NCBI GenBank assembly: GCA_022511465.1 | Contig: JAFLRM010000009.1 | Location: forward strand, 1 to 64,000 | Length of the DNA stretch: 64,000 nt | Origin: Acetatifactor sp. | GTDB taxonomy: Bacteria > Bacillota > Clostridia > Lachnospirales > Lachnospiraceae | Reading direction: 5' to 3' | In this document: piece by piece, positions 1-64,000 of the stretch | Layout: each line of letters opens with the position of its first letter | Position numbering within the stretch: the first letter of the stretch is position 1 | Notes under the pieces: model-generated | What the model was told of the DNA's origin: nothing | Database searches by the model: none | What the model saw: the letters and a program-made list of their open reading frames with translations, nothing else | Program-made: the position numbers and the translations under genes

Positions 1-643
1 AGTAGTTCATCATGGAGAACATACCCTTCTTCATCTCGCCGCCGTACCAGGTGTTAACAATAACCTGCTCACGGCTGGTAATGTTGAAGGCAACGCAGGT
101 CTCGGAATTCAGGCCCAGCTCCTTATAGTTCTCAACCTTTGCCTTGGAAGCGTTGTATACGATGAAATCGGGCTCAAAGTCCTTAAGCTCATCCTCGGAA
201 GGCTGGATGAACATATTCTTGATAAAGTGAGCCTGCCATGCCACCTCAACGATGAAGCGCACTGCCATACGGGTGTCCTTGTTAGCGCCGCAGAATGCGT
301 CTACAACAAACAGTCTCTTGTTGGAGAGCTCCTTCTTAGCGATGTCCTTAACGACAGCCCATGCTTCCTCGGTCATGGGATGGTTGTCATTCTTGTACTC
401 GTCGGAAGTCCACCAAACGGTGTCCTTGGAATTTGCATCCATAACGATGTACTTATCTTTAGGGGAACGGCCGGTGTAGATACCGGTCATTACGTTAACG
501 GCACCCAGTTCACTGACTTGGCCCTTCTCATAGCCTTCCAGAGTAGACTTGGTCTCCTCCTCAAACAACATCTCGTAGGAAGGATTGTGTACGATCTCTG
601 TGGTGCCTTCGATGCCGTACTTGCTCAAATTGATCTCTGCCAT
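1..643 (-). CDS. pckA: Phosphoenolpyruvate carboxykinase (ATP), 5' part only
   Basis: This is the N-terminal 214 residues of ATP-dependent PEP carboxykinase, which interconverts oxaloacetate + ATP and PEP + CO2 + ADP in the cytosol. The frame was read from the sequence because the ORF track does not list it. It starts [18 protein letters not shown] and contains the family motif [11 protein letters not shown], followed by the [12 protein letters not shown] and [17 protein letters not shown] stretches. The gene runs off the left edge, so the kinase loops and C-terminal half (about 320 more residues in the family) are outside the window. The ATG at 641-643 is preceded by AGAGG at good spacing and by a strong promoter. 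In fermenting anaerobes the enzyme links glycolytic PEP to the C4 pool, which fits the oxaloacetate-type decarboxylase operon at 27.7-33 kb. Confidence 0.95.
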
Positions 644-696
644 CTACTTTTACCTCTTTTCTTAATATTTTGTTGAGTAACTTTTACATCCTTTGT

Positions 697-725
697 ATTA
701 TCTCAAAACTGGTAAAAAAAGTCAA
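697..725 (-). promoter_or_regulatory. Vegetative promoter of pckA
   Basis: On the minus strand, TTGACT (720-725) and GATAAT (697-702) are separated by exactly 17 bases. A TGA triplet precedes the -10 box (extended -10). The predicted transcript has a leader of about 50 nt before the pckA start. It is the only promoter-like sequence between the aminopeptidase and pckA. Confidence 0.75.
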
Positions 726-763
726 TAATGGGCGCAAAAATTCCTGGCTTGTTCATAAAGATT

Positions 764-2578
764 TTACAATTCGATGGTGCTGTCTGCGCGAGTCTCTTTT
801 CGCAGCCACTCCCGCTCCTCCTCGCTCAGATAAGGAGACAGCTTATCATAGACCTGCTTTTGATAGACCATAAGGAATGTATAATTTTCGACAGTCATAC
901 ACTTCTCGTCAATGGCCTCCAGATCAAAGGGCACCCACGTCAGATTCTCAAAGTGCATAAACTGTCCGTACTCGTTTTTGACATCGTTTTTCGCCACCAT
1001 CACGTTCTCCAGACGGATGCCATACTTTCCCTCCAGATAGACACCAGGCTCGTTGGTGATGTCCATACCCTCCTCCAGCACAGCCTCATTCTGTCCCGGG
1101 GCAAAGCGCCAGCGCATGTTCTGGGGACCCTCATGCACATTTAAGATATATCCCACCCCGTGTCCGGTGCCGCACTTGTAGTCCAGACCAATGTTCCACA
1201 AGGGCCTGCGGGCCAGAATATCCAGATTTCTGCCGGTGCAGCCGTGCAGCCAATGTGCCCTGGCAAGCTCCAGATTTGCGGTGGCAACCAGAGTATAGTG
1301 ATATTTCTCTTTGTCGGAAACAGGCCCCAGAACAATAGTCCTTGTCACGTCCGTGGTGCCGCCCAGATACTGCCCGCCGGAGTCCACAAGGAGCATTCCC
1401 TCCGGCTTCAGTACCGCACAGTTTTCAGGAGTGGCCTCATAGTGCATCATGGCAGCGTTCTCCTTGTAGGCCGCTATGGTCGGGAAGGACAGATCCAAAA
1501 ATTCCGGGATCTCCCTGCGCAGCTTTTCCAGATAGTCCGCCGCGGTGACCTCCGTGATCTCCTCCTTGCCGATATGCGTTTTAAGCCAGTAGATGAATTT
1601 TGTGACCGCCACACTGTCTTTTAGATAAATTTCCTCCATATGAGAGAGTTCCATGGGGTTTTTCACGGCTTTCAAGAGCTCTGTGGGGTTTCTGCCCTCC
1701 ACAAGTTTCCGGCCCTCCGCCAGAAGTCTATAGAGTCCGTAGCTGCACTGATGTACATCCACGAAAATCTTCCCTTCCGGGGGAAGCGCTTTTAGAAAGC
1801 CCGCAATCTCCCCGTACGACTTGACCTCTATGTCATGCTTCACAAAATATTTCTCCGCATCTATATCAAGCGCCCTGCCCTGAAGGAAAATCACCGCCTT
1901 TTCCTGCGTGATATAACCATAGGACATAGCTACCGGGTTACAGGCTACATCACAGCCACGAATGTTAAAAAGCCACATCAGGTCGTCCAACTTGGTGAGA
2001 AACAGACTGTCCGCCCCTTCCTTCTGCAGCTTTTCCCTGACTGCGGCAAGCTTCTCCTTCACATTCTTTCCTGTGATCTCATCGGGCAACACCGTGATCC
2101 TTCCCGCAGGAAAAGCCGGACGATCCTCCCAGATCTCCTCCGCCAAGTCCCGCTCGCACAAGAAGCGGATCTTTTTCTCCGAAAGTGCCTTCTCAAACCT
2201 TTGTCCCTCCTTAGCGGAGATTACTCTCCCGTCAAAGCCGAGGGTCTGCCCTTCTCCCATATGCTCCTGCAAAAACGCCTCGATGGTGGGCACGCCTTCA
2301 TCCTGCATCCGAAACAGGGTGACTGAAGTGCCTGCAAGTTCCCTCTCCGCCTGAATAAAATATCTTCCGTCCGTCCATAACCCGGCACCCTCCTGCCACA
2401 CAAGTAGCGTGCCGTTGGAGCCTGTGAAATTGCAGAAATACTCCCGCACCTTAAAATAATTACTCACGTACTCAGAATTGTGAAAATCTGCCGTTGGGAT
2501 CATGTAGAAATCAATTCCCCGCTTTGCCATCGTTTCGCGCAATTTCTGTAGTCGCTCCAGAATTATCTGATTTTCCAT
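764..2578 (-). CDS. Aminopeptidase P family (M24B) Xaa-Pro aminopeptidase
   Basis: Cytosolic metallopeptidase that removes an N-terminal residue preceding proline. At 604 residues it has the long three-domain form: two creatinase-like N-terminal domains (about 1-300) and a C-terminal pita-bread catalytic domain. The dinuclear metal ligands are visible: the two Asp in LLVDSGGQYLGGTTDVTRT, the His in GTGHGVGYILNVHEGP, and the two Glu in TNEPGVYLEGKYGIRLENV. The ORF track starts at a TTG (2599). The ATG at 2578 is preferred because AGAGAGGG lies just upstream and homologues begin near this point. It lies between deoC and pckA on the same strand but has no obvious functional link to them. The physiological substrate is unknown. 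Confidence 0.92.
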   Translation of the reverse strand: MENQIILERLQKLRETMAKRGIDFYMIPTADFHNSEYVSNYFKVREYFCNFTGSNGTLLVWQEGAGLWTDGRYFIQAERELAGTSVTLFRMQDEGVPTIEAFLQEHMGEGQTLGFDGRVISAKEGQRFEKALSEKKIRFLCERDLAEEIWEDRPAFPAGRITVLPDEITGKNVKEKLAAVREKLQKEGADSLFLTKLDDLMWLFNIRGCDVACNPVAMSYGYITQEKAVIFLQGRALDIDAEKYFVKHDIEVKSYGEIAGFLKALPPEGKIFVDVHQCSYGLYRLLAEGRKLVEGRNPTELLKAVKNPMELSHMEEIYLKDSVAVTKFIYWLKTHIGKEEITEVTAADYLEKLRREIPEFLDLSFPTIAAYKENAAMMHYEATPENCAVLKPEGMLLVDSGGQYLGGTTDVTRTIVLGPVSDKEKYHYTLVATANLELARAHWLHGCTGRNLDILARRPLWNIGLDYKCGTGHGVGYILNVHEGPQNMRWRFAPGQNEAVLEEGMDITNEPGVYLEGKYGIRLENVMVAKNDVKNEYGQFMHFENLTWVPFDLEAIDEKCMTVENYTFLMVYQKQVYDKLSPYLSEEEREWLRKETRADSTIEL

Positions 2579-2663
2579 TGTTGCCCTCTCTACCTTCAAT
2601 TATGATATCTCCCCAGAAGAACACAACATTTGCGTTTTCCGGAAATGACCTTATTTCTTGTCG

Positions 2664-3335
2664 CTAGTAGCCTTGTTCCTCTATAGTTTCCTGATTGACA
2701 AGTCCCACAGCTTTGGAAGTCCCAATCCTATCACACCCAAGCTCTATAAACATCTCCAGATCCTGAAGCGTGGATACTCCGCCTGCCGCCTTGATCTTCA
2801 CGTTCGGTCCAATAATCTTTCGAAAGAGCTCCACATCCTCCTTCGTGGCGCCGCCCGTTCCAAATCCTGTGGAAGTCTTGATATAGTCCGCCCCTGCAGC
2901 TGTCACCGCCCTGCACATGGCAATCTTCTCCTCCTCCGTCAGATAGCAAGTCTCGATGATCACTTTCAGAATATGTTTTCCACAGGCCACTTTCAGACGG
3001 CGGATCTCCTCCTCCACCTTGTCAAACAACCCGTTTTTTACATCGCTGATGTTCACCACCATGTCAATCTCATTGCAGCCGTCAGCCAGAGCCTGCTCCA
3101 CCTCCGCCACCTTGACCGCCGTCACACTGTAGCCCAGCGGAAACCCCACCACCGTGCAGATGTTGATCTTATCCCCGTAGGTATCGTGGATCCGTTTGAT
3201 ATAAGTGGGCGGCACACAGACGCTGGCTGTGTGATACTGCATCGCCTCCTCACAGAGCTTCTTAATATCTTCCCAGGTGGCAAAGGCCTTCAGCTGGGTG
3301 TGGTCCACCTTCTGTAACATTTCCTGTGTCGTCAT
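2664..3335 (-). CDS. deoC: Deoxyribose-phosphate aldolase
   Basis: Class I aldolase that splits 2-deoxyribose 5-phosphate into glyceraldehyde 3-phosphate and acetaldehyde in deoxynucleoside catabolism. The 223-residue length is normal. The Schiff-base lysine is in DYIKTSTGFGTGGAT, and the second conserved lysine is in VKIKAAGGVST. The phosphate-binding end (GTSKAVGLV) is intact. The ATG at 3335 has AGGAGG seven bases upstream. No other deo genes are in the window. A terminator sits directly upstream (3355-3385), so deoC is probably not cotranscribed with thrC, although readthrough cannot be excluded because I see no strong promoter in the short gap. Confidence 0.96.
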   Translation of the reverse strand: MTTQEMLQKVDHTQLKAFATWEDIKKLCEEAMQYHTASVCVPPTYIKRIHDTYGDKINICTVVGFPLGYSVTAVKVAEVEQALADGCNEIDMVVNISDVKNGLFDKVEEEIRRLKVACGKHILKVIIETCYLTEEEKIAMCRAVTAAGADYIKTSTGFGTGGATKEDVELFRKIIGPNVKIKAAGGVSTLQDLEMFIELGCDRIGTSKAVGLVNQETIEEQGY

Positions 3336-3354
3336 GTCAACTTCCTCCTTTTAA

Positions 3355-3385
3355 GAAAAAGGGAGCCATCCCAAGACTCCCTTTT
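3355..3385 (-). terminator. Rho-independent terminator after thrC
   Basis: AAAAGGGAG (3357-3365) pairs with CTCCCTTTT (3377-3385) around an 11-nt loop. On the minus strand the stem runs into a T tract. It lies between the thrC stop codon and the deoC ribosome binding site, so it most likely ends thrC transcription. Confidence 0.8.
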
Positions 3386-3400
3386 CCAATCTATCATATC

Positions 3401-4900
3401 CTATACTCCTAAAAAGCCTTTCACCGCATCTTTCATCTCATCCACCTCGCACTGGTGGTCATGTACCACAGGCGCGGTGCGGATCTCTTCGATAGCTCCC
3501 GGGATCTTCACATTGGCAAGCCCTGACAGTTCGTCCACCAATTCAAGATCGCTCATGGCATCATATTTTTTGTCAATGGCATTCATCACGCTTCTGGTGA
3601 ACTTGAAGGGACTCGCTGTGGAGGCGATCACTGTCTTGGTGGTGTCCCCGGTCTCCGCTATGTATTTCCGATAAACCGCAGATGCCACAGAAGTATGAGT
3701 GTCAAGCACATAACCGCACGCACGGTACAGTCTGGCAATCTCCTCAGCCGTCTCTTCCTCACTTGCAAAGTTTCCGTAGAAATCCTTAAGTTCTTCTCTC
3801 ATGCCGGCACTGATCTCATACCTTCCCTGACCGCCAAGCGACGCCATCAACTCCTTATTCTTGTCAGCATTATCCCCGGCAATATGATAGATCAGACGTT
3901 CCAGATTGCTGGAGATCAAAATATCCATGGAGGGAGAAGAAGTCAGTACAAACTCCCTGTTCCTGTCGTAGGTGCCGGTGCGGAAGAAGTCATACAGCAC
4001 CTTGTTCTCGTTGGAGGCGCAGATCAGCTTGTGGATAGGAAGTCCCATGTTCTTGGCATAAAATGCTGCTAGAATATTGCCGAAGTTTCCAGTGGGCACT
4101 ACCACATTGATCTTCTCACCTTCTGTAATCTTGCCCTCTTTCAAAAGCTGTGCATAGGCGTACACATAATAGCAAACCTGAGGTACCAGGCGTCCGATAT
4201 TGATGGAGTTGGCGGAGGAAAACTGAAATCCCTTTGCATCCAGCTCCTCTGCAAATTCCTTATCAGAGAATATCTTTTTTACACCGGTCTGGGCATCGTC
4301 AAAATTGCCGTGGATCCCCACTACAAAAGTGTTGTCGCCCTTCTGAGTCACCATCTGCTTCTCCTGAATGGGGCTGACGCCGTTCTTGGGATAAAATACA
4401 ATGATCCTTGTCCCCTCTACCCCTGCAAAACCGGCCAAAGCCGCCTTTCCGGTGTCCCCGGAAGTTGCCGTAAGGATCACTATCTCATTTTTTATCTGAT
4501 TCTTGCGCGCAGAAGTTATCAAAAGGTGTGGCAGGATGGACAGGGCCATATCCTTGAACGCAATGGTAGAACCGTGGAACAACTCCAGATAGTACGCGCC
4601 CTGAGCCTCCACAAGCGGAGCAATGACCTCTGTGTCAAACTTGCTGTCATACGCCTTATCGATACAACTTTTCAGTTCCTCCTCCGTAAGATCCGTAAGG
4701 AACAGCTTCATCACCTCATAGGCAACCTGCTTGTAATTCATGGCAGACAGTTCTGCCGGACTCTTGGTAAGCGCCGGAATATGATCCGGCACAAAGAGAC
4801 CGCCATCGTCCGACAAACCTTTTAATATAGCCTGGGACGCCGTCACCGGCTTCCCCTTACTTCTCGTACTGTTATATAATACTTCCGTAATATTCTCCAT
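3401..4900 (-). CDS. thrC: Threonine synthase
   Basis: PLP enzyme that converts O-phospho-L-homoserine to L-threonine and phosphate, the last step of threonine synthesis. The N-terminal region (VLYNSTRSKG) and the PLP lysine context (ELFHGSTIAFKDMALS) are those of the class II, roughly 500-residue enzymes. Further matches are ILTATSGDTGKAAL and the PTGNFGNILAA phosphate-binding loop. The ORF track opens at a GTG (4924). The ATG at 4900 is chosen because GGAGG sits six bases before it; this gives 499 residues. The gene stands alone: no hom or thrB is visible. A promoter lies just upstream and a terminator just downstream, so it is probably monocistronic. Confidence 0.96.
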   Translation of the reverse strand: MENITEVLYNSTRSKGKPVTASQAILKGLSDDGGLFVPDHIPALTKSPAELSAMNYKQVAYEVMKLFLTDLTEEELKSCIDKAYDSKFDTEVIAPLVEAQGAYYLELFHGSTIAFKDMALSILPHLLITSARKNQIKNEIVILTATSGDTGKAALAGFAGVEGTRIIVFYPKNGVSPIQEKQMVTQKGDNTFVVGIHGNFDDAQTGVKKIFSDKEFAEELDAKGFQFSSANSINIGRLVPQVCYYVYAYAQLLKEGKITEGEKINVVVPTGNFGNILAAFYAKNMGLPIHKLICASNENKVLYDFFRTGTYDRNREFVLTSSPSMDILISSNLERLIYHIAGDNADKNKELMASLGGQGRYEISAGMREELKDFYGNFASEEETAEEIARLYRACGYVLDTHTSVASAVYRKYIAETGDTTKTVIASTASPFKFTRSVMNAIDKKYDAMSDLELVDELSGLANVKIPGAIEEIRTAPVVHDHQCEVDEMKDAVKGFLGV

Positions 4901-4962
4901 TAGTGTCCTCCATTCCCGCCACACATAGGATCTTGTGTATCATAAATAAAAATCGTCGGTTC

Positions 4963-4991
4963 ATTATACTATACAATCATGAAAAATACAA
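4963..4991 (-). promoter_or_regulatory. Predicted promoter of thrC
   Basis: Minus-strand TTGTAT (4986-4991), 17 bases, TATAAT (4963-4968). The -10 box is perfect and the -35 box weak. No T-box or threonine-type attenuator fits in the roughly 60-nt leader, so regulation of thrC is not evident from this sequence. Confidence 0.6.
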
Positions 4992-4996
4992 TCTTT

Positions 4997-5647
4997 TTAG
5001 CGTGCTGACGTATAAAATTCATGGTTACCGTGCTGGAACAGATAGGTGAGATGTGTGTCAAACCACGACATTTTCGAGCCATTCGCATACCGCCTGGATG
5101 CAAAGTACAATGCACCCTCGGAAATATCTTCTCCCTCCAGTGCCCGCTGCACCGCCGCGACAGTCTCCTCGCTCACTGTCACTCGGTAAAACCGCCCGCT
5201 TCCCACCGGAGAAAACTGGTACGACCCATTTTTCTCCTGAAAGATCACCTCCCCCACCGTGTCCGGAAAGTGCTTGTCCTTCACTCTGTTGAGCACCACA
5301 TTCGCTACCAGAAGCTTACCGTCCTCGTCCTCGCTTCCGGCTTCCGCCTCCACAATACGGCAGAGAGCATCCATTTCCTCGTCCGTGAGCTCATACAGAG
5401 GCTCTTTCTCCAACACCTGATATCCCACTACACGCTGATCAGAGGCCGCTATAGCCGTGATCCCCAGCGCGCTGCGGGTCTTGTCCGCCTTCAGGGTCTC
5501 GTCCAACTTTAACTCGCTTGCCGGTGTCCGCATAGCTACCGCCATACGTGCAGTTCTAATCTCCGTCACACTGACAAAGCCACATAAAAACAATAGATTC
5601 ATGAGTACCAAGCACGCAAGCGCTCTCTTATACATTACTATTTTCAT
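4997..5647 (-). CDS. SleB-family cell-wall hydrolase
   Basis: Predicted exported peptidoglycan hydrolase (Hydrolase_2 / SleB catalytic domain), the family that includes spore-cortex lytic transglycosylases. Residues 1-28 form a signal/anchor segment (lysine/arginine start, then LACLVLMNLLFLCGFVSV). The catalytic domain covers about 85-216 and shows CRIVEAEAGSEDEDGKLLVANV with the presumed catalytic glutamate, then GSYQFSPVGSGRFY and ALYFASRRYANGS. It lacks the N-terminal peptidoglycan-binding domain of true SleB, so it may act in vegetative growth or sporulation rather than germination. ATG at 5647 with GGGAG upstream. Divergent from the AP2-type gene. Confidence 0.85.
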   Translation of the reverse strand: MKIVMYKRALACLVLMNLLFLCGFVSVTEIRTARMAVAMRTPASELKLDETLKADKTRSALGITAIAASDQRVVGYQVLEKEPLYELTDEEMDALCRIVEAEAGSEDEDGKLLVANVVLNRVKDKHFPDTVGEVIFQEKNGSYQFSPVGSGRFYRVTVSEETVAAVQRALEGEDISEGALYFASRRYANGSKMSWFDTHLTYLFQHGNHEFYTSAR

Positions 5648-5731
5648 CCTTTTCTCCCAATGATTTTGTACCCATCAAAAGATAAGCCCGATATAGTAAT
5701 GTATGAGGCTGTCCTAAAAAATATTTCTAAA

Positions 5732-5760
5732 TTGAATAAATTTTTGAAAAATGTTATACT
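5732..5760 (+). promoter_or_regulatory. Promoter of the AP2/HNH-like gene
   Basis: TTGAAT (5732-5737), 17 bases, TATACT (5755-5760), with a TGT extended -10. The start codon follows 29 bases later. The surrounding 60 bases are very A+T-rich compared with the flanking coding sequence. Confidence 0.7.
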
Positions 5761-5788
5761 AAAATGAAGTAAAAAAAGGAGAAAACTC

Positions 5789-6601
5789 ATGGACAGACCG
5801 GATCCAGGCAAGCAATATGCAGGCGTTTTTCCTGCCGTGAAGAAAAACGGGCAGGTCTATTTCCGTGCGTCCCTGACTTATCGCAGGAAGCACATCAGTC
5901 TCGGAAGCTTCCCTTCTCCCTTGGAGGCCCATCTGGCCTATTTGGAAGGGGGTCGTCTGCTCTCTGAAACGGAAATTTCTCTGCTCAGCTATCATTCTGA
6001 TTCCCCTCTCTCCTTTGAAAAGTGGGTGTGTCTCATCAATTTTCGAGATAATGGCATATATTTTGGCACCCCCATATACATGGGTCAGAAGCTCTTTTAT
6101 TATTATATCTCCCCCCGCCACATCCTGAAATTTGACCTGGATGATCTCTTCTACTATTCCTCCCACAAAATTATGCGGAGAGGAAATCATTACTTCGTTG
6201 CGGATTATGGAATGCAGGTAAATATCGCCTCCCGTCACGGCATCAAAAACTACGCGGTCTGTGGTGTAGATTACCGCTTTATCAATGGCGATAATACCGA
6301 CTTTCGCCGCGAAAATATAGAAATTCTGAACACCTACCACGGCGTCCGCAAGATCCAGAAAAAAGGGAAGACCCTATACACGGTCCGCATTCACGTGAAA
6401 GGTAACTACATCGTTGGCACCTACCTCACTGAACTGGAAGCTGCCATCGCATACAACAAAGCGATCGATCTACTCCGGGAAAAAGGCGTTCAAAAAAAAT
6501 ATACTCCCAACTATGTGGAGGGCATCTCTGCAAGCAAATATGCGGAAATCTATTCCTCCCTGGAAATCTCTCCAAAGATTCTAAACTTCCGCATATCTTG
6601 A
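5789..6601 (+). CDS. AP2 / degenerate HNH / AP2 DNA-binding protein
   Basis: A 270-residue protein I recognise only by its parts. Residues 9-57 resemble an AP2 DNA-binding domain (VYFRASLTYRRKHISLGSF then EAHLAYLEGGRLL). Residues 125-181 resemble the core of HNH homing endonucleases that carry AP2 domains (FINGDNTDFRRENIEILN). Residues 183-232 are a second AP2-like unit (YHGVRKIQ, then IVGTYLTELEAAIAYNKAI). In active HNH-AP2 nucleases the core reads DHINGN; here it is DYRFINGDN, so the catalytic histidine appears lost. This suggests a domesticated DNA-binding protein, possibly a transcription factor, rather than an active nuclease; that is inference. Start ATG has AAGGAGA seven bases upstream. 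The gene is single, with its own promoter, and flanked by minus-strand genes. Confidence 0.7.
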   Translation: MDRPDPGKQYAGVFPAVKKNGQVYFRASLTYRRKHISLGSFPSPLEAHLAYLEGGRLLSETEISLLSYHSDSPLSFEKWVCLINFRDNGIYFGTPIYMGQKLFYYYISPRHILKFDLDDLFYYSSHKIMRRGNHYFVADYGMQVNIASRHGIKNYAVCGVDYRFINGDNTDFRRENIEILNTYHGVRKIQKKGKTLYTVRIHVKGNYIVGTYLTELEAAIAYNKAIDLLREKGVQKKYTPNYVEGISASKYAEIYSSLEISPKILNFRIS

Positions 6602-6628
6602 CTTTCCTATCTCACATTCGCAACTATT

Positions 6629-7765
6629 CTATTTTTCCGAGTAGTCGATAAAGCTGATGTCCAGATTGGCATATCCCGCTATTCCGTCAATAATAGCGTC
6701 CTCTTTATACTGCCACATGGCGAAGCGGTAAGGGTAATCCGGAATATCCGACATCTGCGACAGCCACACATCGTAAGCCGTCAATTTTGACATGTCAATC
6801 TCCTTGATCAACCATTCTTTGTCGCCATAAAGCATCCCCACATATCCGGCATCTTGAATCGTGTCCAAAAAAACTTTGGCTATAGCAGTCTTCTCTGCCT
6901 TGCTCAGCGATTCAATCCTTGCGGTGTCGTTGGCAACCAGCTCCATATCAAAGGCGATCGGGTAATCGATCTGATAATCCCCAATATTCTCCAACACCAT
7001 GTTGGCCTCCTCTATGGCCTCCTCCCGCGTGATCGCCTGCGAAGAGAAATACAATCCTATCCGAAGTCCCGCGTCGCTGGCCCGCTTGATATTGTCGTAA
7101 TAGTAATCGTCCAAAACAAGCTGGCCGGTTCCATAGCCTCTGGCACCCACGCGGATCATTACAAAATCAACTCCCGCCTTTCTCAGTTTCACAAAGTCTA
7201 CATAGTCCTGATACTTAGAAATATCAACACCCACAAAGGACACCTGCTTGCCATCCACATAGTATTTCATCAGGTCTGATTGACACACCAGTCTGGTGAA
7301 GTCATAATCATGTTTGGGCAGATAAGGGCTGATCAAAACCCATTCCTCCGTGCCGTCCGCATACTGTACCAGCGTGTGCTTTCCGTCTGTGGAAGGATCA
7401 TTGGGAGCGGAAGATTCCGTTGCCTTGTTGGGGACATTGTTTTGAGAATGGCTGCTTTCCGCTGCCGAGTCCTCCTCCGATGTATCTATGGGATACTTGT
7501 CCCAAAAATCCAGATCCTTTGGTGACAGCACACCTCTCTTTGGCAACTCCTCCACTTCTACATTTTCGCTTCCCAACAGAAACGTGTCGTCCGTCACCAC
7601 TGTCTGTTGCTGCTGCTCCATATTGGTGCGCGGTCTCTCCCCTCGATCGTTCATCAACAGAACCACCACCAGTATCGCACCCACAAACAGGGTCACCGCC
7701 ACAATGGCGGAGACAAGTGTGGGGGTGATACCCGGTCGTTCTCCGTAATCATCCGGTAAACGCAC
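6629..7765 (-). CDS. Membrane-anchored GH25 muramidase
   Basis: Predicted type II membrane protein with an extracellular glycoside hydrolase family 25 (lysozyme) domain. One membrane segment lies at about 17-40 (TLVSAIVAVTLFVGAILVVVLL). A polar Ser/Glu-rich linker of roughly 120 residues follows, then the GH25 domain at about 175-378 with VGVDISKYQDYVDF, the catalytic DxE in YPIAFDMEL, and the C-terminal MWQYKEDAIIDGI. The start is GTG at 7765: AAGGAGG lies eight bases upstream and the nearby ATG is followed at once by a stop. It lies 12 bases after rnfB on the same strand, so it may be the last gene of the rnf transcript. It probably acts in cell-wall turnover. Confidence 0.9.
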   Translation of the reverse strand: MRLPDDYGERPGITPTLVSAIVAVTLFVGAILVVVLLMNDRGERPRTNMEQQQQTVVTDDTFLLGSENVEVEELPKRGVLSPKDLDFWDKYPIDTSEEDSAAESSHSQNNVPNKATESSAPNDPSTDGKHTLVQYADGTEEWVLISPYLPKHDYDFTRLVCQSDLMKYYVDGKQVSFVGVDISKYQDYVDFVKLRKAGVDFVMIRVGARGYGTGQLVLDDYYYDNIKRASDAGLRIGLYFSSQAITREEAIEEANMVLENIGDYQIDYPIAFDMELVANDTARIESLSKAEKTAIAKVFLDTIQDAGYVGMLYGDKEWLIKEIDMSKLTAYDVWLSQMSDIPDYPYRFAMWQYKEDAIIDGIAGYANLDISFIDYSEK

Positions 7766-7777
7766 TTACATTCCTCC

Positions 7778-8575
7778 TTATATTCTAACAATTACTTTTT
7801 TAGGACATTTTTCGGCACAGGCTCCACAGCCGATGCATCTCTCGTGATCGATCACCGCATGGAAATCAGTGACTGTCACCGCCTTTTGAGGGCAGTTCCT
7901 GACGCAGACCCCACAACCGATACATCCTGCCTGACAAGCTTTCATTGTCACAGGACCCTTGTCCGTAGAGCTGCACGCCACCACCTGTGTTGCCCGATAG
8001 GGAATCAGGGCAATTAAATGTTTTGGACAGTTCTCCACACACTTTCCACATGCCCTGCACTTCTCTTTATCCACTTTTGCCACACCGTTTTCCACGGTGA
8101 TTGCATCAAAAGGACATACCTGAACGCAGGTCCCAAAACCAAGACACCCACTATTACAGGACTTGGGACCACCATTTGGCACGAAACTCATCATCCGGCA
8201 GTCTTTCACACCATAATACTCATAATCCGAACTGGCCTTATCACAATCTCCCTGACAGTGAACATAGGCCACTTTCCGCTCGGTGACACCTGCGTCAACA
8301 CCCATGATCAGAGCCACTTTGTTTCCCACCGGCTCACCGCCCACAGGACAAGCGTTCACCGCGGCTTCACCCTTTGCGATAGCCGCCGCAAGACCGGAAC
8401 ACCCGGCGTAACCACAGCCGCCGCAATTATTGCCCGGAAGAGCCGCAAGAACAGCCTCTTCCCTCTCATCCACTTCCACCTTGAAGCAGAGCCCTGCCAC
8501 ACCGAGGAAGATCCCTACAAAGATGCCAACAATCCCAATTACAGCTGCCGCTGTAACAATCCCCGTTATACTCAT
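7778..8575 (-). CDS. rnfB: Rnf complex ferredoxin-type subunit RnfB
   Basis: Iron-sulfur subunit that accepts electrons from reduced ferredoxin for the Rnf complex. An N-terminal membrane anchor (1-30) is followed by the Fer4_CF motif GNNCGGCGYAGC...NACPVGG at about 48-78. Several ferredoxin-like CxxCxxCxxxCP clusters follow, including CRACGKCVENCPK, CIGCGVCVRNCPQ and CIGCGACAEKCPK. With 265 residues it is the long clostridial type with extra clusters. It is the last rnf gene in the order C-D-G-E-A-B. Confidence 0.96.
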   Translation of the reverse strand: MSITGIVTAAAVIGIVGIFVGIFLGVAGLCFKVEVDEREEAVLAALPGNNCGGCGYAGCSGLAAAIAKGEAAVNACPVGGEPVGNKVALIMGVDAGVTERKVAYVHCQGDCDKASSDYEYYGVKDCRMMSFVPNGGPKSCNSGCLGFGTCVQVCPFDAITVENGVAKVDKEKCRACGKCVENCPKHLIALIPYRATQVVACSSTDKGPVTMKACQAGCIGCGVCVRNCPQKAVTVTDFHAVIDHERCIGCGACAEKCPKKVIVRI

Positions 8576-8589
8576 AGGCGACCTCCCTT

Positions 8590-9174
8590 CTATAATAAAC
8601 CGGAGAACCCGGTGAAGGCAATGGCCATCAGCCCTGCTGTGAGCAGTACCATCGGCATCCCCTTAAAGGATTCCGGTATATCGTTGTACTCCATCTTCTC
8701 ACGCAGACCGGCAAGGATCACGATAGCAATGGTAAATCCCACTGCAGTGGCGAACCCATTCACTACTCCGGTAAGTATCCCATACTCTGCCTGTACATTG
8801 TTGAGCGCAACGCCCAGCACCGCACAGTTGGTGGTGATCAGCGGCAGATACACACCCAGTGCCTCATAGAGCGAGGGGATGATCTTCTTCAAAAACATCT
8901 CCACAAACTGCACCAGCGCAGCGATCACAAGGATGAAAACAATAGTATCCAGATACTCCAGATCAAGCCTTTGAAGAATAAATTGGTGAATCGCCCCCGC
9001 CACTGCACTCGCCAGCGTGATGACAAAGATCACAGCGGTGCCCATGCCGGCAGCAGTCTTCACCTTTCTGGACACTCCGAGGAACGGGCACAGCCCAAGA
9101 AACTGACTCAGCACCACATTGCTGACCAGAGAGGAGCCGACAAGCAAAAGCAATAATTCTCTCACACTATCCAT
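8590..9174 (-). CDS. rnfA: Rnf complex membrane subunit RnfA
   Basis: Integral membrane subunit (194 residues, six predicted helices) of the ion-translocating ferredoxin:NAD+ oxidoreductase. It opens with the conserved VSNVVLSQFLGLCPFLGVS stretch, whose cysteine belongs to a conserved pair in RnfA/NqrE, and also has LPLITTNCAVLGVAL. It is homologous to RnfE, with which it pairs in the membrane in inverted topology. Its ATG follows the rnfE stop codon directly, and its AGGAGGG ribosome binding site lies inside the rnfE coding sequence, so the two are translationally coupled. Confidence 0.96.
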   Translation of the reverse strand: MDSVRELLLLLVGSSLVSNVVLSQFLGLCPFLGVSRKVKTAAGMGTAVIFVITLASAVAGAIHQFILQRLDLEYLDTIVFILVIAALVQFVEMFLKKIIPSLYEALGVYLPLITTNCAVLGVALNNVQAEYGILTGVVNGFATAVGFTIAIVILAGLREKMEYNDIPESFKGMPMVLLTAGLMAIAFTGFSGLL

Positions 9175-9993
9175 CTAATTGCCCTCCTTATCCAGATCCA
9201 TGATCGTCATGTCCTCTTCTGTCCGTTCCGTTATCATAATGATCTCACTGTCCAATTCTTCGCTGCTTTGCACAACCCTTGGCTCCTCTTTCTTTTCGGA
9301 GCCGGTATCATAAAATCTCTTGCTGCATCCGGTGTCGGGACAGCTTAAGCAGTCCTCGCTGCATCCTGACTGCAGCTTGCTGTAATCCTTGCCTTTCTTC
9401 TTTCCTTTTATCTTCACATAATTTTGAAGGGCTGTCAAAATCGCCAGAACAAAGAATGCTCCGGGTGCCAGACCAAAAATGTTGATGGTGACATAGGATC
9501 CCGGCATAATATCATATCCAAAGATACTTCCCTGCGCCAAGATCTCCCGCACCGCACCAATACAGGTCAAAGCTACGGTAAATCCAAGCCCCATGCCAAG
9601 CCCGTCAAACAGAGACGGGATCGGCGGATTGCCGTACGCATAACTCTCCGCGCGCCCCAGAATAATGCAATTTACCACGATCAGAGGTATGTACACACCC
9701 AGCGCCTTGTTCAAGTCGGGCAGATACGCTTTCATGAGAAGCTGGATCACAGTCACAAAGGACGCGATGATCACAATAAACGCCGGTATACGGATGCGGT
9801 TCGGTATCATCTTCCGCAGGATGGATATGAGGAGGTTGCTCATGGTCAACACCGCCATAGTAGCCAGTCCCATTCCCAGTCCGTTGACCGCATAGGTGGT
9901 GACTGCCAGAGTGGGGCACATTCCCAGCATCAGCACAAAGGTGGGGTTCTCTTTCACAAGGCCGTTTATGAGCCTTTCTCCTGCCCTATTCAT
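9175..9993 (-). CDS. rnfE: Rnf complex membrane subunit RnfE with cysteine-rich tail
   Basis: Integral membrane subunit of Rnf, homologous to RnfA; the core is residues 1-195 with LMLGMCPTLAVTTYAVNGLG and IPLIVVNCIILGRAESYA. The ATG at 9993 is preferred over the upstream TTG because GGAGG lies eight bases before it. It overlaps the rnfG stop by 8 nt. Unusually, the protein continues about 75 residues beyond the normal end: a lysine-rich segment, then a C-x3-C-x2-C-x4-C cluster (about residues 211-223, GCSEDCLSCPDTGC), then an acidic tail. Most RnfE proteins I know end near residue 200-230 without such a cluster. The tail could bind metal or iron-sulfur on the cytoplasmic side; that is inference. 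Confidence 0.94.
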   Translation of the reverse strand: MNRAGERLINGLVKENPTFVLMLGMCPTLAVTTYAVNGLGMGLATMAVLTMSNLLISILRKMIPNRIRIPAFIVIIASFVTVIQLLMKAYLPDLNKALGVYIPLIVVNCIILGRAESYAYGNPPIPSLFDGLGMGLGFTVALTCIGAVREILAQGSIFGYDIMPGSYVTINIFGLAPGAFFVLAILTALQNYVKIKGKKKGKDYSKLQSGCSEDCLSCPDTGCSKRFYDTGSEKKEEPRVVQSSEELDSEIIMITERTEEDMTIMDLDKEGN

Positions 9994-10651
9994 CGGCGCC
10001 ACCTCCAATCTCCACGATCACCTCATTCCAGTTATCCGCCAGATATCGTGCCGTGCGGATACCGCCATTCACCGCATCCACAACGGCTGAGGTAGTGACG
10101 GTGGCACCGGTGATGGCATCCACCTCGTTGTCTGCCACTGAGCCGGTCTTTGTATAGACAAAACTCTCCACATTTCTGTCCGCAAACTGGGGCACCAGCA
10201 CCTCCGGTGCTTTCATGCCAAGGCCCGCCGTCTCCGTCAGCTCCAGAATGGACACGCCCTGTATTGTTCCGTCGGTGGACACGCCCACATACAGCACAAT
10301 ATCACCGCCGTAGCCATTCTTTGATGTGGCCTCCACCACGAAACCGTAGGTCAGAGCTGTGTGTGTCACCGTATATACATTACCGATCTCCACCCCTTCC
10401 GCCGCTAATTCTGCTTCTAGCAGCTCATCCGGCGTATATTCAACAGGCAAAAATGCAAAATCAGTCATCCCCGGCTCAGGACTGGGAAATGCCGCTGCAC
10501 ATGCCTCCTGAATCGCTTTCTCCTCCTGGAGACGGATGGGCTCCTTGGTCAGTTCGTACACAAATCCCAGTATTAGACCGGTGATGATCGTAATGGCCAA
10601 GAGAATGCCAGTCTCTTTCAACACTACTTTTAGATCGCCTTTATTTTTCAT
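9986..10651 (-). CDS. rnfG: Rnf complex FMN-binding subunit RnfG
   Basis: Membrane-anchored flavoprotein subunit (221 residues) with one N-terminal helix (ETGILLAITIITGLILGFVY) and an extracytoplasmic FMN-binding domain. The FMN is attached covalently by phosphoester to the last Thr of the S/TGATxT motif, here DAITGATVTTSAV near residue 190. The start at 10651 has GGAGGG seven bases upstream; the ATG offered by the ORF track (10666) lies on that ribosome binding site. It overlaps rnfD at its start and rnfE at its end, typical of a coupled operon. Confidence 0.95.
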   Translation of the reverse strand: MKNKGDLKVVLKETGILLAITIITGLILGFVYELTKEPIRLQEEKAIQEACAAAFPSPEPGMTDFAFLPVEYTPDELLEAELAAEGVEIGNVYTVTHTALTYGFVVEATSKNGYGGDIVLYVGVSTDGTIQGVSILELTETAGLGMKAPEVLVPQFADRNVESFVYTKTGSVADNEVDAITGATVTTSAVVDAVNGGIRTARYLADNWNEVIVEIGGGADE

Positions 10652-11585
10652 GCTTCTGCCCTCCATGTCTGCGGTACCCGAAGGGTGTCGGCCTGCTCAC
10701 TTTTTCGATCAGCGGGACTAACAGGTTGCCCAAAATAATGGCGTAGGATACGCCCTCTGCTCCCTTTCCCCAAAAACGGAAAATTCCGGTCATAAGGCCC
10801 AAAAAGATACCATAGAGATATTGGCCTTTCACGGTGATGGGTCTGGTCACATAGTCGGTGGCCATGAAGAAGGCTCCCAGCATCAGCCCGCCGCCCGCAA
10901 GTTGTGCGGACAGATAGGCCGGATCAAGTCCTCTTCCTCCAAAGAGTCCTGCGAAGAGAAGAAACGTCACAATATAACTCCCGGGCACGCGCAGATCAAT
11001 AATACCGAGCAAAAGCAGGAAACACGCCCCGATCAAAATTGCGATCATGGAGGTCTCGCCGATAGTCCCCGCCGTACGGCCCAGAATCATATCCATGACA
11101 TTTACGCTCTCTTCCGCCTTCAAGGCTGCAAGAGGTGTGGCCCCCGTGAAGGTATCATATGTAAAGTCGGTCATCTGCACCGGGAAGGAGATCAGCAGAA
11201 AACATCTGGCTGCCAATGCCGGGTTCATAAAGTTCTGCCCCAGTCCACCGAAAAGCTCCTTAACCACCAATATGGCGAATACACCGCCCAATACGGCCAT
11301 CCAAAAGGGAATGCTGACCGGCAGATTCAAGGCCAGCAATAGCCCCGTCACCACCGCGGACAGATCCGTAACGGTGGTTTTTTTCTTATATAGTCCAAAC
11401 AGCACCTCCGTGATCACAGTACTGGCTATAGTCACCAGGATCACCAGCGCAGCTCTTGCTCCAAAGTGATAGATGCCATATCCGGCAGTGGGCAAAAGAG
11501 CGACGATCACCGCCAGCATAATGCCGCTGGTATTCAGCTTCGAGCGAATATGTGGGTTCGATGATACTTTGAAATGTTCACTCAT
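10641..11585 (-). CDS. rnfD: Rnf complex FMN-binding membrane subunit RnfD
   Basis: Polytopic membrane subunit (314 residues) carrying a second covalent FMN, attached at the Thr of TFTGATPLAALK. Further RnfD/NqrB signatures are NPALAARCFLLISFP and MATDYVTRPIT. It is thought to form part of the Na+ or H+ path through the complex. ATG at 11585 with AGGGGG upstream. It lies 12 bases after rnfC. Confidence 0.96.
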   Translation of the reverse strand: MSEHFKVSSNPHIRSKLNTSGIMLAVIVALLPTAGYGIYHFGARAALVILVTIASTVITEVLFGLYKKKTTVTDLSAVVTGLLLALNLPVSIPFWMAVLGGVFAILVVKELFGGLGQNFMNPALAARCFLLISFPVQMTDFTYDTFTGATPLAALKAEESVNVMDMILGRTAGTIGETSMIAILIGACFLLLLGIIDLRVPGSYIVTFLLFAGLFGGRGLDPAYLSAQLAGGGLMLGAFFMATDYVTRPITVKGQYLYGIFLGLMTGIFRFWGKGAEGVSYAIILGNLLVPLIEKVSRPTPFGYRRHGGQKHEK

Positions 11586-11597
11586 TGCTCTGTCCCC

Positions 11598-12917
11598 CTA
11601 CTTCTTTTTCTTCTTGGCAAGCTGTATTTTTCGCATAGATTTGATCTCCTGTGTCAGCGGTCGCTTGGCCGGACAGATAAAGCTGCAGCAGCCGCACTCA
11701 CAGCACTCCATACCATGGTTTTCCAGAAAAGCTTCCTCATCAAAATGCTCCGCATAGTCCGCCAGCTTGCTGGGGATCACCCTCCCGGGACATACCTCCA
11801 CACATCGGCCGCAGTTGATACAAGGCCCCGGCTCCATCCCGGCCACCTCGTCCTCGGTAAATGCCAAAAGTGCCGTAGAAGTCTTGGTGGTGGGCACATC
11901 CAGACCGAACATGGCAAATCCCATCATAGGGCCCCCGCATATAAGCTTCTCCGGTTGCTCTTTAAAGCCTCCTGCCGCCTCTGCAAGCTCCCGATAACTG
12001 GTACCGATGCGCACACGGAAATTCTGGGGCTCACTCACCGCGTTTCCCGTCACCGTGACGATGCGTTCCATGAGTGGGCGTCCCTCTATCACTGCACGGT
12101 ACACGGCAACCACCGTGTCCACATTATTCACCACACAGCCCACATCTGCGGGAAGCATGGTGGAGTTGACCATCCGCCCGGTAGTGGCAAAGATCAGCTG
12201 CCTTTCTGCTCCCTGCGGATATTTGGTCTTCAAAGGCTTCACACTGATACGCTTCTCGTTCTTGGTCAGCCGTTTTAACAGTTCAATACAGTCCGGCTTG
12301 TTATCTTCCACCGCCAGTATCCCCTGCGCATGGTCAAAGAGCCGCAAGATACATTTCAGTCCCCCGATCAGTTTTTCCGGCTCCTCCAACATTCTGCGGT
12401 AGTCGGAGGTCAGATAGGGCTCACACTCCGCACAGTTTGCGATCACATAGTCAATATTCTCCGGCTCCTTGGGGGAGAGTTTCACATGAGTTGGGAAACC
12501 GGCACCGCCCATTCCAACAATTCCCGCCTCCCTGACCGCCGTCAAAATCTCCTCCTTGCTCATCTGCTCCAAAGGCTTTACAGGGGGATGGAACGCCTCC
12601 ATATATTTCCCATCGTTCTCTACGATCACACTCATGACCATATCCCCCGTCACCACTCTGCGGGGCTCTATGGCTTTCACCGTTCCAGACACGGAGGCAT
12701 AGACAGGTGCCGACACAAATCCTCCGCTCTCCGCAATCTTCTGACCCACAAGGACTCGGTCACCCTTCTCCACGATCGCGTTCGCAGGAGCCCCAATGTG
12801 CTGGGATAAAGGGTATACCAGCTCTCCAGCCGGCAAAAGATCCCGTATTGGCTTGTCCTTAGACAAATCTTTTCCATCATAAGGATGGATACCACCCACA
12901 AACGTAAACCTTGCCAT
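11598..12917 (-). CDS. rnfC: Rnf complex NADH-binding subunit RnfC
   Basis: Peripheral subunit (439 residues) that carries FMN and NAD(H) and passes electrons from the iron-sulfur chain to NAD+. The N-terminal barrel begins TFVGGIHPYDGKD. The Rossmann-like nucleotide region includes VGMGGAGFPTHVKL and NCAECEPYLTSD. Two 4Fe-4S motifs close the protein: CINCGRCVEVCP and CCECGCCSFICP, then a lysine-rich end (KKKKK). The ATG at 12917 follows GGAAGGG; the earlier in-frame ATG overlaps this site. First gene of rnfCDGEAB. The 155-base gap to the divergent exonuclease gene must hold its promoter, but I could not choose one with confidence. Confidence 0.96.
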   Translation of the reverse strand: MARFTFVGGIHPYDGKDLSKDKPIRDLLPAGELVYPLSQHIGAPANAIVEKGDRVLVGQKIAESGGFVSAPVYASVSGTVKAIEPRRVVTGDMVMSVIVENDGKYMEAFHPPVKPLEQMSKEEILTAVREAGIVGMGGAGFPTHVKLSPKEPENIDYVIANCAECEPYLTSDYRRMLEEPEKLIGGLKCILRLFDHAQGILAVEDNKPDCIELLKRLTKNEKRISVKPLKTKYPQGAERQLIFATTGRMVNSTMLPADVGCVVNNVDTVVAVYRAVIEGRPLMERIVTVTGNAVSEPQNFRVRIGTSYRELAEAAGGFKEQPEKLICGGPMMGFAMFGLDVPTTKTSTALLAFTEDEVAGMEPGPCINCGRCVEVCPGRVIPSKLADYAEHFDEEAFLENHGMECCECGCCSFICPAKRPLTQEIKSMRKIQLAKKKKK

Positions 12918-13072
12918 ACCCTTCCCTTCCATTCCTTTCCGAAGTCTGATATCTTATGTTAAATATACTATTTTTTTTTGCAAAATACTACTGTAATTTT
13001 AAATTTTATGCTATGATAATATTGGTATAAATGTAGATATGGGGCAAACCCTGCCCGGAAACGAGGAACACT

Positions 13073-14176
13073 ATGAGAATTTCAGAAGAAACACTGGAAC
13101 AGTTCTCCATATCCTATCCCCTGGAGAAGCTGGCTCCCTTGGAGCAAATCTTATTTCTCGACATAGAGACCACCGGTTTTACGGCCAAGTCATCCTATCT
13201 TTATCTGGTTGGATGCGCCTACTATCGTGGCAAAAGGTGGCACACGATCCAGTGGATGGCGGAGAATTTTAACGAGGAGACTGCTCTTCTCAAAACATTC
13301 TTTAAATTTGCCGCCTCCTACCGGTATCTGATCCACTTTAACGGCAACAATTTTGACCTGCCCTTCTTAACCCAGAAGTGCAAGCAGTTTGACCTGCCCT
13401 ACTCCTTTGACCATCTGGAGGGCATTGACCTTTACAAGAGAGTCTCGCCCTATAAGTTTTTCCTGAGACTCCCCAACTGTAAGCAGAAGACCTTAGAGCA
13501 GTTTCTGGGAATTAACCGCACCGACGTTTTCTCCGGCGGTGAGCTGATCGGCATTTATCATGACTATTTAAAGACTCCATCCGAGTTCGCGGAGAAGTCC
13601 CTCTTCCTCCACAATGCGGACGATTTGAAAGGCATGCTGGAAGTGCTTCCCATGCTCGCCTACTATGACATGTTCAACGACAATGTGCGGGCAAGAAAGG
13701 TGCAGGCTAACACCTACAAAGACTACAATGGTCACCGCCGCAAGGAGCTTCTGATCACGCTCACGCTGCCCACCACGCTCCCACAACCGGTGTCTGCCTC
13801 CGCCAATAACTGCTATTTCTACGGAAGCGGAGACGAGGCAACTTTAAAGGTGCCTATCTATGAGGAGGAGCTGAAGTACTTTTACGCCAACTATAAAGAT
13901 TACTACTATCTCCCCACAGAGGATATCGCTCTGCACAAGTCCGTTGCCACCTTTGTGGATAAGGATCACAGAGTGCAGGCTTCCGCCTCCAACTGCTACA
14001 CCAGAAAACACTCCCAATATCTCCCCCAGTGGGAATATCTCTTCGAGCCTTTCTTCAAGAGAGAGTACAGGAGCCGTGAACTGTTTTTCGAGCTCACCGA
14101 CGAGATGAAGCGCAACCGCGCAGGCTTCACCGCCTACGCAAATCATATTTTGTCCATGATCGTGACGACGTATTGA
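13073..14176 (+). CDS. YprB-like RNase H-fold exonuclease
   Basis: Predicted 3'-5' exonuclease of the YprB / RNase_H_2 type with DEDD-like acidic residues: LFLDIETTGF (about 29-38), LIHFNGNNFDLPFL and the late acidic pair in FLHNADDLKGM. The catalytic fold takes up about 25-215. The C-terminal 150 residues are a family-specific extension without a motif I recognise. The Bacillus homologue is described only as a nuclease-like protein, so substrate and role are uncertain (DNA repair or RNA turnover). ATG at 13073 with GAGGA upstream. Divergent from rnf and convergent with cheR. Confidence 0.8.
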   Translation: MRISEETLEQFSISYPLEKLAPLEQILFLDIETTGFTAKSSYLYLVGCAYYRGKRWHTIQWMAENFNEETALLKTFFKFAASYRYLIHFNGNNFDLPFLTQKCKQFDLPYSFDHLEGIDLYKRVSPYKFFLRLPNCKQKTLEQFLGINRTDVFSGGELIGIYHDYLKTPSEFAEKSLFLHNADDLKGMLEVLPMLAYYDMFNDNVRARKVQANTYKDYNGHRRKELLITLTLPTTLPQPVSASANNCYFYGSGDEATLKVPIYEEELKYFYANYKDYYYLPTEDIALHKSVATFVDKDHRVQASASNCYTRKHSQYLPQWEYLFEPFFKREYRSRELFFELTDEMKRNRAGFTAYANHILSMIVTTY

Positions 14177-14211
14177 TCTTTGACTCATGACATCATTTTT
14201 ACGATAATATA

Positions 14212-14236
14212 AAAAGGAACCTTGACGGTTCCTTTT
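14212..14236. terminator. Bidirectional terminator between exonuclease gene and cheR
   Basis: Perfect 10-bp stem AAAAGGAACC / GGTTCCTTTT around a 5-nt loop (TTGAC), with A and T tracts on both sides. It lies in the 92-base gap between two convergent genes, so it can serve both strands. Confidence 0.9.
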
Positions 14237-14268
14237 ATATTTACTATTTTAGATCCTGACTTTTGCTG

Positions 14269-15045
14269 CTACGGTTTCTGATAGAAGAAAGAATTCTTCC
14301 TATCAAATCCCACATCCTTGTAGTTGATGATCTGCTCGGTGCTTCCGATAAACAGGACACCACCTCTGCACAGCGTCTTGCTAAACTTGCGGAACACTTC
14401 GTCCTTGGCTTCCTCCGTAAAGTAGATAAGCACGTTGCGGCACACGATCATATGATAATCTGTAGGATATGTATCTTTCAGCAGGTTGTGCTCTTTAAAC
14501 TCCACCCTCGCCATGATCTCATCCGAAATCTTGTAGGATGGGCCAACCTTCGTGAAATATTTCTTTTTAAAATCATCCGGCACAGCGGCAATACTCTTCT
14601 CCGAATACAATCCCTGCTTCGCAGCTGCGATCACCTGCTTATCCAAGTCAGTAGCCGTGATCTTGATCTGATTTAACGGAATATGTCTGGACAATGCCAT
14701 TACCAAAGAATACGGTTCATCTCCTGTGGAGCATGCTGCACTCCAGACCTTTAAATTCTTGCCAAACTTGGCGATCAATTCTGGTATTACGGTCTTATCC
14801 ATGATCTGCCACTGATCCGGATTGCGATAGAACTCTGACACATTGATCGTAATATAGTTGACAAACTCATCAAACCTCGCCTGGTCCGTCTTCAGAGCGT
14901 GCACATACTGATCATAACCTACAATTCGGTTCTTAGTGATCAAAGTGTCAATACGGCGTTTCATCTGTTTCTCTTTGTAAGCGTTGAGATCTATGGACGT
15001 CAGCGCCATTACCTCTTTTTTTAAGTACTCGTAATCATATGCCAT
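14269..15045 (-). CDS. cheR: CheR-type protein-glutamate methyltransferase
   Basis: SAM-dependent methyltransferase that methylates glutamates of chemoreceptors. The N-terminal helical CheR domain (about 1-75) is followed by the catalytic domain with the SAM motif VWSAACSTGDEPYSLVMAL. Further conserved blocks are ITATDLDKQVIAAAKQGLYS, VCRNVLIYF and GGVLFIGSTE. The length (258) is normal and no extra response-regulator or TPR domain is attached. No other chemotaxis gene is in the window. It is the last gene of the unit running from tetR through cmk-ispH-rpsA, and a terminator follows. Confidence 0.95.
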   Translation of the reverse strand: MAYDYEYLKKEVMALTSIDLNAYKEKQMKRRIDTLITKNRIVGYDQYVHALKTDQARFDEFVNYITINVSEFYRNPDQWQIMDKTVIPELIAKFGKNLKVWSAACSTGDEPYSLVMALSRHIPLNQIKITATDLDKQVIAAAKQGLYSEKSIAAVPDDFKKKYFTKVGPSYKISDEIMARVEFKEHNLLKDTYPTDYHMIVCRNVLIYFTEEAKDEVFRKFSKTLCRGGVLFIGSTEQIINYKDVGFDRKNSFFYQKP

Positions 15046-15085
15046 ACTTACTCACCATCCCGTCATCTATTTTATGAATGAGGGT

Positions 15086-16228
15086 TTATTCCTCCTCATT
15101 CTCTGCTGCGATCACCGCATCAATATCAACGGAGACTACTTCCTCATCGGAATCCTCCTTTTCCTCCTTGGGCTCGGGAGCCATCATCGCCTTAATGCTT
15201 AAGGATATCTTTCTGTCAGCCTCATTGAAGTCAACCACCTTGGCTGTCACTTCCTCGCCAACACTCAGCACGTCAGAGGGCTTCTCTATGTGCTCCTTGG
15301 CGATCTGAGATACATGCAGCAGCGCGTCCACACCGGGCTCCAGCTCCACAAATGCACCAAAGTCAGTCATTCTGGCAACCTTTCCGGTCACCACAGCACC
15401 TACCACATACTTGGAGGCCGCATCTTTCCAAGGGTTCTCGTCGTCAAACTTCAAGGACAGCGCGATCTTGTTACCGCTGATCTCCTTGATCTGTACATTC
15501 AGCTTATCGCCAACCTTGAATACTTTCTTAGGATGCTCTACTCTGCCCCAAGACATCTCGGAGATGTGGAGAAGGCCATCCGCACCACCCAGGTCGATGA
15601 ATGCGCCAAAATCAGTGACATTCTTGACAACACCTTCCACGATGTCGCCCTCTTTGATGCGCTCAAACAGTTCTTTCTGGAGCTCTGCTTTCTGCGCCGC
15701 AACCAGCTGTCTGCGGTCACCGATGTATCTTCTTCTCTTAGGGTTGTACTCGCTGATCACAAACTCAATCTCCTGCCCTGCATACTTGGTCAGGTCTCTC
15801 TCGTAGGTATCGGATACGAGGCTTGCGGGGATAAAAATTCTGACCTCATCAACCACAACACTTAAACCGCCGTCCAAAACCTGCGTAACAACTGCTTTCA
15901 GCACTTCTCTATTATTATATGCTTCCTCAATCCTCTTATTACCTCTATCTGCAGCGAGACGCTTGTAGGTAAGAAGCACCTGGCCCTCGCCGTCATTGAC
16001 CTTTAGAACTTTCACCTCCATGGTATCGCCAACCTTGGCCACCGTGGTCAGATCCACGCTGGAATCGTTAGTATACTCATTCTTGGTGAGAATACCATCC
16101 GACTTGTAACCGATGTTGAGAATGATCTCTTCCGGTTTCACATCAATGACTGTGCCCTCTACTACCTCTCCTGTCCGTATTGTCTTCAATGATTCTTCCA
16201 ACATTTGTTCAAAAGTTAATTCTGACAT
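15086..16228 (-). CDS. rpsA: 30S ribosomal protein S1 (four S1 domains)
   Basis: RNA-binding protein with four S1 (OB-fold) repeats over about 15-360, the short Firmicutes form; proteobacterial S1 has six. Repeat signatures include GEVVEGTVIDVKPEEIILNIG, GDIVEGVVKNVTDFGAFIDLG and GKVARMTDFGAFVELEPG. The last 25 residues are acidic. In low-GC Gram-positives this protein may have roles beyond the ribosome, so the ribosomal label is by homology. The start overlaps the 3' end of ispH by 20 nt, and its GAGGAGG site lies inside ispH. In many clostridia ispH and S1 are fused in one chain; here they are separate, overlapping frames. Confidence 0.93.
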   Translation of the reverse strand: MSELTFEQMLEESLKTIRTGEVVEGTVIDVKPEEIILNIGYKSDGILTKNEYTNDSSVDLTTVAKVGDTMEVKVLKVNDGEGQVLLTYKRLAADRGNKRIEEAYNNREVLKAVVTQVLDGGLSVVVDEVRIFIPASLVSDTYERDLTKYAGQEIEFVISEYNPKRRRYIGDRRQLVAAQKAELQKELFERIKEGDIVEGVVKNVTDFGAFIDLGGADGLLHISEMSWGRVEHPKKVFKVGDKLNVQIKEISGNKIALSLKFDDENPWKDAASKYVVGAVVTGKVARMTDFGAFVELEPGVDALLHVSQIAKEHIEKPSDVLSVGEEVTAKVVDFNEADRKISLSIKAMMAPEPKEEKEDSDEEVVSVDIDAVIAAENEEE

Positions 16229-17066
16229 AGCTTTGAACCTCCTCGATTAATTTGTTTGGGGTGGAAGCCCCCGCAGTAATACCCACCAGTCGAACAGCTT
16301 TAGGTAGCTCTAAATGCAAGTCATCCAGTGTCTGTATAAAATAGGTGTGTTCACACTCCCTGCTGCATATATCATACAACTTTCTGGTATTGGAGCTGTG
16401 CTTACCTCCTATCACAATCATAACGTCAGCTTCCGCTGCAATGGCTTTCGCCGACCGCTGTCGTTCTTCTGTCGCATTACAGATAGTATTTACAATATTA
16501 TCATTGTAACCTTTTTTCTGGAAAATTTCAACTATCTCTTGAAATTTATTGTAATTAAATGTCGTTTGAGAGACAATACACACCCTTTTCTCCTCGGTGA
16601 GAAAAAAATTTTCAGCCTCCTCCAAAGTCTCAATGATCGTCACCGGTCCGCTGCACCAGCCTTTTATCCCCTCCACCTCAGGATGGTTGGGATCTCCCAC
16701 GATAACAATGTGACATCCGGCCTCGCTCTCTTTCTCCACGATACGGTGAATCTTCTTCACAAAAGGACAGGTAGCATCCACGCACTCAAAACCTTTTTGA
16801 TTCAAAATATCGTGAATCTCTCTCGGCACGCCGTGAGCGCGGATGATCACGGTCGGCGCAGACTCCCCTGTCATTTGTAGGAGTTCGTCCTTATTCTCTA
16901 TCACGCGGACACCTTTCTCCTCCAGATCTCTCACGACCTCCTCGTTGTGTACGATAGGCCCATAGGTATATATAGTTTTCCCTGCTTCTGCCTGTTCATA
17001 CACGGTGTCCACCGCGCGCTTTACACCAAAACAAAAGCCTGCACACTCCGCCAGCCGAACTTCCAT
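16209..17066 (-). CDS. ispH: 4-hydroxy-3-methylbut-2-enyl diphosphate reductase
   Basis: Iron-sulfur enzyme of the MEP isoprenoid pathway that makes IPP and DMAPP. The three cluster cysteines are in AGFCFGVKRAV, VDATCPFVKKIH and NTICNATEERQ; the substrate-binding blocks AHGVPREI, GDPNHPEVEGIKGW, SQTTFN and GGKHSSNTRKLY are all present. The start is uncertain: the ORF track uses ATG 17078, which directly follows the cmk stop, but homologues begin at MEVRLAECAGFCFG, and ATG 17066 has GGAGAAG in front, so I chose it (285 residues). It is between cmk and rpsA, a common clostridial order. Confidence 0.95.
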   Translation of the reverse strand: MEVRLAECAGFCFGVKRAVDTVYEQAEAGKTIYTYGPIVHNEEVVRDLEEKGVRVIENKDELLQMTGESAPTVIIRAHGVPREIHDILNQKGFECVDATCPFVKKIHRIVEKESEAGCHIVIVGDPNHPEVEGIKGWCSGPVTIIETLEEAENFFLTEEKRVCIVSQTTFNYNKFQEIVEIFQKKGYNDNIVNTICNATEERQRSAKAIAAEADVMIVIGGKHSSNTRKLYDICSRECEHTYFIQTLDDLHLELPKAVRLVGITAGASTPNKLIEEVQSYVRINF

Positions 17067-17078
17067 ACTCTTCTCCAT

Positions 17079-17747
17079 TCATCTTCTCGCCCGCTCACAG
17101 ATCCCCATGATCTTCTCGATAACTTCCTCCACGGTCAGATCGGAGCTGTCCACCAGAATAGCGTCCTCCGCCTGCTTTAACGGAGAAGTCTCCCTAGTCA
17201 TATCCCGATGATCCCGATCCTCGATATCCGCCTTGATCTGAGCCAGATCGCAGCTTTCACCTTTGGCGGTCAGTTCGTCATATCTCCTCTTTGCACGCAC
17301 CTCGCTGCTGGCGGTCAGGTAAATCTTCACCTGCGCATTTGGAAGCACACAGGTGCCGATATCACGGCCGTCCATGATACAGTCACTCTTTGCCGCCAAT
17401 ACCTGCTGCAGCTCCACCAGCTTCCTTCGCACCGCCGGCTGGGCACTGGTGACGGAAGCCATGTTGCCTACCTCCTCCGTGCGCAGAAAAGCGTTGACAT
17501 TTTCGCCGTTCAGATACACCACCTGCTCGCCATTCTCATAGCGAATAGTGATGTCTGCCTCCTGACACTTACCGCTGATAGCAGCCGCGTCATTTTCGTC
17601 CACCTGTTCTCTTATCATAAATAGCGCCATGGCGCGATACATTGCTCCCGTATCCACATAGATCAGATTCATTTTCTTCGCCACCGCCTTAGCGATAGTG
17701 CTCTTTCCTGCACCCGCAGGCCCGTCAATTGCGACATTATAACTCAT
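17079..17747 (-). CDS. cmk: Cytidylate kinase
   Basis: Phosphorylates CMP and dCMP with ATP. The P-loop is AIDGPAGAGKSTIAKAVA at residues 6-23, followed by YVDTGAMYRA (substrate region), GRDIGTCVLPNAQVKIYL and the arginine-rich lid RAKRRYDEL. The 222 residues match the family. ATG at 17747 with AGAGGG upstream. Part of a compact cmk-ispH-rpsA cluster; the cmk stop codon abuts the ispH start region. Confidence 0.97.
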   Translation of the reverse strand: MSYNVAIDGPAGAGKSTIAKAVAKKMNLIYVDTGAMYRAMALFMIREQVDENDAAAISGKCQEADITIRYENGEQVVYLNGENVNAFLRTEEVGNMASVTSAQPAVRRKLVELQQVLAAKSDCIMDGRDIGTCVLPNAQVKIYLTASSEVRAKRRYDELTAKGESCDLAQIKADIEDRDHRDMTRETSPLKQAEDAILVDSSDLTVEEVIEKIMGICERARR

Positions 17748-17774
17748 GTTTTACCCTCTTTCTAATATTTCTAT

Positions 17775-19055
17775 CTATGACTGCTGGCAACCGGAGAGAT
17801 ATCCCGTAGACCAAGCGATCTGCAGATTAAATCCTCCCGTCATGGCATCCACATCCAGAACCTCCCCCGCAAAGGAAAGCCCTCTCACCAGCTTGGACTC
17901 CATGGTGGAAGGATTGATATCCTTGACCGAGACACCGCCCTGCGTGATGATGGCCTCGGCAAAGGAGCGTGTCCCCGTTACAGTCAGGGGAAACTCCTTA
18001 GTCAGCTCCAAAAGCCTCCGGCGCTCCTCCCTGGTCACCTCGTTGATCTGCTTGTCCGGATGGATCTCCGACAGTCTTACCATCACCGGTATCAACTTCG
18101 CCGGAAACAATCCTCCCAATGCATTCTTAAACTGTTTATTTTTCTGCCCCTCAAAATCCCGAAGAAGCCGCTTATCAAGCTGCTCCGGATCAAGCGCCGG
18201 TTTTAAATCAATGTAGAGCATCACATCGTCGCTCTTCCGTCTCCCATAAAAACTGCTGGCGCTCAAGATCAGGGGGCCGCTCACTCCAAAATGGGTGAAG
18301 AGCATCTCGCCAAAGCCCTGATAAAGCTCTTTTTTACCGTTCACCATGCGCACAGCGACATTCTTAAGGGAAAGTCCCATCAGCTCCCCACACCAGCTCT
18401 CCCGCACCTCCAAAGGAACCAGCGCGGGCCTTGGCAAAGTCAACCCATGCCCCGTACTCTCCGCAAAACGGTAACCATCCCCGGTAGAACCGGTGGAAGG
18501 ATAGGATATCCCACCGGTACAGACAATACACCGGTCGGACTCGATCGTCTGTCCACCCGCCAGCCGGACACCCGTACACACGGTCTGATATCCTTTTTGG
18601 GCAGACGCTTCATCCTGTACTGTCTCCTGTGGTGGCAATGGGCGTGTAAGTAATTCTTTTACTTCCGTATGGAGTCGCACCTCCACACTCCGCCTCTTCA
18701 CTTCTCTTTGCAGCGCTGCGATAATATCGGAGGAATGATCCGATACCGGAAAAACTCTCTCTCCCCGCTCAATCTTCAAAGGACAGCCTGCTTTCTCCAA
18801 AAGTTCCATGACCGCCCGGTTGTCAAACTGATAAAAGGCGCTGTAGAGAAACTTGCTGTTGGTGCACACGCTCGCAAAAAAACCGTCCATATCCGCCGCA
18901 TTGGTCACATTGCAGCGTCCTTTGCCGGTGATAAAGAGTTTTTTGCCCAGCTTTTCATTCTTTTCCAGCAAGAGAACCTCATTCCCTGCATCTGCCGCAG
19001 CGATGGCCGCCATCATACCGGCTGCCCCACCACCGATCACAATTACTCTGCGCAT
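17775..19055 (-). CDS. FAD-dependent oxidoreductase, HI0933/BaiN family
   Basis: Flavoprotein of 426 residues with an N-terminal FAD-binding Rossmann motif (VIGGGAAGMMAAIAAADAG, residues 6-24). The family hallmark GKGRCNVTNA (about 46-55) and CTGGISYPSTGSTGDGY follow, with a C-terminal FAGEVLDVDAMTGGFNLQIAW that closes the FAD site. BaiN of Clostridium scindens acts in bile-acid 7-dehydroxylation, but most members of this large family have no known substrate, and nothing here points to bile acids. The ATG directly follows the TAG of the rpiR-like gene, so the two are likely translationally coupled. cmk follows after 27 bases. Confidence 0.9.
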   Translation of the reverse strand: MRRVIVIGGGAAGMMAAIAAADAGNEVLLLEKNEKLGKKLFITGKGRCNVTNAADMDGFFASVCTNSKFLYSAFYQFDNRAVMELLEKAGCPLKIERGERVFPVSDHSSDIIAALQREVKRRSVEVRLHTEVKELLTRPLPPQETVQDEASAQKGYQTVCTGVRLAGGQTIESDRCIVCTGGISYPSTGSTGDGYRFAESTGHGLTLPRPALVPLEVRESWCGELMGLSLKNVAVRMVNGKKELYQGFGEMLFTHFGVSGPLILSASSFYGRRKSDDVMLYIDLKPALDPEQLDKRLLRDFEGQKNKQFKNALGGLFPAKLIPVMVRLSEIHPDKQINEVTREERRRLLELTKEFPLTVTGTRSFAEAIITQGGVSVKDINPSTMESKLVRGLSFAGEVLDVDAMTGGFNLQIAWSTGYLSGCQQS

Positions 19056-19985
19056 CTATTTCTCGTCGTCCTGTCTTCTAAGTGAATAATTCAAGATGGG
19101 TTCATCGTTGATAAAGTCGATCTCGTCGTTCAAATATACCTGATAGTTGTTCCAGGTCTCCTCCAACATCTCCAGATTACGCTTCACATCCTGAGGGCAT
19201 TTCAGGCACAGTGCCACCACCAGAGCGTTGATCACGCTTAGAGGCGCTACAAGGGAGTCCACAATGGACACCATGTCGCTTCTGGCAAAAAGATTGCAGG
19301 AAGAATACAGGTTCATGGGAGAATGCACAGTATCGGTGATCGCGATCACCTTGGAGTTCCTGTCATTGGCAAACTCCATCGCCTTCAATGTACGCATGGA
19401 ATATCTGGGAAAACTGATACCGATAAAGCAGTCTTTCTCGCTGATGCGGATCATCTGCTCAAAAGTTTCCGTCACGCTGGTGGTTTTTAAGAGCACCACA
19501 TTTCCGCGGATCATATTTAGATAAAAGTGAAGAAATGCTGCCAGAGGCTCGTTGCTGCGGAGTCCCATGATATAGATAGTCTCCGCCTCCAAAATGATAT
19601 TGACCGCCGTCTCAAAGGCCGCCGGATCCAGATTATGTATAGTGTGCTGCAATTTCTCTATATCGGCCGTGATCACGGAAGTCAGGATCTCGGACTGAGT
19701 GCTTCTGCCATACTTGGCATCCATCTTCTGGATGTTGCTGAGCTTTCCCTGAATACACTCCTCCAACGCTTTCTGAAATTCCGGATAACCGGCATAATCC
19801 AGACCTGACGCAAAACGTACCACGGTGGACTCGCTGACTCCCAACGTTTCCCCCATCCGGGCTGCCGTCATGAAAACTGCCTGATCATAATGCTCCAGAA
19901 TATAACCGGCGATCACTTTGTGGCTTTTGCTCATGTGATCGTACCGCTCCTGTATTCTGCTCAAAACATCATACTGTTTCTCCAT
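19056..19985 (-). CDS. MurR/RpiR family transcriptional regulator
   Basis: Regulator with an N-terminal helix-turn-helix (about 1-77; HKVIAGYILEH then LGVSESTVVRFASGLDYAGYPEFQ) and a C-terminal SIS sugar-phosphate-binding domain (about 110-260; TIYIMGLRSNEPLAAFLHFYL and CFIGISFPRYSMRTLKAMEFA). Members usually sense amino-sugar or sugar phosphates and act on neighbouring transport or catabolic genes, but no such genes are nearby. It is downstream of tetR by 18 bases and its stop codon abuts the FAD-protein start. The target is therefore unknown; autoregulation of the following housekeeping genes is possible but not shown. Confidence 0.92.
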   Translation of the reverse strand: MEKQYDVLSRIQERYDHMSKSHKVIAGYILEHYDQAVFMTAARMGETLGVSESTVVRFASGLDYAGYPEFQKALEECIQGKLSNIQKMDAKYGRSTQSEILTSVITADIEKLQHTIHNLDPAAFETAVNIILEAETIYIMGLRSNEPLAAFLHFYLNMIRGNVVLLKTTSVTETFEQMIRISEKDCFIGISFPRYSMRTLKAMEFANDRNSKVIAITDTVHSPMNLYSSCNLFARSDMVSIVDSLVAPLSVINALVVALCLKCPQDVKRNLEMLEETWNNYQVYLNDEIDFINDEPILNYSLRRQDDEK

Positions 19986-20003
19986 GCTTCCAAACGCTCC
20001 TTA

Positions 20004-20564
20004 TCATGCCCCTTGACTTCCGGCAAAATCCTCATAGGAACGCTCCAAAAGCTCCATTGTCTCCACGTCGGAGAGATCGTAATCCCCGGTCAGGGTCATG
20101 CATGCCGCACCGTGGATAAAGATCCACATGCGCATAAACAGGGCGCTGGGATCCTTACATCCCGCCGCTCTGGCCAGATTGACCTCGTACACCACATTGC
20201 CGCCGGGACCGTTCAAAAGCTCGTACATACTCTTTCCCCTAGTGCTTCCGGACACAAAGAGAAGTTCAAACAAATGCTTTTCCTTCTTTGCAAAAGCAAT
20301 ATAAGCCATTCCAAGGTTGGTAAAGGGGGCTTTTCCTGTTCTGGGATAGAGGCTGTAATAGTCCTGAAAAAAATCTGCTGCTTTCAAAAAGACTGCATCC
20401 CACAGCTCCTCCATGTTTTTGTAGACACGGAAAATAGGCTGTGTGGAACAGCCTGCTTTTGCGGCTACCTTTCTGGCAGTCACATTGGAAAAGCCTTCCT
20501 CCCTTGTCATGGCGAAAGCCGTGTCCAAAATTTTGTCAATCGTGATCGTCTCCTTACGAGCCAT
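20004..20564 (-). CDS. TetR family transcriptional regulator
   Basis: 186-residue repressor-type protein. The N-terminal DNA-binding domain (about 8-55) shows ILDTAFAMTREEGFSNVTARKVAAKAGCSTQPIFRVYKNMEELW. The position that usually reads YYHF is PIFRVYKN, as in a clostridial subgroup. The C-terminal ligand domain (about 80-186) has no known ligand motif. A promoter lies upstream and a perfect 14-bp palindrome overlaps its -10 box, which suggests autorepression. It is the first gene of the unit that runs into rpiR, the FAD gene and cmk. Confidence 0.92.
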   Translation of the reverse strand: MARKETITIDKILDTAFAMTREEGFSNVTARKVAAKAGCSTQPIFRVYKNMEELWDAVFLKAADFFQDYYSLYPRTGKAPFTNLGMAYIAFAKKEKHLFELLFVSGSTRGKSMYELLNGPGGNVVYEVNLARAAGCKDPSALFMRMWIFIHGAACMTLTGDYDLSDVETMELLERSYEDFAGSQGA

Positions 20565-20610
20565 ATCCTTATCTTTCCTTCCTTGGTACCCCTTTTACGG
20601 CAAAACCTCT

Positions 20611-20652
20611 ATAACACTTGTTATTCTAGTTGGTGTAAGTGGATGTTGTCAA
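20611..20652 (-). promoter_or_regulatory. tetR promoter with overlapping palindromic operator candidate
   Basis: Minus-strand TTGACA (20647-20652, perfect -35), 18 bases, TAGAAT (20623-20628). The palindrome ATAACA-CT-TGTTAT (20611-20624) overlaps the last bases of the -10 box and the start site, a position typical for a TetR-type self-operator. Binding by this TetR protein is inference. Confidence 0.6.
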
Positions 20653-20748
20653 GAGCGATTTGCACAATTTCTGTAAAAGGAACAAAAATTGTGTTTTTAT
20701 TAATTTATAGACACAAGATGATGTATAGTTAGTTGTCGAGAATCAGCT

Positions 20749-21705
20749 TTATCTGATCGCTCTTAACAGCACTATGCTCCACACGGGTGTTGTAAGCAAG
20801 GACAGTACTGTGGTGGTAACGACACATTTGCTGGCATAAGCTGCATCTCCCTCATACTTTGCCGCAAGGATCGCCGTAGTACTGGCGGCAGGCATTGCAG
20901 CAAGCAGAACCGACACACCGGTCACAAGCGAGTCAATATGTAAGAGCACACAGCCTCCGTAAACCAGCAGAGGGATCAACAAAAGCCTCAGCCCGGAGAA
21001 GAGAAAAATGGATCTCTCCAACATATCTTTCGGCTTTACATCCGCCAGTATGGTGCCTATGACCAGCATGGACATAGCCGTATTACAGTTCCCTATATCC
21101 TTTAATGCAGAATCTAAAAAGGACGGCAGTTTTACCTGCGTCAGCATAAATATCAGACCAACAGCCACCGCAATAATGCAGGGATGAGTGATGACCCGTT
21201 TAAACACACTCTTTCTATCGGTGCCCTCCGTAAAGTAGGACACCCCCGCGGACCACATGATGATCCTCTGAGGGATCAGATAGACGGAAGCCAATGCCAG
21301 CCCCATGCTGCCAAACACGCCTTCCGCCACAGGGTTTCCCAAGAAGCCCGCATTAGATGCCACAGTGGCGTACTGCAAGACTTTCCTATGTTCCGGCATC
21401 ATACGATCATAAAACAGCTTCGCAAACACCGCGCAGACCACCTGTATCAGCACTGAGACCAGAAACACCACGCCAAAGTTTTGCAAGGTATTTTCATCAA
21501 ACTCTATCATAAAAGATTTTACTATATTGCAGGGCAGGATCAGATAGATCACCAGGTCGGTGAGGTTCTTTTTCCCTTCCCCGGAGATCCAGTTTTTCTT
21601 CCGAAACAGCAGACCGATCGACATGATCAAAAACATTCTAAGTTGTAATGAAATCAATTCCGTAGTTCCCATACCTAATCCGTTCCTATATTCTTTAAAT
21701 GGCAT
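20749..21705 (-). CDS. AEC family transporter
   Basis: Polytopic membrane protein of the auxin efflux carrier family (about ten helices), with the typical halves ending in the conserved SNAGFLGNPVAEGVFG and MPAASTTAILAAKYEGD segments. Bacterial members carry dicarboxylates such as malate or malonate, or unknown organic acids; the substrate cannot be read from sequence. The start is uncertain: ATG 21705 has no clear ribosome binding site, whereas ATG 21672 (MGTTELISLQ) is preceded by AGGAACGG and gives the usual family N-terminus (307 residues). It has its own transcription unit; no terminator is obvious at its end. Confidence 0.88.
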   Translation of the reverse strand: MPFKEYRNGLGMGTTELISLQLRMFLIMSIGLLFRKKNWISGEGKKNLTDLVIYLILPCNIVKSFMIEFDENTLQNFGVVFLVSVLIQVVCAVFAKLFYDRMMPEHRKVLQYATVASNAGFLGNPVAEGVFGSMGLALASVYLIPQRIIMWSAGVSYFTEGTDRKSVFKRVITHPCIIAVAVGLIFMLTQVKLPSFLDSALKDIGNCNTAMSMLVIGTILADVKPKDMLERSIFLFSGLRLLLIPLLVYGGCVLLHIDSLVTGVSVLLAAMPAASTTAILAAKYEGDAAYASKCVVTTTVLSLLTTPVWSIVLLRAIR

Positions 21706-21837
21706 ATTTGTAACTATTCAGAACCCCATGGGATAACCTTTCTCCTTTTTATGAATGGCTGTGGGATTCCCTGCTTAAAATATTACCATCTTTTCTCTGC
21801 CTTTACTACAGAATCTTACAAACCTTTCATTCAGTTC

Positions 21838-21866
21838 TTCATGTCTTATATATTTTGTGTTATAAT
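21838..21866 (+). promoter_or_regulatory. Promoter of the hybrid histidine kinase gene
   Basis: TATAAT (21861-21866) with a TGT extended -10 (21858-21860) and a weak -35 TTCATG (21838-21843) at 17-base spacing. The leader to the ATG at 21945 is about 70 nt. The rest of the 239-base gap (21706-21944) holds the AEC gene upstream region and nothing else I can identify. Confidence 0.6.
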
Positions 21867-21944
21867 ATGCTACAGGGTTTTTCTTCCCCTGTCTTTCAAT
21901 TTTCAGGGCTTATAGGAAACAAAGCTACATTTGAGGAGGTTTTC

Positions 21945-24884
21945 ATGATGACTTTTAGCAATAGAAAAAAGATTGGCCATAATATTTTGATCTCCATAAT
22001 AATTATCGTATTTATCATAGCTTCATTGCTGCTTTTCATGCGCACGAACACCCGGCGCATCATAAGTCAGAACGAGAGCTATATCGCCGATGCCACAATT
22101 CTTTCGGCCGACCACGTCAACAATCGTTTTGCGTCTAAACTCAGTAATATCCAGATGATCGCGGCTTTGTACGGTGAAGCCATGGACAGCCCGACAGTTG
22201 ATACGGATGCGATCATGGAGCTCTGCCCGCAGGGTTATTTTGACCACATCAACTTCATTCCGGCTGACGGTCAGTACCCCACCCCTACCGGGGAGACAGT
22301 TGACCTTACGACGCGTGAGTCCTATATCAACGGAATACAGGGGATTAGTGGTGTCTGTACCGCTGATGACTATTGGGCCACAGGATCCGCTGTGCTTTCC
22401 TTCTACACGCCGATGTATTACAACGGCAAAATTATTGGTGTTCTCTGCGGCTTATATGATACCAAAGGAATTGAAAGCATTATTTCCAATGAATTTTTCG
22501 GTGTGACAGCAAGCGTTTATCTCTGTGCCGGAGATGGTACAGTAATCACTGCTGCAGGCGATGATTCTCCTCCCGATAACATATTGGAAGCTGCCAGAGC
22601 TTCTGATAACTTTTTTGGCAAAACGCAGGATTCGTTTTTTCAGTCTTTTGCAAATCACGAATCATACTCGTTCAGTTATAAAAATCATTTTGAAACGGAA
22701 AATGCCTATATTGCCGCTCTCGATTACAATGACTGGATCCTGGTACAAAGTTTTCCGGTACAGATCACTGCCGATATGCTCCATAGGGCAAACAATGCCG
22801 GCATCATGTTATGCTGCTGCATTATCTTCTCGTTTCTCATCTATATCGTCTTCCTTATGATCATAAAGAGACAAACTGAGATCAGCCTGACAAACGAAAA
22901 CGAGGAGATCAGCAACATTGTCGAGAGTGTTACCGCTGTTTTCAGCCGTTTTGCAGTCGTAGATCTAAAGAATGATAATTATTATTATGTTGCAAAGACA
23001 GACGGAATGCCGCCCAAAGGAAAGTATACCGATCTCATTCAATATATGAGCCAGTTCTATATTCCTGAGAAAGATTATGTTCCTATGTCTGAGGTGGTCA
23101 TGCCGGAACATATTCAGGAAACCATGACGGAGGATCTGGCGTATCTCCAATATGAATACCATATCAACAGAGGAATTGATAAATGGGAGAATCTCTCCCT
23201 CATATGCTTAAAACGTGAAAACGGCAAGCCGATCTCCATTCTCTATGCGGTTCAGGATATCACAGAGCGCAAGCATAAGGAGCTCGAAAGCAGGATTGCC
23301 CTTCAGGAAGCTTTCGATGCGGCAGAAGCTGCCAATAATGCAAAAAGTGAATTTCTTTCCCGAATGTCTCACGATATTCGCACACCTATGAATGCCGTTA
23401 TGGGTATGACGGCTGTTGCGGCTATGCATATTGATGATAAAGAGCGGGTTACAGACTGTCTTAATAAGATCACTGCCTCAAGCCGCCATTTGCTGGCACT
23501 CATCAATGATATCCTTGATATGTCTAAAATCGAAAGCGGCAAGGTTACGCTCTCCGAAGAGTCATTCAACCTCTCGGAAATGACAGAAGGCATCCTTGCC
23601 ATTATGCAGCCGCAGATTAAGGCCAAAAACCAGCAGCTCAATGTTCGGACATCCAATATCGTTCACGAGGATCTAATTGGCGATACACTTAGATTAAGAC
23701 AGGTTTTCGTCAATATCATGGGCAATGCTGTAAAGTTTACCCCTGATGGAGGAAGCCTTTCCCTGGACATATGCGAACTTGATTCCCGAATTCCGGGAAA
23801 AGCCTGCTATGAATTTGTGTTCGCTGACACCGGGATCGGTATGGAGCAATCCTTCATCAATGAAATTTTTGAACCTTTTTCCCGCTCAAAAAATCCAAAC
23901 TCTCAAAAAATTGAGGGTACCGGATTAGGTATGGCCATTGCGAAAAATATTGTAAATATGATGAACGGAGATATCAAGGTTGAGAGCAAGGTCGGGGAAG
24001 GCTCAAAATTCACAGTGCGCGTTTTTCTCACGATCCAGGAGCTGAAAGAAACAGATAACTCTTCCCTTAGATCACTTAAAATTCTTGTTGCTGATGACGA
24101 CCGGGAATCCGCGGAAAGTATACGAGAAATTTTAAACGACATTGGCGTGGATGCGACAAGTGTGTTAAACGGTGAAGATGCGGTCGCTGAGATCATCCGC
24201 CACCATGAGGTCGGGGAAGACTTTGCAGCGGTGATCCTGGATTGGCAGATGCCGAATATGGATGGTGTGCAGGTTACCACTGAAATTCGTCAGAAAGTGG
24301 GCGACGCAATTCCGATCATCATCCTTTCCGCCTACGACTGGACGGATATTGAACAGGAAGCCAGAGATGTCGGCGTAAATGCGTTTGTCGCCAAACCTTT
24401 ATTCCGTTCACGTCTTATTTATGTCCTCAAATCCATAATTGAGCAGGCAGATCGGTTACATAGTACAGAAACCAATCTCCAAAATGAAGATAAATTCAGC
24501 GGCAAGCGTATTCTTTTGGTAGACGATATTGAACTAAACCGGGAGATCGCATGTGAACTGCTGACCATGAATGGCATACTGGTTGAATGTGCGTTTGACG
24601 GTCAAATGGCAGTGGATACCATCACGGAAAAGCCAGAGCATTATTATGATCTGGTCTTTATGGATATTCAGATGCCAAATATGAACGGCTATGAAGCGAC
24701 AAGAGCTATCCGGGCTTCCGGCCGGGAAGATTTAAAGACAATACCTATTGTTGCTATGAGTGCCGACGCGTTTTCAGATGATGTTTATAGATCAAAGGAA
24801 TCCGGCATGAATGAACACATATCAAAGCCGATTGACATTCCAAAACTTATGGAAGTATTGGAAACATGGCTGACACCAAATTAG
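21945..24884 (+). CDS. Hybrid sensor histidine kinase with two receiver domains
   Basis: Membrane sensor kinase of 979 residues. TM1 is at about 10-33 and TM2 at about 285-310; between them lies an extracytoplasmic Cache/PAS-like sensor (about 35-280). A cytoplasmic PAS-like segment (about 330-450) precedes the dimerisation domain with phospho-His 476 in FLSRMSHDIRTPMNAV. The ATPase domain has FVNIMGNAVKFTPDGG, FADTGIGM and GTGLGMAIAKN. Receiver 1 (about 710-830) has VADDDRES and ILDWQMPNMDG; receiver 2 (about 853-975) has LLVDDIEL and FMDIQMPNMNG. No Hpt, DNA-binding or GGDEF output is attached, so the partner lies elsewhere. ATG 21945 is chosen for GAGGAGG just upstream; the ORF track start at 21855 lies inside the promoter. 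The gene is more A+T-rich than its neighbours. A terminator follows. Confidence 0.92.
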   Translation: MMTFSNRKKIGHNILISIIIIVFIIASLLLFMRTNTRRIISQNESYIADATILSADHVNNRFASKLSNIQMIAALYGEAMDSPTVDTDAIMELCPQGYFDHINFIPADGQYPTPTGETVDLTTRESYINGIQGISGVCTADDYWATGSAVLSFYTPMYYNGKIIGVLCGLYDTKGIESIISNEFFGVTASVYLCAGDGTVITAAGDDSPPDNILEAARASDNFFGKTQDSFFQSFANHESYSFSYKNHFETENAYIAALDYNDWILVQSFPVQITADMLHRANNAGIMLCCCIIFSFLIYIVFLMIIKRQTEISLTNENEEISNIVESVTAVFSRFAVVDLKNDNYYYVAKTDGMPPKGKYTDLIQYMSQFYIPEKDYVPMSEVVMPEHIQETMTEDLAYLQYEYHINRGIDKWENLSLICLKRENGKPISILYAVQDITERKHKELESRIALQEAFDAAEAANNAKSEFLSRMSHDIRTPMNAVMGMTAVAAMHIDDKERVTDCLNKITASSRHLLALINDILDMSKIESGKVTLSEESFNLSEMTEGILAIMQPQIKAKNQQLNVRTSNIVHEDLIGDTLRLRQVFVNIMGNAVKFTPDGGSLSLDICELDSRIPGKACYEFVFADTGIGMEQSFINEIFEPFSRSKNPNSQKIEGTGLGMAIAKNIVNMMNGDIKVESKVGEGSKFTVRVFLTIQELKETDNSSLRSLKILVADDDRESAESIREILNDIGVDATSVLNGEDAVAEIIRHHEVGEDFAAVILDWQMPNMDGVQVTTEIRQKVGDAIPIIILSAYDWTDIEQEARDVGVNAFVAKPLFRSRLIYVLKSIIEQADRLHSTETNLQNEDKFSGKRILLVDDIELNREIACELLTMNGILVECAFDGQMAVDTITEKPEHYYDLVFMDIQMPNMNGYEATRAIRASGREDLKTIPIVAMSADAFSDDVYRSKESGMNEHISKPIDIPKLMEVLETWLTPN

Positions 24885-24931
24885 AGGCAATCGGTCAATC
24901 ATATCCTGATAAATTTGATATGCAAAGAAGC

Positions 24932-24968
24932 GGACAGCATACACCGAAAGAGTATGCTGTCCCTTAAA
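24932..24968 (+). terminator. Terminator after the hybrid kinase gene
   Basis: Perfect 11-bp stem GGACAGCATAC (24932-24942) / GTATGCTGTCC (24952-24962) with a 9-nt loop, then a short AT-rich tail. The T tract is interrupted, so strength is uncertain. It sits between convergent genes. Confidence 0.7.
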
Positions 24969-24990
24969 TTTTCCTTAGTGTACTGACACA

Positions 24991-25917
24991 CTAATAATCA
25001 AACTTCCCCTCATTCTTCTCTTCGAGCGCCTTTATCAAATGATACGTCATCTCATTATAAGGCACCGAAATTCCTAATTCCTTCCCCATTTTCATCACCG
25101 CTCCGGCAAACATCCCTACTTCCGTGGGTCTTTCTGCATCCAGATCCTGAAGCGTAGAATATCTCGCCCGCTTCGCCGACGGACTGCTGCTCCCCGCACC
25201 GTCTGTAGGCTTGGAAATATCAATCCCCTTGGCGGCGGCCACTGCAACCACTTCCTCCCGCAGTTTTTCAGAAATATATGCCACATGCTCACTATCCTCA
25301 TAGGCGCCTACTCCACAGCCAATAATTGCCTGCGGCTGATTCCTGCTGACATTCAGGGCAAATTTATACCAAATCTGCGTGAGGATATCCGACACCACAT
25401 GAAAACTTAAAGCAGTTCCCTCAAAGACCTCTGCAATGGCCTCCAGTCTCTCCGTACTCGTGCCTTCCTCCACTTCCCCGAAAAACACTCCCGACGTGGA
25501 AGGTCCGTCAAACACCACCTGATCCCCCTTCCGCTCCGAGGCAATCTTCATCACGGAATAGATCAAATGCTCCTTTCCAATCCGCTCCCCGATAACCTCT
25601 TCGCTGTCCACACCGTTTAAAAGACTCATTACCACCGTATGCTCTCCTACGATCTTCTCAATCATAGGAAGCGATTCTTCCAAACTGCCATACTTCGTCG
25701 CCACAAGCAAAAGATCCACGCCTGCCGCCTCCTCCGGCGTTCGCACATTTAACGCATACTTTCTTCCGTTGATCTCTATTCCATCCCGCAGAAGCCGCTC
25801 CCTGCGCTCGCCCTCCGCGATCACCCAGAGTCTCTCTCCCAGTTTCTCTGAAAGTCCCCATATAAAATAACCTCCGACAGCTCCCGCTCCCAAAATTGCC
25901 ACCGTATTGATCGTCAT
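24991..25917 (-). CDS. Ketopantoate reductase family (ApbA/PanE) oxidoreductase
   Basis: NADPH-dependent 2-oxoacid reductase fold. The N-terminal Rossmann motif is VAILGAGAVGGYFIWG (about 5-20); the C-terminal helical domain contains the family lysine context IWYKFALNVSRNQPQAI and the end region ERPTEVGMFAGAVMKMGKELGI. At 308 residues it is of normal length. True PanE makes D-pantoate, but this family has many paralogues with unknown 2-oxoacid substrates and no pantothenate genes are nearby. ATG 25917 is preferred over the GTG at 25929 because GAGGA lies directly upstream. It follows the lipoprotein gene by 24 bases. Confidence 0.88.
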   Translation of the reverse strand: MTINTVAILGAGAVGGYFIWGLSEKLGERLWVIAEGERRERLLRDGIEINGRKYALNVRTPEEAAGVDLLLVATKYGSLEESLPMIEKIVGEHTVVMSLLNGVDSEEVIGERIGKEHLIYSVMKIASERKGDQVVFDGPSTSGVFFGEVEEGTSTERLEAIAEVFEGTALSFHVVSDILTQIWYKFALNVSRNQPQAIIGCGVGAYEDSEHVAYISEKLREEVVAVAAAKGIDISKPTDGAGSSSPSAKRARYSTLQDLDAERPTEVGMFAGAVMKMGKELGISVPYNEMTYHLIKALEEKNEGKFDY

Positions 25918-25941
25918 CTCTTTCCTCACAATCCTTTTCCC

Positions 25942-27261
25942 TCAATGTCCATGCCGCCCGGAAAATTCCAGTGCCAGTCCGGTCAGGCATGTATCCTCAT
26001 ACTTGCTCCCGGGATAGACATCCACAATCTCAAATCGAAAACCGATCTCCCCGTTTCCAACCGCGAGAATATCCCCCTCAGGCAATGTAAAGTACTGTGG
26101 TTTTATCGTGTCCTCCAATTCCAGATAAGCATAGGGCTGATCCTCCACATACATTAAGAGGGTCTTGACCCGTCCGTTCTCCTCCCAAGTTTTATCGTTC
26201 TTTGCGTAGCCGTTTACCACACCCACTTCCAGATACCTCATATATCCGTCATAAGGATAGCCATAGTCATCTGTAGCACCAAGCATCCACCAGAGATCAC
26301 GATGATAAGCGCCCCAATCTGTAGCGACGTCATAGACAATAGATTCACCGATTCCCGCTCCCTCTGCTCCCTCTGCCCAAGCATCCGCTCTGGATAATGA
26401 ACGCAAATTGTCTGCGGAATATCTATCGCTGGAAGATGCAAGTGTGGAGGAAGCCACAAGCTGCCTCTCCATGGATCCCGCACAGAAATCCCCGCAGGGA
26501 GCATGCCATTCCGGCCAGCCAAAATCTGTGGCGTCCTCCGAATATTCCATGCTGTTAAAATGCTCGTCGTCCGCACTTTCCCCATAAAAAAACTCCTCCA
26601 CCTGCGGTGTCAAATGCAATATTTCCTCCGGATAACGGATGATCGGCGTCTTATCCATCTCTGTAAAATCAACATTGGCGACTGCCACAAAGCCGTTTTT
26701 CTCCGCGTGATCCGCCACAAGATTTTCCCCTTCTTCCAACTCCCCTTCATAACAGAAATAAAAAGGCTCCTCACACCCCGCAAAGGCATCCTTCCCGATC
26801 ACACAAGCCGTATTGGGAAAAAGTACTTTGTACAACCTCTCATTTCCCCAAAAGGCGCCCTCTCCAATCACCTCCACAGTCTCCGGAAGTATTATCTCCC
26901 AAAATTTCAGTCCTGTAAAAGCACGAGCGCCAATCTCCCTCACCGGAACACCTCCCAATTCCTCCGGAATCTCCAATTCCGATCGGGAGTGCCACTTTTT
27001 ATATCCCTCCTCCGTCATACCGGTAACCACCGCATAAGACCCACTGTCTGTTTCCTTCACCTCATAAGTAAAATATTCTACCTCCTGCTCCGCCTGCGGC
27101 ACGATTTCCTGTAAATCATTTTCCTCCAAGATTTCCTGATATACAGACTGCTCACTCTGCTCGTCACCCGGAAACTCTGCTCTATTTCCGCACGCAGTAA
27201 ACAGCAAAACCAATGCAGCGGATATTCCTAAAATTCTAACCCTATTCATTCCACTCATCAT
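25942..27261 (-). CDS. Lipoprotein with leucine-rich repeat and glycan-binding-like C-terminus
   Basis: Secreted lipoprotein of about 439 residues: signal peptide ending in the lipobox LLFTACG, a Glu/Gln-rich spacer, one to two BspA-type leucine-rich repeat units at about 105-170 (VREIGARAFTGLKFWEIILP, then VEVIGEGAFWGNERLYKVLFP), and a C-terminal domain (about 270-439). That last part has the look of the NADase-type glycan-binding domain: ASSTLASSS, a DAWAEGAEGAGIGESIVYD core, NGYAKNDKTWEENGRVKTLLM and DVYPGSKYEDTCLTGLALEF. It probably binds a polymer at the cell surface; the ligand is unknown. Several in-frame starts exist; ATG 27261 has GGATAGG upstream. The transcript may begin inside the structured element at 27330-27582. 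Confidence 0.78.
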   Translation of the reverse strand: MMSGMNRVRILGISAALVLLFTACGNRAEFPGDEQSEQSVYQEILEENDLQEIVPQAEQEVEYFTYEVKETDSGSYAVVTGMTEEGYKKWHSRSELEIPEELGGVPVREIGARAFTGLKFWEIILPETVEVIGEGAFWGNERLYKVLFPNTACVIGKDAFAGCEEPFYFCYEGELEEGENLVADHAEKNGFVAVANVDFTEMDKTPIIRYPEEILHLTPQVEEFFYGESADDEHFNSMEYSEDATDFGWPEWHAPCGDFCAGSMERQLVASSTLASSSDRYSADNLRSLSRADAWAEGAEGAGIGESIVYDVATDWGAYHRDLWWMLGATDDYGYPYDGYMRYLEVGVVNGYAKNDKTWEENGRVKTLLMYVEDQPYAYLELEDTIKPQYFTLPEGDILAVGNGEIGFRFEIVDVYPGSKYEDTCLTGLALEFSGRHGH

Positions 27262-27329
27262 TTTCACCTATCCCACATCTCCACTCATTCTATCCGTGCC
27301 ATGCCTTGTCACTTACTATCACGTCCTTC

Positions 27330-27582
27330 TTTTCGCCGCGACTCAGCCGCAGGGGTAATGTCCTTTCCGCCGACCTTGCGAAGGTTCCCCATTTTTCTTA
27401 CGTGCCGGTCAATTATTCAGGGCAAAACGGGCACGATGTTCGTTTTAGCAAGATATGCGCATGGATGCGCCACATCTTGCGGCCCGTCCCACGCCATAAA
27501 CTTCCCCGGCGCGTTAGAAAAATACGGAACCGCAGCCAGCGGTGGAAAGGACATTGCCCCTGTGGCGGCTGCCCGGCAAAAA
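27330..27582 (-). ncRNA. Candidate structured RNA or cruciform element (unrecognised)
   Basis: This is the only gene-free stretch over 300 bases (27262-27685). Two arms, 27330-27408 and 27506-27582, are imperfect inverted repeats of about 78 bases. The basal stem pairs CAGGGG and AATGTCCTTTCC with GGAAAGGACATT and CCCCTG. At the same point each arm forms its own small hairpin (27373-27385 ACCTTGCGAAGGT; 27529-27543 ACCGCAGCCAGCGGT), which gives a four-way junction. A second long stem includes ATTTTTCT / AGAAAAAT and GCCGG / CCGGC. The 97-base centre has a further stem, ACGGGC (27427-27432) / GCCCGT (27482-27487), and an apical hairpin (27448-27480). A promoter at 27596-27624 would transcribe it on the minus strand. 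It lacks the conserved cores of RNase P RNA, tmRNA and SRP RNA. It could instead be the 5' leader of the lipoprotein gene, or a palindromic mobile element. Confidence 0.55.
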
Positions 27583-27595
27583 CATCCTCACCCTT

Positions 27596-27624
27596 ATTAT
27601 ACCAAAAACAGCGACAGATTTCAC
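27596..27624 (-). promoter_or_regulatory. Promoter reading into the structured element
   Basis: Minus-strand GTGAAA (27619-27624), 17 bases, TATAAT (27596-27601) with a TGG extended -10. The start site would be near 27589, a few bases before the first arm of the inverted repeat. The -35 box lies inside the stem-loop of the preceding terminator. Confidence 0.65.
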
Positions 27625-27647
27625 CTCCGAAATCCATCGCTGTTTTT
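27604..27647 (-). terminator. Terminator of the biotin-dependent decarboxylase operon
   Basis: AAAAACAGCGA (27604-27614) pairs with TCGCTGTTTTT (27637-27647), with an inner 6-bp stem GATTTC / GAAATC. On the minus strand the stem ends in five T. It lies 38 bases after the oadA-like stop codon. Confidence 0.9.
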
Positions 27648-27685
27648 CATTTCCCTATACGTCTATAGAAAACACTTGTTATTCT

Positions 27686-29113
27686 TTACACAGGATAAGC
27701 CCCTGTCTTCGTATCAGCCTGAGACATATCAACCTTCTCCTGCTGTGCCTGACGATACTTGAAGAAATCAGTAGCAACCTGAGGGAACAATGCATAGCTC
27801 AGCACGTCCTCATCCTGCTGCTTCCACTCCTTCATCTCGCTCTCCAGCTTAGAAAGCTCATTCTCCAAAGTATCCGCATAACGGCAGGTGATGCGCTCCT
27901 CGCCGGGGATAACTTTGTCGATAACCTCCTGGCTCATGGGCTTTACGGTCTGGCCGTACTCGCCGCGAAGCATACCCTTGGTCTCCTTGGTAGCAACCTT
28001 GTATCTCTCGCCCATCAGCACATTGAATACCGCCTGCGTGCCGACAATCTGGGAAGAAGGGGTAACCAGAGGGGGCTCACCCAGATCCTTACGAACCTGA
28101 GGGATCTCTTTCAGCACATCGTAATACTTATCCTCCGCATTCTGCTCCTTCAGCTGGCTCACCATGTTGGAGAGCATACCGCCGGGTACCTGATACAAGA
28201 GAGTCTTGATATCAACGCCCATAACTCTGGGATTGAGCAGACCGCTCTTCAAACACTCATCCCTGTAAGGACGGAAGTAGTCAGCGATCTCAGCCAGCAG
28301 ATTCTGGTCGAATCCGGTATCGTAAGGAGTCCCCTTAAAGGTCTCAACCATAACCTCAGTAGCAGGCTGGGATGTTCCCATTGCGAAAGGACTTATCGCG
28401 GTGTCTATCACGTCCACACCTGCCTCTACCGCTTTCAGATAAGTCATACCTGCCACACCGGAGGTGTAGTGGGTGTGCAGCTGGATGGGCAGCTTGGTAG
28501 CACTCTTCATGGCAGAGATCATTTCGGTTGCCTTGTAGGGAACCAAAAGTCCTGCCATATCCTTGATACAGATAGAATCTGCACCCATCTCCTCAATCTT
28601 TTTAGCCATGCTGGTCCAGTACTCCAGCGTATAAGCATCGCCCAGTGTGTAAGACAGAGCGATCTGTGCGTGTCCTCTGCCCTCCTTCACCTTGAAACGG
28701 TTGGTGGCGTTTACCGCCTCCTGCAGATTGCGCAGGTCGTTCAGACAGTCGAAGATACGGATGATATCAATACCGTTGGAGATAGACTTCTGTACGAAGT
28801 AATCCACCACATCATCCGCATAAGGTCTGTAACCCAAAATATTCTGTCCGCGGAACAGCATCTGCAGTTTCGTATTCTTGAAACCGTCGCGCAGCTTTCT
28901 CAGTCTGTCCCAAGGATCTTCCTTCAGGAAACGAAGGGAAGCGTCGAACGTCGCACCGCCCCAGCACTCTACGGAGTGATAGCCAACCTTATCCATCTTA
29001 TCGATGATGGGAAGCATCAGTTCGGTAGGCATTCTGGTCGCAATCAGAGACTGGTGAGCATCACGCAAAACGGTTTCCGTAATTTTAATCGGTTTCTTAA
29101 CTTGTTCTGACAT
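27686..29113 (-). CDS. oadA: Oxaloacetate decarboxylase alpha / 5S-type 2-oxoacid carboxyltransferase
   Basis: Carboxyltransferase that moves CO2 between oxaloacetate (or pyruvate) and biotin. The TIM-barrel begins ITETVLRDAHQSLIATRMP with the metal-binding Asp, and shows RGQNILGYRPYADDVV, SICIKDMAGLLVP and LPIQLHTHYTSGVAGMTY with the metal-binding His pair. The conserved-carboxylase domain follows to about 450. At 475 residues it lacks the biotinyl domain of full OadA; that domain is encoded separately (30342-30716), as in the 5S/1.3S arrangement of Propionibacterium transcarboxylase. Last gene of a five-gene operon with the beta, biotin, gamma-like and acyl-CoA carboxyltransferase subunits. 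Confidence 0.93.
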   Translation of the reverse strand: MSEQVKKPIKITETVLRDAHQSLIATRMPTELMLPIIDKMDKVGYHSVECWGGATFDASLRFLKEDPWDRLRKLRDGFKNTKLQMLFRGQNILGYRPYADDVVDYFVQKSISNGIDIIRIFDCLNDLRNLQEAVNATNRFKVKEGRGHAQIALSYTLGDAYTLEYWTSMAKKIEEMGADSICIKDMAGLLVPYKATEMISAMKSATKLPIQLHTHYTSGVAGMTYLKAVEAGVDVIDTAISPFAMGTSQPATEVMVETFKGTPYDTGFDQNLLAEIADYFRPYRDECLKSGLLNPRVMGVDIKTLLYQVPGGMLSNMVSQLKEQNAEDKYYDVLKEIPQVRKDLGEPPLVTPSSQIVGTQAVFNVLMGERYKVATKETKGMLRGEYGQTVKPMSQEVIDKVIPGEERITCRYADTLENELSKLESEMKEWKQQDEDVLSYALFPQVATDFFKYRQAQQEKVDMSQADTKTGAYPV

Positions 29114-29141
29114 TTACGAATATCCTCCATATAATATTTAA

Positions 29142-30293
29142 TCAAAAAACTCCAAAGATCGCCATAAAGGTACCGGCTGCTACCGCAGTTCCAATAACAC
29201 CTGCTACGTTAGGTCCCATAGCGTGCATCAGCAGGAAGTTGGTAGGATCCGCCTCCGCACCCACTTTCTGGGATACGCGGGCTGCCATAGGCACCGCGGA
29301 CACACCGGCGGAACCAATGAGCGGGTTCACCTTGCCCTTGGTGGCAATACACATGATCTTACCGAATACAACACCGGCCGCCGTACCGAACATAAATGCG
29401 ACCAGACCCAAAACCACGATCTTGATGGTGTCCCAGTTTAAGAATGCCTCGGCACTGGTGGTAGCACCTACGGAGGTGCCCAGCAGGATTACCACGATAT
29501 ACATCATTGCATTGGAAGCGGTCTCGGTCAACTGTCTCACCACACCGGACTCTCTAAACAGGTTGCCAAGCATCAACATTCCAACCAAAGGTGCCGTGGT
29601 CGGAAGGATCAGGCACACCACGATGGTAACGATGATGGGGAACAGAATCTTCTCCAGCTTGGATACGGGACGAAGCTGCCCCATCTTGATCTGCCTCTCC
29701 TTCTCGGTGGTGAGCAGCTTCATAATGGGCGGCTGAATAATCGGTACCAGCGACATATAGGAGTATGCCGCCACAGCGATAGGTCCCAGAATAGCAGTCT
29801 GCCCCAGCTTGCTCGCCAGGAAGATAGATGTAGGGCCATCCGCACCGCCAATAATGGAGACCGCAGCTGCAGCCATGTCGTTGAATCCCAATCCAATCGC
29901 TCCAAAGTACGCCGCAAAGATACCAAACTGTGCCGCTGCACCCAGAAGAAAGCTCTTGGGATTGGCGATCAGCGGACCGAAATCCGTCATGGCGCCCACC
30001 CCCATAAAGATCAGGGACGGTAAGATCGCCCATTCGTCTAATTGGTAAAAGTAGTACAGCAATCCGCCTGTGCCGTTGGCTGCGTCCTCAGGATGGATCA
30101 TGATGTCGGGATAAATATTTACCAGCAACATACCGAACGCGATGGGTACCAACAAGAGCGGCTCAAACTCATGACGGATAGCCAAATATAGGAAAACACA
30201 CGCAACGGCGATCATGACATAGTTTCTCCAATCCAGATTGAAGAACGCTGTCTGATGCACCAGGTTGCTAAACGTAGAAACTATATATTCCAT
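29142..30293 (-). CDS. oadB: Na+-translocating decarboxylase beta subunit
   Basis: Polytopic membrane protein (383 residues, about nine to eleven helices) of the OadB/MmdB/GcdB family. It decarboxylates carboxybiotin and exports Na+. Conserved blocks include [33 protein letters not shown] (with the essential Asp) and [21 protein letters not shown], which holds the Asn/Gly/Ser-rich ion-binding region. ATG at 30293 with GGAGG upstream. Substrate specificity is set by the carboxyltransferase partner, not by this subunit. Confidence 0.95.
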
Positions 30294-30341
30294 TTTTTAA
30301 CCTCCTGTCTCTGTTTTGCCTTAGTTTCCAATCATATCTGA

Positions 30342-30716
30342 TTAGTTTAAGGTTGCAAGCAGAGCACCGGCCTCAACGGAATCGCCCACTGACACATTGA
30401 TGCTTGCCACAGTGCCGTCCTGAGGAGCAACCACGGGAATCTCCATCTTCATGGCCTCCACAATGACTACAGCGTCACCCTTCTTCACGGCCTGACCAAC
30501 GTTTGCCTCAATCTTGAACACCTTACCGGCTGCACCGGCCTCGATCTTCACGCTGCCGGCTGCACCGCCTGCTGCAGGTGCTTTAGCAGGGGCCGCCTTG
30601 GGAGCTGCCTTAGGCGCTGCGGGAGCCTTCGCTGCCACAGGTGCACCGGTGGATGCGCCCTCTTCTACTACTACATCATATACGTTTCCGTTGACGGTAA
30701 TGGTATAATTTTTCAT
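30342..30716 (-). CDS. Biotin carboxyl carrier subunit
   Basis: 124-residue biotin carrier of the decarboxylase complex. An N-terminal segment (1-20) leads to an Ala/Pro-rich flexible linker (about 20-55), and the lipoyl/biotinyl domain covers about 55-124. The biotin attachment site is VEAMKMEIPV, with the biotinylated lysine between the two Met. The long swinging linker matches GcdC/MmdC/1.3S subunits. It is encoded between the gamma-like and beta subunits. ATG at 30716 with GGAGG upstream. Confidence 0.95.
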   Translation of the reverse strand: MKNYTITVNGNVYDVVVEEGASTGAPVAAKAPAAPKAAPKAAPAKAPAAGGAAGSVKIEAGAAGKVFKIEANVGQAVKKGDAVVIVEAMKMEIPVVAPQDGTVASINVSVGDSVEAGALLATLN

Positions 30717-30740
30717 TTTTCATTCCTCCAAATATAATTT

Positions 30741-31538
30741 TTAGCGTCTTGCGCGATTAACCTTGTGAATAGAGCGAACGACAAAGCCGTCCGTGGAAGC
30801 TGCACCCTCATATGCCGCTATCGCCGCCGCAAGGACTGCCACCAGTTCCAGATCATCAGAGAGATCCTCTGTCTCCTCATAGTCTACGACCTGAGCCACG
30901 CTGTTGTTGATACCGGTGTTCTGCACTTCCTCTTTTTTCTTCTTTGAAAACGTCTCCTGAAGCTTCGGAATTACCTTGAAACAGGAGATAATAATGCTGA
31001 TCAGGATCAACACGATAAACACAGTGCCCATGCCGATCAGAGTATTTAGCGCTGCGTTGCCCATCAGCTCCCCCATGCCGGAAATCGGGTTCAAGGCAGC
31101 GGACTCCAGAACCAGAAATCTATCGTTGGAGAAGATCACTTCCGCCTCCGCATCTTTCCCGGAGCCCTGAATCTGCACGTGGACAATGATCTGATCATCG
31201 TCTATGACAGCATCCGCATCACCGATGGCAACGATCTTACCCACGCTCTCCAGACCGGACCGGAAGGAATCAACTGCACCCAGGAACGCATATCCCTCCG
31301 TCACAACACCGTGGTCGTTCGCAATGATATATGCGACCTCCTCCGCGGTGTATTCGCTCAGGTCATCGCCCCCCGGAACTGCGTACTTCTCAAGCAAAGG
31401 TATAATAGTATCTGATGCAAGCTCCTTCGCGTCGGCAACCTTCTGGGCCTCGTAGTCGGACAATACTTCCTCACTTCCACAAGCGGTCAATCCGAAGATG
31501 CAGGTAATCATACATACCAAAGCAATCCATTTCTTCAT
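30741..31538 (-). CDS. Gamma-type (OadG-like) decarboxylase subunit with lipoprotein domain
   Basis: About 265 residues. The C-terminal part (about 165-215) is OadG-like: one membrane helix, LNTLIGMGTVFIVLILISIIISC, then a lysine-rich cytoplasmic tail. The N-terminal part is extra: a signal peptide with lipobox CIFGLTACGS and an extracytoplasmic domain of about 130 residues resembling small NTF2-like lipoprotein domains. The extreme C-terminus is an alpha-helical segment (ELVAVLAAAIAAYEG). The usual gamma subunit has only about 80-100 residues and helps assembly. ATG 31538 follows AAGGGTG and clears the upstream gene; the ORF track start (31613) would overlap it by 59 nt. Confidence 0.82.
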   Translation of the reverse strand: MKKWIALVCMITCIFGLTACGSEEVLSDYEAQKVADAKELASDTIIPLLEKYAVPGGDDLSEYTAEEVAYIIANDHGVVTEGYAFLGAVDSFRSGLESVGKIVAIGDADAVIDDDQIIVHVQIQGSGKDAEAEVIFSNDRFLVLESAALNPISGMGELMGNAALNTLIGMGTVFIVLILISIIISCFKVIPKLQETFSKKKKEEVQNTGINNSVAQVVDYEETEDLSDDLELVAVLAAAIAAYEGAASTDGFVVRSIHKVNRARR

Positions 31539-31554
31539 CTTATAATCACCCTTT

Positions 31555-32985
31555 CTAGACTGTTCCGTGTTTTTTGTCGGGACGATCCTCGCGCTTTGTG
31601 AATAACATCTCAAAGGCGCCGATCACATATTTTCTGGTGTCAGCCGCATCGACGATCTGATCCACATATCCTCTCTTGGCAGCGCTGGTCACATTGAGGG
31701 CAAGCGCCTCATACTCTGCCGCCTTCTCATCGATTACCGAAGCTCCCTGTCCGTCGTACATGATCTTGGCAGCCAGCTTGCTGTCCATGGTGCCGATCTT
31801 GGCATCGGGCCACGCGATCGTGATATCTGCACCGATAGCTTTGGAGTTCATTGCCACATACGCGGTGCCGTACGCCTGTCCGATGACCACGTTCACCTTG
31901 GGAACCGTAGCATTGGCAAAGGCATATGTCAGCTTTGCAACTGCCTTTGCGATGCGCTTCTCGGAGCACACAGTAGCTTCATAACCTTTCACATTGGTGA
32001 GCGTCAGAACGGGAATACCGAATGCGTCACAGAAGTTTACAAAGTCCGCTGCCTTCTCACTGCCCTTTGCAGTCAGCACAGCATCCAGCTTCTCGGAAAC
32101 CTTGCCATCCTCGTCAACCACTTCGGAGCGGTTAGCCACGGCACCTACAGTCACACCGTTTAAACGAAGGAAACCGGTCACCATCTCCTTGGCATAGCCG
32201 GCCTTCACCTCAAAGAAATCATTGTTGTCTGCCAGAATGGACAGTGCAATGGAGGTGTCACCCACACAGTTAGCCAACTCTGCATTTGCCCGGTTCAGAT
32301 CGTCCGTGCACTCGGCAAGACTCACCGTGTCCTCGTTGTTGGCGGGTAAAAAGCTCACCAGGTCTCTGATCTTTGTATAGATGGAAGCCTCGTCGGCAAC
32401 TACATCCACGATACCGCTCTCCTCGGACTGGAACTTTGCAGAGGAAGTGTCATTTCTGGAAATTTCGTTGCCGTCCAATGCATTAGGAGCGTTGACAAAC
32501 AGCTTTGCGCTCTTCTCCTCCATGAAAGTGAAGTCCGTCAGGGTGGAGAACAGAGCCAATCCACCGCCGCAGGTTCCAAAGATTGCGGTGATCTGAGGGA
32601 TCACACCGGAAGCCAACGTCTGCTTTAAATAGATCTCACCGAACGCTGCCAGCGCATCCGTCGCCTCCTGAAGCCTAAGTCCTGCACAGTCGATCAAACC
32701 GATAACAGGGGATCCAGTCTTCATGGCCAGATCATAGAGGTTCACGATCTTCTTGGCGTGCATCTCACCGATGGTGCCGTTCAAAACGGCTGCATCCTGG
32801 CTGTACACATACACAAGATTACCGTCGATAACTCCATATCCGGTGACTACGCCATCCGAAGGAGTTTCCGTTGGTTTCTGATTAAAATCAGTGGCTCTTG
32901 CCGTGACAAGTCCGCCGATTTCAACGAAACTGTTGTCGTCGAGTAAAGCTGTAATTCTTTGACTCGCTTTTGAAGTAGTACTCAT
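31555..32985 (-). CDS. Acyl-CoA-type carboxyltransferase (MmdA/PccB/12S-like)
   Basis: Carboxyltransferase of the crotonase-like AccD/PccB/MmdA family (476 residues, two homologous halves). The N-terminal half has DGVVTGYGVIDGNLVYVYSQD and the oxyanion-type GTCGGGLALFSTLTDFTF; the C-terminal half has FGIPVLTLTNVKG, VIGQAYGTAYVAM and AWPDAKIGTMDSKLAAKI. It transfers CO2 between an acyl-CoA (methylmalonyl-, malonyl- or glutaconyl-CoA) and biotin; which acyl-CoA cannot be decided here. First gene of the operon, with a promoter upstream and GGAGGG before the ATG. It is somewhat shorter than typical MmdA (about 510). Confidence 0.88.
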   Translation of the reverse strand: MSTTSKASQRITALLDDNSFVEIGGLVTARATDFNQKPTETPSDGVVTGYGVIDGNLVYVYSQDAAVLNGTIGEMHAKKIVNLYDLAMKTGSPVIGLIDCAGLRLQEATDALAAFGEIYLKQTLASGVIPQITAIFGTCGGGLALFSTLTDFTFMEEKSAKLFVNAPNALDGNEISRNDTSSAKFQSEESGIVDVVADEASIYTKIRDLVSFLPANNEDTVSLAECTDDLNRANAELANCVGDTSIALSILADNNDFFEVKAGYAKEMVTGFLRLNGVTVGAVANRSEVVDEDGKVSEKLDAVLTAKGSEKAADFVNFCDAFGIPVLTLTNVKGYEATVCSEKRIAKAVAKLTYAFANATVPKVNVVIGQAYGTAYVAMNSKAIGADITIAWPDAKIGTMDSKLAAKIMYDGQGASVIDEKAAEYEALALNVTSAAKRGYVDQIVDAADTRKYVIGAFEMLFTKREDRPDKKHGTV

Positions 32986-33035
32986 GCTTTCAGCCCTCCA
33001 TTTATAATAAATTAAAACATATTAACGCTTATAGA

Positions 33036-33063
33036 AGTATACCATAAAAAAAGCAACTCGCAA
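33036..33063 (-). promoter_or_regulatory. Promoter of the decarboxylase operon
   Basis: Minus-strand TTGCGA (33058-33063), 16 bases, TATACT (33036-33041) with a TGG extended -10. The -35 box lies within the terminator hairpin of the preceding carboxypeptidase gene. The leader is about 45 nt. Confidence 0.6.
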
Positions 33064-33084
33064 AGAACGAATTGCATTTTTTTT
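33046..33084 (-). terminator. Terminator after the scpAB-carboxypeptidase unit
   Basis: GCAACTCG (33053-33060) pairs with CGAATTGC (33068-33075) around a 7-nt loop, allowing one C-A mismatch. A and T tracts flank both sides, so it can work in either direction. On the minus strand it ends the transcript of 33117-34484. Confidence 0.8.
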
Positions 33085-33116
33085 CATAAAATTTACATTT
33101 TTTTGCAGAAGTGTCT

Positions 33117-34484
33117 CTAAGGCAGACAAAACCTCTCGCGAATCTGTTCTACGCACCAGGGCAGGTCGATCTTCTCCACGGACTGTGTAGTGACGATCTT
33201 CTCCGTATAGTAAACCTTATCGTCCACCAGATAGCTGATGTCTCCCACTACCGTTCCGGCTTGAACCGGAGCATCCAGCCTCTCTTTTACATTGCAGATC
33301 ACCTGTACCTCCTCGTCCTCCCGAAGTAGAAGTCCCGCCACGTTCTTATCGTCACTTGCCCCGACTCCCCTGCCTATGATCACCACATCCGTGTACGCCG
33401 TACCTCCCAAAACGTCGGTCTGTCCCCCCGCTACAAGAATGGGATTAAGAGTACTCTCATCAAAAGCCACACCGTCCTCCAGAAAACTGCGGTAAAAATA
33501 ATGATCGATCCCGTACTGCATCAGTTCTTTGGTATCGCTCCACTTGTAGTTTTTATTGTTGGGCCAGCCACAGGCTAGAAGCGCCACCACAAAAGTCCTG
33601 CCGTCCCGCTCCAGCGATCCGACATAGCAATATCCCGCCTTGTTGGTGAATCCGGTCTTTCCGGAGAGCGCACCCTCCATCATGGACAGAAAGGAATTGT
33701 GATTTGCACAGACAAAGCTCCTGCTGTTTGCACTAAAGGTATAGCTTGGCGTGCGGGTGATCTCCAAGAAGAGATCTCTCTGTGGGGACTCTTTGATGCA
33801 GTAGGACATGATCCGCGCCAACTCTGCCGCCGTGGTACAGTGTTCCTTTGTGACTGTCTCCCCGTTCTCCAAAGTGATCGTCTCCGTGGCATCCAGCCCG
33901 TTCGGAGTGATGAAATAGGTCTGAGTGCATCCCAGCTCCGCTGCTTTTTTGTTCATCAGCGCCGCGAAGGCCGCCACCGCCTCCTTGCTCTCCTCCGACG
34001 TAAACGCTCCCGTATCCTTCTCCTGGAGTTTTGGTGAAAGATATTGTTTCCCTATGTACTCGGCCAGCGCCACCGCCGAATCGTTGTGGGACTCTAACAT
34101 CAGGGAGAATAGAAGATCCCGCACCTGATACTGCTCACCTGTCCGCAGATACAGTTTCACCTTAGGCATGCTGGACGCATAGGCCGACACCGTCAGCATA
34201 TCGTCCAGATTCCCGTTTTCCAGCACCGTGATGCAGGTCATGATCTTGGTGGTGCTGGCCATAGGCATCGGTGTGTCCTGATCCTTACCGTAGAGAACTC
34301 TGCCGGAGTCCGCGTCCATCAATACTGCCGCCGTGGCGTACAGGGACAGTTCGGCCGCAGCACTCTCACCTTCCCCTTCGGCAGACGCAGCCACACCAAT
34401 CTGCCCAAAAAGCAAAAGGGCACAAAGAAAGCCCCCTATGATCCTCTTAAACCGCATACACATTTTCCCGGTTTTTTTAATCAT
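33117..34484 (-). CDS. D-alanyl-D-alanine carboxypeptidase (S11), larger form
   Basis: Penicillin-binding serine peptidase that trims the terminal D-Ala of peptidoglycan stem peptides outside the membrane. A signal peptide (about 10-35, GGFLCALLLFGQIGVAASA) precedes the catalytic domain. The three active-site motifs are present: SxxK in PMASTTKIM, SxN in LMLESHNDSAVALAEYIG and KTG in GALSGKTGFTNKAG. A C-terminal PBP5-like domain (about 330-440) follows, but I see no clear amphipathic membrane anchor at the very end. It is transcribed after scpB with an 80-base gap. Start is uncertain: an in-frame ATG at 34457 is an alternative. Confidence 0.93.
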   Translation of the reverse strand: MIKKTGKMCMRFKRIIGGFLCALLLFGQIGVAASAEGEGESAAAELSLYATAAVLMDADSGRVLYGKDQDTPMPMASTTKIMTCITVLENGNLDDMLTVSAYASSMPKVKLYLRTGEQYQVRDLLFSLMLESHNDSAVALAEYIGKQYLSPKLQEKDTGAFTSEESKEAVAAFAALMNKKAAELGCTQTYFITPNGLDATETITLENGETVTKEHCTTAAELARIMSYCIKESPQRDLFLEITRTPSYTFSANSRSFVCANHNSFLSMMEGALSGKTGFTNKAGYCYVGSLERDGRTFVVALLACGWPNNKNYKWSDTKELMQYGIDHYFYRSFLEDGVAFDESTLNPILVAGGQTDVLGGTAYTDVVIIGRGVGASDDKNVAGLLLREDEEVQVICNVKERLDAPVQAGTVVGDISYLVDDKVYYTEKIVTTQSVEKIDLPWCVEQIRERFCLP

Positions 34485-34563
34485 ATGAGGCTTTTGATCC
34501 CTCTATTCCAGGTTTTCTTCCTGCAGACACATTTTGTCCGCGGTACTACACTATGTCAGCACA

Positions 34564-35133
34564 CTATACATCCAACTGCAGTTGTATCTCTTCCTCCGCC
34601 TGCTTTTTAAATTCTTCCAGCTGCACGGGATTTAACTCCGGCAACTCATCCAGACTTTTGACTCCAAAACAGCGAAGAAATTGCTCCGTGGTTCCAAAAA
34701 GAAGCGGTCTTCCGGGTGCATCCAGTCTGCCAAGCTCCGTGATCAGATCGTACTCCAACAGTTTGTTAATGGCATGGTCACAGCTGACACCTCGCACACG
34801 CTCTACCTCAATCCTCGTCACCGGTTGTTTATAGGCGATAATAGACAAGGTCTCCAGAACAGTGTCTGTCAGAACCATCTTCCTCGGTGCCTTAGCGATC
34901 TTGATCAGATACTCGTACATCTCCGCCTTTGTGCAGAGCTGCACCGCATTTTCGAACTGGGTCAGAAAAATTCCTCTATCCTCTCTCTCATATTTCTCAG
35001 CCATCCCCTGCAAGATCTCTCTGGTAATGTTTACATCTTCCTCTATGACATCGGCTAATTTACTGATCTCCACGGTTTCTCCCATGGTAAACAAAATTGC
35101 CTCTATCGCAGCCTCTGCTTTGGTCCTATCCAT
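34564..35133 (-). CDS. scpB: Segregation and condensation protein B
   Basis: 189-residue winged-helix dimer that joins ScpA and SMC in the condensin-like complex. Typical blocks: AAIEAILFTMGETVEI near the N-terminus, LSIIAYKQPVTRIEVERVRGV in the middle and FLRCFGVKSLDELPEL at the end. ATG at 35133 with GGAGAAGAG upstream. It follows scpA by 26 bases in the usual order. Confidence 0.97.
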   Translation of the reverse strand: MDRTKAEAAIEAILFTMGETVEISKLADVIEEDVNITREILQGMAEKYEREDRGIFLTQFENAVQLCTKAEMYEYLIKIAKAPRKMVLTDTVLETLSIIAYKQPVTRIEVERVRGVSCDHAINKLLEYDLITELGRLDAPGRPLLFGTTEQFLRCFGVKSLDELPELNPVQLEEFKKQAEEEIQLQLDV

Positions 35134-35159
35134 CTTTTCTCTCTCTTCTCCATCCGCCC

Positions 35160-35906
35160 CTACGCAACATTAGAGGTGATCATGATATCATCAAATATGT
35201 TCTCCTGACTGATCGTGATCTTGCCAATCTTCATCAGTTCCAAAATGATCAGAAAAGTCACAATGACCTCCATCCTGCTTTTCTGCTTCTCCAAAAGTCT
35301 GCGAAAGCTGAAGCTTTTGTGCTCTCTGGCATACGCTTCCACATACAGAGTCTTCACATCCATGTCGATCTCGTCCTTCTCAATATTGCCATACTGACTT
35401 CGGATGGGATCGATCTTGTCCTCCTGCTTTCGGATGATAGACTTAAAGATCTCATGGAGCTTATTCAGGTTCAGATCGCCTATCAATTCCTCGTAATCGA
35501 TAGGCTGCCTATAAGCCGCCACCTCCTTAGGAAGATGCTGCTCTCTATACAAGTTCCTCGATGCATCCACCTGCCTGTCCCTGAGTTCAAAGGACATAAA
35601 CTTGTACATCTTGTACTCCAACAGCTTCTGTACCAGTTCGGCTCTGGGGTCTTCCTCCTCCCCTTCCTCATTAACTTCCTTGGGAAGAAGCATCCTGCAT
35701 TTGATATCCACCAGTGTGGCCGCCATCACCAGAAACTCACTCACAATGTTCATATCCCTCTCCTGCATCTGTCGGATGTAGTCGAGATACTGCTCCGTGA
35801 TCTCCACAATGGGAATATCATAGATATCTATTTTGTTCTTCTCTATCAGATGAAGCAGAAGGTCCAACGGCCCTTCAAAGGCTTCCAACTTTACGGGAAT
35901 CGCCAT
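35160..35906 (-). CDS. scpA: Segregation and condensation protein A
   Basis: Kleisin subunit (248 residues) that bridges the SMC head domains. The N-terminal domain starts LEAFEGPLDLLLHLIEKNKIDIYDIPI, followed by EFLVMAATLVDIKCRMLLP; the C-terminal winged helix ends with EILELMKIGKITISQE-like residues. The central acidic linker (EEGEEEDPRAELV) is typical. ATG at 35906 with AGAGG upstream and a strong promoter just before it. Confidence 0.97.
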   Translation of the reverse strand: MAIPVKLEAFEGPLDLLLHLIEKNKIDIYDIPIVEITEQYLDYIRQMQERDMNIVSEFLVMAATLVDIKCRMLLPKEVNEEGEEEDPRAELVQKLLEYKMYKFMSFELRDRQVDASRNLYREQHLPKEVAAYRQPIDYEELIGDLNLNKLHEIFKSIIRKQEDKIDPIRSQYGNIEKDEIDMDVKTLYVEAYAREHKSFSFRRLLEKQKSRMEVIVTFLIILELMKIGKITISQENIFDDIMITSNVA

Positions 35907-35936
35907 AATTTACCTCTTTTGCCAACACACAGCATT

Positions 35937-35965
35937 ATTATATCAGCAAATGTATCTATTTGCAA
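35937..35965 (-). promoter_or_regulatory. Promoter of scpAB
   Basis: Minus-strand TTGCAA (35960-35965), 17 bases, TATAAT (35937-35942) with a TGA extended -10. It gives a short leader of about 25 nt. A second TATAAT (35969-35974) lies upstream without a matching -35 box. Confidence 0.7.
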
Positions 35966-35986
35966 ATCATTATACGGCACAAATTG

Positions 35987-36850
35987 TCAAACTTCCTCGG
36001 GCTCAAGATCCACCACAATAAGTTCACCCGGATTGAACAGTCGGATGGGTATCGTGTGCATGCCAAGCCCCCTGCTTAAAAGCATGGCCGTCTCTCCCTC
36101 CCGATACATGCCGCCGTCGTATTTAGGAAAAAATCTGACATTAGGTGACACTACACCTTTCTGTACAAAGGGGATCCGTACCATGCCGCCGTGCACATGT
36201 CCGGACAACACCAGATCTGCCCCCCACGCCGCATACTGAGAAAAATAATCCGGATTGTGGGCGATCAGGATCGTGTATTCTTCCCCGTTTGGCTGCCCCA
36301 ATATCTGCTTTAGATAAGCAGGCTCCATATGCTGCACACGGAACCGTTTGTAATAAAACCTGTCGATCTCCGCTCCATAGACAGCCAGTCCAAACTCTGA
36401 AAGCTCCACATGGCTGTTCACCAGACGATCGATCCCGATGCTGTGAAGTCCTTCCTCGTACCGCTCTGCCATGTCGCCGTAAGTCTCCGGATATAATTTC
36501 ATCCTGTGCTCATGATTTCCGTTTCCATAGTAGACAGGGTAATCCCTCGCAAGCTCCTCCATAAGATGAAGTGCAATATCCAGCTTCTTTCCGGGTCTTG
36601 CCGTGGGAATATCTCCTGCCACCAAAATAAGATCCGGTTTGCATTCCCGGATCGCCTCCAGCAGCCTCTCATTGTCCCTTCCGTACAGTTTGTTGTGAAG
36701 GTCTGCCAGCACCACCGCCCGACAGTTTTTCCTAATACGTTTGTCCGTAATCTGATATCTGGTCACTATAAATCGATTGCTGTCATAGAGCATGATCCAC
36801 AAAAGTATTAAAAAAACCACGCCTATAACGATAAACAAGATGTCCAACAT
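35987..36850 (-). CDS. Membrane-anchored metallophosphoesterase
   Basis: Calcineurin-like phosphoesterase (287 residues). One N-terminal membrane helix (MLDILFIVIGVVFLILLWIM) is followed by the dinuclear metal site: VLADLHNKLYG in place of the usual DxH-containing GDxH block, LVAGDIP, YYGNGNHEH and LSGHVHGGMVRIP. The overall type is like YkuE/YaeI phosphodiesterases, some of which act on lipids or UDP-sugars; the substrate here is unknown. ATG 36850 (AAAGG upstream) is chosen because the ORF track start at 36898 falls inside the preceding terminator. Confidence 0.88.
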   Translation of the reverse strand: MLDILFIVIGVVFLILLWIMLYDSNRFIVTRYQITDKRIRKNCRAVVLADLHNKLYGRDNERLLEAIRECKPDLILVAGDIPTARPGKKLDIALHLMEELARDYPVYYGNGNHEHRMKLYPETYGDMAERYEEGLHSIGIDRLVNSHVELSEFGLAVYGAEIDRFYYKRFRVQHMEPAYLKQILGQPNGEEYTILIAHNPDYFSQYAAWGADLVLSGHVHGGMVRIPFVQKGVVSPNVRFFPKYDGGMYREGETAMLLSRGLGMHTIPIRLFNPGELIVVDLEPEEV

Positions 36851-36881
36851 GCCAAAACCTTTCTGCTGTAATGGTAATGTA

Positions 36882-36910
36882 TAAAGGCAGAGCCTCAAAA
36901 AACTCTGCCC
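36882..36910 (-). terminator. Terminator after the second carboxypeptidase gene
   Basis: GGCAGAG (36886-36892) / CTCTGCC (36903-36909) with a 10-nt loop, then TTTAT on the minus strand. It separates the 36940-38115 gene from the metallophosphoesterase. Confidence 0.75.
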
Positions 36911-36939
36911 TTATGCAGTATATCATAAATACTTCGCAT

Positions 36940-38115
36940 TTACAAAAGGAAATAGCTCCACGCTTTTTTCAGGTAGTCGCGATAACCCGCTTTATCCACA
37001 CTTTCAGAGTAGAGGATCGGCACGTTTCCAACCTCTGTACCATCCAACAGATATCTGGCGTAGCCTGCCACCGTCCCCTGCTCCAGAGGAGCTTTTGCGC
37101 TCTTTGGCAGGTCGATCACTTTCTCCATCTGATCCAACTGGCTGCCGGCAGTGTCCAAATAGCGGAATTCTCCCAGATATTGGACTGGCACCTCCTCCGC
37201 AACGCCTCCTTCCACCACAAGTGGACGCAGAGTATCCTGATTCTCATCTATGTACAGTTTGCTCACGTTGAAGCCATAGCTCAATAAGGTCTGCGCATCC
37301 TGAAAACGTTCCGTACCGGTGGGCGATCCCATAACCACTGCGATCAGATCGATCCCGTCCCTGCTCGCGGTAGCAGAAATACAGAATTGTGCCTTGCTGG
37401 TAGAACCGGTTTTTAATCCCGTGGTCCACTGATATTGTTTTAACAGCTTGTTGGTACTGTTTAAGGTAAAGTTGGTTGTTCCCTGCTTGGTCTCGTGAGT
37501 GATATCCTCCATCCAGATCTGTGTATAATCAAACACTTGCGGATATTTTGTGGTAAGCTCTCTGGACATAATAGCTACGTCCCTTGCACATGAGTAATGA
37601 TCGTCGGAATCCGTCAGCCCGCAACAATCCTCAAAGTGTGTCTCCGTCATGCCGAGTGCCTCCGCCTTCTCATTCATCAACCCCACAAATGCTGCCTCCG
37701 TGCCCGCAATGTATTCGGCTACCGCCACACTGGCATCATTGCCGGAGGCAACCGTAATACATTTGATCAGTGTTTCCAGTGTCTGCGTCTCTCCATCCGC
37801 GAGAAAAACCTGTGAACCGCCCATGGAGCTTGCATAGGCGCTGGTAACCACCTTATCATCCAACCTAATTTTGCCCGCCTCCAACTGCTCAAAGGTGATG
37901 AGAAGGGTCATGATCTTGGTGATGCTGGCCGGACTTCTCCGCTCTGTGGAATTGTTCTCATAAATTGTCTGGCCGGTGGACGCCTCTATCAGAATGACGG
38001 ATGGCGCGGACACGTCCAGTTCTGCCGCCTTTGCCTTGATCGCTATGGACAGGATGTTCACACTGATCAGAAACAGGGTGAGTGCAAAGGCTATTACTCT
38101 TTTCCTCAAATTCAT
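36940..38115 (-). CDS. D-alanyl-D-alanine carboxypeptidase (S11), DacF-like
   Basis: Exported penicillin-binding protein of 391 residues. The signal peptide (KRVIAFALTLFLISVNILSIAIKAKA) is followed by SxxK in RSPASITKIMTL, SxN-type SGND in ITVASGNDASVAVAEYI and KTG in TTGLKTGSTSKAQF. A C-terminal PBP5-type domain and a short hydrophobic/aromatic end (KKAWSYFLL) complete it. It trims D-Ala from cell-wall peptides. ATG 38115 is preferred; the ORF track start (38136) lies inside a terminator hairpin. Even so the ribosome binding site (GGGAGTG, 12 bases away) is poorly placed and sits in that hairpin. Confidence 0.92.
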   Translation of the reverse strand: MNLRKRVIAFALTLFLISVNILSIAIKAKAAELDVSAPSVILIEASTGQTIYENNSTERRSPASITKIMTLLITFEQLEAGKIRLDDKVVTSAYASSMGGSQVFLADGETQTLETLIKCITVASGNDASVAVAEYIAGTEAAFVGLMNEKAEALGMTETHFEDCCGLTDSDDHYSCARDVAIMSRELTTKYPQVFDYTQIWMEDITHETKQGTTNFTLNSTNKLLKQYQWTTGLKTGSTSKAQFCISATASRDGIDLIAVVMGSPTGTERFQDAQTLLSYGFNVSKLYIDENQDTLRPLVVEGGVAEEVPVQYLGEFRYLDTAGSQLDQMEKVIDLPKSAKAPLEQGTVAGYARYLLDGTEVGNVPILYSESVDKAGYRDYLKKAWSYFLL

Positions 38116-38118
38116 ATA

Positions 38119-38172
38119 AAAATGCCACACTCCCATATTCTATCTCTATTACAGAATATGGAAATGCGGCAT
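38119..38172 (-). terminator. Terminator-like hairpin abutting the carboxypeptidase start
   Basis: Long imperfect hairpin: CCATATTCT / AGAATATGG (perfect 9 bp) extended by an outer ATGCC / GGCAT, followed on the minus strand by TTTTTAT and then directly by the ATG at 38115. It could end the CmpB-family transcript or act as an attenuator for the next gene, because it covers that gene's ribosome binding region. Confidence 0.65.
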
Positions 38173-38175
38173 GAT

Positions 38176-38739
38176 TTATGACTTGTGTAAAACAGACTTT
38201 ACATCAAAGTGAAATGCCCTCGAAAGCTGGATCACATAATCAATCGCCACGATAAACAGGATCACCGCTACCAGCCGTACCCCCAGATCATAATTCACTC
38301 TGTCGATCAGCCAGTAGATACCCTCATGCACAAAACCAATGACACCCAGCGCATAGAACCCCCACGCGATGGTGCTCTCCAAACAGATAATTCCCTGAAA
38401 ATTAAACGGCTTCTCCTTGTAATCCCACCACAGTTCGCCAAACAGACGGATCATCGCTCTGCCGACAATATACTCAAAGATAGTTGCGAGAATCGCCCCG
38501 ATCACATAGATTTTTATATATTGCCCGCGCAGGGGACTTAGGATAAGGTAACAGGAAACCGCGCCAAAACCATAGATGGGACAGAATGGGCTCTTGGCAA
38601 ATCCTCTGTTGGTCAGCTTCTTATTGCAAAAGGACATGTAGACTGACTCAAGAAACCATCCTAAAATACTATACATCACAAAAGCCGCTACCAGATGATA
38701 GACATCTGTGCCCAGCACTTCTTTTGTCCACATAAACAA
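38176..38739 (-). CDS. CmpB-family putative ABC transporter permease
   Basis: Small polytopic membrane protein (about 187 residues, five to six helices) of the family annotated as putative ABC transporter permease (ABC_trans_CmpB). Recognisable blocks are YSILGWFLESVYMSF, NRGFAKSPFCPIYGFGAVS and FNFQGIICLESTIAWGFYAL. No ATP-binding partner is nearby and the true role of the family is not established; it may be in membrane or cell-wall biology. The ORF track start is TTG (38739) with GGGAG close by; ATG 38733 is the alternative. Confidence 0.82.
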   Translation of the reverse strand: MFMWTKEVLGTDVYHLVAAFVMYSILGWFLESVYMSFCNKKLTNRGFAKSPFCPIYGFGAVSCYLILSPLRGQYIKIYVIGAILATIFEYIVGRAMIRLFGELWWDYKEKPFNFQGIICLESTIAWGFYALGVIGFVHEGIYWLIDRVNYDLGVRLVAVILFIVAIDYVIQLSRAFHFDVKSVLHKS

Positions 38740-38794
38740 TCATCTCCCTGTAGGATCGGAGCCTGTCCGCTCCGACACAAGACATCCTTGCGTT

Positions 38795-38842
38795 AAGCAA
38801 TTAAACAAAGTCCCCGGCACCAAAGTCCGGGGATCATTGCTT
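38795..38842 (-). terminator. Terminator after rpsU
   Basis: Strong stem TCCCCGG (38811-38817) / CCGGGGA (38827-38833), enclosed by an outer AAGCAAT / ATTGCTT pair that reaches the rpsU stop codon. A T-rich tail follows on the minus strand. Confidence 0.8.
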
Positions 38843-39018
38843 TAGTTATATTTACGCTTTCTTGCCGCTTCAGATTTCTTCTTACGCTTTACGCTAGGCT
38901 TCTCGTAATGCTCTCTCTTACGAATCTCCTGCTGGATACCAGCTTTTGCACAGCTTCTCTTGAAGCGACGCAAAGCGCTATCTAAAGTCTCGTTTTCTTT
39001 TACGATTACGTTTGACAT
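38842..39018 (-). CDS. rpsU: 30S ribosomal protein S21
   Basis: 58-residue basic ribosomal protein: [20 protein letters not shown], then [20 protein letters not shown] and a lysine/arginine tail [15 protein letters not shown]. The ATG at 39018 is clear from homology; the ORF track extends it upstream without support. It has its own strong promoter and a leader of about 80 nt, plus a terminator, so it is monocistronic. AGGTG five bases before the start and GGGAGG further upstream both resemble ribosome binding sites. Confidence 0.97.
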
Positions 39019-39105
39019 ATCCGCACCTGACCTCCCTTCAGTCCCTCTAGTAACATGACTGATTGGGTTAATATTATGTATTGCCTTGGCACATACACAC
39101 ACATT

Positions 39106-39133
39106 ATTATATCATAAAACTTTGATACGTCAA
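39106..39133 (-). promoter_or_regulatory. Promoter of rpsU
   Basis: Minus-strand TTGACG (39128-39133), 16 bases, TATAAT (39106-39111) with a TGA extended -10. It is one of the best promoter matches in the window, as expected for a ribosomal protein gene. Confidence 0.8.
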
Positions 39134-39165
39134 CTACTTTTTTCCTGAAATTTCTATTTTTATCT

Positions 39166-41835
39166 TTATCCAATCTGCCCTTCCAGCACCTTGGCCGCCT
39201 CCTCAATCGCAGCCGGAATGCCGGCGGGGTTCTTGCCGCCTGCCTGCGCCATATTGGGGCGTCCGCCGCCGCCACCGCCCACAAGCGACGCAATGCCTTT
39301 GATCAGATTACCGGCGTGCGCACCGCTCTTCACTGCACCGTCCGTAGCCATAGTGATCATATTGACCTTGCCGTCCTGACTGGAAAGGAGAACGACGACA
39401 CCCTCTCCCAGCTGGCCTTTAAGCTGATCGCCAAGATCGCGCAGTCCATTCATATCCACACCGTCCACACTGGTGGCAAGAAGCTTTACACCCCTAACCT
39501 CTTTCACTTGATCCATAACATCACCCAGAGCATCCTTTGCCGCCTTGCTCTTTAAAGATTCATTCTCGGAAGCAAGCGCTTTCATCTCCGCCATCACGTG
39601 CTCTGCGCGCTCCACCAGCCCCGCAGGAGTAGTCTTCAGCACTTTGCTCGCCGCCTCAAGCGTGTTCTCCAGATTCTTGTAGTAGGCGAACACTCCCCTG
39701 CCGGTCAGAGCCTCAATACGGCGCACGTTTGCCGCCACACCGTTCTCGGAAATAATTTTAAATGCAGAGATCACGCCCGTGTTGGCCACATGGGTACCAC
39801 CGCAGAACTCCACAGAGAAATCCCCCATCTTTACCACGCGAACCTTCTCACCGTACTTCTCGCCAAACAGTGCCATAGCGCCGGTCTTTCTGGCTTCTTC
39901 GACATCCATGACTTGTGTTACAACAGGCAGATTCTCGGCGATCTTTTGATTCACCAGACTCTCCACCTTCTCAATCTCTTCTGCCGTCATGGGAGAGAAA
40001 TGGCTGAAATCAAAGCGTAGTCTGTCACCGTCCACATAGGATCCGTTCTGCTCCACGTGGGTACCCAAAACCTCACGAAGCGCCTTCTGCAACAGATGCG
40101 TCGCAGAGTGATTCTTGCAGGTGTCTGCTCTTCTGCTGTCATCCACAGTCAGTGTAGCCGCATCACCCACCTTGATCATACCACTTGTCACGACACCGAT
40201 GTGTCCCACCTTGTCGCCCACCAGCTTCACGGTGTCTTTCACCTCAAAGCTGCCGTCCTCTGTAGTGATCACGCCGATATCGCCGCACTGTCCGCCCATG
40301 GTGGCATAGAAAGGAGTCTCCTCCACAATGATGGTGCCCACCTGTCCGTCGGTGAGCGCTCCCACCACCTCTGTCTCCGTGGTGAGGGCCGTCACGGTGG
40401 AATTATGCTGCAGTCTGTCATAGCCTACGAACTTGGAGGTAATATTTACATCTATGGACTCATAGATCGTAGCATCAGCTCCCATGTAATTGGTCACCTT
40501 GCGGGCCTCCTGTGCCTTCTTCCTCTGTTCTTCCATACACGCCTTAAAACCGGCGTGATCGATGGTAAATCCTTTCTCCGCAAGAATCTCCTCAGTCAGA
40601 TCTACGGGGAAACCGTAGGTGTCGTAGAGTTTAAACACATTTTCGCCGGAGAGCTCTTTTGTGCCGGAGGATTTCAGCTCCTCTTCCATCTCGCTCAGGA
40701 TACTCATACCCTGATCGATAGTTCTGTCAAACTTGTCCTCCTCCTGAGTCAGATTGATCAGGATAAAGTCTTTCTTCTCCTCCAACTCCGGATAGCCATC
40801 TTTACACTCGTTTATAACGGTCTGGCTCAGGTTGGCCAAAAACTTGCCGTCGATGCCAAGAAGCCTTCCGTGTCTTGCAGCACGACGGATCAGGCGCCTG
40901 AGCACATAGCCCCTTCCCTCGTTGGAGGGCATGATGCCGTCACTGATCATAAAGGTGGAGGAACGGATGTGATCCGTGATCAGACGGATGGACACATCTT
41001 TCTCCTCATTCTCCTGATAAGCCACCCCGGCGATCTCGCAGATGCGGTCGCGGATAGCCTTCATGGTATCAATATCAAACACGGAATCCACGTCCTGGAC
41101 CACCACGGCCAGACGCTCCAGCCCCATGCCGGTGTCGATGTTCTTCTGGGCAAGCTCCGTGTAATTTCCGTGCCCGTCGCTGTCAAACTGCGTGAACACA
41201 TTGTTCCAGACCTCCATAAAGCGGTCACAGTCACAACCCACCTTACAATCCGGTTTGCCGCAGCCGTACTTTTCACCTCTGTCGTAATAGATCTCAGAGC
41301 AGGGCCCGCAGGGGCCTGCTCCGTGCTCCCAGAAGTTATCGCAGGCACCGTTCTCATCCCGGTAGAAACGAGTGATCTTCTCTGCCGGCACTCCGACCTC
41401 ATTCACCCAGATATCATACGCCTCGTCATCCTCACAATAGATGGAAGGATAGAGCCTCTCCGGCTCCATTCCGATCACCTTGGTCAAAAACTCCCAGCTC
41501 CATGCGATAGCCTCATGTTTGAAATAATCCCCAAAAGAAAAGTTGCCCAACATCTCAAAGAAAGTAAGATGTCTAGCGGTCTTACCCACATTCTCAATGT
41601 CTCCGGTGCGCACACACTTCTGACAGGTAGTCATCCTCTTTCTGGGCGGGATCTCCTGTCCGGTGAAGTATGGTTTCAAGGGAGCCATGCCTGAGTTAAT
41701 GATAAGCAGACTGTTATCGTTGTGAGGTACAAGGGAATAACTGTTCTTCTTCAGATGATCCTTGCTCTCAAAAAATTCAAGGAACATTCTTCGCAATTCA
41801 TTTACACCACGTTTCTGCACGGTTTTATCCTCCAT
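39166..41835 (-). CDS. alaS: Alanyl-tRNA synthetase
   Basis: Class II synthetase of full length (889 residues). Catalytic domain at 1-245 with motif 2/3-type blocks SLLIINSGMAPLKPYF, TFFEMLGNFSFGDYFK and GMGLERLAVVVQ. The tRNA-recognition domain follows; the editing domain (about 560-720) has zinc-binding HSATHLLQKAL and FCGGTHVANTG; the C-terminal Gly-rich domain contains ASLVGGGGGGRPNMAQAGG, which is needed for dimerisation and tRNA. No T-box leader precedes it: the gap to the Hsp70-like gene is only 54 bases, so it is probably cotranscribed with the chaperone genes. Confidence 0.98.
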   Translation of the reverse strand: MEDKTVQKRGVNELRRMFLEFFESKDHLKKNSYSLVPHNDNSLLIINSGMAPLKPYFTGQEIPPRKRMTTCQKCVRTGDIENVGKTARHLTFFEMLGNFSFGDYFKHEAIAWSWEFLTKVIGMEPERLYPSIYCEDDEAYDIWVNEVGVPAEKITRFYRDENGACDNFWEHGAGPCGPCSEIYYDRGEKYGCGKPDCKVGCDCDRFMEVWNNVFTQFDSDGHGNYTELAQKNIDTGMGLERLAVVVQDVDSVFDIDTMKAIRDRICEIAGVAYQENEEKDVSIRLITDHIRSSTFMISDGIMPSNEGRGYVLRRLIRRAARHGRLLGIDGKFLANLSQTVINECKDGYPELEEKKDFILINLTQEEDKFDRTIDQGMSILSEMEEELKSSGTKELSGENVFKLYDTYGFPVDLTEEILAEKGFTIDHAGFKACMEEQRKKAQEARKVTNYMGADATIYESIDVNITSKFVGYDRLQHNSTVTALTTETEVVGALTDGQVGTIIVEETPFYATMGGQCGDIGVITTEDGSFEVKDTVKLVGDKVGHIGVVTSGMIKVGDAATLTVDDSRRADTCKNHSATHLLQKALREVLGTHVEQNGSYVDGDRLRFDFSHFSPMTAEEIEKVESLVNQKIAENLPVVTQVMDVEEARKTGAMALFGEKYGEKVRVVKMGDFSVEFCGGTHVANTGVISAFKIISENGVAANVRRIEALTGRGVFAYYKNLENTLEAASKVLKTTPAGLVERAEHVMAEMKALASENESLKSKAAKDALGDVMDQVKEVRGVKLLATSVDGVDMNGLRDLGDQLKGQLGEGVVVLLSSQDGKVNMITMATDGAVKSGAHAGNLIKGIASLVGGGGGGRPNMAQAGGKNPAGIPAAIEEAAKVLEGQIG

Positions 41836-41889
41836 AGAACTCGATTTTTACCATTACACATTATAGGAGTTAATTGCAGGCTTGTCAAT

Positions 41890-43575
41890 TTATTTGTCCT
41901 CTTCCTCCAAAACCTCATTCAGATCCTGCCTCGCATCCATGATCTCGTCATGGTCTCCCCTCTTTAATGCTGCCTCAAAGGCAGTGATATAATGATCCAG
42001 CTTCTTCCGACTTTCTCCCAGCGCCTCCTCATACATCCGTTCTGCCCGAAGCAGCACCAGACGGTTCTCCTCGTAATCTCTGGGCTGTATCTTCAGATAG
42101 GCCAGCTCTTCCATGCGCTTTTGGATCTCTTCGTCCGTCATCTGGTTGTCCTGCCCCTTGATGATCATCTTCTGGCTCCTGCCGGTGGAAACCACCTTGA
42201 CCTCCACTTCCAGGAGCGAATTTATGTCGTAGGTGTAGGTTACATCCACAGATTCCTGGCCTTTGGGGGCCTTTGGCACCTCAATCTCCAGCTCGCCCAG
42301 ATACAGATTATTCCTCGCAAAACGGCTCTCACCCTGAAGCACTCGCACTCGCACCTTGTCCTGATTGTCGCGAACGGTAAAAAGTCTCTCCGTATGGCTG
42401 GCAGGGATCACCGTGTTCCGCTCGATGATGGGACAGAATCTTCCGTCCTCAAATTTTCCCTCCTCATACTCCACCACAACCTCGGTGCCCAGCGTGAAAG
42501 AACACACATCTGTCAGGATGACCTCCTTCACTTCCTCGCGCCGCTCTTTCATGGCAGCCTGTACAGCGGCTCCAAGGGCCACCGTCTCGTCGGGATTAAG
42601 CTTGGTATCCGGGAATTTCCTAAACAGTCTTATCAGAAAATCTCTCACGATAGAAAGTCTGGTGGCGCCGCCTATAAGCAACACTTCGTCGATGTCGGAA
42701 AGCTTTAACCCCGCGTCGGCCAGACTCTTTTTTACCGGCTCCCTGATCTTCATCAAAAGCTCCTCGCATGCCTCCTCATACTCCTTGGCTGAGATCTCTG
42801 CCTCCTTGGTCTCCTCCTTGTAGAGAAAACCAAACGTCACTTTGTCCGTATCGTTGATGTCACACTTTGCCTTCTCCGCCTGACGGTACAGGCGCACTTG
42901 CTCTTTCTCGGAGAGACTCTGCAGTGAAAGACCACTCTTCTGCAGAAAAAGCTTTGCCATCACCGCTGTAAAGTCTTCGCCTCCTAAATAGTTGTCTCCG
43001 GCAACAGCACGCACCTCGAGAATGTTGTGATACAGCTCCAGAACGGAAACATCAAAAGTTCCTCCGCCCAAGTCAAACACCAGAAAACGCGTATCCTTTG
43101 TCCTGTCATACAGGCCGTACGCCACGGCCGCCGCGGTAGGCTCGGATATCATGCGCTCCACTTTGAGCCCCGCCAGTTCTCCGGCACGTTTGGTGGCCTT
43201 TCTGCGCTTGTCATCAAAGTATGCGGGCACACTGATCACCGCCTCCGTGATCTCCTCCCCGAGAAATGCCTCCGCGTCTTCCTTTAATGACCGCAGCACC
43301 ATACTGGAGAGTTCCTCCGGCTTAAATTTGTGGCCGCTTAAATTATATTCCCTCTCTGTGCCCATGCTTCGCTTAAAGGTCTGTGCCACCGAGTCCGGAT
43401 ACAGGCTCATGCGTTCCCTTGCCGTCTCACCCACATACACATTGCCTTCCTCGTCCACGCTGACCACGGACGGCGTCAGATGCTTCCCCAGTCTGTTGGG
43501 GATGATCTTCGGCTCTCCGTCCGCAAAGTATGCGATCAGGCTGTTTGTTGTTCCCAAATCAATTCCTACTATCAT
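41890..43575 (-). CDS. Atypical Hsp70 (DnaK/HscC-like) chaperone
   Basis: Hsp70 ATPase of 561 residues, about 50 shorter than DnaK. The nucleotide-binding domain (1-370) has GIDLGTTNSLIAYF, VISVPAYFDDKRRKATKRAGELAGL, SEPTAAAVAYGL, VFDLGGGTFDVSVLEL and LIGGATRLSIVRDFL. The linker/substrate region has DVCSFTLGTEV where DnaK reads DVTPLSLG. The helical lid is short and ends in an acidic tail (LNEVLEEEDK). It is not the housekeeping DnaK: no grpE or dnaJ flanks it, and it is paired with the J-domain/TPR gene upstream. It presumably serves a dedicated set of clients. Confidence 0.92.
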   Translation of the reverse strand: MIVGIDLGTTNSLIAYFADGEPKIIPNRLGKHLTPSVVSVDEEGNVYVGETARERMSLYPDSVAQTFKRSMGTEREYNLSGHKFKPEELSSMVLRSLKEDAEAFLGEEITEAVISVPAYFDDKRRKATKRAGELAGLKVERMISEPTAAAVAYGLYDRTKDTRFLVFDLGGGTFDVSVLELYHNILEVRAVAGDNYLGGEDFTAVMAKLFLQKSGLSLQSLSEKEQVRLYRQAEKAKCDINDTDKVTFGFLYKEETKEAEISAKEYEEACEELLMKIREPVKKSLADAGLKLSDIDEVLLIGGATRLSIVRDFLIRLFRKFPDTKLNPDETVALGAAVQAAMKERREEVKEVILTDVCSFTLGTEVVVEYEEGKFEDGRFCPIIERNTVIPASHTERLFTVRDNQDKVRVRVLQGESRFARNNLYLGELEIEVPKAPKGQESVDVTYTYDINSLLEVEVKVVSTGRSQKMIIKGQDNQMTDEEIQKRMEELAYLKIQPRDYEENRLVLLRAERMYEEALGESRKKLDHYITAFEAALKRGDHDEIMDARQDLNEVLEEEDK

Positions 43576-43617
43576 GCCAGTTCATTCCTTTTTATTTATA
43601 AAAGTAGTCTGAGAGTC

Positions 43618-46600
43618 CTATCCAAGTAGTCCCTTCAGTTTGTCCAAAAGTCCACTCTTTTTCTTCGCTGCCACTTGTCCTACATATTTGCTGCCTTGGC
43701 TCTCATTCACAGCGGGGGTGCTTCCCTTCTGCGCCTTCTTCGGAGCAGGTTCAGGAGCCTTGATCACAACCCCGTTTTTCACGCACATGTTTTTGATCGC
43801 CAACATATACTCGTCCAGAGGCTGGCGCTCCAGGTTCTGCTCCATGCGCGCCAGAGCTTCCTCGCGCTTTCCCTGTCGCAGCAGAAACACAATGTGCATG
43901 GACTCCAGCTCCTTGCAGACGAGGTAATGGCAGTGATGACAGATCTCTGTCCGCTCGTCCTCAGCCAAAAACTGCTCTATGCGTTCCTCCGGCTCCCGGT
44001 AGTAGGCCGCAAGAACCGCCTCACGAAGATGGGCCTTGCTCCGGTAAAAACGCACGCTGCCATCCTCATTGTAAGCAGTGGCATAGCCTTTTTTCACCCT
44101 GGCCATCAACTGATCCCCAAGCTCCCGGCCTCTCTTATCCTTCCCGCACAAAATACATAAAAATATCGCATCCCCCAGCGTCCCGAGGCTCATATCCATC
44201 TCGTTGCTCTCATCCTGCGCCAGTGCAATGATCTTGTCATAATACTCCACACTCCTGCTGCCATCCCCGTAGAGCACATCCTGCCATGCCATGCGGATAT
44301 AAAACTTTTCATGATCCCAAGCTGATACCCCGCTCTGAAGAGCAAAAAGTTTCTCCTCCCACTCTTTCAGCTGTTCGGCCGCCTTCTCACCATCCCCGGT
44401 AATCTGATAGAGATCAACCAGATGATCAAAGCGCTCTAAGTGACTATCCCTCAGCTCAGACCGGTATTTCTGTATAGCCTCCTCAACTTTTCCCGCTCGG
44501 GCCATACACAGCGCCAGCCTCTCCAGATGGTAGGTGGAAAGTTTTGTGTTTTTAATGGCGTAAATTCGATAACTTTTAAGTGCTTGGTCATAATTTCCTA
44601 AAAGTGAATACAGGTTAGCCATATCCGCATAGATAATGGAACTCATATCCTGCTCGCGGTAGCGGATCGCCCGCTTAATATAGATCAATGCCTTCTCATA
44701 GTCGCCCTGATATTTGTATACAAAACTCAGAGCATTCAATGCATAAGGCTGACAGGGGTTCTCCTGAAGCGCTTTTTCAAAATCGGCTTTTGCCTCTTCG
44801 TAGTGTCTGGCGATCCGGTGAAACAATCCTCGCTCCACCAACATATAAGTGCCGGGGTACCAGTACAGATATTCCGTTAGAATGGGAAGCCCCTCCATAT
44901 AAGCGTTTTCATCGTGCTGATACTCCACCGTGTTGAAGTAAGTATTGCGAAATTCCTTTAACTTTTGATCCAGCACCTCTGTCTCCGGCGGTTTGCGCAT
45001 CATCTGGTAGCGATAGGCGTCCAAAATAACACTCTCCGCGTTATTTTTCTTCGCTTCCTCCAGCAGCGCCTCCAAATCCTCTCTGCGCCCAAGATCTAAA
45101 AAGACCTTGGCCACATGCTCGTATGCTCTGGCATAGTTCGGAAAAAACTGAATACAGCTTCGACCCGCCTGAACAACACCACCGGCATTCCACTGTCTGC
45201 GGTGGATCTCAAGCTCCGTGGCGTACGCTGCATACACCTGATACTCCTCGATCAACCGTTTTGTCAGATCCAGTCCCTTTTCAAACTCCTCCATCTCCAT
45301 ATAGATCTGTGCCATCTCCATGAAAAGTCCGATATCCTGTGCGGAGCCCTGCAAAAGCGCTGCTTCTCCCTCTGCGATCGCTTTTTCATAGGCATTCCTG
45401 CGCGTTTCCGGTGCGCTTGTCTTCACATCGCCGATGGCACGTAAACTCTGCATCCGGATGGCGTGGGATTGACGCAAACGATCTCTGTCTTTCTCTTTCT
45501 CCCCCTCATCTTCATCCGACTCGAGTTTCTTCTGTAAAGCTTCCTCCCATTTTTCTGCCAAAGCGATCGCCTGATCGTACTCAGTCTCCTCTATGTACAG
45601 CTTCGTCAAAAGCCCCTTATATTCGGCATCCTTTTCTTCGGGAAGATCTGCGCTCAGGGATTCTGCCAGCTTAATTCCTTTGCTGACCTTTCCGTCCTGC
45701 AAATAACACCAGCACAATTCCAAACCGATGTTGACATCTTGGTTTCTGCGATAGTCGGCCTCCATTTCTTTCTCGATCTCTTGATTTACCTTGGCCAGCA
45801 ACTCCATAAAGCTGTCGTCGGCACCTGCAGACAGCACTTTTTCCGCACAATCCTTGGACTTGTGATACTCTCCCTGATCGTAATACCATTCTGTCAAACG
45901 GAAATTCGCCATGTAATGTGAGTCGTTCTCCTCCTTGATCTTCTGATAGACCACAGCGGCCTCCTCGCGCCCGCCATGGTGCCAGAGAATCTCTGCAGTG
46001 TTATAGCTCACCATGGAATCTTTGGGATAACGCTCCAGAAGACTCCGCATGATCCCAATCGCTTCCTCTGCCTTCTCACGCTCCACCAAAAGATGTGCCT
46101 TGCACACTTCCAGCACAGGGTGAAAGATGGAAAGTTCCTCCGCGTTTTTGATAAACTCCTCCGCCTGCTCCAAATTTCGCTCCTGAAGTGCGTTCCAACA
46201 CCGATCATAATACTGTAGATACAGATCGTAGGGTGCCTCCGCTTCCCCTTCAAACTGGCTGAAATCCAGATCCTCTCCCCGCTCACACCGGCTGACAATA
46301 TAGTGAATATAATCCACAGGAAAACGCTCCCTGAGTCCCTGTGCATCCGCCACAATATTCAACTTTTTATCCAAAAGCTTCCACACATCCGTGGGCAGCT
46401 TATAATGATCCATCAAAAAACTCAGCAGCTTAAAACGACAATTCTCTTCCTCCTCCAAAGACAGAAAGAGATCATCCTCAAAAAGCTCCTGCCATTTGTT
46501 CAGATCACACCGCGCAACAATATTTTTATAAATATCTGCCGCGCGCTGTGCCCACTGACCCGAAGGCGTATCATCCTGTTTTTCCGGTGCACCTGTTTCC

Positions 46601-46779
46601 TCATCCTCCGTCTTTGCATAGACACAGGCTTCCTCGTAAGCCGTGCGCAGCCTCTTAAACCCTTCCGGATCATCCTCCGGATTCGTCACCGCCAACTTCT
46701 CCCGATAAGCATTCTTGATCGCCTGCTCATCTTTCGTCGCCCCAATCCCCAACACCTGGAACATCTCAATTACGTCCAT
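43618..46779 (-). CDS. Giant J-domain-like TPR protein
   Basis: 1053-residue, probably cytosolic protein. Residues 1-56 form a J-like domain: FQVLGIGATKDEQAIKNAYR, then TNPEDDPEGFKRLRTAYEEA. The canonical HPD that stimulates Hsp70 is replaced by NPE (33-35). From about 120 to 960 it is built of helical pairs typical of tetratricopeptide repeats (for example YALNALSFVYKYQGDYEKAL and ADMANLYSLLGNYDQALKSY). The C-terminus is a Lys/Pro linker ending KKKSGLLDKLKGLLG. It is 42 bases upstream of the Hsp70 gene, so it is the likely co-chaperone. ATG 46779 is chosen for GGAGAG upstream; the ORF track begins at a GTG. Confidence 0.82.
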   Translation of the reverse strand: MDVIEMFQVLGIGATKDEQAIKNAYREKLAVTNPEDDPEGFKRLRTAYEEACVYAKTEDEETGAPEKQDDTPSGQWAQRAADIYKNIVARCDLNKWQELFEDDLFLSLEEEENCRFKLLSFLMDHYKLPTDVWKLLDKKLNIVADAQGLRERFPVDYIHYIVSRCERGEDLDFSQFEGEAEAPYDLYLQYYDRCWNALQERNLEQAEEFIKNAEELSIFHPVLEVCKAHLLVEREKAEEAIGIMRSLLERYPKDSMVSYNTAEILWHHGGREEAAVVYQKIKEENDSHYMANFRLTEWYYDQGEYHKSKDCAEKVLSAGADDSFMELLAKVNQEIEKEMEADYRRNQDVNIGLELCWCYLQDGKVSKGIKLAESLSADLPEEKDAEYKGLLTKLYIEETEYDQAIALAEKWEEALQKKLESDEDEGEKEKDRDRLRQSHAIRMQSLRAIGDVKTSAPETRRNAYEKAIAEGEAALLQGSAQDIGLFMEMAQIYMEMEEFEKGLDLTKRLIEEYQVYAAYATELEIHRRQWNAGGVVQAGRSCIQFFPNYARAYEHVAKVFLDLGRREDLEALLEEAKKNNAESVILDAYRYQMMRKPPETEVLDQKLKEFRNTYFNTVEYQHDENAYMEGLPILTEYLYWYPGTYMLVERGLFHRIARHYEEAKADFEKALQENPCQPYALNALSFVYKYQGDYEKALIYIKRAIRYREQDMSSIIYADMANLYSLLGNYDQALKSYRIYAIKNTKLSTYHLERLALCMARAGKVEEAIQKYRSELRDSHLERFDHLVDLYQITGDGEKAAEQLKEWEEKLFALQSGVSAWDHEKFYIRMAWQDVLYGDGSRSVEYYDKIIALAQDESNEMDMSLGTLGDAIFLCILCGKDKRGRELGDQLMARVKKGYATAYNEDGSVRFYRSKAHLREAVLAAYYREPEERIEQFLAEDERTEICHHCHYLVCKELESMHIVFLLRQGKREEALARMEQNLERQPLDEYMLAIKNMCVKNGVVIKAPEPAPKKAQKGSTPAVNESQGSKYVGQVAAKKKSGLLDKLKGLLG

Positions 46780-46821
46780 AACACTCTCCATCACTTAACC
46801 AATCTCATCTACAATCGTAAC

Positions 46822-46841
46822 ACTAATTATGTAACATTAGT
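46822..46841. repeat. Inverted repeat upstream of the J-domain gene
   Basis: ACTAAT (46822-46827) and ATTAGT (46836-46841) are separated by 8 bases, 40-60 bases upstream of the J-domain gene start. It could be an operator for the chaperone operon. It does not match the CIRCE sequence. No convincing -35/-10 pair was found next to it. Confidence 0.35.
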
Positions 46842-46882
46842 TATCCATTTTCTGACATCACACAGCCTAGGCCAAGCGTAAC

Positions 46883-46914
46883 ACAGGGAGCAGAACCCAA
46901 AATTCTGCCCCCTG
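46883..46914 (-). terminator. Hairpin after glyS
   Basis: CAGGGAGCAGAA (46883-46894) / TTCTGCCCCCTG (46903-46914) with an 8-nt loop and one mismatch. It is strong as a hairpin but lacks a T tract on the minus strand, so it may be an imperfect terminator. It lies 20 bases after the glyS stop. Confidence 0.5.
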
Positions 46915-46934
46915 CCATACCACACAATTCTCCC

Positions 46935-48323
46935 CTAAAAAATGAACTTATCCGCAAAATAAGCATCCAGCTCTGCAATCTTTACTCTCTCCTGCTCCAT
47001 GGAATCGCGGAAGCGCACTGTCACGCAGCCATCTGTCTCAGACTCGAAATCATATGTAACACAGAAAGGTGTACCGATCTCGTCCTGACGGCGATATCGC
47101 TTACCGATATTGCCCCTGTCGTCAAACTCACAGTTATACTTCTTGCAAAGCTCCATATAAATCTTCTCCGCGCCCTCATTCAGCTTCTTGGAAAGAGGAA
47201 GTACACCGATCTTCACCGGTGCCAGCGCAGGATGGAACCTAAGCACTGTGCGCATATCGCCGCCCTCCAACTCCTCCTCGTCGTAGGCCGCACAGAGGAA
47301 TGCCAGAACCACACGGTCAGCGCCCAGAGAGGGTTCGATCACATAAGGAACATATTTCTCCTTCTTCTCATCGTCAAAATAAGACATATCCTCACCGGAG
47401 GTATTTTGATGCTGCGTCAGGTCATAGTCTGTCCTGTCCGCGATACCCCACAGCTCACCCCACCCAAAGGGGAACAAAAACTCAAAGTCCGTGGTGGCTT
47501 TGCTGTAGAAAGAAAGCTCCTCGGGAGAGTGGTCACGCAGACGCAATTCCTCCTCTTTGAGGCCGAGGGACAAAAGCCAGTCACGGCAGAAACCTCTCCA
47601 GTACTGGAACCACTCCAGATCTGTGCCGGGCTCACAGAAAAACTCCAGCTCCATCTGCTCAAACTCTCTGGTGCGGAAAGTAAAGTTGCCGGGCGTGATC
47701 TCATTTCGGAAAGATTTTCCGATCTGGGCAATACCAAAAGGAACCTTCTTGCGGGAGGTTCTCTGAACATTCTTAAAGTTCACAAAAATACCCTGGGCCG
47801 TCTCAGGTCTCAAGTAAACCGTGTTCTTGGCATCCTCGGTGACACCCTGAAAAGTCTTGAACATCAGATTAAACTGACGGATATCCGTGAAGTTATGCTT
47901 ACCGCAGCTGGGACAGGGGATGTTTTTCTCCTCGACAAAATTCTTCATCTGCTCCTGACTCCACGCGTCCACACTCTCCTCCAGAGTAATACCATTGTCC
48001 TCGCAGTAATCCTCGATCAGCTTATCCGCACGAAAACGCTCATGGCACTCCTTACAGTCCATCAGCGGATCGGAAAAACTGCCCAGATGACCGCTGGCCA
48101 CCCATGTCTGGGGATTCATCAAAATTGCGCAGTCTACACCCACATTGTAGGGATTTTCCTGCACAAACTTCTGCCACCAAGCTCTCTTTACATTGTTTTT
48201 CAGTTCCACGCCGAGATTGCCGTAATCCCAAGTATTGGCCAGCCCGCCGTAAATCTCAGAACCGGCATATATAAAGCCTCTTGCCTTTGACAGCGCTTGA
48301 ATTTTATCCATTGTCTTTTCCAT
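46935..48323 (-). CDS. glyS: Glycyl-tRNA synthetase, single-chain homodimeric type
   Basis: Class II synthetase (462 residues) of the alpha2 type found in clostridia and archaea/eukaryotes, not the alpha2beta2 type. The N-terminus [20 protein letters not shown] and the block [20 protein letters not shown] are typical; motif 2 [21 protein letters not shown], then [17 protein letters not shown] (motif 3) and a C-terminal anticodon-binding domain from about 365. A zinc-like CKEC...CPSC pair lies at about 90-145. ATG 48323 is chosen because GGAG precedes it; ATG 48338 has no ribosome binding site. No T-box leader fits in the 71-base gap. Confidence 0.97.
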
Positions 48324-48394
48324 ATCAGTAATCTCCATTCTTTTCTATTTTCTATCTCATTGCACAGCGCTTTCGGCTGCCGCAATTTTTGTCA

Positions 48395-49021
48395 TTACTT
48401 TTTCATAAGAATGATGCCGGTGCCCTCACAAGCCCTCATATCCACGCTTCCATCCTCATTCAGCACCGCTCCGTCGCTTATATAAGTCACGCTGTAAGGA
48501 CAGTAAAAAATAATGTGCTCCTGTGTGATCAGAACATGCTGCTTGGAGGCTTGCTGCCGCAGATAACCATTCTGCGCCTGTGAGCCGTCTTTCACGCTGA
48601 AAATGTCTTCATCCTTCAAAGCATATCCCGCCGCGATAGCCTCGTTCACCGTTCCGTAGAACAGCTCCACATCATTGTAGTCACAGTAGGTGTCCACACT
48701 ATCGTATCGGAAAGTGATCATCGCCTTGGAAGAGTCGCTCTCCAAAAGCTCCACCGTCTCCACCTTTACCACATCATCCTGTCCCGCTACAGACACATTG
48801 TCGTTGTAGCCGGAAGCCTCACCCGTCACCATATTTTCTAACTCTTGTAAACTGTAATATTCTCTGGCGAAATTACCTACCAGATAAGCAGTAACACTCC
48901 CCTTGCCATTCAAAACCAGCGTTGTGCTCTCAATCTTATCCGGTCCATTTGCCTGCCCGCATCCGGACAGAAAAACCATGCAAAGAAACAGACACATTCC
49001 CGTTTTTCCATATTTGCCCAT
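48395..49021 (-). CDS. Lipoprotein of unknown function
   Basis: 208-residue predicted surface lipoprotein: signal peptide with lipobox MVFLSGCG. The mature part is rich in Asp/Glu/Val and forms mixed alpha/beta stretches (ESTTLVLNGKGSVTAYLVG; CPYSVTYISDGAVLNEDGSV) but shows no catalytic motif I recognise. It lies between recO and glyS on the same strand and may be cotranscribed with them. Homologues in related genomes, if at the same place, would be the main clue. Confidence 0.75.
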   Translation of the reverse strand: MGKYGKTGMCLFLCMVFLSGCGQANGPDKIESTTLVLNGKGSVTAYLVGNFAREYYSLQELENMVTGEASGYNDNVSVAGQDDVVKVETVELLESDSSKAMITFRYDSVDTYCDYNDVELFYGTVNEAIAAGYALKDEDIFSVKDGSQAQNGYLRQQASKQHVLITQEHIIFYCPYSVTYISDGAVLNEDGSVDMRACEGTGIILMKK

Positions 49022-49082
49022 GTATGAGCCTCCTTATTGCCCCTGCTTTTCAAAATACTTCCCACAATAATATAAGATTTTA

Positions 49083-49730
49083 TCACAGTGTTTTCAGTAT
49101 TTCAAGACTTTTGAAGGAACGATCCATAAAGCGTTTCCGATAGTCCTCTGCCACTTTAGAAAGCTCCGTCAGCACGGAAGCCGTCACTGTGAAGGTATAG
49201 AGCTTCTCTACAGGGCTGTTTTCTATGTAGCGCAGAGCGTAGACAGTGGACTCCTCCAGTTTCCGGTCCGTGGGTATGCCGGGAAATTCACCGTTTACTG
49301 CGATCGCTTTCAACTCGTAGATACATTTCACCAAAGTCCTGGACAGCGACGGTGCACTCAGCGCCCGAAGAGATTGATAGAGGAGTTTGAGCATCTCCTT
49401 CTCGTCGTTGTTCTCTCTGGTGTAATAGTCCGCCACCTCCGCGAAGTACATCCCATAGTAGGCGCCTTCATAATCCGTCATAAGCTCTTCAAAGTAATTC
49501 TGAATCTCTGCATCCGCCATCGTGTAAGAATCCCTTCCCACATACAGCTTAAACGTCCCAAAACAAAAAGGATTGGTGGCCGCAGCCAGACGGCTGTTCG
49601 GTTTCCTGGCCCCCCTTGCAAAAGCTGCTATCTTGCCCCTCTCCTTTGTGAGAATGCAGACACGTCTGTCATATTCCGCGATGGGTATCTGCTTCAATAT
49701 CATTCCTGTCACACATACGAACTCCTGCAT
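49083..49730 (-). CDS. recO: DNA repair protein RecO
   Basis: Recombination mediator (215 residues) that works with RecF/RecR to load RecA. The N-terminal OB fold reads VCVTGMILKQIPIAEYDRRVCILT and ERGKIAAFARGARKP; the C-terminal helical part carries YELKAIAVNGEFPG, a region that in many homologues holds zinc cysteines, which are absent here. ATG 49730 fits both homology and GAGAG upstream; the ORF track extends it 16 codons too far. It overlaps the preceding small yqzL-like gene. Confidence 0.95.
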   Translation of the reverse strand: MQEFVCVTGMILKQIPIAEYDRRVCILTKERGKIAAFARGARKPNSRLAAATNPFCFGTFKLYVGRDSYTMADAEIQNYFEELMTDYEGAYYGMYFAEVADYYTRENNDEKEMLKLLYQSLRALSAPSLSRTLVKCIYELKAIAVNGEFPGIPTDRKLEESTVYALRYIENSPVEKLYTFTVTASVLTELSKVAEDYRKRFMDRSFKSLEILKTL

Positions 49731-49866
49731 AAGGACTCTCTTTAGACTTCCCTTCCACTCCTGACACGGCCCCGCCATCCGGCTCGCCGCGGTGGGAACT
49801 GTAGGTCAGATAATCTTCAATCTTTCCGGTACTTTCAAACTGCTTCCAGTAATTTATGCTACGCAT
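49669..49866 (-). CDS. YqzL-like small protein
   Basis: A 65-codon frame between era and recO whose start, INYWKQFESTGKIEDYLTYS, matches the YqzL pattern (W-K-x-F-x-x-TG-x-I-x-x-YL) found at this same place in Bacillus. GGGGGT lies eight bases before the ATG. The rest (RGEPDGGAVSGVEGKSKE...) is low in conserved features and runs 62 bases into recO in another frame. Function of the family is unknown. Confidence 0.7.
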   Translation of the reverse strand: MRSINYWKQFESTGKIEDYLTYSSHRGEPDGGAVSGVEGKSKESPYAGVRMCDRNDIEADTHRGI

Positions 49867-49998
49867 CTTTGGCTACCCCCTATTCCGCTTTTATCACCAG
49901 TGCTGACACCGTTTTTTATCCTCTACCGGAAATCTTATGCCGGTACATCGGGCTAAGAATAGGGTTTACATTTTTTTGTTTTCTATGCGCTAATGCTT

Positions 49999-50916
49999 TT
50001 AAGAATGTATATCCATATCCTGGGGATGATATCCGAAATTTTTCAGGAGAAGATCGCTGTCTCTCCAATCCTTTTTCACCTTTACCCAAAGCTGCAGGTT
50101 CACCTTTCGCTCCAACAGATCCTCTATTTCAGGGCGCGCTTTGGAGCCGATCTGCTTCAGCATCTGACCGCCCTTTCCGATCACGATGCCCTTGTGAGAA
50201 TCCTTCTCGCAGATAATGGTCGCCTCGATGTCATACAGGCCTTTTCTCTCTTTCATGCTCTCGATACTGACTGCTATTCCGTGAGGGATCTCTTCGGACA
50301 AAAGACGAAGCGCTTTTTCCCGGATCAGCTCCGCCACGATCTGACGCATGGGCTGGTCTGTGATGGTGTCCTCATCGTAGAAAGCCGGCCCATAGGGGAG
50401 ATATTTTAGAATACACTGCACCAACGTATCCGTGTTGTCGCCTTTCAGCGCTGACACCGGAACAATCTCCTGAAAATCCAGCTCTTTTCGATAGGTGTCT
50501 ATAAATTTTAATATCTCTTCTTTTTTTACGGTGTCCGTCTTGTTGATCACCAAAATAACAGGCGTTCTTGTTTTCTTCAGCTGTTCGATGATGTGGCGCT
50601 CACCTGCGCCTATAAAAGTGGACGGCTCCACCAGCCACAGCACCACATCCACCTCATTCAGCGTCCGCTCCGCCACACTCACCATATAGTCTCCCAGCTT
50701 ATTTTTGGCTTTATGAATGCCCGGTGTGTCCAGAAATACGATCTGTCCCTCCGGCAGCGTCAGAACCGTCTGAATGCGATTTCTGGTGGTCTGGGGCTTG
50801 TTGGAGGTGATCGCGATCTTCTGTCCGATCAGCCGGTTCATCAGGGTAGATTTCCCCACATTGGGCCTGCCGATCAGCGTGGCAAATCCGGATCTGTGTG
50901 CATTGTTTTCACTCAT
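49999..50916 (-). CDS. era: GTPase Era
   Basis: GTPase needed for 30S ribosome assembly and 16S rRNA maturation (305 residues). G1 is IGRPNVGKSTLMNRLIG, G2 includes KPQTTRNRI, G3 is FLDTPGIH, G4 is INKTD, and the Era signature TTRNRIQTVLT is intact. The C-terminal KH domain shows VERKVNLQL-type residues with GKGGQMLKQIG. The era-yqzL-recO order is conserved in Firmicutes. ATG at 50916 with AGGAG 12 bases upstream. Confidence 0.98.
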   Translation of the reverse strand: MSENNAHRSGFATLIGRPNVGKSTLMNRLIGQKIAITSNKPQTTRNRIQTVLTLPEGQIVFLDTPGIHKAKNKLGDYMVSVAERTLNEVDVVLWLVEPSTFIGAGERHIIEQLKKTRTPVILVINKTDTVKKEEILKFIDTYRKELDFQEIVPVSALKGDNTDTLVQCILKYLPYGPAFYDEDTITDQPMRQIVAELIREKALRLLSEEIPHGIAVSIESMKERKGLYDIEATIICEKDSHKGIVIGKGGQMLKQIGSKARPEIEDLLERKVNLQLWVKVKKDWRDSDLLLKNFGYHPQDMDIHS

Positions 50917-50943
50917 AAAATTGATGATCTCCTATAACATATG

Positions 50944-50974
50944 AAAGACGGCCGGAAACGCTCCCGCCGTCTTT
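50944..50974 (-). terminator. Hairpin between the DUF4349 gene and era
   Basis: AAAGACGGC (50944-50952) / GCCGTCTTT (50966-50974), a perfect 9-bp stem with a 13-nt loop and a short T run. It can end the upstream lipoprotein transcript. It also lies a few bases downstream of the predicted era start site, so it would form the 5' end of the era leader. Confidence 0.6.
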
Positions 50975-50987
50975 GCTTTCCCTGTTT

Positions 50988-51016
50988 AGTATAGCAGACT
51001 ATCTCTCATTTGAAAA
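50988..51016 (-). promoter_or_regulatory. Predicted promoter of era
   Basis: Minus-strand TTTTCA (51011-51016), 17 bases, TATACT (50988-50993) with a TGC extended -10. The -35 box matches consensus at four of six positions. It overlaps the end of the DUF4349 gene gap. Confidence 0.5.
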
Positions 51017-51020
51017 GCGG

Positions 51021-52079
51021 TTATTTCTGAGGATCGTCATTTTGCACACTGTCACCTTGCGCCTTATTCTGCGCTGCCTGCGCCACCATCTGCTGTCTCT
51101 GTGCCATCTTCCTCATAGTCTTCTTATGATACCGCTTCACGATCACCCACACGATCAGAGTGAATACCGCGATCACTAGTGCCCACACGATCAGATAGGG
51201 AATGTGGATCACAAACCAGATGCCAAACTCCGCCAGGCCGTCGAGAACGTCTTCCACGCTGTCCACGAAGCCCTCGCCCATGCGCTGCCATGCTGTCCGC
51301 TCCTCCACAGGTGTGAGCTCCCGCACCTCACTTACGGTAAGATACACCGTACTGTAATTCACCCGATTATCAAAAGTGCGCAACTGGGACTCCATGCTCT
51401 CGATCTGGTAGCGCACCTCGGAAAGTCTGCTCTCGATGACGATAATATCCTCAATATTCTCAGCCTGCCCCATGAGTTCCAGCAGTCTGTCCCGCTCCAC
51501 CTCCAACGCATTCCTGCGGCTCTCCAGATCCACATAGGTGAGCGTTACATCCTCCACATTCTCAGAGCTTCTCACCACATTGCCAATATCGGACACTGTG
51601 TTTAAGAGGTTATTGAGCTGCCTCTGGGGGATTCGGATCGTCAGCGTCGCATCCCGGCTGCTGCGGTAACTGGAGTAGCTGCTGCCGTTGTACATGTCCA
51701 TATTCTCTATGTAGCCGCCAAGTTCCGCCACCCGTCTCTGCAGCGCATCCATCATGGTGTCAAACTCTTTGGTCTCCACATCCATATTGACGGTCTTGAT
51801 CAGCTTGCGGGAGGTGTCGGACACCTCCACACTCTCATCCACACCTTGTTCAAACTCTATGCTCTCCATCGACATGGCGCCCTCCGTCATGGAGGGAGCA
51901 GATGAAGCGCTGCCATTCTTATCATAGGCCCACTCCTCAGCGACAGCCTTGTCACTGGCATACCCACTTGCGCCGCAGCCTGCAAGAATCAATGCCATAC
52001 AGCCCACAAGACCGGCGGCAGCCAGCTTCCTCGCTAAATGTTTTCCACTTCTCATAACAGGTGTTACATATCTTTTCAT
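51021..52079 (-). CDS. DUF4349 domain lipoprotein
   Basis: 352-residue membrane-associated lipoprotein. Lipobox MALILAGCG, a low-complexity Ser/Glu/Met region, then the DUF4349 domain (about 90-275): SRKLIKTVNMDVETKEFD, then IRIPQRQLNNLLNTVSDIG, and a coiled coil (ESRRNALEVERDRLLELMGQ) that ends at STVYLTVSEV. A C-terminal membrane helix (about 290-320) and a Lys/Gln-rich tail follow, so both ends are in or at the membrane. Family function is unknown; it may sense or organise the envelope. ATG 52079 has GAGGAGG upstream. Confidence 0.88.
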   Translation of the reverse strand: MKRYVTPVMRSGKHLARKLAAAGLVGCMALILAGCGASGYASDKAVAEEWAYDKNGSASSAPSMTEGAMSMESIEFEQGVDESVEVSDTSRKLIKTVNMDVETKEFDTMMDALQRRVAELGGYIENMDMYNGSSYSSYRSSRDATLTIRIPQRQLNNLLNTVSDIGNVVRSSENVEDVTLTYVDLESRRNALEVERDRLLELMGQAENIEDIIVIESRLSEVRYQIESMESQLRTFDNRVNYSTVYLTVSEVRELTPVEERTAWQRMGEGFVDSVEDVLDGLAEFGIWFVIHIPYLIVWALVIAVFTLIVWVIVKRYHKKTMRKMAQRQQMVAQAAQNKAQGDSVQNDDPQK

Positions 52080-52145
52080 AATATCCTCCTCTCCGGAATG
52101 GCTCATATGATCATGCCTTCCTGTTATTTCAATAGACGCATTTTC

Positions 52146-55064
52146 TTAGAAAAGGTTCTCTATCTTTTTAAAAATTTTCTCCTCCTCTTTGATCTTGCCG
52201 GCATTGCCGACCACACAGAGCTGCTCCTCCTCCATAAAAGCACGGATATGATCAGCCAGTGCACGTATGTCCTCAGGAGAGGCAGACAGGATCTCATCCC
52301 GTTCCTCCTGCAGCATCTCTTCTGTGAGCCCCGTCATGTAGGCACTTAGAGAGTAAAGCCCCTTAGCCGCCGGATTCATGGGCATATCCAGATCGCTGAC
52401 GGCGCCAATGATATACTGGGTCATGACTCGCTCGTCCGCATCGAATGCCGCAACTGCATCCGCGGCTCTCTCATAGACATCGATGGTTCCTTTTAAATTG
52501 GGGTCGCGATAAGACACAAAGTAGCTCTCCCCCGTCTTGCCAAAGCTGCACATACACCCATAAGCGCCGCCCTTCACCCGGACGTTAAACCACATATATT
52601 CATAACCCATGATCACTTTCAATACTTTTAGCGTTCCCTTGTAGGGAAGCCCCTTGTCTCTAAAATTCCCTGCACGACATACATACTGTACCTGACCGGA
52701 GGTCATAAATCCCTCGTTTTTCTTCTCCATAACGGGCATAAAGCGCGCCTTCTCCACAGGACAGTCATAGAGATTTGCTTTCAGTTCCTCGATGGGCGCA
52801 CCTAAATTTGCAACCACCTGCTCTTCGCCCACAAAATCCACCATCAGATTCTCCCTGCGAAAAACCATCTTGGCGAGAGTTTTCAGCTTCTCCACCAGTT
52901 CATCCTTTCGTTCTTCAAAATTAGCCTCCAGATCAGTCACCAGACGATAAAAAGGAATGCCGGAAAACTCCTCGTTGAGCCGTCCCGCCACACTTCCGTA
53001 GGACAGTGCTCTGCCCACGGCCACACTGTGCCCCGCAACCATCATCTGCGCTTGCAGGCGAGACTTACCCTCCGCCAGAATCTCATACAGACGCTTGGTG
53101 TCCGCAAAGTCGCTGGTCAAAATGATCTCCTCCATAAGTTTGATCGCCTTTTCCAAGTTGGGGTACAGCACCTTGGTCTTCAACTCTAATGTCGCCTTGC
53201 ACCGATCCTTATCCTCGAGGGAGGCGTAAGCATTGTTCACCGCAGACATGCCGCCCGTCACCAGATTCATCTCGTTAAAGAGATCACCATAGCTGTAATC
53301 AGCGGTGTTTAACAGCCCCAGACAGCCCTTTAAGATCCCTACATAAGAGAAATGATCCGCCGGGATATCATCCAGTGAAAAGATCAGACGCAGATATCCG
53401 ATACCGTTGGTGGACAGCTTGTGATACAAAAGCCTGGTATCCCCGATCATGCGCTCCTCATTGACAAGACCCGCCGTCTCCTTTTTAAGGTCAGCCCTGG
53501 TAAGCAGCGGAATTTTCCTAAGATCCTCCTCGTCGTCCTCTCTCTCCTGAAATTCTCTGAGCGCCCGGTATTTGTCCATGACCTCTTTAAGCTCTCCGGG
53601 CGTCATAGAAGCCTTTTTCTCCGAAAGCTCCTTTCGGAATGCCTCCACTCTCTCCTCCTCCAGTCCCAGTCGGGGCTTTAAGATCACTACGCTCCGATGG
53701 GGATTATCCAGAAAGTATCTCCTTACAAGCCCCTCAAAGTAGCCGGCCGTCACCTTCTCCCTGAGCGCCGCAAAAGTGGCGTTTGCCTCAATGTGTATGA
53801 AGGGCTTTCCCCCATCGTAAAGCCAACTGTCCAAAGCCTGAAGACCGTACATCAACCCCTTGGGGTAGGATCCGAAATCCGCCTCCCTATAGCGGAACTC
53901 ATAGTAGTTGATCGCCGCGAGAAGGGCTTTCTCATCAAATCCCTTCTCCACAATGCCCTCTAACACCTCCTGTACGGTGTCAAGGAATTCCTTCTCCCTG
54001 TCCACCGTAGTGTCCTTGGCCACAATGCTGAAATAGGGCTGTTTGATGCCATTTTCATAGTGACTGTATATGTCCTTACCAATCCCTCTGTCCACGAGTA
54101 CCTGCTTGACGGGCGCCCCCGGAGCCGTACACAGCGCATAATCCAAAACATCAAAAGCAATATACAATTCCTTGTCCAGACTGTCGCCCACGGAAAAATT
54201 CAGGGACAGAAAGGTATTCTCCTCCTCGTCCTCACCCTCGTTCAAAGGACATTCCTTCACCACCCGCACAGGCTTTTCAAAAACCGACTCTGCATCAATG
54301 ACGGAATCCACCTTCTTTTCCTCAAAGTGGGACAGATAGTGCTCGTCGATAAATGCCATTTTCTCTGCCATATCCATGTTGCCGTAGAGATAAATGTAAC
54401 TGTTGGAAGGATGATAGTAGGTGCTGTGAAACTCCAGAAACTGTTCGTAGCTAAGCTCCGGAATTGCCGCAGGATCGCCGCCCGACTCACAGCCGTAAGT
54501 GGTATGGGGATAAAGGGAATTCATCATCTCACGCTCCAGCACATCATCCGGTGAAGAGAAAGCTCCTTTCATCTCGTTGTAAACCACGCCGTTTACTTTG
54601 AGCTCTTCCTCCGCACTCTCCAACTCATAATGCCAGCCCTCCTGACGAAAGATGGACTCGTTTTGGTAGATGTTAGGATAAAACACGGCATCCAGATATA
54701 CATGCATAAGGTTCTGAAAATCCTTGTCGTTACAGCTGGCTACCGGATAGACCGTCTTGTCCGGGTAGGTCATAGCGTTTAAGAAGGTGTTTAAGGATCC
54801 TTTCACCAGCTCCACAAAGGGGTCTTTCACCGGAAACTCCCTGGAGCCGCACAGCACGGAATGCTCCAAAATGTGCGCCACACCAGTGGAATCCTTAGGC
54901 GGTGTGCGAAAACCAATGTAAAATACCTTGTTCTCGTCGTCGTTGGACAAAAGCGCCACACGGGCCTTTGTCTTTTTATGTCTGCACAGATACGCCATAC
55001 TTTTGATATCTGCGATCTCTCTCTTCTCCAATATCTCGTAGGCTGTTAGTTCTTCCACCTTCAT
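52146..55064 (-). CDS. M16C metallopeptidase (presequence-protease-like)
   Basis: 972-residue insulinase-family zinc peptidase with the inverted motif H64-x-x-E67-H68 in GVAHILEHSVLCGS and a downstream glutamate in NGVVYNEMKGAFSSP. Four homologous domains joined by a helical hinge (the M16C-associated domain, about 470-700) form a closed chamber; such enzymes degrade short unstructured peptides. The C-terminal half includes VRVKGGAYGCMCSF, a typical inactive-half signature (R/Y substrate binding). Probably cytosolic: no signal peptide. ATG at 55064 with AAGGAGAAG. Last gene of the operon with the pseudo-rhomboid and sigma-like genes. Confidence 0.94.
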   Translation of the reverse strand: MKVEELTAYEILEKREIADIKSMAYLCRHKKTKARVALLSNDDENKVFYIGFRTPPKDSTGVAHILEHSVLCGSREFPVKDPFVELVKGSLNTFLNAMTYPDKTVYPVASCNDKDFQNLMHVYLDAVFYPNIYQNESIFRQEGWHYELESAEEELKVNGVVYNEMKGAFSSPDDVLEREMMNSLYPHTTYGCESGGDPAAIPELSYEQFLEFHSTYYHPSNSYIYLYGNMDMAEKMAFIDEHYLSHFEEKKVDSVIDAESVFEKPVRVVKECPLNEGEDEEENTFLSLNFSVGDSLDKELYIAFDVLDYALCTAPGAPVKQVLVDRGIGKDIYSHYENGIKQPYFSIVAKDTTVDREKEFLDTVQEVLEGIVEKGFDEKALLAAINYYEFRYREADFGSYPKGLMYGLQALDSWLYDGGKPFIHIEANATFAALREKVTAGYFEGLVRRYFLDNPHRSVVILKPRLGLEEERVEAFRKELSEKKASMTPGELKEVMDKYRALREFQEREDDEEDLRKIPLLTRADLKKETAGLVNEERMIGDTRLLYHKLSTNGIGYLRLIFSLDDIPADHFSYVGILKGCLGLLNTADYSYGDLFNEMNLVTGGMSAVNNAYASLEDKDRCKATLELKTKVLYPNLEKAIKLMEEIILTSDFADTKRLYEILAEGKSRLQAQMMVAGHSVAVGRALSYGSVAGRLNEEFSGIPFYRLVTDLEANFEERKDELVEKLKTLAKMVFRRENLMVDFVGEEQVVANLGAPIEELKANLYDCPVEKARFMPVMEKKNEGFMTSGQVQYVCRAGNFRDKGLPYKGTLKVLKVIMGYEYMWFNVRVKGGAYGCMCSFGKTGESYFVSYRDPNLKGTIDVYERAADAVAAFDADERVMTQYIIGAVSDLDMPMNPAAKGLYSLSAYMTGLTEEMLQEERDEILSASPEDIRALADHIRAFMEEEQLCVVGNAGKIKEEEKIFKKIENLF

Positions 55065-55110
55065 AAATATTCTTCTCCTTTTTACAGATTTACGGATTTA
55101 AAACGAACTC

Positions 55111-55530
55111 CTACAGGGATAGCATTGCCAGTTTGCTCACCTTGAGCTCCTGAACCACTAATCCCTTTTTCTCTTTCTCGGCAGGCGGCATCGCGGTCAA
55201 CTGCTCGATAGTGTAAGTCTGCGTTGTGTACTCCCGCTTGGTCTTTCCTGTGATAGTGCGCTTATCCTCGATCACATTTACCTTGATCCGCGCTTTCAGT
55301 TGCTTGTATATCTGCACCAGAAAGCTGTCCGACTCCAGATAGTACAGATGTGTCTCCAGAGTGTCCTCCACGTCTGCCTTAGGCAATATATATCGTTCCA
55401 CGATCAGGCGAAATTTAAACGTAATATCCTCCGCTGCCATCAATTCCCCCAATGTGTACTTGGCTCCCACATACAGGGAACTCACATCCTGCATACTATA
55501 TTTATGATCCTCATATACGGTCTTGTTCAT
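55111..55530 (-). CDS. Hypothetical protein in the sigma-like operon
   Basis: A 139-residue protein I do not recognise. It has no signal peptide or membrane segment and reads as mixed alpha/beta: AKYTLGELMAAEDITFKFRL, then ILPKADVEDTLETHLYYLE, a basic middle with KRTITGKTKREY, and a C-terminal LVVQELKVSKLAML. ATG 55530 (AGGAA nine bases upstream) is preferred; a GTG at 55545 overlaps the stop codon of the preceding sigma-like gene, so the two are coupled either way. Its place between a sigma-like protein and a peptidase is the only clue. Confidence 0.75.
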   Translation of the reverse strand: MNKTVYEDHKYSMQDVSSLYVGAKYTLGELMAAEDITFKFRLIVERYILPKADVEDTLETHLYYLESDSFLVQIYKQLKARIKVNVIEDKRTITGKTKREYTTQTYTIEQLTAMPPAEKEKKGLVVQELKVSKLAMLSL

Positions 55531-55541
55531 CCTGCCGTTCC

Positions 55542-56273
55542 TCACTCAATGTACTCTATCTGAAAACCGCTGATACGCACGGCATCCCGAATGGCCTTCT
55601 CCGTCATTCCTGACTCCTCTGCAAGTTCCTCCACTGTCACCTTGCGATGCAGCTCCTCCGACAGGGCTTTCGCTTTCTTTAATACCTTGTTGACCTTGTC
55701 CAGAGCATGTTTGTCAAGCTTCTCCTGCTCTGCGTTTCCCTGTATATACTCTTCCATGGCATCCATGATAAGCTTCCCTAACATCCCGTCTGCTTCCGCC
55801 GGCGTTTCCATACTCCCCAGCATAGTCACACCTATGGTCAAGGCCATGTTGCCCTCCCCAATCAGATCCTCCAGAAAAACACCTTGTCCAGCATAAATCT
55901 TGGCAATATCCACCACATCCCGCAGATACACCTCGATCAGCTTCTTCTGGGCCTCCGTATCTCCAGCCATGGCCGATATAGTGAAGGCCTCCTTTTCTCC
56001 TCTCGTATATGTGGGCAAAAGCGCCAGCTGATCCAGATAATTTTGCAGGTAATTTTTCTCCTTGTCCGTCAGATAGTCGTCTAAATCCACCGGCTCTCCA
56101 ATTCCAATTTTATGTTTTACCAGATAGTCAAACACCAATTGAAGCTGATCGTTGTCCAGCGAAAGGGGAGCAAAAGCCTCCTGAACCTGCGCCTCGCTGA
56201 CACAGTTTCCCTGTTCCTTCGCCGTCTTTCGCACCTGCTCCAAGGTTTTTGCAAACAGAACTTCCCGATCCAT
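55542..56273 (-). CDS. Sigma-70-like protein lacking -10 and -35 recognition regions
   Basis: 243 residues that follow the layout of a primary sigma factor but stop early. Residues 5-60 resemble region 1.1 (LEQVRKTAKEQGNCVSEAQV; FDYLVKHKIGI). Residues 70-108 resemble region 1.2. Residues 109-150 match regions 2.1-2.2 (KKLIEVYLRDVVDIAKIYAG; FLEDLIGEGNMAL), the RNA polymerase clamp-binding part. Where region 2.3-2.4 should carry the aromatic TWWIRQAI stretch, the sequence is MLGKLIMDAMEEYIQ. Residues 184-236 match region 3 (KVTVEELAEESGMTEKAIRD). Region 4 is absent. It should be able to contact RNA polymerase but not read promoters in the normal way, so a role as competitor, anti-sigma-like factor or specialised regulator is possible; that is inference. 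15 bases after the pseudo-rhomboid gene. Confidence 0.72.
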   Translation of the reverse strand: MDREVLFAKTLEQVRKTAKEQGNCVSEAQVQEAFAPLSLDNDQLQLVFDYLVKHKIGIGEPVDLDDYLTDKEKNYLQNYLDQLALLPTYTRGEKEAFTISAMAGDTEAQKKLIEVYLRDVVDIAKIYAGQGVFLEDLIGEGNMALTIGVTMLGSMETPAEADGMLGKLIMDAMEEYIQGNAEQEKLDKHALDKVNKVLKKAKALSEELHRKVTVEELAEESGMTEKAIRDAVRISGFQIEYIE

Positions 56274-56288
56274 ATCCCTCTCCCACTC

Positions 56289-57158
56289 TTATTTTCTGTG
56301 TTCGTGTGTAAACAGATGATTCTGGCAGTACTCATAGTTTCCGTTACACTTGGAACAGAACCGAAACTCCAGCTCCGGAGAATCCTCGTCCGTCCTGCCG
56401 CAGATAGCACACTTATGCTTTGTGATGACACTGTTTCTTTTGACCTCCTGCCTGAACTGTGTCCTGCGCTTGATCTGCTTGGGGGACATAACTACCCTTT
56501 TGATATTTACCAGATAGAACACTGCAAAGTTGAGCAGCGACGCTCCCACCGCAAACTTAGTGAACACATTTCCTGTGATCATCATATAGATCATCAGGAT
56601 ACCATCCAAAATACCCATCCACTTTACTTTCACGGGAATCACAAACATGAGTAGCACCCTCGCATCCGGATAGGTAGCAGCAAAAGCCAGATAGATGGAC
56701 AAGTTGATATAATAGGTGCTGAACATCAGAGAGCCGCTCATAATGAGAGTCTCAAATGGAAGCACCATCCCGTTCATCACTATAGGAGATGCTCCTCCGT
56801 TTATCATATAACAAAATCCAAGACACAAAAAACTTCCTATGATCGTAAAGAGCATGCCGGAGAACAAGTATACATTATAACGATAGGTTCCCCAGGTGCG
56901 CTCCAATGCGGTGCCGATACTGTAATAGAAAAAGAGCATGATGATGGTGAACAGATCCAGCGAAGACGGAGGCACGATCAGCCACGTCACAAGTCTCCAT
57001 ATCTGCCCGTGCAGGATCTTCCAGGGATCAAGAGTCAGATAGATCAAAAAATTGGAGTTGATCAGTTCTATCACATACCCCACTACATAGCACAAGATCA
57101 GCAGCAGAGTGATATTGGGTATCGCGTATTTTCCAAATTTTTTCTCAAATTTACTCAT
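56289..57158 (-). CDS. Rhomboid-like (probably inactive) membrane protein with zinc ribbon
   Basis: 289-residue membrane protein with about six helices and a rhomboid fold signature: ILHGQIWRLVTWLIVPPS then YYSIGTALERTWGTYRYNVY. The catalytic GxSG serine and the TM6 histidine of active rhomboid proteases are not found (the loop reads INGGASPIVMNG), so it is likely a pseudoprotease, similar in logic to derlins. A cytoplasmic C-terminal zinc ribbon (about 240-289) has CAICGRTDED, then CSKC, YC and a His-rich end HLFTHEHRK. ATG 57158 is chosen for GGAGG upstream; the ORF track starts 20 codons earlier. First gene of a four-gene operon with its own promoter. Confidence 0.78.
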   Translation of the reverse strand: MSKFEKKFGKYAIPNITLLLILCYVVGYVIELINSNFLIYLTLDPWKILHGQIWRLVTWLIVPPSSLDLFTIIMLFFYYSIGTALERTWGTYRYNVYLFSGMLFTIIGSFLCLGFCYMINGGASPIVMNGMVLPFETLIMSGSLMFSTYYINLSIYLAFAATYPDARVLLMFVIPVKVKWMGILDGILMIYMMITGNVFTKFAVGASLLNFAVFYLVNIKRVVMSPKQIKRRTQFRQEVKRNSVITKHKCAICGRTDEDSPELEFRFCSKCNGNYEYCQNHLFTHEHRK

Positions 57159-57216
57159 TGCTTCCTCCATCTCAGAATAAATTAAACTACCAAAAAATTT
57201 CAAACAGTCACTATAC

Positions 57217-57245
57217 ATTGTATCATTCCTCCCCCCATAAGTAAA
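57217..57245 (-). promoter_or_regulatory. Promoter of the pseudo-rhomboid / sigma-like operon
   Basis: Minus-strand TTTACT (57240-57245), 17 bases, TACAAT (57217-57222) with a TGA extended -10. Divergent from the activase promoter about 75 bases away. Confidence 0.65.
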
Positions 57246-57319
57246 CCAAGCAATTTCCTATACTGGTACTTTTTATGGAAATTTCCTTTATTTTATAAAG
57301 TTTTTACATGTTTTCTTCA

Positions 57320-57348
57320 TTGCATTTTGACGTTATGTGTCGTATAAT
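57320..57348 (+). promoter_or_regulatory. Promoter of the large activase gene
   Basis: TTGCAT (57320-57325), 17 bases, TATAAT (57343-57348). The -35 box is partial. The ORF track start for the activase (57308) falls inside this promoter, which supports the later start at 57401. Confidence 0.6.
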
Positions 57349-57400
57349 ACCAGAGAATGTCAAATACTTTGTGCTTTTACAGAAAGGTATGGTTATCATT

Positions 57401-60400
57401 ATGGAATTCACGCAAAAATATGCAACCTTAGGTATCGATATCGGTTCCACTACGGTCAAGATTGCTATTTTGGATGAAGCGCATACTATTTTGTTTTCTG
57501 ATTATAGGCGCCACTATGCCAACATTCGGGAGACTCTTGCCTCCCTTCTTAAGGACGCGTATGAAAAGCTTGGGAACCTGACACTATGCCCTATGATCAC
57601 CGGTTCCGGCGGCCTGGCGCTGGCTGATCATCTGAAGGTTCCTTTCACACAGGAGGTGATCGCAGTTGCCACCTCCCTTCAGGAGCTTGCTCCCAAGACG
57701 GATGTTGCCATCGAGCTGGGCGGCGAGGACGCCAAGATCATCTACTTTGAGGGCGGCAACGTAGAGCAGAGAATGAACGGTATCTGTGCCGGCGGCACAG
57801 GTTCCTTTATCGACCAGATGGCGTCTCTTCTTCAGACGGATGCTTCCGGTCTGAACGAATATGCCAAAGAGTACCAGTCCCTGTACTCCATCGCCGCACG
57901 TTGCGGTGTATTTGCCAAGACGGACATTCAGCCTCTGATCAATGAGGGCGCCACCAAGGAAGACTTGGCGGCTTCCATCTTTCAGGCGGTGGTAAACCAA
58001 ACTATCAGCGGTCTTGCCTGCGGTAAACCGATCCGCGGCCACGTAGCTTTTCTGGGTGGTCCTTTGCACTTTCTGTCCGAGCTGAAGGCGGCCTTTATCC
58101 GCACTCTGAATCTGGACGAGGAGCATATCATCGACACGGATAATTCCCACCTTTTTGCCGCCATCGGCTCCGCGCTGAACGCCAAAAAAGAGACTTCCTA
58201 CACTATGGAGGAGATGGTAAACAAGCTCTCCTCCGATATAAAGATGGAGTTTGAGGTAGAACGCATGGAACCCCTATTTGCGGACGATGAAGCATATCGG
58301 GAATTCTGTACCCGCCACAGCAAGCACCACGTGGGCACAGGTGACCTGACTGCTTATCAGGGCAACGCATTCTTGGGAATTGACGCCGGTTCCACCACCA
58401 CCAAGATCGCACTGGTGGGCGAGGATGGCTCCCTGCTCTATTCTTTCTACAGTAACAACGACGGCAGTCCCCTAAAGACCGCCATTCGCTCCATAAAGGA
58501 AATCTACTCCCTCCTTCCGGAGGGAGTGAAGATCGTCCGTTCCTGCTCCACCGGCTACGGAGAAGCTCTGTTAAAGGCTGCTTTCCTGCTGGATGACGGC
58601 GAGGTGGAAACTGTGGCACACTACTATGCCGCCGCTTTCTTCAATCCGGATGTGGATTGCATTTTGGATATCGGCGGACAGGACATGAAATGTATCAAGA
58701 TCAAAAACCAGACGGTGGACAGCGTCCAGTTGAACGAAGCCTGCTCCTCCGGCTGTGGTTCCTTTATCGAAACTTTCGCAAGGTCCTTGAATTATTCCGT
58801 TCATGACTTTGCGGATGAGGCACTCTTTGCCAAGCACCCCATTGACTTGGGCACCCGCTGCACCGTGTTTATGAACTCCAAGGTAAAGCAAGCCCAGAAG
58901 GAGGGCGCGTCCGTGGCGGATATCTCCGCGGGACTTGCCTACTCTGTCATCAAGAATGCTCTCTTCAAGGTGATCAAGGTGTCCGACGCCTCGGAGCTGG
59001 GCAAAAATATCGTGGTTCAGGGCGGTACATTTTATAATGATGCGGTTCTTCGAAGCTTTGAGAAGATCGCAAACTGCGAGGCCATCCGCCCCGACATCGC
59101 CGGCATCATGGGAGCTTTCGGCGCAGCTTTGATCGCAAGAGAACGCTACGAGGAGGACTACGAGACCACCATGCTGACATTCGACCAGATCTGCGAGCTT
59201 AAGTTCGAGACCAGTATGGCAAAGTGCAGAGGCTGCACCAACAGCTGTCGTCTGACCATCAACAAGTTTTCCGGCGGCCGTCAGTTTATCTCCGGAAACC
59301 GCTGCGAGCGAGGCATCGGCGGACAGAAAAATGCAAACAATGTGCCCAACCTTTTTGAATATAAACTAAAAAGACTTTTTTCCTATGAGGCTCTGGCACC
59401 GGATCAGGCTCCCAGAGGCACGGTGGGAATCCCAAGAGTTCTGAACATGTATGAGGATTATCCCTTCTGGCACGTCTTTTTCACCCAGTTGGGCTACCGC
59501 GTGGTGCTCTCACCCAACTCCACCCGCAAGATCTACGAGCTGGGCATTGAGTCCATCCCCAGCGAATCCGAGTGCTATCCTGCCAAGCTGGCTCACGGCC
59601 ATGTGACCTGGCTGATCAGACAGGGTGTAGAGTTTATCTTCTACCCGGCCCTGTTCTACGAGCGCCATGAGGTGGAGGGTGCCAACAACCATTACAACTG
59701 CCCTATCGTGACCTCCTACTCGGAGAACATCAAAAATAATGTGGAAGAGATCAGTGACGGCCAGATCACTTTCCGCAATCCTTTCATGTCCTTCAGAGAC
59801 CTTGGCACCGTGACCGACGCGCTTACCAAGGAGTTTACGGAGATTCCTGCTTCTGAGATCGCCGAGGCATGCAGAAAGGGCTGGGAGGAACTTGCCAAGG
59901 CCAGAGATGATATGCGAAAGAAGGGTGATGAAGTTCTGAAATACCTGGAGGAGACCGGAAAACGCGGCATTGTGTTGGCAGGACGTCCCTACCATATCGA
60001 CCCGGAGATCAACCACGGCATCCCTGAGCTGATCACTTCCTACGATATTGCAGTGCTGACAGAGGACGCAGTCTCCCACTTGGGCGTTCCGGAGAGACCC
60101 CTGATCGTGTCTGACCAGTGGATGTATCACTCCCGCCTCTACGCGGCGGCAAGCTACGTAAAGACAGTGGACAATCTGGATCTGATCCAGTTAAATTCTT
60201 TCGGCTGCGGCCTGGACGCCGTGACCACAGACCAAGTCAGCGATATTTTGTCCGGCTCAGACAAGATCTATACCTGCCTAAAGATTGACGAAGTGAACAA
60301 TCTGGGCGCGGCCAGGATCCGTATCCGCTCTCTGCTCTCCGCACTCCGGGTGCGTGAAAAGATGGGCAAGCAGCGCACGATCCGTTCCGCTGCTATCGAG

Positions 60401-61648
60401 AAAAAGCCTTTTACGGAGGAGATGCGTGAGAACTATACAATCCTCTGTCCCCAGATGTCGCCTATCCATTTTGAGATCCTACAGCCTGCTTTCAACGCCT
60501 GCGGTTACAACTTTAAGGTACTGGACAACGACAATAAGCATTCCGTGGATGTGGGGCTGAAATATGTAAATAATGACGCATGTTATCCTTCTCTGCTGGC
60601 AGTGGGACAGATCATGGAAGCGCTGCTCTCCGGAAAGTATGACTTGAACAGAACTGCCATCATTATGACACAGACCGGCGGCGGATGCCGAGCCACCAAC
60701 TACGTGGGCTTTATCCGCAGAGCATTGGAAAAGGCTGATATGGCACAAATTCCGGTGATCTCCTTAAATTTAAACGGTATGGAGAAAAACCCGGGCTTTA
60801 AGCTGAACGCCAATCTGGGACTGCGGGCCGCTCTCGGCGCAGAGTTCGGCGATATCTTCATGCGCTGTGTGTACCGCATGCGCCCCTACGAGGCCGTGCC
60901 CGGCAGCGTGGACGCCATGCACGATAAATGGCGAAAGGAAGTCATCAAGTTTGTCACCGCAAATCACATTAAATTGTCCAAATTTAACAAGATGTGTCGT
61001 CAGATCATACAAGATTTTGACAACATTCCAACCCTTGATATTCAAAAACCCCGCGTTGGCATCGTAGGTGAGATCCTTGTAAAGTTTTCCCCTGCCGGAA
61101 ATAACCATCTGGTAGAACTTTTGGAGGCTGAAGGCGCAGAGCCCGTCGTTCCCGATCTGATCGACTTTTTGCTCTACTGCTTCTACAACCAGATTTACAA
61201 GGCAGAGCACTTCGGCACCAGCAAACGCGCCGCAAAGCTCTCCAAACTTGCGATCTGGGCCATTGAAAACCTGCTGCGAGGCGCGGCCACAAAGGAGTTT
61301 GAGTCGAGCAAACACTTTGATCCTCCCACCTCCATCTACAAGACCGTGTCCTACGCGGAACCCATCGTATCCATTGGCAATCAGACCGGTGAGGGATGGT
61401 TTTTGACCGGCGAGATGGTGGAACTGATTCAGGAGGATGTACCTAACATTGTCTGTACACAGCCTTTCGGCTGTCTGCCCAACCATGTGGTGGGCAAGGG
61501 TGTGATCAAGGCGCTGCGGAAAGCTTACCCTGAGTCCAACGTCGTGGCCATCGACTATGACCCCGGTGCCAGCGAAGTAAATCAGTTAAACCGCATCAAG
61601 CTGATGCTTTCCACCGCACAGAAGAACCTGCTGAAAAAGGCACAATAA
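57401..61648 (+). CDS. Double-activase / 2-hydroxyacyl-CoA dehydratase-like iron-sulfur protein
   Basis: A 1415-residue multidomain protein. Two BcrA/HgdC-type ASKHA ATPase (activase) domains come first: domain 1 (about 1-285) with [14 protein letters not shown] and [14 protein letters not shown]; domain 2 (about 320-590) with [14 protein letters not shown] and [16 protein letters not shown]. The Cys in each is the dimer-bridging 4Fe-4S ligand type. A cysteine cluster [17 protein letters not shown] follows (about 605). The rest (about 640-1410) is DUF2229-like and HgdB/dehydratase-like, with [30 protein letters not shown] and [10 protein letters not shown] cysteines. Such proteins are common in clostridia, and their substrate is unknown; no dehydratase or CoA-transferase genes are nearby. 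ATG 57401 fits homology; AAAGG is 12 bases upstream, a little far. Confidence 0.88.
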
Positions 61649-61681
61649 GATGTTATAGAAAGCAACAAAAGGCAATAAAAA

Positions 61682-61709
61682 GCGGGTGCCGCCAAAAGCG
61701 ACACCCGTT
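61682..61709. terminator. Terminator between the activase and coiled-coil genes
   Basis: GCGGGTG (61682-61688) pairs with CACCCGT-type bases (61702-61708), with inner CGC / GCG pairing around CAAAA. T- and A-rich flanks on both sides suit a bidirectional terminator between convergent genes. Confidence 0.75.
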
Positions 61710-61717
61710 ATTTTACT

Positions 61718-61957
61718 TTAGGAAGCATTTTCTGCACGGTTTTCGATGTACTGTTGCAGCATCTCCACAACTTCCTCCGGTTCAAGCCCCGCATCCTCGA
61801 TCAGGTCGCTGACAGCTTCCAGCTCCTTGCGCCGCTTCTCCTCATAGAGCTCCGCAAGCTCTCTCTTCTCCGACTCCACACGGGTCATCAGCGCAGAGAT
61901 CAGCTCCTCCTTTGCCGTGATCTTCTCTTCTATGGTCTTTCTCTGTCCTCTCGCCAT
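61718..61957 (-). CDS. Small coiled-coil protein of unknown function
   Basis: 79 residues, almost entirely charged and helical: a long coiled coil (TIEEKITAKEELISALMTRV then KRELAELYEEKRRKELEAV) followed by a short acidic helical module (EDAGLEPEEVVEMLQQYIEN). The second half resembles the C-terminal LTPEEL-type module of DUF4315 proteins of conjugative elements, but no such element is here. The upstream region reads AGGAGG near the ATG. Probably a small DNA- or protein-associated factor; not assigned. Confidence 0.7.
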   Translation of the reverse strand: MARGQRKTIEEKITAKEELISALMTRVESEKRELAELYEEKRRKELEAVSDLIEDAGLEPEEVVEMLQQYIENRAENAS

Positions 61958-62085
61958 ATCTTCTTACCTCCTGTCCATCTTTTCTCTGATTTCAACAGCG
62001 CATATGACACTATTGTTTAATACAGTATATGGACAAGAATGGTAAAATATACCTGATCTTATAAATTTGTAAAAAAATATGTGTG

Positions 62086-62727
62086 TTAATCCAAGACTTC
62101 TATGCTCTCAATGATCGGCTGATATTCTGCCGGAACCGTGCCATTCATATCCACCACCACAGCATTTTCACAGATCTCATCCACAATCTCCATTCCCTCC
62201 GTCACATACCCAAAAACCGCATAGTCACCGTCCAACCGCACGGAATCCTGATGAACAATAAAAAACTGGCAACTTGCACTGTCCATAGATATACTTTTTC
62301 TCGCCATGGAGATCGCCCCTCTGGTGTGGGATAGGGGATTGCCTACTCCATTGTTGGAGAACTCGCCCTTGATCGTCTGTTCGGAGCCACCGGTCCCGTC
62401 TCCCAGAGGATCTCCCCCCTGCATCATAAATCCGTCCATAATGCGGTGAAAGGTAAGCCCGTCATAAAAACCGGATTGGGCAAGAGTGACAAAATTGGTT
62501 ACCGTGATGGGAGCATTGTCCGCATCCAGCTCTACGGAGACGGTTCCATAATCTTTAATATTGATATTCACGTGGTGCAGACCTGTCAGCAGTTCTTCCT
62601 CCGGCATTGTCTCCTCCTGCGTTGTATCTGTGTTGCTGTTACTCTCCTGTGGGTCACTGCCGCATCCTATCAGCAAAAATACGGTGACCATACACATCGC
62701 AAGCATTTTAATAACAATCGTTTTCAT
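62086..62727 (-). CDS. Cyclophilin-type peptidyl-prolyl isomerase lipoprotein
   Basis: 213-residue lipoprotein: signal peptide with lipobox VFLLIGCG, an acidic Asn/Thr/Glu-rich spacer, and a cyclophilin domain (about 55-210). The active-site blocks are GFYDGLTFHRIMDGFMMQGG (Arg and Phe/Met), GAISMARK and SCQFFIVHQDS. It should fold exported proteins at the outer face of the membrane. ATG 62727 with GGAGGAG upstream; the ribosome binding site overlaps the end of metA. Confidence 0.95.
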   Translation of the reverse strand: MKTIVIKMLAMCMVTVFLLIGCGSDPQESNSNTDTTQEETMPEEELLTGLHHVNINIKDYGTVSVELDADNAPITVTNFVTLAQSGFYDGLTFHRIMDGFMMQGGDPLGDGTGGSEQTIKGEFSNNGVGNPLSHTRGAISMARKSISMDSASCQFFIVHQDSVRLDGDYAVFGYVTEGMEIVDEICENAVVVDMNGTVPAEYQPIIESIEVLD

Positions 62728-62738
62728 ATTTTCTCCTC

Positions 62739-63671
62739 CTAAATCCACATTGCAGCAGGTACCTCCCCCAAATCGTAGGGAGTCATTTGATATACGTAAT
62801 AATTCAGCCAGTTACTGTACAGATTGTTGCTGTGGGCACGCCACTGAAGAAGCGGCTTCTCGTCAGGGTTATCATCCGGATAATAATTGTAGGGAAGCTG
62901 GATTTGGAGGCCCTTGTCCAAATCTCTGTGGTATTCATTGTTTAATGTATACCTGTCATACTCCGGATGACCGGCCACAAAAATCTTCCGTCCTCCCTCC
63001 GCGATGGCCAGAAGTACCCCAGCCACCGGTGACTCCGCAAGCACCATCAGTTCCTTACAGGCATGAATCTCCTCCGCGGGTGTCTCCGTGTGCCGACTGT
63101 GGGGAGCTAGGAAAATATCGTCAAATCCCCTCACAAGGGGGATCTTACGATTGGAAACCCGATGCTCATAGACACCAAAAAGCTTCTGTGAGAGCTTCCT
63201 CTTATTGATCCCATAATAATGGTAGAAGCCCGCCTGGGCTGCCCAGCAGATATGTAGTGTGGACGTCACATGGGTCTGCGCCCAATCTAAAATTTCACAG
63301 GTTTCCTCCCAGTAATCCACCTCCTCAAAGGAAATGTCCTCCACCGGCGCACCGGTGATGATCATGCCGTCATACTTATTGTTCTTCACCTCGTCGAAGG
63401 TGGTATAAAACTTGTTCAGATGGCTGGCCGGCGTATTCAGAGACACATGACTTTTCGCATTCATAAAGGTTACGTCTATTTGAAGAGGAGTGTTGGACAA
63501 TGCGCGCAGAAGCTGCAGTTCCGTATCCTGCTTTAAGGGCATATTGTTCAGGATCAGCACTTGAAGAGGACGGATATCCTGATGCATTGCTCGATATTCG
63601 TCCATGACAAAGATATTTTCATTCTCCAGAATTTCTCTTGCGGGCAGATCCCTCTGTATTCTGATGGGCAT
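62739..63671 (-). CDS. metA: Homoserine O-acetyltransferase, MetA type
   Basis: Acylates L-homoserine in methionine synthesis. 310 residues with the catalytic Cys142 in LHICWAAQAG and His235/Glu237 in VAGHPEYDRY. Family numbering matches without gaps. Residue 111 is Glu (TGAPVEDISF); in MetA enzymes Glu at this place goes with acetyl-CoA use and Gly with succinyl-CoA use, so the product is predicted to be O-acetylhomoserine. ATG at 63671 with AGGAGG seven bases upstream. No S-box riboswitch is present: the gap to ligA is only 12 bases. Confidence 0.96.
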   Translation of the reverse strand: MPIRIQRDLPAREILENENIFVMDEYRAMHQDIRPLQVLILNNMPLKQDTELQLLRALSNTPLQIDVTFMNAKSHVSLNTPASHLNKFYTTFDEVKNNKYDGMIITGAPVEDISFEEVDYWEETCEILDWAQTHVTSTLHICWAAQAGFYHYYGINKRKLSQKLFGVYEHRVSNRKIPLVRGFDDIFLAPHSRHTETPAEEIHACKELMVLAESPVAGVLLAIAEGGRKIFVAGHPEYDRYTLNNEYHRDLDKGLQIQLPYNYYPDDNPDEKPLLQWRAHSNNLYSNWLNYYVYQMTPYDLGEVPAAMWI

Positions 63672-63683
63672 GTTGATTCCTCC

Positions 63684-64000
63684 TACATATACTTCTGTAA
63701 AAATTCATCCTCCGTGAGCACCGGCACCTGAAGCTCCTTGGCCTTCTTGTTCTTGGCAGAACCCGATGTGCTGTCATTGTTGATCAGACAGGTGGTCTTG
63801 CCAGTGACGCTCCCTGTAACCTTGCCGCCCCGCTTCTCGATCTCCTCTTTGAGTTCACTGCGGCTGCCGTAGTGATCGAGGCTGCCTGTGATGACAAATA
63901 CAAGTCCCGACAGGGTCTGGCTGTCCGCGTCAAACTGAGGTGTCTCTATGATAAGCTCCGGCAGAAGCCGACCCAGCTTAGCCAGATTATCCGCATCCTG
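63684..64000 (-). CDS. ligA: NAD-dependent DNA ligase, C-terminal part
   Basis: The last 105 residues of a gene that starts beyond the right edge. They cover the end of the helix-hairpin-helix region and a BRCT domain: GLVFVITGSLDHYGSRSELK, then EEIEKRGGKVTGSVTGKTTC and KNKKAKELQVPVLTEDEFLQ. This matches the BRCT end of clostridial LigA, which joins nicks in replication and repair. The catalytic part is not in the window, so the call rests on the BRCT domain only. Not listed in the ORF track; stop TAG at 63684-63686. Confidence 0.88.

Follow-up and report, generated by a model that had tools for sequence, protein, structure and literature searches.

What is the large palindrome that occupies the gene-free gap at 27268-27685 of the 64,000-nucleotide stretch of Acetatifactor sp. 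DNA analysed here (the window), and is it kept as RNA or as DNA? The original prediction took it for a candidate novel structured RNA, read from the minus strand and with a promoter of its own, and named as alternatives a cis-regulatory leader of the neighbouring lipoprotein gene and a REPIN/MITE-like palindromic element. The features that bear on these readings are the following.

25942..27267, minus strand: lipoprotein gene encoding LRR_5 (BspA-type) and NADase_transloc domains; it starts 63 nt from the palindrome and is divergent from the TwoAYGGAY strand
27330..27407, plus strand: 5' arm of the long palindrome; the outer part is unique to the window copy, and 27376-27407 lies inside the Rfam model
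27376..27538, plus strand: TwoAYGGAY RNA (RF01731), full model 1-168, 77.2 bits, cut-off 43
27422..27447, plus strand: hairpin 1; its loop (27432-27438) is CACGATG, a variant that lacks GGA
27448..27481, plus strand: hairpin 2, with loop CATGGATG at 27460-27467
27505..27582, plus strand: 3' arm of the long palindrome
27596..27624, minus strand: promoter-like site with an extended -10 (GTGAAA, 17 nt, TATAAT, with a preceding TG)
27604..27647, no strand assigned: inverted repeat bordered at both ends by A/T tracts (arms 27604-27622/27629-27647)
27686..29113, minus strand: PYC_OADA gene, for a subunit of the oxaloacetate decarboxylase/pyruvate carboxylase type; convergent with the TwoAYGGAY strand

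Identity and fold of the palindrome

A cmscan of the window returned a single match above its cut-off, RF01731 (TwoAYGGAY), on the plus strand with an E value of 2.4e-11. Membership in RF01731 is defined by a score above the gathering cut-off of 43 bits over the whole model, and the window copy exceeds it across the full length of the model. It is virtually certain that the palindrome at 27330-27582 is a TwoAYGGAY copy, and it adds one more copy to an orphan family already known, which was described in 2010 with no function given (Weinberg et al. 2010, PMC2864571). Its novelty as a structured RNA, which the original prediction had itself staked on the lack of a direct Rfam match, is ruled out by that match; the statement that known RNA cores are lacking was wrong for the same reason, and the conserved strand is the plus strand, opposite to the one proposed. 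A sub-threshold match to SpF03 at 27597-27700 is due to chance (22.2 bits against a cut-off of 50). As in the published family (PMC2864571), the full-length plus-strand match has a stem that bears two hairpins, of which one keeps the AYGGAY-type loop; the window copy differs in that the other loop is ACGAT, and its palindrome extends beyond the model by 46 nt at the 5' end and 44 nt at the 3' end.

The large imperfect inverted repeat is real. The inverted-repeat arms at 27330-27372 and 27540-27582 are 79% complementary, and the 276-nt stretch folds with an energy of -144.2 kcal/mol on the minus strand and -134.0 kcal/mol on the plus strand (z = -8.2 and -9.0, respectively), with no shuffle folding equally well. 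The nested apical hairpin proposed at 27448-27480 is likewise present. The small hairpins proposed at mirrored positions both exist in the window copy (27373-27385, ACCTTGCGAAGGT; 27529-27543, ACCGCAGCCAGCGGT), but they are found together in only 2 of 66 copies and are ruled out as a structural module. Read as RNA, loop 2 of the window copy is AUGGAU, a canonical C-ANGGAU-G hexaloop of the CsrA type and the sole strict one in this copy, and loop 1 is ACGAU, a variant common in the TwoAYGGAY family, leaving GGA in one of the two loops.

The promoter that had been assigned to the element fared less well. The minus-strand extended -10 site is present, but the count of promoter-like sites is near chance (1 found vs 0.6 +/- 0.8 expected), and the site is peculiar to the window copy. 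Over 66 copies, promoter-like scores were 10.99 upstream of the arm, 11.09 on the reverse side, and 11.01 in shuffles; there was neither enrichment nor conservation of a promoter upstream of the elements, and no T-tract was conserved downstream of them. These shuffle-level scores rule out a promoter as part of the TwoAYGGAY element. The site in the window (27624-27596) overlaps the inverted repeat 27604-27622/27629-27647, which is probably a two-way terminator between the TwoAYGGAY element and the convergent carboxylase gene, and it may serve the lipoprotein gene. In the product of that gene (25942-27267), an NADase_transloc (F5/8 type C) domain occurs alongside a leucine-rich repeat of the BspA type. 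For the other neighbour, OadA relatives from named genomes belong to Lachnospiraceae, and the closest of them carries the label Acetatifactor.

Copies in the genome and their conserved structure

The Acetatifactor sp. genome holds one remnant and 17 TwoAYGGAY copies over the cut-off, which score 69-95 bits, below the scores in many relatives (up to 142 bits). The copies are intergenic, with differing neighbours and in all orientations to the neighbouring genes; the upstream neighbour is divergent in approximately 10 of 16 cases, and the downstream neighbour is convergent in approximately 10 of 16. Since the copies have different neighbours and every orientation, a cis-regulatory design is unlikely, even though the Rfam type of the family is Cis-reg; this label, which lies outside the model, does not fit the context of the 17 copies, which lack a consistent cis-regulatory position. 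The lipoprotein leader suggested by the original prediction finds no support as the design of the element, the conserved strand being plus and the orientations mixed. Plasmid and phage collections gave no match, and neither did a pattern scan of named genomes for the subfamily found here.

Covariation in homologues, another point on which the original prediction was to be judged, is present. Among 57 aligned copies from approximately 30 genomes, 12 of the 14 predicted consensus pairs show compensatory changes on both sides. Both hairpin loops keep C-ANGGA-Y-G, which equals the CsrA consensus, while the stems vary with compensation. The loops read near-invariantly C-A-N-(G)-G-A-T-G, the C, A, G, A, and G columns being invariant or nearly so and the N column between A and G being free (1.5-1.7 bits), and the loop-to-loop spacing is 28-31 nt in all copies. 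GGA is found in both loops in 39 of the 57 copies, in one loop in 15, and in neither in 3, so that at least one loop is without GGA in 18 copies, often in the variant form CACGATG.

In 16 copies from this genome, arm identity between copies is 0.57, near the random value of 0.52, compared with 0.66 for the core, and complementarity of the arms within a copy is 0.84. Pairing between the two arms of one copy averages -61.5 kcal/mol, compared with -22.7 kcal/mol when the 5' arm is matched with the arms of other copies, and the best partner was the 3' arm of the same copy in 16 of 16 tested copies. A relative, G209, carries twelve copies with cores about 90% identical and a common inner arm; around these near-identical cores (L140-L148, L068, L069, and L078), the outer 15-25 bp are unique to each copy yet self-complementary. 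Outer arms of this kind may mean that palindromes at the target are either inserted into or newly created. Candidate explanations are insertion into existing palindromes or arms created on insertion, and, alternatively, gene conversion of the core combined with fast compensatory drift of the arms. In five cases from three genomes (L063, L074, L075, L076, and L077), TwoAYGGAY copies occur as pairs approximately 180-300 nt apart and always divergent (-/+), some with near-identical cores and differing arms. At another locus (L064 in G166), two direct-tandem copies 304 nt apart have nearly identical flanks and represent a tandem duplication.

Mobility of the family

It is very likely that TwoAYGGAY, a non-coding palindrome of approximately 220-320 bp, is a mobile or dispersed element. 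The suggestion of a MITE-like palindrome is right at the level of the family, as judged from the 17 copies in this genome, recent amplification in a relative, terminal inverted repeats (TIRs), 7-bp target duplications in one genome, and a polymorphic insertion. The amplification is seen in G205, a complete genome of the same genus, where at least 30 copies, most of them near-identical, sit in an element of approximately 500 bp with the TIR TAAATGGAAAGTTAGT and flanking TA. Some 100-330 nt upstream of its core (L020 and others), the G205 element also has another long palindromic module (CCCCGTAGCCC...GGGGCTAC), and four of its copies (L027, L032, L034, and L035) have a third palindromic module downstream; neither module matched an Rfam family. 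A different arrangement is found in G122, where the arms themselves are the TIRs (GATGTTGGGGTCAAAAGG...; TIR GATGTTGGGGTC) and three copies with the same TIR end are flanked by exact 7-bp direct repeats (ATAACAT, ATTTATT, and ATAAACT). A 7-bp repeat at a fourth copy, ATATTAT, was read by eye from the sequence. In a systematic search, direct repeats of at least 6 were found at 15 of 85 copies compared with 2-8 in controls, mostly as palindrome artefacts outside G122; because palindromic arms create false direct repeats, this search is convincing only for G122.

For the window copy, no TIR with a target-site duplication was found, of the kind seen in G122 (7 bp) and G205 (TA), and the G205 TIR had no convincing match among the copies of this genome. 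The present/absent evidence for insertion concerns the copy between secA and prfB rather than the window copy: in other members of the genus with a readable junction, this intergenic gap is short and free of the element. For two of the 17 sites, a relative has an element there too: G205 at recG, and G209 at oadA, which is the window site. Because the subfamilies differ at both shared sites, the shared occupancy is likely due to separate insertions or to a site preference. Spread as a MITE-type element, or as a passenger, is evident in the relatives and would extend to the window copy.

Bacterial MITEs include the Correia, RUP, and ERIC types. TwoAYGGAY resembles them in being non-coding, palindromic, intergenic, and multicopy, with dispersed copies numbering 17 here and at least 30 in G205, and, in related genomes, in having a TIR and target duplication. 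It differs from them in that unrelated TIRs surround one and the same conserved core and in that its outer arms can be unique to a copy yet self-complementary.

Association with CsrA and flagella

CsrA is an RNA-binding protein that controls flagella and acts as a global regulator. TwoAYGGAY was proposed as a CsrA binder on motif grounds in 2014 (PMC4333381), and no later test of this link was found in the literature searched. The hexaloop that CsrA and RsmE recognise is ANGGAN, and a single dimer spans sites separated by 10-63 nt (PMC7652899), a range within which the TwoAYGGAY loop spacing of 28-31 nt falls; the hairpin stems preferred by CsrA in SELEX are shorter than those of TwoAYGGAY (PMC7652899). 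In the Campylobacter jejuni flaA leader, which is both a target and a titrator of CsrA, there are two adjacent CANGGANG hexaloops (PMC4894983). TwoAYGGAY shares with this leader, and with CsrB/C and RsmX/Y/Z, loops of neighbouring hairpins with GGA at a spacing that a dimer can bridge. It differs from the CsrA-sequestering RNAs in having two sites rather than many, long stems, and many dispersed copies, and in that a promoter and terminator of its own were not found.

What is new here is that the family is mobile and is tied to the CsrA/flagella gene set. The Acetatifactor sp. genome encodes CsrA (G000:C54:60673-60831) next to FliW. In a survey of 200 genomes of the family Lachnospiraceae, nearly one per genus, CsrA was found in 33 of 34 element-positive genomes compared with 75 of 166 element-free genomes (P = 2e-9, kinship ignored), and the element-positive genomes encoded FliW in 31 of 34 cases and flagellin in all 34. 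Outside the family but within the class, the corresponding counts for CsrA were 25 of 30 and 86 of 345 (P = 3e-10, kinship ignored), the five CsrA-free positives being mostly incomplete assemblies, although G546 is 98% and G504 is 95% complete. Within the family, the presence of CsrA is almost collinear with that of FliW and flagellin; the association therefore cannot be credited to CsrA in particular and may instead reflect motility or clade. Six TwoAYGGAY-positive genomes (G008, G037, G042, G060, G157, and G143) have divergent CsrA genes (E about 1e-13 to 1e-16), mostly alongside a typical CsrA and in several cases close to flagellin genes.

The flagellin leaders offer a further comparison. 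With an ANGGAN hexaloop on a stem of at least 4 bp and no more than 90 nt from the start as the criterion, such a hairpin was found in 8 of 20 leaders examined, compared with 0.2 expected; these were 8 of the 17 leaders from element-positive genomes and 0 of the 3 from element-free genomes. The flagellin leader of this genome has the hexaloop hairpin CAGGGAAG, and that of G122 has CATGGACG. In leaders from several Lachnospiraceae (L239-L255), ANGGAN hexaloop hairpins lie upstream of the ribosome-binding site and are candidate CsrA sites.

Proposed function and alternative explanations

Our preferred reading, to which we give a probability of about 0.5, is that the window element is one of 17 dispersed copies of TwoAYGGAY, a mobile palindrome that would act as a putative CsrA decoy when transcribed. 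For TwoAYGGAY in general, the role of CsrA decoy is put at somewhat under even odds. The conserved part of the element is two neighbouring hairpins set on a long stem, with a fixed distance between their C-ANGGA-Y-G loops. A transcript of the AYGGAY strand would present two loops that mimic the flagellin-leader site for CsrA, and together they could hold one CsrA dimer, thereby titrating CsrA. With one canonical and one degenerate loop, the window copy would be a weak decoy or a relic. A wider version of the mobile decoy, in which different MITE families of flagellated gut Clostridia carry the same hairpin pair, each jump adds a CsrA sink and so tunes motility, and the arms are renewed with each copy, is speculative, and we consider it unlikely.

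The decoy reading has weak points: the copies are not consistently oriented relative to their neighbours, one loop often lacks GGA, the stems exceed the length that CsrA prefers, and CsrA is nearly collinear with FliW and flagellin. If one RNA strand were under selection, mismatched positions should show an excess of G-U over A-C. Over 85 elements, there were 91 G-U and 73 A-C pairs (P = 0.18) compared with 7955 Watson-Crick pairs, G-U making up approximately 1% of pairs, and the hairpin pairs of the alignment held 7 G-U and 14 A-C. As G-U is not in excess of A-C, there is no visible selection on the RNA of the AYGGAY strand. This balance fits a palindrome kept at the DNA level and, with the absence of promoter enrichment and of a T-tract, is the reason that a DNA-only MITE is retained as a serious rival. 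TwoAYGGAY would then be a purely selfish palindrome whose cruciform or single-strand hairpins are recognised by a transposase or a host DNA-binding protein, the loops being the recognition sequence and CsrA being irrelevant. Pairing that is almost purely Watson-Crick and strand-symmetric, the mixed orientation of the copies, the TIRs and target duplications in relatives, and the failure to find a promoter and terminator for the element are all consistent with this explanation, which we hold to be a considerable possibility at clearly less than even odds. However, it fails to predict the ANGGA pattern with its free N, the fixed loop spacing, or the restriction to CsrA-positive, flagellated genomes, and the same core persists in elements whose TIRs are unrelated (G205 vs G122), which indicates that it is not tied to one transposase.

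A role in cis, in which copies in 5' or 3' untranslated regions would place the mRNA of a neighbour under the control of CsrA or RNase III, is improbable. The Rfam type agrees with it, Correia-type MITEs are cut by RNase III within mRNAs (PMC10969869), and in the window the good extended -10 site that faces the lipoprotein gene would put the element in the leader of that gene. Such a leader, however, would carry the complements of the loops, and no strict ANGGAN hexaloop hairpin exists on the minus strand; the varied neighbours and mixed orientations also speak against it. Least probable, in our estimation, is that the copies in this genome are degenerate remains of an ancient mobile element that no longer serve any function here. 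The absence of GGA from hairpin 1 of the window copy and the scores below those of many relatives would fit such a neutral relic, but unconstrained decay would destroy the pairing of the arms, which remains self-directed in all 16 copies tested.

The co-occurrence with CsrA, the resemblance to flagellin leaders, and the mobility of the family offer three independent and cheap routes for testing the decoy reading. Should that reading be wrong, a family listed as RNA may be a DNA palindrome that has to be relabelled. If it is true, decoys for a global RNA-binding regulator have been spread by transposition in gut bacteria.

Follow-up and report, generated by a model that had tools for sequence, protein, structure and literature searches.

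A SigA-derived protein family of Lachnospiraceae that keeps a core-binding motif, lacks promoter-reading regions, and may regulate RNA polymerase without initiating transcription

The 64,000-nucleotide stretch of Acetatifactor DNA analyzed here (the window) encodes a 243-aa sigma-70-like protein that has lost the parts that read promoters but kept the motif that grips RNA polymerase, a combination that suggests a regulator holding the polymerase without starting genes. We tentatively propose, at somewhat below an even chance, that this sigma-like protein is a sigma-70-derived, noninitiating transcription regulator that would dock on the β′ clamp via its region 2.2. Sigma factors are defined by promoter reading. 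The Lachnospiraceae are, to our knowledge, common gut bacteria in which transcription control has been little studied.

Results

The open reading frame lies where a sequence-only reading of this DNA had placed it and is on the minus strand (Table 1). The resemblance of the 243-aa protein to sigma-70 far exceeds chance. NCBIfam models for RpoS and RpoD align to residues 69-235 (E values of 5e-22 to 4e-19), the closest relative in the PDB is SigA from C. difficile (E = 3e-17), and Pfam matches Sigma70_r3 above the cut-off (E = 5.8e-7). The sigma profile matches that the sequence-only reading anticipated were therefore obtained. The Pfam matches to region 1.1 (E = 0.0076) and region 2 (E = 0.0078) are weak, and the latter covers only positions 1-34 of the 71 in the profile, which means that the alignment breaks off where regions 2.3-2.4 would start. 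In the 243-aa protein, Pfam finds neither region 4 nor a receiver domain. Homologues comprise an operon-type set (group A), to which this protein belongs, and a divergent set (group B); region 1.1 is detected by Pfam in 20 of 39 members of the former and 20 of 30 of the latter.

Table 1. Positions in the window of the sigma-like gene, its parts, and neighboring genes
Feature	Coordinates	Strand	Remarks
Sigma-like protein, 243 aa	55542..56273	minus	Regions 1.1, 1.2, 2.1-2.2, degenerate 2.3-2.4, 3.0-3.1; without 3.2 and without region 4
Region 1.1-like domain, residues 8-60	56094..56252	minus	Pfam Sigma70_r1_1 (weak) and VIA-align to 4llg_F
Region 1.2-like, residues 73-105	55959..56057	minus	NCBIfam RpoS/RpoD alignments start at 69-76; structure alignment at 70-74
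Region 2.2 motif DLIGEGN, residues 136-142	55848..55868	minus	Core (β′ clamp) binding motif of sigma
Region 2.3-2.4 equivalent, residues 153-181	55731..55817	minus	Helix retained; −10 melting/reading residues gone
Region 3.1 helix-turn-helix, residues 197-236	55566..55685	minus	Pfam Sigma70_r3; seven residues left to C terminus
Companion "dn", 139 aa	55111..55530	minus	XDH/CoxM FAD-binding-domain fold without flavin motifs
Rhomboid-like membrane protein	56289..57218	minus	C-terminal Cys/His cluster (zinc-ribbon-like), no GxSG; rhomboid assigned by eye
M16-type peptidase, end of conserved gene row	52146..55064	minus	HILEH motif is sole basis of family name

The AlphaFold2 model of the 243-aa protein, made with 52 homologues, is confident (mean pLDDT of 92), with a loose placement of its domains (pTM of 0.69). 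Residues 70-181 overlay regions 1.2-2 of solved sigma structures at 2.2-2.5 Å over 96-108 residues, with a Z score of ~14 (5h6x, 7xya, and 6kj6), and residues 70-236 overlay regions 1.2-3.1 of SigA/RpoS with a domain rotation (rmsd of ~11 Å). In VIA-align, residues 8-236 align to E. coli sigma70 including region 1.1 (4llg_F, Z of 14.4, rmsd of 16.7 Å over 214 residues), and the predicted region 1.1 is thus supported by structure alignment too. This model of the protein alone gives regions 2 and 3 their sigma-factor placement, and the sigma order of regions 1.1, 1.2, 2.1-2.2, and 3 described in the sequence-only reading is borne out by both sequence and model.

In sigma factors, region 2.2 touches the β′ coiled-coil and regions 2.3-2.4 touch the −10 element (PMC4598750). 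We aligned 10 SigA proteins with groups A and B, numbering residues as in E. coli via the genome's own SigA (370 aa, offset of 242). The roles assigned to individual residues (clamp contact, −10, extended −10) are those that we take to apply to E. coli sigma70. The core-binding residues D403 and N409 are retained in 100% of both groups and E407 in 97% of both; in the numbering of the 243-aa protein, D136 and N142 are invariant throughout. At the other core-contact positions, Q406 is retained in 2% of group A and 94% of group B, and L402 in 0% of either; group A has G at the former and E at the latter. DLIGEGN accordingly stands for DLIQEGN in the sigma-like protein, as had been noticed, and in group B retention of the motif's D, Q, E, and N is 94-100%. 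In both groups, no other region has as high an information content as region 2.2.

The −10 and extended −10 positions show the opposite pattern. Over the 12 residues scored (Y425, F427, T429, Y430, W433, W434, Q437, T440, R441, R451, H455, and E458), retention is 3% in group A and 7% in group B; counting just the 11 that are invariant in SigA gives 3% and 8%, and W433, W434, and Y430 are kept at 0-3% in group A. The TWWIRQAI stretch is indeed substituted in the 243-aa protein, where GKLIMDAM stands instead. Remaining SigA-invariant columns are retained at 31% (A) and 33% (B), and comparison with SigA-invariant columns drawn at random shows enrichment of clamp positions (P = 0.04 in A and 0.0006 in B) and depletion of DNA positions (P = 0.003 in A and 0.002 in B).

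Region 4 is missing, as previously claimed, and the C terminus comes right behind region 3.1. The tail that follows region 3.1 has a median length of 12 residues in sigma-like proteins versus 110 in SigA, and the same end point recurs in dozens of genera. Region 4 is not among the Pfam families listed for group A members. Three of the 30 group B members do give Pfam region 4 matches (best 9.3e-6), but their short tails suggest that the region 3.1 helix-turn-helix is the source; these aside, the only homologues carrying region 4 are true SigA proteins. No region-4-like sequence was found in 179 loci around homologues. Taken together, sequence and model show a predicted 1.1-1.2-2-3.1 fold with a constrained region 2.2, devoid of the −10 and extended −10 residues, the sigma finger, and region 4.

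The sigma-like gene is under strong purifying selection, with dN/dS values of 0.03-0.08 between close pairs. It is present in 55 of 61 Acetatifactor genomes, the six without it being 59-89% complete, and also in Lachnospiraceae bacterium GAM79 (L129), a relative whose genome is complete. Across 250 Lachnospiraceae genomes (about one per genus), tallying by hand gave ~38 with the operon-type gene and ~50 with the divergent gene, together about a third of the genera sampled, nearly always with one copy per genome. The two types never occur in the same one of these genomes (hypergeometric P = 9e-5, with genomes treated as independent, that is, not corrected for phylogeny). In ~100 genomes from other families of the order the gene is absent, all full-length matches being SigA-sized ORFs. 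Four genomes of one Lachnospiraceae genus (G271, G367, G377, and G417) have a second sigma match in an unusually long frame of 513-595 codons, which is presumably SigA.

In a phylogenetic tree, one branch divides all the short proteins from this genome's SigA and five further sigma factors (SH-aLRT of 96). Since this tree was built by a quick method and many of its branches are open, a single origin of the operon-type and divergent proteins is likely, not proven. The two sets are connected by L066, which is in the operon position with the rhomboid-like gene upstream, yet clusters with the divergent set. We rejected a phage or mobile origin, since there are only eight matches on viral contigs (30-39%, over part of the core), PHROGs yields just one phage sigma factor, and the gene row is syntenic.

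Operon-type homologues lie in a conserved gene row consisting of the rhomboid-like, sigma-like, 139-aa protein, and M16 peptidase genes. The 139-aa gene is present at 80 of 80 named operon-type loci. It occurs in 30 of the 250 family genomes, all of which have a group A gene directly adjoining it, and is missing from those with a group B gene. The rhomboid-like protein, by contrast, is found in 245 of the 250 whether or not a sigma-like gene adjoins, which makes its linkage uninformative; we therefore rejected it as a specific partner and count only the 139-aa protein as a specific companion. The absence of GxSG raises the question of whether the rhomboid-like protein is a pseudo-rhomboid, and its sole Pfam match is a subthreshold one to DUF7577.

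The 139-aa protein has no Pfam family and no sequence-level match in the PDB. Its model (pLDDT of 92, pTM of 0.84) resembles the FAD-binding domain of the xanthine-dehydrogenase type, with a Foldseek E value of 2e-4 and a VIA-align Z of 11.7 (3.7 Å over 120 residues). This likeness is one of fold only, Pfam and PDB profiles having revealed no sequence-level tie to the XDH FAD domain, and no flavin-binding glycine motifs are seen by eye.

Group B genes have other locations, frequently immediately upstream of purL or next to a gene for a C-terminal processing peptidase, both families being named from sequence by eye. Those of L067, L070, L080, L087, and L099 are directly upstream of purL. Shorter versions of ~200 aa, without region 1.1, are found in L086 and L090, also near purL.

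Discussion

The literature searched, which lay largely outside subscription journals, yielded no account of a family that derives from SigA and lacks regions 2.4 and 4, in Lachnospiraceae or elsewhere. The sigma-like protein shares with group 1 sigma factors (SigA/RpoD), especially Lachnospiraceae SigA, the order and fold of regions 1.1, 1.2, 2.1-2.2, and 3.0-3.1, the core-binding D/E/N, and ~30% identity over residues 76-236. Unlike SigA, it has no region 3.2 or 4, lacks Y425, F427, Y430, W433, W434, and Q437/T440, and family members mostly lack H455/E458; it is 243 aa long rather than ~370 and falls on a separate branch of the tree. RsoA, the region-2 subunit of SigO-RsoA in Bacillus subtilis, is likewise a small protein that contains a part resembling sigma region 2 and lacks region 4, but the sigma-like protein has in addition regions 1.1 and 3.1, lacks the melting residues, and has no region-4 partner nearby. 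The sigma-like domain of PhyR in Alphaproteobacteria is also a sigma fold that has moved past promoter reading to a role other than initiation. However, PhyR is of ECF type, fused to a receiver, and degenerate in core binding, while the sigma-like protein is of SigA type, has no receiver, and keeps the core motif. The best PADLOC match is MzaA, the sigma-70-like protein of the MZA defense system (residues 29-148, regions 1.1-2.2, E = 1.9e-7); MzaA profiles span 683-726 positions, however, and the sigma-like gene is chromosomal, syntenic, and without recognized defense neighbors. We group the sigma-like protein with incomplete sigma-derived proteins such as the PhyR domain and RsoA; only a demonstrated role as a clamp factor would make it categorically new.

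As to that role, we infer that region 2.2 would dock on the β′ clamp helices of core RNA polymerase, at the site where sigma and NusG also bind, and that the sigma-like protein would then act either as a reversible brake on, or competitor of, SigA (possibly also NusG), or as a clamp-bound factor on noninitiating polymerase. In Acetatifactor and its relatives, the 139-aa protein, whose gene follows immediately downstream and which is a candidate binding partner, would probably control how much of the sigma-like protein is available. The binding site of NusG paralogues overlaps that of sigma (PMC6391919). The site proposed here would overlap that of the clamp-helix binders NusG/RfaH; the sigma-like protein has an unrelated fold and no KOW domain. 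The core-binding triad retained in the sequence fits a competitor or decoy role. Delivery of polymerase to a special site, which the sequence-only reading had also entertained, is unsupported because the region 3.1 helix-turn-helix is the only DNA-reading part remaining. The sigma finger and region 4 contribute core affinity; as both are missing, a competitor would need abundance or help from a partner. The strongest argument against plain clamp binding comes from group A, in which the G at position 406 and the E at position 402 could weaken it, and the D and N of the motif may be preserved partly for folding.

A more far-reaching scenario, which we regard as rather unlikely, is that a copy of a primary sigma was turned into a factor devoted to binding the clamp and never starting transcription, acting as a brake or an elongation-phase factor, old in Lachnospiraceae and mostly kept as one copy, with one branch wired to a flavoprotein-fold companion. 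In that case, sigma itself would have given rise to a class of RNA polymerase factors. A selected and widespread family that retains only the part binding polymerase would show that regulators evolved from sigma, as they did from NusG, and a natural protein makes the function of "sigma region 2 without DNA" testable.

The main rival explanation, which we regard as unlikely, is that the sigma-like protein mimics SigA or a related sigma, as PhyR does, and titrates an anti-sigma or other sigma-binding protein, thereby freeing the true sigma; region 2.2 would then be kept as an anti-sigma recognition surface. There is precedent in PhyR, whose sigma-like domain, with degenerate promoter and core regions, titrates NepR (PMC8103513). 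Some anti-sigmas do bind the region 2.2 surface, such as RseA via its α-4 (PMC4598750), and N45 of sigmaG is contacted by CsfB (PMC4383634). Conservation of region 2.2 alone therefore does not indicate RNA polymerase, and a strictly linked companion protein exists. However, the core-binding region is degenerate in PhyR but the best-kept part here, the sigma-like protein has no receiver domain, and no anti-sigma domain was recognized adjoining it; the companion differs in fold and is absent where group B occurs.

We also consider it unlikely, and less credible than mimicry, that the fold was exapted to bind a nonpolymerase target, for example only the 139-aa protein or an envelope complex, with region 2.2 kept for folding. 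The group A substitutions at Q406 and L402 and the tight linkage to the 139-aa protein, membrane, and peptidase genes would fit this. Group B, however, has neither the 139-aa protein nor the operon, is only ~30% identical to the 243-aa protein, and still conserves the D, Q, E, and N, which the fold alone hardly explains.

A split sigma, in which the sigma-like protein would contribute sigma2 and a second protein, carrying region 4, would read the −35 element, is quite improbable. SigO-RsoA of B. subtilis is a genuine split sigma (PMC8103513), and a few proteins of this genome match Sigma70_r4 without a region 2 match (C53, C2, and C43:1628). The loss of the residues that read the −10 element and of the aromatics that melt it nevertheless makes the usual promoter opening impossible, and no region-4 protein is encoded in the operon or suggested by anything in the 179 loci. 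A split sigma formed with a neighbor was rejected, the XDH-FAD-like fold of the companion not being region 4 and the others being a rhomboid-like protein and an M16 peptidase. Finally, although the C-terminal third of SigA is missing, a decaying gene or functionless truncated SigA copy is barely credible and was rejected, given the gene's presence in nearly all genus members, synteny at every named locus, the low dN/dS, the shared end point, and the lack of any region-4 remnant, and the alternative of a truncated pseudogene raised in the sequence-only reading gives way to a conserved sigma-derived gene.

Several divergent members differ in their C termini. That of L080 (L080:5405-6475, minus strand) has an acidic extension of ~100 residues past region 3.1, which is not region 4, and those of L067, L072, L076, and L084 are rich in His/Cys (e.g., HEHCGCGHEH and HHHHSHHHES) and could bind metal.
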